Of a stretch of DNA of 12,572 nucleotides, positions 1 through 12,572 are shown one piece after another. A program made the translations under genes and the position numbers. The DNA is from Lachnospiraceae bacterium UBA3772 (GTDB taxonomy: Bacteria > Bacillota > Clostridia > Lachnospirales > Lachnospiraceae). The stretch spans positions 1 through 12,572 of the forward strand of contig DFFQ01000109.1 in NCBI GenBank assembly GCA_002371025.1, in the 5' to 3' direction. Positions within the stretch are counted from its first letter, which is position 1, and the number at the start of each line of letters is the position of its first letter. Under the pieces are notes generated by a model. That model did no database searches, had not been told where the DNA came from, and worked only from the letters and a program-made list of their open reading frames with translations.

Positions 1-1
1 A

Positions 2-766
2 ATTATTGCAATAGCCAACCAGAAAGGTGGCGTTGGAAAAACAACTACATCGATAAACCTTGCTGCTTGTTTGGCAGAAAAGGGTATGAAAGTTCTTGCC
101 ATAGATATGGATCCACAGGGAAATATGACAAGTGGATTAGGAATAGATAAGAACAATCTGGAATATTCTATCTATGATACTATGTGTGGAAATTGTAATC
201 TTGGAGAAAGTATGATCATTGATGTATATAAGAATTTAAATCTTATTCCATCAAGTAGAGAACTGGCCGGAGCAGAAGTTGATTTTCTGGATGTAGAAGG
301 AAAACAATATATATTAAAAAATCTCGTTAAGAATTTAAGAAAAAAATTCGACTTTATAATTATTGATTGTCCACCTGCTTTAGGAATATTAACAATTAAT
401 GCAATGACAGCAGCAGATACTGTTATAGTACCAATACAATGTGAATTCTATGCATTAGACGGATTAACTCAGTTAATGTATACTATTGAACTTATAAAGA
501 AACAGCTAAATAAAACTCTTGAAGTTGAAGGTGTTGTATTCACAATGTATGATTCAAGGACAAATCTATCAGAACAGGTAGTACAGAATGTAAAAGAAAA
601 TCTTGATTCATTAATTTATAACACAGTAGTTCCAAGAAATGTTAGACTTGCTGAAGCACCAAGTTTTGGCCAGCCAATAAATATATATGATTCAAGAAGT
701 GCAGGAGCTTATGCTTATAGAGAACTTGCAGAAGAAGTTATAAATAATAAACTGTTTTTAAAATAG
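2..766 (+). CDS. parA: Chromosome partitioning ATPase ParA/Soj, 5'-truncated by the window edge
   Basis: ParA is a deviant Walker-type ATPase that binds DNA non-specifically as an ATP dimer. It works with ParB in origin segregation, and in B. subtilis it also controls DnaA. The frame is open from base 2, so only a few N-terminal residues are missing: 254 residues are visible and the family is usually about 255 long. The deviant Walker A motif KGGVGKTT is at 23-46, DMDPQGN follows, and the Walker B region FIIIDCPPALG is in the middle. A TTG at 71 is not the start, because using it would remove the P-loop. The C-terminal part (VPRNVRLAEAPSFGQPI) is typical of Soj. The gene stops with TAG at 764-766. 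A 259-bp gap separates it from parB, although the two are usually adjacent or overlapping. It is transcribed towards oriC. Confidence 0.96.
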   Translation: MIAIANQKGGVGKTTTSINLAACLAEKGMKVLAIDMDPQGNMTSGLGIDKNNLEYSIYDTMCGNCNLGESMIIDVYKNLNLIPSSRELAGAEVDFLDVEGKQYILKNLVKNLRKKFDFIIIDCPPALGILTINAMTAADTVIVPIQCEFYALDGLTQLMYTIELIKKQLNKTLEVEGVVFTMYDSRTNLSEQVVQNVKENLDSLIYNTVVPRNVRLAEAPSFGQPINIYDSRSAGAYAYRELAEEVINNKLFLK

Positions 767-804
767 TAAGTAATAGTCACTAAATGTTAGTAACTAAGCA
801 AAAA

Positions 805-957
805 AGTTGATAACTTTTATACTTACCAACAAAATCTACATATAAATAGATAGTTATAAACATATTACAGGTGGATTTTAGTGGATTTTGTTGATTACTT
901 AATAGTATTATCAACATAATTAACAGAAAATTGTTGATAACACCACACTTATCAACA
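805..957. promoter_or_regulatory. DnaA-box cluster in the parA-parB gap
   Basis: The 259-bp gap between parA and parB has no credible gene but holds six DnaA-box-like 9-mers. Three are exact TTATCAACA: 908-916 (+), 932-940 (-) and 949-957 (+). One is TTATAAACA at 854-862 (+), the same variant that occurs twice in the dnaA upstream array. Two have one mismatch to TTATCAACA: 805-813 (-) and 889-897 (-). The exact motif is the one that also occurs in both parts of oriC in this window. DnaA box clusters away from oriC are known in B. subtilis as regulatory or DnaA-titrating sites. That this one binds DnaA is inferred from motif density and identity. Confidence 0.7.
871..890. repeat. Tandem 10-bp direct repeat
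   Basis: GTGGATTTTA is followed directly by GTGGATTTTG, two 10-bp units differing only in the last base. They lie inside the parA-parB DnaA-box cluster. GTGGAT resembles the core of an inverted DnaA box (TGTGGATAA), but each unit has several mismatches. They may be decayed boxes or a separate protein-binding repeat. Confidence 0.6.
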
Positions 958-960
958 ATT
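929..960. repeat. Perfect 12-bp inverted repeat built from two DnaA boxes
   Basis: AATTGTTGATAA (929-940) and TTATCAACAATT (949-960) are exact reverse complements separated by the 8-base spacer CACCACAC. Each arm contains one complete TTATCAACA box, so two boxes face each other. No run of T follows, so a Rho-independent terminator is unlikely. It could be a paired DnaA-binding site, a cruciform, or a hairpin in the parB leader. Confidence 0.85.
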
Positions 961-976
961 ATGTAAATCAACCGAC

Positions 977-982
977 TATAAT
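977..982 (+). promoter_or_regulatory. Possible -10 element for parB
   Basis: A consensus TATAAT lies 44 bases before the parB start. No recognisable -35 hexamer sits 16-18 bases upstream, and that position is next to the DnaA box at 949-957. An alternative is TTGATT at 891-896 with CATAAT at 915-920 (18-base spacer), which also overlaps DnaA boxes. Either would give parB a promoter independent of parA and close to DnaA sites. Weakly supported. Confidence 0.3.
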
Positions 983-1025
983 TTTAAAAATAGTTTACAT
1001 AAAAGAATTAAGAAGAAGAGGAAAG

Positions 1026-1970
1026 ATGATGGCTACAAAAAGAGGACTTGGTAGAGGAATTAGTGAACTGATACCGACAGGCGAATCCAAGACAAAAAAC
1101 ACTTCTAAGAAAACAACAGATAAAGAAGTTAAAGTAGTTGAGAAGGTTGTTGAAAAAGTAATTGAAAAACCAACAGAACAGAAATTAAAAATTACTGATA
1201 TAGAACCAAATAAAGATCAGCCAAGAAAAAATTTTGATGAAGACGCTTTAAATGAGCTTTCAGATTCAATTAAAAAATATGGCGTTATAGAACCAGTAGT
1301 AGTAGTAAAGAAAAATAAACATTATGAGATTATTGCCGGTGAAAGAAGATGGAGAGCAGCAAGACTTGCAGGCCTTAAAGAAATACCAGTAATTATAAGA
1401 GATTATAATCAGCAACAGCAGGTTGAAATAGCCCTGATAGAAAATCTTCAGAGAGAAAACTTAAATCCAATCGAAGAAGCTCATGCATATCAGAGGCTTA
1501 TAGATGAATTTGATCTTAAACAGGATGAAGTTGCAGAAAAAGTATCAAAAGGAAGAACTACAATTACTAATTCTCTTCGACTTCTTAAACTTTGTGAGAA
1601 AGTACAACAAATGCTTGTTAATGAAATGATCTCCACAGGTCATGCAAGATCACTTATAGCAATAGAAGATCCTGATGTACAGTATGAAACAGCCATAACT
1701 GTTTTTGATAGAAAAATGTCTGTAAGAGATACAGAAAAATTAGTAAAGAGTGTACTTAAGATTTTAAGTGGTGAAAAAAGTGAAGAAAAAAAACCTGAAG
1801 TAAAGGATCTTACACCTATCTATAAAGATATTGAAGAAAAATTAAAAAATGTACTTGGTACAAAAGCTGTTATAAAAACAAAAGATAATAAAAAAGGAAA
1901 GATTGAAATTGATTATTATTCACAGGACGATCTTGAAAGAATACTTGATTTAATTTACGGGCAAAGATAA
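1026..1970 (+). CDS. parB: Chromosome partitioning protein ParB/Spo0J
   Basis: ParB is a CTP-dependent DNA clamp that loads at parS, spreads along DNA, recruits SMC and stimulates ParA. The N-terminus (TKRGLGRGISELIP, residues 4-17) is the basic ParA-stimulating peptide. A Lys/Glu/Val-rich linker (about 20-52) containing VEKVVEKVIEK follows. The ParB/Srx domain starts near 53 and carries the CTP-binding motif GERRWR (105-110) and ENLQREN (139-145). A helix-turn-helix lies at about 164-189, and the C-terminal dimerisation domain reaches 314. Two ATGs occur in tandem at 1026 and 1029. The AGGA at 1019-1022 is better spaced for the second, so the protein may be 313 residues. The next gene starts 9 bases after the stop. 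No consensus parS was seen inside this gene, although B. subtilis carries one in its spo0J. Confidence 0.96.
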   Translation: MMATKRGLGRGISELIPTGESKTKNTSKKTTDKEVKVVEKVVEKVIEKPTEQKLKITDIEPNKDQPRKNFDEDALNELSDSIKKYGVIEPVVVVKKNKHYEIIAGERRWRAARLAGLKEIPVIIRDYNQQQQVEIALIENLQRENLNPIEEAHAYQRLIDEFDLKQDEVAEKVSKGRTTITNSLRLLKLCEKVQQMLVNEMISTGHARSLIAIEDPDVQYETAITVFDRKMSVRDTEKLVKSVLKILSGEKSEEKKPEVKDLTPIYKDIEEKLKNVLGTKAVIKTKDNKKGKIEIDYYSQDDLERILDLIYGQR

Positions 1971-1979
1971 AGGAGACAT

Positions 1980-2534
1980 ATGATTCTTACAACGAAAGTT
2001 TTTGGAATAAGTATTGAAGCAATAGTCGTTATACAATTTCTTCTTATTATAATACTTGGCATTGCTTTATTTTTTACATATAAACATACAATTTTTATAA
2101 GTAGAAAATACTACGCTTTAATGAAAGGTAAAAAGGCAAGGGATTTAGAACAGACTATACTTACTCGTTTCAAAGAAATGGACAAAGTTAAAGCAAATGA
2201 AAGAAAGATTACCAAAGAACATAAAAAATTCAAGGGACATCTTGATTCCTGTTATAATAAAATGGGACTAGTTAAATATAATGCTTTAAATGACAAAACA
2301 GGAGATTTAAGTTTTTCTCTATGTTTATTAAATGATGAAGACTCTGGTATTGTACTTAATACAATGCATACAAATCAGGGATGTTATGTATATGCCAAAG
2401 AAATTATCAAAGGCGAATCGTATATAGCAATTTCATCAGAAGAAAAAGAAGCTATAAAGAAAGCAATCAATTCAAATAATACTATTAAATCAATAATAGA
2501 AGATGAGCCTGAAGAAACATTTGAAATAAACTAA
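1980..2534 (+). CDS. DUF4446 family membrane-anchored protein of unknown function
   Basis: This is a 184-residue protein with one N-terminal membrane segment (about residues 12-33, very Ile/Leu-rich) and a short basic, helical stretch up to about 80. A soluble domain follows, containing the conserved-looking stretch KMGLVKYNAL and then GDLSFSLCLL, typical of DUF4446 as I recall it. The tail is acidic. Genes of this family often follow parB in Clostridia, and here the start is 9 bases after the parB stop with AGGAG at 1971-1975, so the two are probably co-transcribed. No function is established. A membrane-linked role in chromosome or cell-cycle processes is only a guess from context. The family name comes from recalled similarity and was not searched. 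Confidence 0.8.
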   Translation: MILTTKVFGISIEAIVVIQFLLIIILGIALFFTYKHTIFISRKYYALMKGKKARDLEQTILTRFKEMDKVKANERKITKEHKKFKGHLDSCYNKMGLVKYNALNDKTGDLSFSLCLLNDEDSGIVLNTMHTNQGCYVYAKEIIKGESYIAISSEEKEAIKKAINSNNTIKSIIEDEPEETFEIN

Positions 2535-2548
2535 TTTAAATGTATAAT
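2521..2548 (+). promoter_or_regulatory. Sigma-A-type promoter for serS
   Basis: TTGAAA (2521-2526), a 16-base spacer and TATAAT (2543-2548). The -35 overlaps the last codons of the DUF4446 gene. Transcription would begin near 2555, leaving a leader of about 28 bases. That is too short for a T-box riboswitch, which often controls aminoacyl-tRNA synthetase genes in Firmicutes, and no T-box motif is seen. Confidence 0.6.
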
Positions 2549-2582
2549 AAATAAAGATATCAATTATTAAGGAGAACAAACA

Positions 2583-3872
2583 ATGTTAGACATTAAATTC
2601 TTAAGAGAAAATCCGGATATAGTTAAAGAAAATATAAAGAAAAAATTTGAAGATGCTAAACTTCCTCTTGTTGATGAAGTTATTAGTCTTGATATAGAAA
2701 GACGTGAGATTCAGGCTGAAGCTGATAGTTTAAGAGCTGATAAGAATAAGATTTCAAAAGAAATCGGTGCACTTATGGCTCAGGGTAAAAAAGAAGAAGC
2801 AGAAGAAATAAAGAAAAAAGTTGCTGAATTCTCACAGAGATTAAAAGAGCTTGAAGAAAAAGCTCCAGCAGTAGATGAAGAGATTAAAAAGAGAATGATG
2901 ATAATTCCTAATATCATTGATCCTTCAGTTCCAATTGGTAAGGATGATTCAGAAAATGTAGAAGTACAAAAGTATGGTGATCCTGTTGTTCCTGATTTTG
3001 AGATTCCATATCATACAGATATTATGGAAAGATTTGCTGGTATTGATCTTGATAGTGCAAGAAAAGTTGCTGGTACAGGTTTCTATTACCTTATGGGTGA
3101 TATTGCAAGACTTCATTCAGCAATGACAGCATATGCAAGAGATTTCATGATTGAAAAAGGATTCACATATGTTATCCCTCCATTTATGATCAGAAGTGCT
3201 GTAGTTGACGGCGTTATGAGTTTTGATGAAATGGATTCAATGATGTATAAGATTGAAGGTGAAGATCTTTATCTTATTGGAACAAGTGAGCACTCAATGA
3301 TTGGACGTTTTATTGATTCAATCGTTGATGAAAATACACTTCCTCTTACACTTACAAGTTATTCACCATGTTTTAGAAAAGAAAAAGGTTCACATGGTCT
3401 TGAAGAAAGAGGAGTATACAGAATCCATCAGTTTGAAAAACAGGAAATGATCGTAGTTTGTAAGCCGGAAGAATCAATGGATTGGTTTAATAAACTCTGG
3501 AGTTATACTGTAGAACTTTTCAGATCACTTGATGTTCCAGTTAGAACACTTGAATGTTGTTCAGGTGACTTAGCAGATCTTAAAGTTAAATCTCTTGACG
3601 TTGAAGCTTGGTCTCCAAGACAGAAAAAATACTTTGAAGTTGGCAGCTGCTCTAACTTAGGTGATGCTCAGGCTAGAAGACTTAAGATAAGAGTAAAGGG
3701 TGAAGATGGAAATAAATATCTTGCGCATACTCTTAATAATACAGTTGTAGCTCCACCAAGAATGCTTATCGCTTTCCTTGAAAACAACTTAAATGCTGAC
3801 GGATCAGTTAATATCCCTGTTGCACTTCGTCCATACATGGGTGGAAAAGAAAAGTTAGTTCCTACAAAATAA
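2583..3872 (+). CDS. serS: Serine--tRNA ligase
   Basis: A cytosolic class II synthetase that charges tRNA-Ser with serine using ATP. Its length (429 residues) is normal. Residues 1 to about 110 form the charged coiled-coil arm that grips the long variable arm of tRNA-Ser. The catalytic core has the TSE serine-binding motif at 234-236, motif 2 starting at CFRKEKG (263-269) and running through HQFEKQE, and motif 3 around LNNTVVAPPRM (384-394) with the class II Arg at 393. Motif 3 lacks the glycines of the common bacterial form (LNGSGLAxGR) and is closer to the archaeal/eukaryotic pattern (LNxTxxAxxR). I recall this form as usual in Lachnospiraceae. AAGGAG precedes the ATG by about 8 bases. The gene has its own promoter and is followed by a hairpin. 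It is head-on to a fork leaving oriC. Confidence 0.97.
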   Translation: MLDIKFLRENPDIVKENIKKKFEDAKLPLVDEVISLDIERREIQAEADSLRADKNKISKEIGALMAQGKKEEAEEIKKKVAEFSQRLKELEEKAPAVDEEIKKRMMIIPNIIDPSVPIGKDDSENVEVQKYGDPVVPDFEIPYHTDIMERFAGIDLDSARKVAGTGFYYLMGDIARLHSAMTAYARDFMIEKGFTYVIPPFMIRSAVVDGVMSFDEMDSMMYKIEGEDLYLIGTSEHSMIGRFIDSIVDENTLPLTLTSYSPCFRKEKGSHGLEERGVYRIHQFEKQEMIVVCKPEESMDWFNKLWSYTVELFRSLDVPVRTLECCSGDLADLKVKSLDVEAWSPRQKKYFEVGSCSNLGDAQARRLKIRVKGEDGNKYLAHTLNNTVVAPPRMLIAFLENNLNADGSVNIPVALRPYMGGKEKLVPTK

Positions 3873-3881
3873 AAAAATTCA

Positions 3882-3910
3882 GCAGCTTATAGATTAATTC
3901 TATAAGCTGC
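3882..3910. terminator. Hairpin after serS, probable (bi-directional or leaky) terminator
   Basis: GCAGCTTATAGA (3882-3893) and TCTATAAGCTGC (3899-3910) form a 12-bp stem with a 5-base loop. On + it is followed by the weak tract ATACTTTTAT, so termination may be partial and allow read-through into the next gene. On - the preceding A7 run (3871-3877) would give a good U-tract. Confidence 0.65.
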
Positions 3911-3932
3911 ATACTTTTATCAGGAGATTTTA

Positions 3933-4799
3933 ATGCATAAATATCTTAGAGCTATTGGATTTAGCAATATAAAAACTACAGATCAGCTCTTTAATATGGA
4001 AAGAGAAGTCATAAGGGACTGTGACAGAAGAGATTATGCGTCAAAATCTCTTCAGATCTCTACAGTACAAATTGAAAAAGATTATGGTGACGAGATTGGA
4101 CTCAGTGTAGTTGGTGAAACAAGAGCTGATAACAGATTTGTTCCAGAACATTTATTTCCATTTATAAGACCAGGAAGTTATATTAAGTCTGAACCTGTAA
4201 GAGTTATTCCTCATAATGATAAGGAAGCATATTCCGGATTAATTGAAGATATCAATATGACTACAATATTTTATGTTCAAAACATATCTGAATATGTACG
4301 TCTTTCATATAATAATAAAGATATGCCAATTAATGCAGTTTGTTTTTCAGGACTGTCTCTTCAGGGATCAATCTTAATACCTCTCCAAAAAACAGAAGAG
4401 GAATTAATTGATGAAAAAAACTCCTTAAGAGAAACAAACAATCTTCTTCGTAAAGCAAGAAATGGTGATGAAGAAGCAGTAAATCAGCTTATCATTAAAG
4501 ATATAGATATTAAAAATGATATTATGAAGAGAGTTCAAAATGAAGATATACTTTCTATAGTAGATTCTTCTCTTATTCCTTATGGAGTAGATTGTGAAAA
4601 TTATGAAATTCTCGGTAATATCATTGATGTTAAAACTGTAATCAATTCAGATACAAAAGAAGAGATTTATGTTCTTGATGTTATTGCAAATGGTTATATC
4701 ATTCGAATAGCTATCAATAAAAAAGATCTTATAGGAGTACCTTCTATTGGAAGAAGATTTAAAGGAAGTATCTGGTTACAGGGATATCTTCTTTTGTAA
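3933..4799 (+). CDS. DUF3881-type protein of unknown function
   Basis: A 288-residue, acidic, soluble protein with no signal peptide, membrane segment or known catalytic motif. It begins MHKYLRAIGFS, which I associate with the DUF3881 family of Lachnospiraceae. A Glu/Lys-rich helical stretch lies at about 150-200 and a beta-rich C-terminus ends in GSIWLQGYLLL. AGGAG at 3922-3926 precedes the ATG. The gene lies between the serS hairpin and the tRNA-Arg promoter and shows no promoter of its own, so it probably depends on serS read-through. Function unknown. The family name is from memory and was not searched. Confidence 0.7.
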   Translation: MHKYLRAIGFSNIKTTDQLFNMEREVIRDCDRRDYASKSLQISTVQIEKDYGDEIGLSVVGETRADNRFVPEHLFPFIRPGSYIKSEPVRVIPHNDKEAYSGLIEDINMTTIFYVQNISEYVRLSYNNKDMPINAVCFSGLSLQGSILIPLQKTEEELIDEKNSLRETNNLLRKARNGDEEAVNQLIIKDIDIKNDIMKRVQNEDILSIVDSSLIPYGVDCENYEILGNIIDVKTVINSDTKEEIYVLDVIANGYIIRIAINKKDLIGVPSIGRRFKGSIWLQGYLLL

Positions 4800-4825
4800 T
4801 AGGACTGTTTAATTAATATTAAAAC

Positions 4826-4854
4826 TTGACATTATCTAATAATATATATAAAAT
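4826..4854 (+). promoter_or_regulatory. Promoter of tRNA-Arg
   Basis: A consensus TTGACA (4826-4831), a 17-base AT-rich spacer and TAAAAT (4849-4854). Transcription would start near 4861, about 15 bases before the mature tRNA 5' end. Confidence 0.75.
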
Positions 4855-4875
4855 TACATTTGCGTTTAAATGTAT

Positions 4876-4949
4876 GTTTCTGTAGCTCAGCAGGATAGAG
4901 CGTCCGCCTCCTAAGCGGAAGGTCGTGCGTTCGAATCGCATCAGGAACA
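4876..4949 (+). tRNA. tRNA-Arg, anticodon CCT
   Basis: A complete cloverleaf can be drawn. The acceptor GTTTCTG (4876-4882) pairs with CAGGAAC (4942-4948), with one G-T pair. The D stem is GCTC/GAGC (4885-4888, 4898-4901). The anticodon stem TCCGC/GCGGA encloses loop CTCCTAA with CCT at 4910-4912. The variable loop is AGGTC, and the T stem GTGCG/CGCAT encloses TTCGAAT. The D-loop AGCAGGATA has an A just after its GG, matching the A20 arginine identity element. The discriminator is A4949, and CCA is not encoded. It reads the AGG codon. It is a single tRNA with its own promoter, at the boundary between the + block and the jag operon. Confidence 0.96.
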
Positions 4950-4951
4950 TT

Positions 4952-4999
4952 AAAAAAACTCCGCAATTGAACTAAATTGTTCTTTTGCGGAGTTTTTTT
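4952..4999. terminator. Bidirectional terminator between tRNA-Arg and jag
   Basis: CTCCGCAA (4959-4966) pairs with TTGCGGAG (4985-4992), flanked by A7 on the left and T7 on the right. This gives a GC-containing stem with a U-tract on either strand. The loop contains a small inner stem, GAAC/GTTC (4969-4972 and 4979-4982). It follows the tRNA by two bases and lies just beyond the jag stop, so it should end both convergent transcripts. Confidence 0.88.
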
Positions 5000-5004
5000 A
5001 TTAA

Positions 5005-5862
5005 TTAATCTTCAACAGTTGTTGACTTAAATCCACCTGTAAAACTCATATCTTCTGTTATATCAACAGGAGTAGCATATGACTTTTCTTTAGCTGCTTC
5101 AGCCTCCTTAGCCATTTCAAGATATGATTTTGTTTCTGTTTCATCTGTTTCTGCATAATCATAAGCTGGCTTCTTTACTGGTACTTCTTTAACTTCAACA
5201 GTTTTCTTATTTGTATACTTCTTTGATCCCTTGAAGTCATTTTTCTTAAGATAAACAACAACTTTTCTATATGGCTCTTCACCTTCAGACTTTGTTGCTA
5301 CGAATTTATCATTCTGTAATGTTGAATGAATGATTCTTCTTTCATAAGGATTCATAGGTTCAAGAGTGAATGAACGTCTTGATTTCTTAACCTTAAATGC
5401 AATATTCTTAGCAAGGTTTTCAAGTGTCTCTTTACGTCTTGATCTGTAATTTTCTGTATCAAGTTTGATACGAATATATGTCTCTGAATTCTTATTAACA
5501 AAGAGACTTATAAGATACTGAAGTGAATCGAGTGTCTGTCCACGCTTACCGATTAAAATTCCCATATCAGGACCCTCAACATCGATATCCATTACTTCAT
5601 TCTCTTTATCATATTCAACAGTAATATCAGCTTCAATCTGCATTGCATCAAAAAGCTTCTTAAGATAATCTTTAGTATTGCTAACTATATCATTCTTTAC
5701 CTTAGCATTTATAACTGCAGGCTTAGAACCGATACCTAAGAAACCTGAGCTTCCTTTATCTATTGTTTCATATTCAATAGAATCTTTAGAAACACCAAAT
5801 TCCTTTGCAGCTTCTTCTAAAGCTTCTTCAATGGACTTTGCTTTAAATTTCTTAAATTCCAT
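5005..5862 (-). CDS. jag: RNA-binding protein Jag/KhpB (Jag-N, KH, R3H)
   Basis: Jag/KhpB is a cytosolic RNA-binding protein encoded with YidC in Firmicutes; its orthologue in pneumococcus affects cell division and elongation. Residues 1 to about 56 are the Jag-N domain (KSIEEALEEAAKEFGV, then GSSGFLGIGSKPA). A KH domain with the GxxG loop GKRG (105-108) follows, then an R3H domain with the R-x3-H signature in ERRIIH (174-179). About 75 extra residues after position 210, Lys-rich and then acidic, make it longer than B. subtilis Jag (about 208). The start overlaps the yidC stop by one base (TAATG), with GGAG upstream, so translation is probably coupled. It is the last gene of the rpmH operon and ends just before the shared terminator. 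Confidence 0.95.
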   Translation of the reverse strand: MEFKKFKAKSIEEALEEAAKEFGVSKDSIEYETIDKGSSGFLGIGSKPAVINAKVKNDIVSNTKDYLKKLFDAMQIEADITVEYDKENEVMDIDVEGPDMGILIGKRGQTLDSLQYLISLFVNKNSETYIRIKLDTENYRSRRKETLENLAKNIAFKVKKSRRSFTLEPMNPYERRIIHSTLQNDKFVATKSEGEEPYRKVVVYLKKNDFKGSKKYTNKKTVEVKEVPVKKPAYDYAETDETETKSYLEMAKEAEAAKEKSYATPVDITEDMSFTGGFKSTTVED

Positions 5863-7196
5863 TATTTATTATCTCCTTTTTCATTGTACTGCTTCAAGGC
5901 ATTTGCCTTAGCTGCAATACTACCAGGCTTATACTTAACATTCTTTGTTGAAGCTTCATTATCTTTATATGAAGTACTTGAAGAATAATTCTTAAGTCTG
6001 GCTCCACCATACTTATTCATTCCTTTAGAATTTTCTGATGCTTCCTGGCTGTCACTCTGACCATATGCAGCTTCCTGCATTTTATCAAGGAAAGACTTCT
6101 TAGGCTTACCACCATTTTTTTCAAGTTCTTTCTTATATTTAAGATCAGCTTTTTCTTTAGCCTTTGCAACTATCTCTGCCATATCTGCTCTGTCATAATA
6201 AGCATTAATGATAACAGTTGTTACAAATGCGATAAATCCACCTACTGCCCAGTAAAGACCAAGACCAGCTGGAACACTTACTGTAATGAAGAATGAGAAC
6301 AGTGACATAACATACATCATTGTCTTCATAGACTTCATCTGAGCTTCCTGCTGTGCATCGCCAGTTGTTGGAGCTGCAGGCATAACTTTCATACTAAGGA
6401 ACTGGAATACAAATGAAGCAATAGGAATTATAAGTGCCCATGTAAGAGCAAATCCAGGAGCTTCTGAAAGGTTAATGCCAAGAATAAAATCATTAGCACG
6501 GTTAATTCCGGCTGAACTATTTGCAATAGCATTACCTACGCCACTTCCAAATAAAGATGAAAGACTTTCAAGCTGTGATGAGTTACATTTTCCAAGAATA
6601 TCAATTACATAATTTGTTGCCTGTGAAGAACAAGCATCTGTAGGAGTAGCAGCAGCTGAAAAATACTTAACAGCTTCTGTAGCTCTTGCAAATGACTTAC
6701 TGTTTGCAGCTACAAATTCAGTAAACTTTGCTGCCCAACCATCACTGCTTGTAATTGCAGCAGCAATAGGGGTATAAAGAGCTTTAATCTTACCAATATA
6801 AGCTGGTAAATTAAGCATTACATAATAAAGTGACATCATAATAGGAAACTGAATAAATGATGTTAAGCATCCTGATGTCATCTTGATTCCGTATTTTTTC
6901 TGAAGCTCAGAAGTTTCTCTCTGCTGAGCTAACATTGATTCCTGATCCTTCTTACCTTTATACTTCTTCTGGATCTTTTTAAATTCAGGCTGAAGATACT
7001 GCTGAATCTTAGAAGATCTTGTAGATTTAAAGTTAAGAGGCATCATAGCAACACGCACAAGAATCGTAAATACTATAATACTTAAGGCAATTGTTTCAAC
7101 ACCCATCATGTTGAAAAGATTGTACATAGCATTAATAATAACACCCATTAACCATGTAAGTGGTGATAAAATGCCTTTATGCTGTGTTAATAACAT
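5862..7196 (-). CDS. yidC: Membrane protein insertase YidC/SpoIIIJ
   Basis: YidC inserts and folds membrane proteins, alone or with SecYEG. Hydrophobic segments are visible at about 10-54, 109-131, 247-268 and 292-335. The hydrophilic-groove Arg is at 48 (FTILVRVAMMPL), and the basic cytoplasmic helical hairpin is at about 57-105. SGCLTSFIQFP (108-118) marks the next membrane helix. The protein (444 residues) is much longer than most Gram-positive YidCs (about 260-290). It has a large external loop at about 132-245, with two cysteines (189 and 204), and a basic, low-complexity cytoplasmic tail from about 336. No lipobox is present near the N-terminus, unlike SpoIIIJ of Bacillus. An AGGAG site lies in the 11-base gap after yidD. 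Confidence 0.95.
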   Translation of the reverse strand: MLLTQHKGILSPLTWLMGVIINAMYNLFNMMGVETIALSIIVFTILVRVAMMPLNFKSTRSSKIQQYLQPEFKKIQKKYKGKKDQESMLAQQRETSELQKKYGIKMTSGCLTSFIQFPIMMSLYYVMLNLPAYIGKIKALYTPIAAAITSSDGWAAKFTEFVAANSKSFARATEAVKYFSAAATPTDACSSQATNYVIDILGKCNSSQLESLSSLFGSGVGNAIANSSAGINRANDFILGINLSEAPGFALTWALIIPIASFVFQFLSMKVMPAAPTTGDAQQEAQMKSMKTMMYVMSLFSFFITVSVPAGLGLYWAVGGFIAFVTTVIINAYYDRADMAEIVAKAKEKADLKYKKELEKNGGKPKKSFLDKMQEAAYGQSDSQEASENSKGMNKYGGARLKNYSSSTSYKDNEASTKNVKYKPGSIAAKANALKQYNEKGDNK

Positions 7197-7207
7197 ATTT
7201 TTCTCCT

Positions 7208-7420
7208 CTATGGAACAGGATCATACCCACCTTTATTAAATGGATTGCATCTCAGAATTCTCTTAATAGTAAGAAACGTACCTTTAAAAAATCCATATTT
7301 TTCATATGCTTCAATAGCATATTGTGAACAGGTAGGTGTAAAGATGCATGTTCCATGTCCCTTTAAGGGTGATAAATGCTTCTGATAAAATCTGATTAAA
7401 TAAATACAAATTTTTTTCAA
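7208..7420 (-). CDS. yidD: Membrane protein insertion efficiency factor YidD
   Basis: A small membrane-associated protein that helps YidC-dependent insertion. Its 70 residues match the family in length and motifs: [14 protein letters not shown] at the N-terminus, the [11 protein letters not shown] cysteine motif in the middle and [14 protein letters not shown] at the end. The start is TTG at 7418-7420, supported by a GAGGTGA ribosome binding site that overlaps the stop of rnpA. Only 4 bases separate the two genes, suggesting coupled translation. yidC follows after 11 bases. Confidence 0.95.
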
Positions 7421-7424
7421 TATC

Positions 7425-7766
7425 TCACCTCTCTATTAATAAGTGGTGCAGACCAAGCAAATGGAGAAATGCACTTTCAATTTCATGAAAGTTCTTCCCC
7501 TTTGCTGATCCTCTGGCTACTACTACAATATCATAACCAGATTTAATATCTTCTTTATTTAATCTATAGCTTTCTCTCAGAAGTCTAACTAGCCTGTGTC
7601 TTACAACACTATTGCCAACCTTCTTACTTACAGAAAACCCGATTCTACTGTATCCTAATTCGTTGGCACAAAGATACATCACTAAATATTTGTTGGCATA
7701 CGAAATTTTGTGGTTATAAACCCTGCCAAATTCTCTGTAAGTTTTAAGTGAATTAATGTTTTTCAC
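7425..7766 (-). CDS. rnpA: Ribonuclease P protein component
   Basis: RnpA is the small basic protein subunit of RNase P. It binds the catalytic RNA and helps process the 5' ends of tRNA precursors. The 113 residues are of normal length. The conserved RNR region is [19 protein letters not shown] (48-66), with His57 where Asn is usual (RNR becomes RHR). The start is GTG at 7764-7766 with GGAGG close upstream. The gene follows rpmH after 20 bases, the classical rpmH-rnpA pair. Confidence 0.95.
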
Positions 7767-7786
7767 TTTTCCTCCTGCTTTAGAAC

Positions 7787-7921
7787 TTAAGCTGAAAGAA
7801 CCTTTCTACCCTTTGCTCTTCTAGCTGAAAGAACTTTACGTCCGTTAGCTGTTGCCATTCTCTTTCTGAAACCATGAACTTTAGATCTTGATCTCTTCTT
7901 TGGCTGAAATGTCATCTTCAT
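7787..7921 (-). CDS. rpmH: 50S ribosomal protein L34
   Basis: Translation of the minus strand gives 44 residues, exactly the usual length of bL34. It begins [18 protein letters not shown], continues with [13 protein letters not shown], and ends [12 protein letters not shown]. It is extremely basic. An AAAGGAAG motif lies upstream, with rather long spacing to the ATG at 7919-7921. A second ATG at codon 3 is possible, but the family normally has two residues before TFQP. It is the first gene of the operon rpmH-rnpA-yidD-yidC-jag, with its own promoter, diverging from dnaA. Confidence 0.97.
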
Positions 7922-7976
7922 AGTAGTTTTAACTTCCTTTCTTCTTATTTAATTATCCATAAAGACAATCTAGAAT

Positions 7977-8005
7977 ATTTTATTGAAAAAACAAGTAAAA
8001 GTCAA
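7977..8005 (-). promoter_or_regulatory. Promoter of the rpmH operon
   Basis: On the minus strand, TTGACT (8005-8000), a 17-base spacer and TAAAAT (7982-7977). The predicted start near 7970 leaves a leader of about 50 bases before rpmH. It points away from the DnaA-box array at 8075-8128. Confidence 0.75.
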
Positions 8006-8074
8006 GCAAATAAGCATATTTCAATGTTACTAAAATTAACAGAAAATTTTTTTATTTTTCTAATTTACATAAAG

Positions 8075-8128
8075 TTATCAACAATTTGTCGATAAGCTGT
8101 TGATAACTGTTTATAACTCTGTTTATAA
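8075..8128. other. oriC part 1: DnaA-box array upstream of dnaA
   Basis: Five boxes lie in the 405-bp rpmH-dnaA gap: TTATCAACA at 8075-8083 (+), then on the minus strand TTATCGACA (8087-8095), TTATCAACA (8098-8106), TTATAAACA (8108-8116) and TTATAAACA (8120-8128). Start-to-start spacing is 10-12 bases, so the boxes lie on nearly the same face of the helix. The location matches the incA/incB part of the B. subtilis origin and would also allow DnaA to control its own gene. The bases from 8129 to 8242 are almost pure A/T, with no further exact box and no gene. TTTGTCGATAA at 8086-8095 also resembles a Spo0A box (TGTCGAA, one mismatch). Confidence 0.87.
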
Positions 8129-8242
8129 TTTTTTCATAAATATAATTTTTGGCGTATTTAAAGCGTTTTTAAGGTTTATAAATTATTAACAATGATAAAA
8201 ATTGAATTTACATAATAAAAATGGCTTAAAAAGGCATTTAAC

Positions 8243-8271
8243 TTGTTATCCGACATATTTTGTAGTATACT
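8243..8271 (+). promoter_or_regulatory. Promoter of dnaA
   Basis: TTGTTA (8243-8248), a 17-base spacer and TATACT (8266-8271). Transcription would begin near 8278, about 50 bases before dnaA. It lies about 115 bases downstream of the DnaA-box array. Confidence 0.72.
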
Positions 8272-8326
8272 TTTAACGTATGTTTTTATGCACTTTTTTA
8301 GAAAATTATAAAGGAACCTTGGTAAA

Positions 8327-9709
8327 ATGAAGCAGTTAATCGAAGAAAAATGGGAAGAGATATTAAATTATCTTGTGGATGAATTTGATGTATCAAAAAT
8401 CATCATTGATACATGGATCAGATCCTTAAGTGTTTTTGATGTAGAAGATAAACTTATATATTTTTATGTAGATGAAACACTCGGAGATAGCTGCATAAAT
8501 TACTTAAAGAAAAAAGGTTATGATGGTTATTTACTCACAGCCATTAGATCTACTCTTAATGATCCTGATATAAATATCATTATCTCAAGAAAAAATGATA
8601 TTGTTAAATCTACTTCTAATGGAGAAGGTAGTGATGTATCAGCTGAAGCCAGATATAAGAGAGCTTTAAAGGCCAGTAATTTAAAACCTGAATATACATT
8701 TGAAAATTTCATTGTTGGTGACAGTAATAAACATGCATATGCTACCTGCGTAGCTGTTGCTGATCTTCCAGCTCAGGATAATTTTAATCCTTTATTTATA
8801 TATGGTGGTTCAGGACTTGGTAAGACTCATCTTATTCAGTCTATTGCTCACTATATTCTTAAAAATGATCCTGATTCCAGAGTTTTATATGTTTCATCTG
8901 AAAAGTTTACAAATGAAATCATTAAAGCTATTCATAATAATAAGACTGAAGAATTCCGTAATAAGTATCGTGAAGTTGATGTACTTATAATAGATGATAT
9001 TCAGGAACTCATTGGACGTGAAAGTACTCAGAATGAGTTTTTTAATACATTTAATTATCTGTATGATTCTAATAAACAGATCATTCTTTCATCAGATAGA
9101 CCACCTAAAGAAATCAAAGCTTTAGATGAAAGATTACGTTCAAGATTTGAGTGGGGTGTTCCTATTGATATCCATGCTCCAGACTATGAAACACGTATGG
9201 CTATCCTTAGAGCCAAGAAGGAGCTTTATAACTTTAAGGATATTGATGAAAACATCTTAACCTACATAGCTCATAATGTTGTATCAAATGTAAGAGAACT
9301 TGAAGGTGCTCTTAATAAGATAAATATATATTCAAAACTTAATGATGGTGAACCTATCACTTTAGATCTTGCAAAGGAAGCTCTTAAGGATCTTATTTCA
9401 AAGGATAATACTGTTTCTATAACACCAGAACTTATCCTTAATATAGTATCCGATCATATGAACATTTCTGTAGCAGATATTCAATCTACTAAGAGAAGTC
9501 AGGATATAGCTATAGCAAGACAGCTTGTTATGTACCTTTCAAGACAGTTTACAGATAAGACTTTACAGACCATTGGTGATGCTGTAGGTGGAAAGAATCA
9601 TGCTACTGTTGTAAGCGGTATCAACCGAATAGAAAAGAAGATTTCAGAAGATGAAGGCTTCAAATCAATAGTAGAAGTATTAATTAAGAAGATTGACCCT
9701 AAGAAATAA
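8327..9709 (+). CDS. dnaA: Chromosomal replication initiator protein DnaA
   Basis: DnaA binds oriC boxes, forms an ATP-dependent filament, melts the DNA and recruits the helicase. Domain I is about 1-85, followed by a short linker. The AAA+ core starts near 120 with NLKPEYTFENFIVG. Walker A is GGSGLGKT (160-167), Walker B VLIIDDI (219-225), sensor 1 IILSSDRPP (252-260), the Arg finger lies in RLRSRFEWG (269-277) and sensor 2 in VRELEGALNK (322-331). Domain IV has the DNA-contacting helix GGKNHATV (421-428), where most DnaAs have GGRDHTTV. The 460-residue length is normal. AAGGA at 8311-8315 lies 11 bases before the ATG. No terminator follows, so read-through into dnaN is possible. Confidence 0.97.
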   Translation: MKQLIEEKWEEILNYLVDEFDVSKIIIDTWIRSLSVFDVEDKLIYFYVDETLGDSCINYLKKKGYDGYLLTAIRSTLNDPDINIIISRKNDIVKSTSNGEGSDVSAEARYKRALKASNLKPEYTFENFIVGDSNKHAYATCVAVADLPAQDNFNPLFIYGGSGLGKTHLIQSIAHYILKNDPDSRVLYVSSEKFTNEIIKAIHNNKTEEFRNKYREVDVLIIDDIQELIGRESTQNEFFNTFNYLYDSNKQIILSSDRPPKEIKALDERLRSRFEWGVPIDIHAPDYETRMAILRAKKELYNFKDIDENILTYIAHNVVSNVRELEGALNKINIYSKLNDGEPITLDLAKEALKDLISKDNTVSITPELILNIVSDHMNISVADIQSTKRSQDIAIARQLVMYLSRQFTDKTLQTIGDAVGGKNHATVVSGINRIEKKISEDEGFKSIVEVLIKKIDPKK

Positions 9710-9722
9710 ACAAAATTATCAC

Positions 9723-9765
9723 TTATCAACATTATTTTGTGGATAAGCTGTTATTTTGTGGTTAA
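9723..9765. other. oriC part 2: DnaA boxes just after dnaA
   Basis: The 300-bp dnaA-dnaN gap starts with TTATCAACA at 9723-9731 (+), the classical TTATCCACA at 9738-9746 (-) and TTAACCACA at 9757-9765 (-, one mismatch). This matches the incC position in B. subtilis. The bases from 9766 to about 9916 are AT-rich with no exact box and no gene. Confidence 0.85.
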
Positions 9766-9916
9766 TTTACTTTTTATAACTTGTTAATTGTTATTTGAGA
9801 ATTTTTTCTGAAATTTTCATGAATAATTTTTAAACAAACAATAAAGAGTAATTTTGATTCATTTCAACATGGTTAAGCAACATAAAAAAACCTTGTAGAA
9901 TATAGCTTTAAAGCAC

Positions 9917-9977
9917 ATATAAACATATCAACAGTGCCTATTACTATTACTACGAAATATATATATATAATTTATTA
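9917..9977 (+). other. oriC basal unwinding element (DnaA box, DnaA-trios, AT-rich DUE)
   Basis: Reading left to right there is a degenerate box ATATAAACA (9917-9925), the box ATATCAACA (9925-9933, one mismatch to TTATCAACA), a GC-rich GTGCC (9934-9938) and five consecutive triplets CTA-TTA-CTA-TTA-CTA (9938-9952). An AT-only stretch follows from 9955 to 9977. On the complementary strand the triplets read 3'-GAT-AAT-GAT-AAT-GAT-5', which fits the DnaA-trio consensus 3'-(G/A)AT-5'. The order and polarity match the B. subtilis unwinding site as I recall it. DnaA should extend from the box rightward onto the trios and melt the AT stretch. Confidence 0.88.
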
Positions 9978-10009
9978 ACGGATTCGTCACACGCAAAGGA
10001 GAAATTACA

Positions 10010-11125
10010 ATGAACATTAAATGTAAAAAAGATGATCTTCTTTCAGGTATTAATATTGTTTCTAAAGCAGTAGCTTCAAAAACATCTTTACCTATACTGG
10101 AATGTATTATGGTAGAAGCTATGAATGGAAAGATAAGACTTATTGCCAATAATATAGAACTTGGTATTGAAACATATATAGAAGGAACAACAATTGAAGA
10201 AGGAAAAGCTGCATTTGAAGCAAAGATTTTTTCAGATATTATAAGAAAGCTCCCTCAGAGTGATATATCTATAGAGACTGATAGCGATTATAAAGCCAAG
10301 ATAGTATGTGAGAAATCTAAATTTACTATTCCATATCATGCAGGAGATGATTTTCCATATCTTCAGCAGATTGAAAAGGATCATTCTATAAGAATATCTC
10401 AGTTTTCACTTCGTGAAATTATAAGACAGACTATCTTTTCAATTTCAGATAATGAAAATACCAAGCTTATGACTGGTGAATCATTTGAAGTTAAGAATAA
10501 TGAACTTATAGTTGTTTCACTTGATGGACATAGAATCTCAAGAAGAAAGATTGCCTTAAAGGGTGAAAATTCTGATATGAAGGTTGTAGTGCCAGGTAAA
10601 TCACTTATTGAACTTAGTAAGATCATAAGTGGTGACAGCGATAATGAAGTAGCAATTTATTTCTCAGATAATCACATGTTATTTGAGTTTGACAATACCA
10701 GAGTAGTTACAAGACTTATTGAAGGTGAATATTTTAAGATTTCACAGATGATGGCTATCAATAATGACCTTAAGGTTACTGTTAACCGTAAGGAACTTAT
10801 GGGTTGTATCGATAGAGCTACTCTTCTTATTCAGGAAACAGATAAGAAGCCTATTATAGTAAGTGTTAAGAATGATAATAATATGTATGTAAGACTTGAT
10901 ACTAATATGGGTTCTCTTAATGAAGAGTTAGAGATAAAGAAAGAAGGAAATGAGATAATCATTGGTTTTAATCCAAGATTCTTAATGGATGCTCTTCGTG
11001 TAATAGATGATGAAGAGATAGATATTTATCTTAATGATTCAAAGAGTCCATGCTTTATCAAGGATAGTGAAGAAAATTATATCTATATAGTACTTCCTAT
11101 CAATATAAATGTAGCTGCATACTAA
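10010..11125 (+). CDS. dnaN: DNA polymerase III beta subunit (sliding clamp)
   Basis: DnaN dimerises into the ring that tethers the replicative polymerase and many repair proteins to DNA. The 371 residues match the family, with three repeated clamp folds. The typical N-terminus is MNIKCKKDDLLSGINIVSKA, followed by SLPILECIMVEA. The C-terminal domain carries GFNPRFLMDALRVI and ends near a typical LPININ segment. AAAGGAG at 9995-10001 gives ideal spacing to the ATG. No strong promoter is seen in the preceding gap, where oriC lies, so dnaN may depend partly on the dnaA promoter. Confidence 0.97.
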   Translation: MNIKCKKDDLLSGINIVSKAVASKTSLPILECIMVEAMNGKIRLIANNIELGIETYIEGTTIEEGKAAFEAKIFSDIIRKLPQSDISIETDSDYKAKIVCEKSKFTIPYHAGDDFPYLQQIEKDHSIRISQFSLREIIRQTIFSISDNENTKLMTGESFEVKNNELIVVSLDGHRISRRKIALKGENSDMKVVVPGKSLIELSKIISGDSDNEVAIYFSDNHMLFEFDNTRVVTRLIEGEYFKISQMMAINNDLKVTVNRKELMGCIDRATLLIQETDKKPIIVSVKNDNNMYVRLDTNMGSLNEELEIKKEGNEIIIGFNPRFLMDALRVIDDEEIDIYLNDSKSPCFIKDSEENYIYIVLPININVAAY

Positions 11126-11140
11126 AGAAAGAGTGTATAT

Positions 11141-11347
11141 ATGAAAGAAATTGAAATTAGAGATGAATTTATAAAGCTTGGCCAGGCCCTTAAACTTGCT
11201 GGACTTGTGGATTCTGGTATTGATGCTAAGGCTGTTATACTCGAAGGAAAAGTTAAAGTTAATGGAGAGGTTGATTTAAGAAGAGGTAAGAAGCTTTATA
11301 AAGGTGATACATTTTCTTATAATGGCGAAGAAGTAATCGTTAAATAA
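11141..11347 (+). CDS. yaaA: S4-domain protein YaaA (RlbA)
   Basis: A 68-residue protein that is essentially one S4 RNA-binding domain. FIKLGQALKLAGLVDSGIDA leads into the S4 core KVKVNGEVDLRRGKKLYKGD. In B. subtilis the gene between dnaN and recF has been linked to ribosome assembly. It starts 15 bases after dnaN with only a weak AAAGAG site and ends 2 bases before recF, so all three genes are probably one transcript. Confidence 0.93.
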   Translation: MKEIEIRDEFIKLGQALKLAGLVDSGIDAKAVILEGKVKVNGEVDLRRGKKLYKGDTFSYNGEEVIVK

Positions 11348-11349
11348 AT

Positions 11350-12572
<1,223 letters not shown>

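Follow-up and report, generated by a model that had tools for sequence, protein, structure and literature searches.

A cluster of DnaA boxes in the parA-parB gap of a Lachnospiraceae genome and its relatives

RESULTS

Genes and features of the parA-parB region

The stretch of DNA analyzed here (the window) is a 12,572-bp contig from a 2.66-Mb assembly of 244 contigs. It carries, in order, parA(partial)-parB-DUF4446-serS-...-jag-yidC-yidD-rnpA-rpmH, followed by dnaA-dnaN-S4-recF-gyrB(partial). ParA, ParB, DnaA, and DUF4446 were assigned by Pfam, and the remaining genes were named from their translations and gene order. Between parA and parB lies a gap with a GC content of 0.24 that contains a cluster of DnaA boxes (Table 1). 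The initial annotation had described this gap as unusually wide, and the comparison with distant relatives agreed, since it spans 259 bp in the window versus −10 to 40 bp in 16 loci whose ParA is 59 to 64% identical. Within the genus, gap lengths range from 9 to 512 bp (36 genomes); some of these depend on the start-codon rule (e.g., 115 versus 232 bp in G060), and a single rule was used throughout for the 36-genome counts.

At the Rfam gathering threshold, the sole match in the window was a tRNA (4876 to 4949), and no RNA element matched in the parA-parB gap. A promoter scan of positions 600 to 1200 returned five weak sigma-70-type matches, none of them convincing, against 2.8 (standard deviation, 1.5) in shuffled sequences. 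The window's assembly also contains a second ParB, with 54% identity, accompanied by two perfect parS sites on a separate contig (G000:C4:3536-5537) that may be foreign DNA; the assembly's listed contamination is 4%.

Table 1. Features of the window and of related loci (plain positions refer to the window; G000 is the window's genome)
Feature	Position	Strand	Remarks
parA (soj)	2..766	+	ORF; 5' end truncated by contig start; Pfam AAA_31, 240 bits
parA-parB gap with DnaA-box cluster	767..1025		259 bp
Weak DnaA box TTATCAACT	805..813	-	Same letters in both nearest genomes
Weak DnaA box TTACCAACA	823..831	+	Same letters in both nearest genomes
DnaA box TTATAAACA	854..862	+	Reads TTATTAACA in G013
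Weak DnaA box TAATCAACA	889..897	-	Same letters in both nearest genomes
DnaA box TTATCAACA	908..916	+	Exact
DnaA box TTATCAACA	932..940	-	Exact
DnaA box TTATCAACA	949..957	+	Exact
dif-right-arm-like half-site TTATGTAAAT	959..968	+	Directly after last box
dif-right-arm-like half-site TTATGTAAAC	993..1002	-	23 bp before parB
parB (spo0J)	1026..1970	+	ORF; Pfam ParB_N, HTH_ParB, ParB_C
oriC1 (rpmH-dnaA gap)	7922..8326		Boxes at 8075, 8087, 8098, 8108, 8120
oriC1 half-sites TTATGTAAAT	8063-8072 and 8206-8215	-	
dnaA	8327..9709	+	Pfam Bac_DnaA, Bac_DnaA_C
oriC2 (dnaA-dnaN gap)	9710..10009		Boxes at 9723(+), 9738(-)
DnaA-trio CTATTACTATTACTA	9938-9952		In oriC2; followed by AT-rich stretch
DnaA-box cluster between murC (Mur ligase) and dnaD-dnaI	L063:2540-2752 (G000:C175:4539-4751)		
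Three exact TTATCAACA plus TTATGAACA	L062:2465-2559 (G000:C62:7164-7258)		~95 bp; upstream of ribosome-hibernation-type gene
parS-like arrays upstream of parA	L031-L040, L045, L046, L059, L060		About -920 to -2920 from parB
dif-like dyad GTTACCATAA-N5-TTATGTAAAC	L066:1057-1081 (G004:C1:184556-184580)		Directly behind Xer-type gene, near presumed terminus

A cluster of seven DnaA boxes in the gap

The gap contains seven box-like 9-mers within 153 bp, namely, three exact copies of TTATCAACA and four copies with one mismatch. The initial annotation had placed the boxes within about 150 bases, which is correct, and had rightly counted the three exact copies and TTATAAACA, but the further one-mismatch copies number three rather than two. 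Among 5,000 dinucleotide shuffles of the gap, none reached three exact copies (maximum, 1), and none of 1,500 reached seven copies at ≤1 mismatch (mean, 0.25). Across the whole window, there are 27 matches at ≤1 mismatch versus a mean of 8.7 in 200 shuffles. The 9-mer is shared with the oriC arrays, as had been claimed, exact copies of TTATCAACA lying at 8075, 8098, and 9723. Extra-oriC clusters are defined, in the wording quoted in PMC7561715, by at least three boxes at an average distance of <100 bp; with seven elements in 153 bp, three of them exact, the parA-parB set is by that definition a cluster, and it stands outside the two arrays that flank dnaA, ~7.1 kb from the first box of one and 8.8 kb from that of the other.

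The window's genome contains 132 exact TTATCAACA 9-mers (reversed-pattern control, 31). Frequent clustering of this word elsewhere had been named at the outset as a point that would speak against a special role; among 100 of the 132 places, a set that does not include the window's six exact copies, clusters were not common. At least two further tight groups are present, one on contig C62 (3 copies in 95 bp) and one on C175 (3 in 126 bp, 4 in 213 bp).

The boxes are conserved as a footprint in the two nearest genomes

We aligned the gap with those of the two nearest genomes, G045 and G013 (ParA, 98%; ParB, 96%; gaps of 275 and 255 bp). All seven boxes keep their order and orientation in the three genomes, and the intervening sequence drifts. 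Start-to-start spacings (window/G045/G013) are 18, 31/31/30, 35, 19, and 24 bp, and the last is 17 bp in the window versus 27 bp in both relatives. Counting ungapped gap columns with the ribosome-binding-site end excluded, we found that the boxes, taken together with the two half-sites described below, are invariant in 83 of their 84 columns, versus 72 of 126 in the remaining gap. When this mask was shifted circularly, 1 of 210 shifts, the unshifted mask included, reached the observed value. The three weak boxes are letter-identical in all three genomes, and because they are nonconsensus, the constraint acts on these exact words. The seven-box layout was found only in the window and these two genomes; elsewhere in the genus, the layout differs.

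DnaA boxes recur in two clades of the genus

ParB was sought in 61 genomes of the same genus, 48 of which gave some match, plasmid-type paralogues included. Leaving out genomes with no hit or distant hits only, loci cut by contig ends, and loci that were not fetched, the survey set comprised 36 genomes with parA and parB in the fetched locus (the near-identical G031 and G039 were counted separately). In the region that begins 60 bp ahead of the parA stop codon and extends to parB, there were 35 strict boxes (TTATC[A/C]ACA) in 6,593 bp, or 5.31 per kb, and none with the reversed control. A plus-strand box before the parA stop codon is coding sequence, and we therefore recounted the noncoding gap without parA, which gave 22 strict boxes, in 15 genomes, in 4,397 bp (5.0 per kb; reversed control, 0). 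For comparison, the density was 5.39 per kb in the rpmH-dnaA gap (15 genomes) and 3.88 per kb in the dnaA-dnaN gap (16 genomes). Upstream of parA, 15 strict boxes occurred in 32.8 kb (0.46 per kb; control, 1, or 0.03 per kb), in 8 of 36 genomes, and elsewhere in the loci the density was 0.071 per kb versus 0.026 for the control (35 versus 13 boxes).

A strict box was present in the surveyed region of 16 genomes and absent from that of the other 20. On a tree of ParA plus ParB, the 16 were confined to two supported groups, making up 11 of the 12 members of one and all 5 members of the other, and box presence required three changes versus a mean of 12 after shuffling; one gain with two losses and two gains with one loss are both compatible with the tree. 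G038, which lies inside the main clade, had no strict box in the surveyed region. The picture for conservation among relatives, raised in the initial annotation, is mixed: the layout of the two nearest genomes and the boxes of the two clades speak for it, and the 20 boxless genomes, G038 included, speak against it and imply that the genus can do without the cluster.

Chance would be another explanation of the boxes, in view of the low GC content of this gap and the abundance of the 9-mer in the genome. Set against this idea are the shuffles, the footprint in three genomes, the lack of any reversed-pattern hit in the gaps of 36 genomes, and the occurrence of boxes in relatives whose loci have a GC content of up to 0.49, so that we regard a chance origin as negligible.

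The 3' end of parA itself carries a box in many relatives. Thirteen of the 16 box-bearing genomes have a plus-strand box whose start is 25 or 28 bp ahead of the final base of the parA stop codon, and 10 of the 13 also have a minus-strand box that starts 33 to 36 bp beyond that point, directly past the stop codon. The plus-strand box is read GTT-ATC-[A/C]AC-A. The residue preceding Asn-Lys at the ParA C terminus is Asn or His in 17 genomes, 13 of which spell TTATC[A/C]ACA, the identity of the residue corresponding to the A/C choice in the DnaA box; it is Lys or Arg in 19 genomes, none of which has a box there. This codon pattern follows the clades, and hence the 17/19 split does not represent 36 independent cases. 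The Asn is retained, with other codons, in the window, in its two nearest relatives, and in G038; these four may have lost the parA-end box, and the larger array of the window's group may have replaced it.

The gap lacks a DnaA-trio

A clostridial oriC2 with a DnaA-trio has been described for C. difficile (in the portion of PMC7561715 concerned with that origin), and the dnaA-dnaN gap of the window likewise has a trio (Table 1). On neither strand of the parA-parB gap did [CT]TA occur three or more times in a row. One option in the initial annotation, that this gap is an extra origin module, here understood as having an unwinding site of its own, could draw on its AT richness and on the boxes and half-site motif that it has in common with oriC1. 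The lack of a trio in a window that has one between dnaA and dnaN makes a second origin unlikely; this argument is tempered by the rpmH-dnaA gap, which is part of the bipartite origin and has no trio either. Overall, we consider an extra origin very improbable and have set that option aside.

Further box clusters precede dnaD-dnaI, and parS-like arrays precede parA

Genes preceded by box clusters are dnaA, dnaD-dnaI, and, in two clades of a single genus, parB. The cluster following murC precedes a gene for a DnaD-like protein with a DnaB_2 domain and then a DnaC/DnaI-type AAA+ gene; in the window's genome, some of this upstream block belongs to the murC coding sequence. Of 20 same-genus genomes, 19 had the DnaD-like gene, and all 19 loci (L119 to L137) had boxes within 450 bp upstream (control, 0), the first two being 62 to 63 bp apart in 16 of them. 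In a sample of the family, 78 of 80 genomes had a DnaD-like match, and we examined the best 29 other-genus loci (L139 to L167) with the wider pattern TTATN[A/C]ACA. At least two boxes lay within 450 bp upstream of dnaD in 26 of these best 29, with totals of 105 boxes versus 3 control hits in 13.3 kb upstream and 10 versus 7 in 73 kb downstream. This recurrence raises the possibility that DnaA controls several genes of initiation and segregation in the family. Together with conservation of the gap boxes, the parallel dnaD-dnaI cluster supports the original proposal that a site for regulation by DnaA, or for its titration, lies beside parB.

The window, which begins inside parA, contains no canonical parS at ≤3 mismatches. 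In 14 of 15 same-genus loci, however, 3 to 10 parS-like 16-mers (≤2 mismatches) lie ~0.9 to 2.9 kb upstream of parB, and the 15th locus ends 1 kb upstream of parB; most copies are TGTTTCATGTGAAACA in L038, L040, and L060. DnaA might act directly at the centromere, the boxes allowing it to touch parABS and to license or time origin segregation by a route other than parB transcription. These arrays, the DnaA boxes near the array in several loci, and the precedent of Caulobacter, where DnaA binds parS and enables segregation (Mera 2014, as summarized in PMC6399470), are consistent with the idea. It fits less well with the two nearest genomes, which have no strict box upstream of parA, and with the dnaD clusters, which precede genes that have no noted parS (the scan there being for DnaA boxes). 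Direct action at the centromere is possible, in our view, though doubtful.

Xer-like half-sites accompany the boxes

The motif TTATGTWAAY, which we take to be the XerD arm of dif, occurred 32 times in the surveyed parA-parB region of the 36 genomes (control, 0) and 15 times in the rpmH-dnaA gap (control, 0) but not at all in the dnaA-dnaN gap; in the rest of the loci there were 58 copies versus 21 controls (0.118 per kb). It was present in all 16 box-bearing regions and occurred alone in four more. In 7 of 15 rpmH-dnaA regions, it lies 107 to 108 bp from a minus-strand box, as does the window's copy at 8206 to 8215. One-mismatch matches to TTATGTAAA are at the chance level in the window (12 versus 12.6), and the four exact copies fall only in the parA-parB and rpmH-dnaA gaps. 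We also considered TTATGTAAAY as a genome-wide series of sites and found no support for it, the hits versus reversed controls being 50/59 in G000, 68/42 in G006, and 91/84 in G004, with no overrepresentation in two of the three genomes.

The right arm of a dif-like dyad located close to an Xer-type recombinase gene reads TTATGTWAAC. The dyad TTWMCATAA-N5-TTATGKWAA (≤1 mismatch) was present in 38 of 61 genomes, with 55 dyads versus 11 for the reversed pattern, and it lay ≤20 kb from an Xer-type recombinase gene in 15 of the 20 genomes searched, in five of them directly behind the gene (L080, L081, L082, and L092, besides the example in Table 1). Two genomes consist of single contigs; if these are taken as circular, the distance between the Xer-type gene and the position opposite parB is ~27 kb in G006 and 76 kb in G004. 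The window's own assembly has the dyads and the Xer-type gene on different contigs, and the dif status of the dyad is putative. A similar dyad occurs in a seemingly shared coding context in G053, G010, G060, and G025 (L074 to L077). A Firmicutes-type dif consensus, at ≤2 mismatches, had matches in 4 of 18 genomes, all of them unconvincing. A single-recombinase (XerS/difSL-like) system was weakened as a candidate, XerD scoring above the curated cutoff in all six genomes tested and the terminus gene scoring 213.7, under the XerS cutoff of 267.

Four genomes, G008, G024, G031, and G039 (L022, L020, L023, and L024), carry a nearly complete dif-like dyad inside the parA-parB gap, with a 6-bp center versus 5 bp in the terminus dyad; no terminus-type dyad was found in these four. 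The 6-bp center might permit binding without recombination. The boxes and half-sites upstream of dnaA and parB could be composite elements at two origin-side control points of the genus, where the terminus recombinase or XerD would bind and relay the status of the terminus, in terms of dimer resolution and SMC unloading, to dnaA and parB. Such a control loop from terminus to origin, also reading DnaA, would follow if this were true, but we hold the idea only tentatively and think it improbable.

DISCUSSION

The features directly established for the parA-parB gap are its boxes, their constraint, density, and recurrence in two clades, and the absence of a DnaA-trio. Judged from these sequence features, DnaA very probably occupies the gap, and the best reading is that the boxes form an extra-oriC DnaA-binding element that would tune parB, or the nearby centromere, to DnaA. 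In the form that acts on parB, DnaA would assemble over 805 to 957, directly upstream of parB, and its occupancy would change transcription entering or starting at the gene, through a presumed DnaA-sensitive promoter or read-through step and in a direction that is likewise presumed. The supply of ParB would then track DnaA activity, with consequences for the state of ParA/Soj and for SMC loading. We prefer control of parB transcription because the clusters observed sit upstream of genes and because DnaA regulates operons in B. subtilis, where it is described as a transcription factor at several operons, with apparent repression of trmE-noc (in the account of DnaA binding in PMC4447404). We nevertheless judge this proposal to be evenly poised between right and wrong. 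The promoter scan gave it no convincing promoter, the cluster is dispensable in the genus and keeps its seven-box layout in 3 genomes only, the boxes upstream of parA are left unexplained, and the rest of the loci, too, has more boxes than its control.

The same cluster might instead be a DnaA reservoir that titrates the protein near oriC and delays initiation irrespective of the neighboring genes, a role that has been proposed for the DnaA-box clusters of B. subtilis. At ~7 kb from oriC, it would be duplicated early; box presence persists while the layout differs between clades; and a B. subtilis strain lacking six clusters initiates early, according to the portion of PMC5295017 that treats such a strain. 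Titration, however, requires neither near-fixed spacing and conserved weak boxes nor a place exactly between parA and parB, which was found in two clades, and we consider a reservoir unlikely.

Returning to the control of parB, the coupling of initiation and segregation in bacteria is an open question. In B. subtilis, the link that is well described has ParA/Soj acting on DnaA (as outlined in PMC5295017), and a conserved DnaA site at parB would form the return arm. In the literature covered, which consisted of titles and abstract openings and included few subscription papers, we found no description of a DnaA-box element between parA and parB.

Several known systems resemble the element in part. 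It shares with the bipartite oriC of Firmicutes (C. difficile, B. subtilis) the box sequence, the use of both orientations, and an AT-rich gap, and differs in having no DnaA-trio. With the Caulobacter parS centromere, as presented in PMC6399470, it shares initiator boxes within an origin-near parABS locus, although here the boxes lie between parA and parB, and parS-like sites are upstream of parA in relatives, with none in the window. The half-sites match the right arm of the dif-like dyad and so resemble the dif XerD half-site and the XerD sites that unload SMC at the terminus (as cited in PMC10945525); those of the window, in contrast, are putative binding sites at the origin, beside DnaA boxes.

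In its presumed function, the element resembles the extra-oriC clusters of B. subtilis, which have several boxes outside oriC, mostly in promoter regions, and which lie upstream of trmE, ywlC, ywcI/vpr, sda, and yydA and downstream of gcp. The trmE cluster is oriC proximal and heads the trmE-noc operon (PMC4447404), Noc being a ParB homologue. Among the ten strongest DnaA regions given for B. subtilis in PMC4447404, none is situated in a parA-parB interval or ahead of dnaD, whereas the cluster in the window is inside the par operon and is accompanied by Xer-like half-sites. The gap element would work like a known extra-oriC DnaA-box cluster; its place in the par operon, the parA codon pattern, and the Xer-like half-sites set it apart as a variant of such clusters and not simply a further example.
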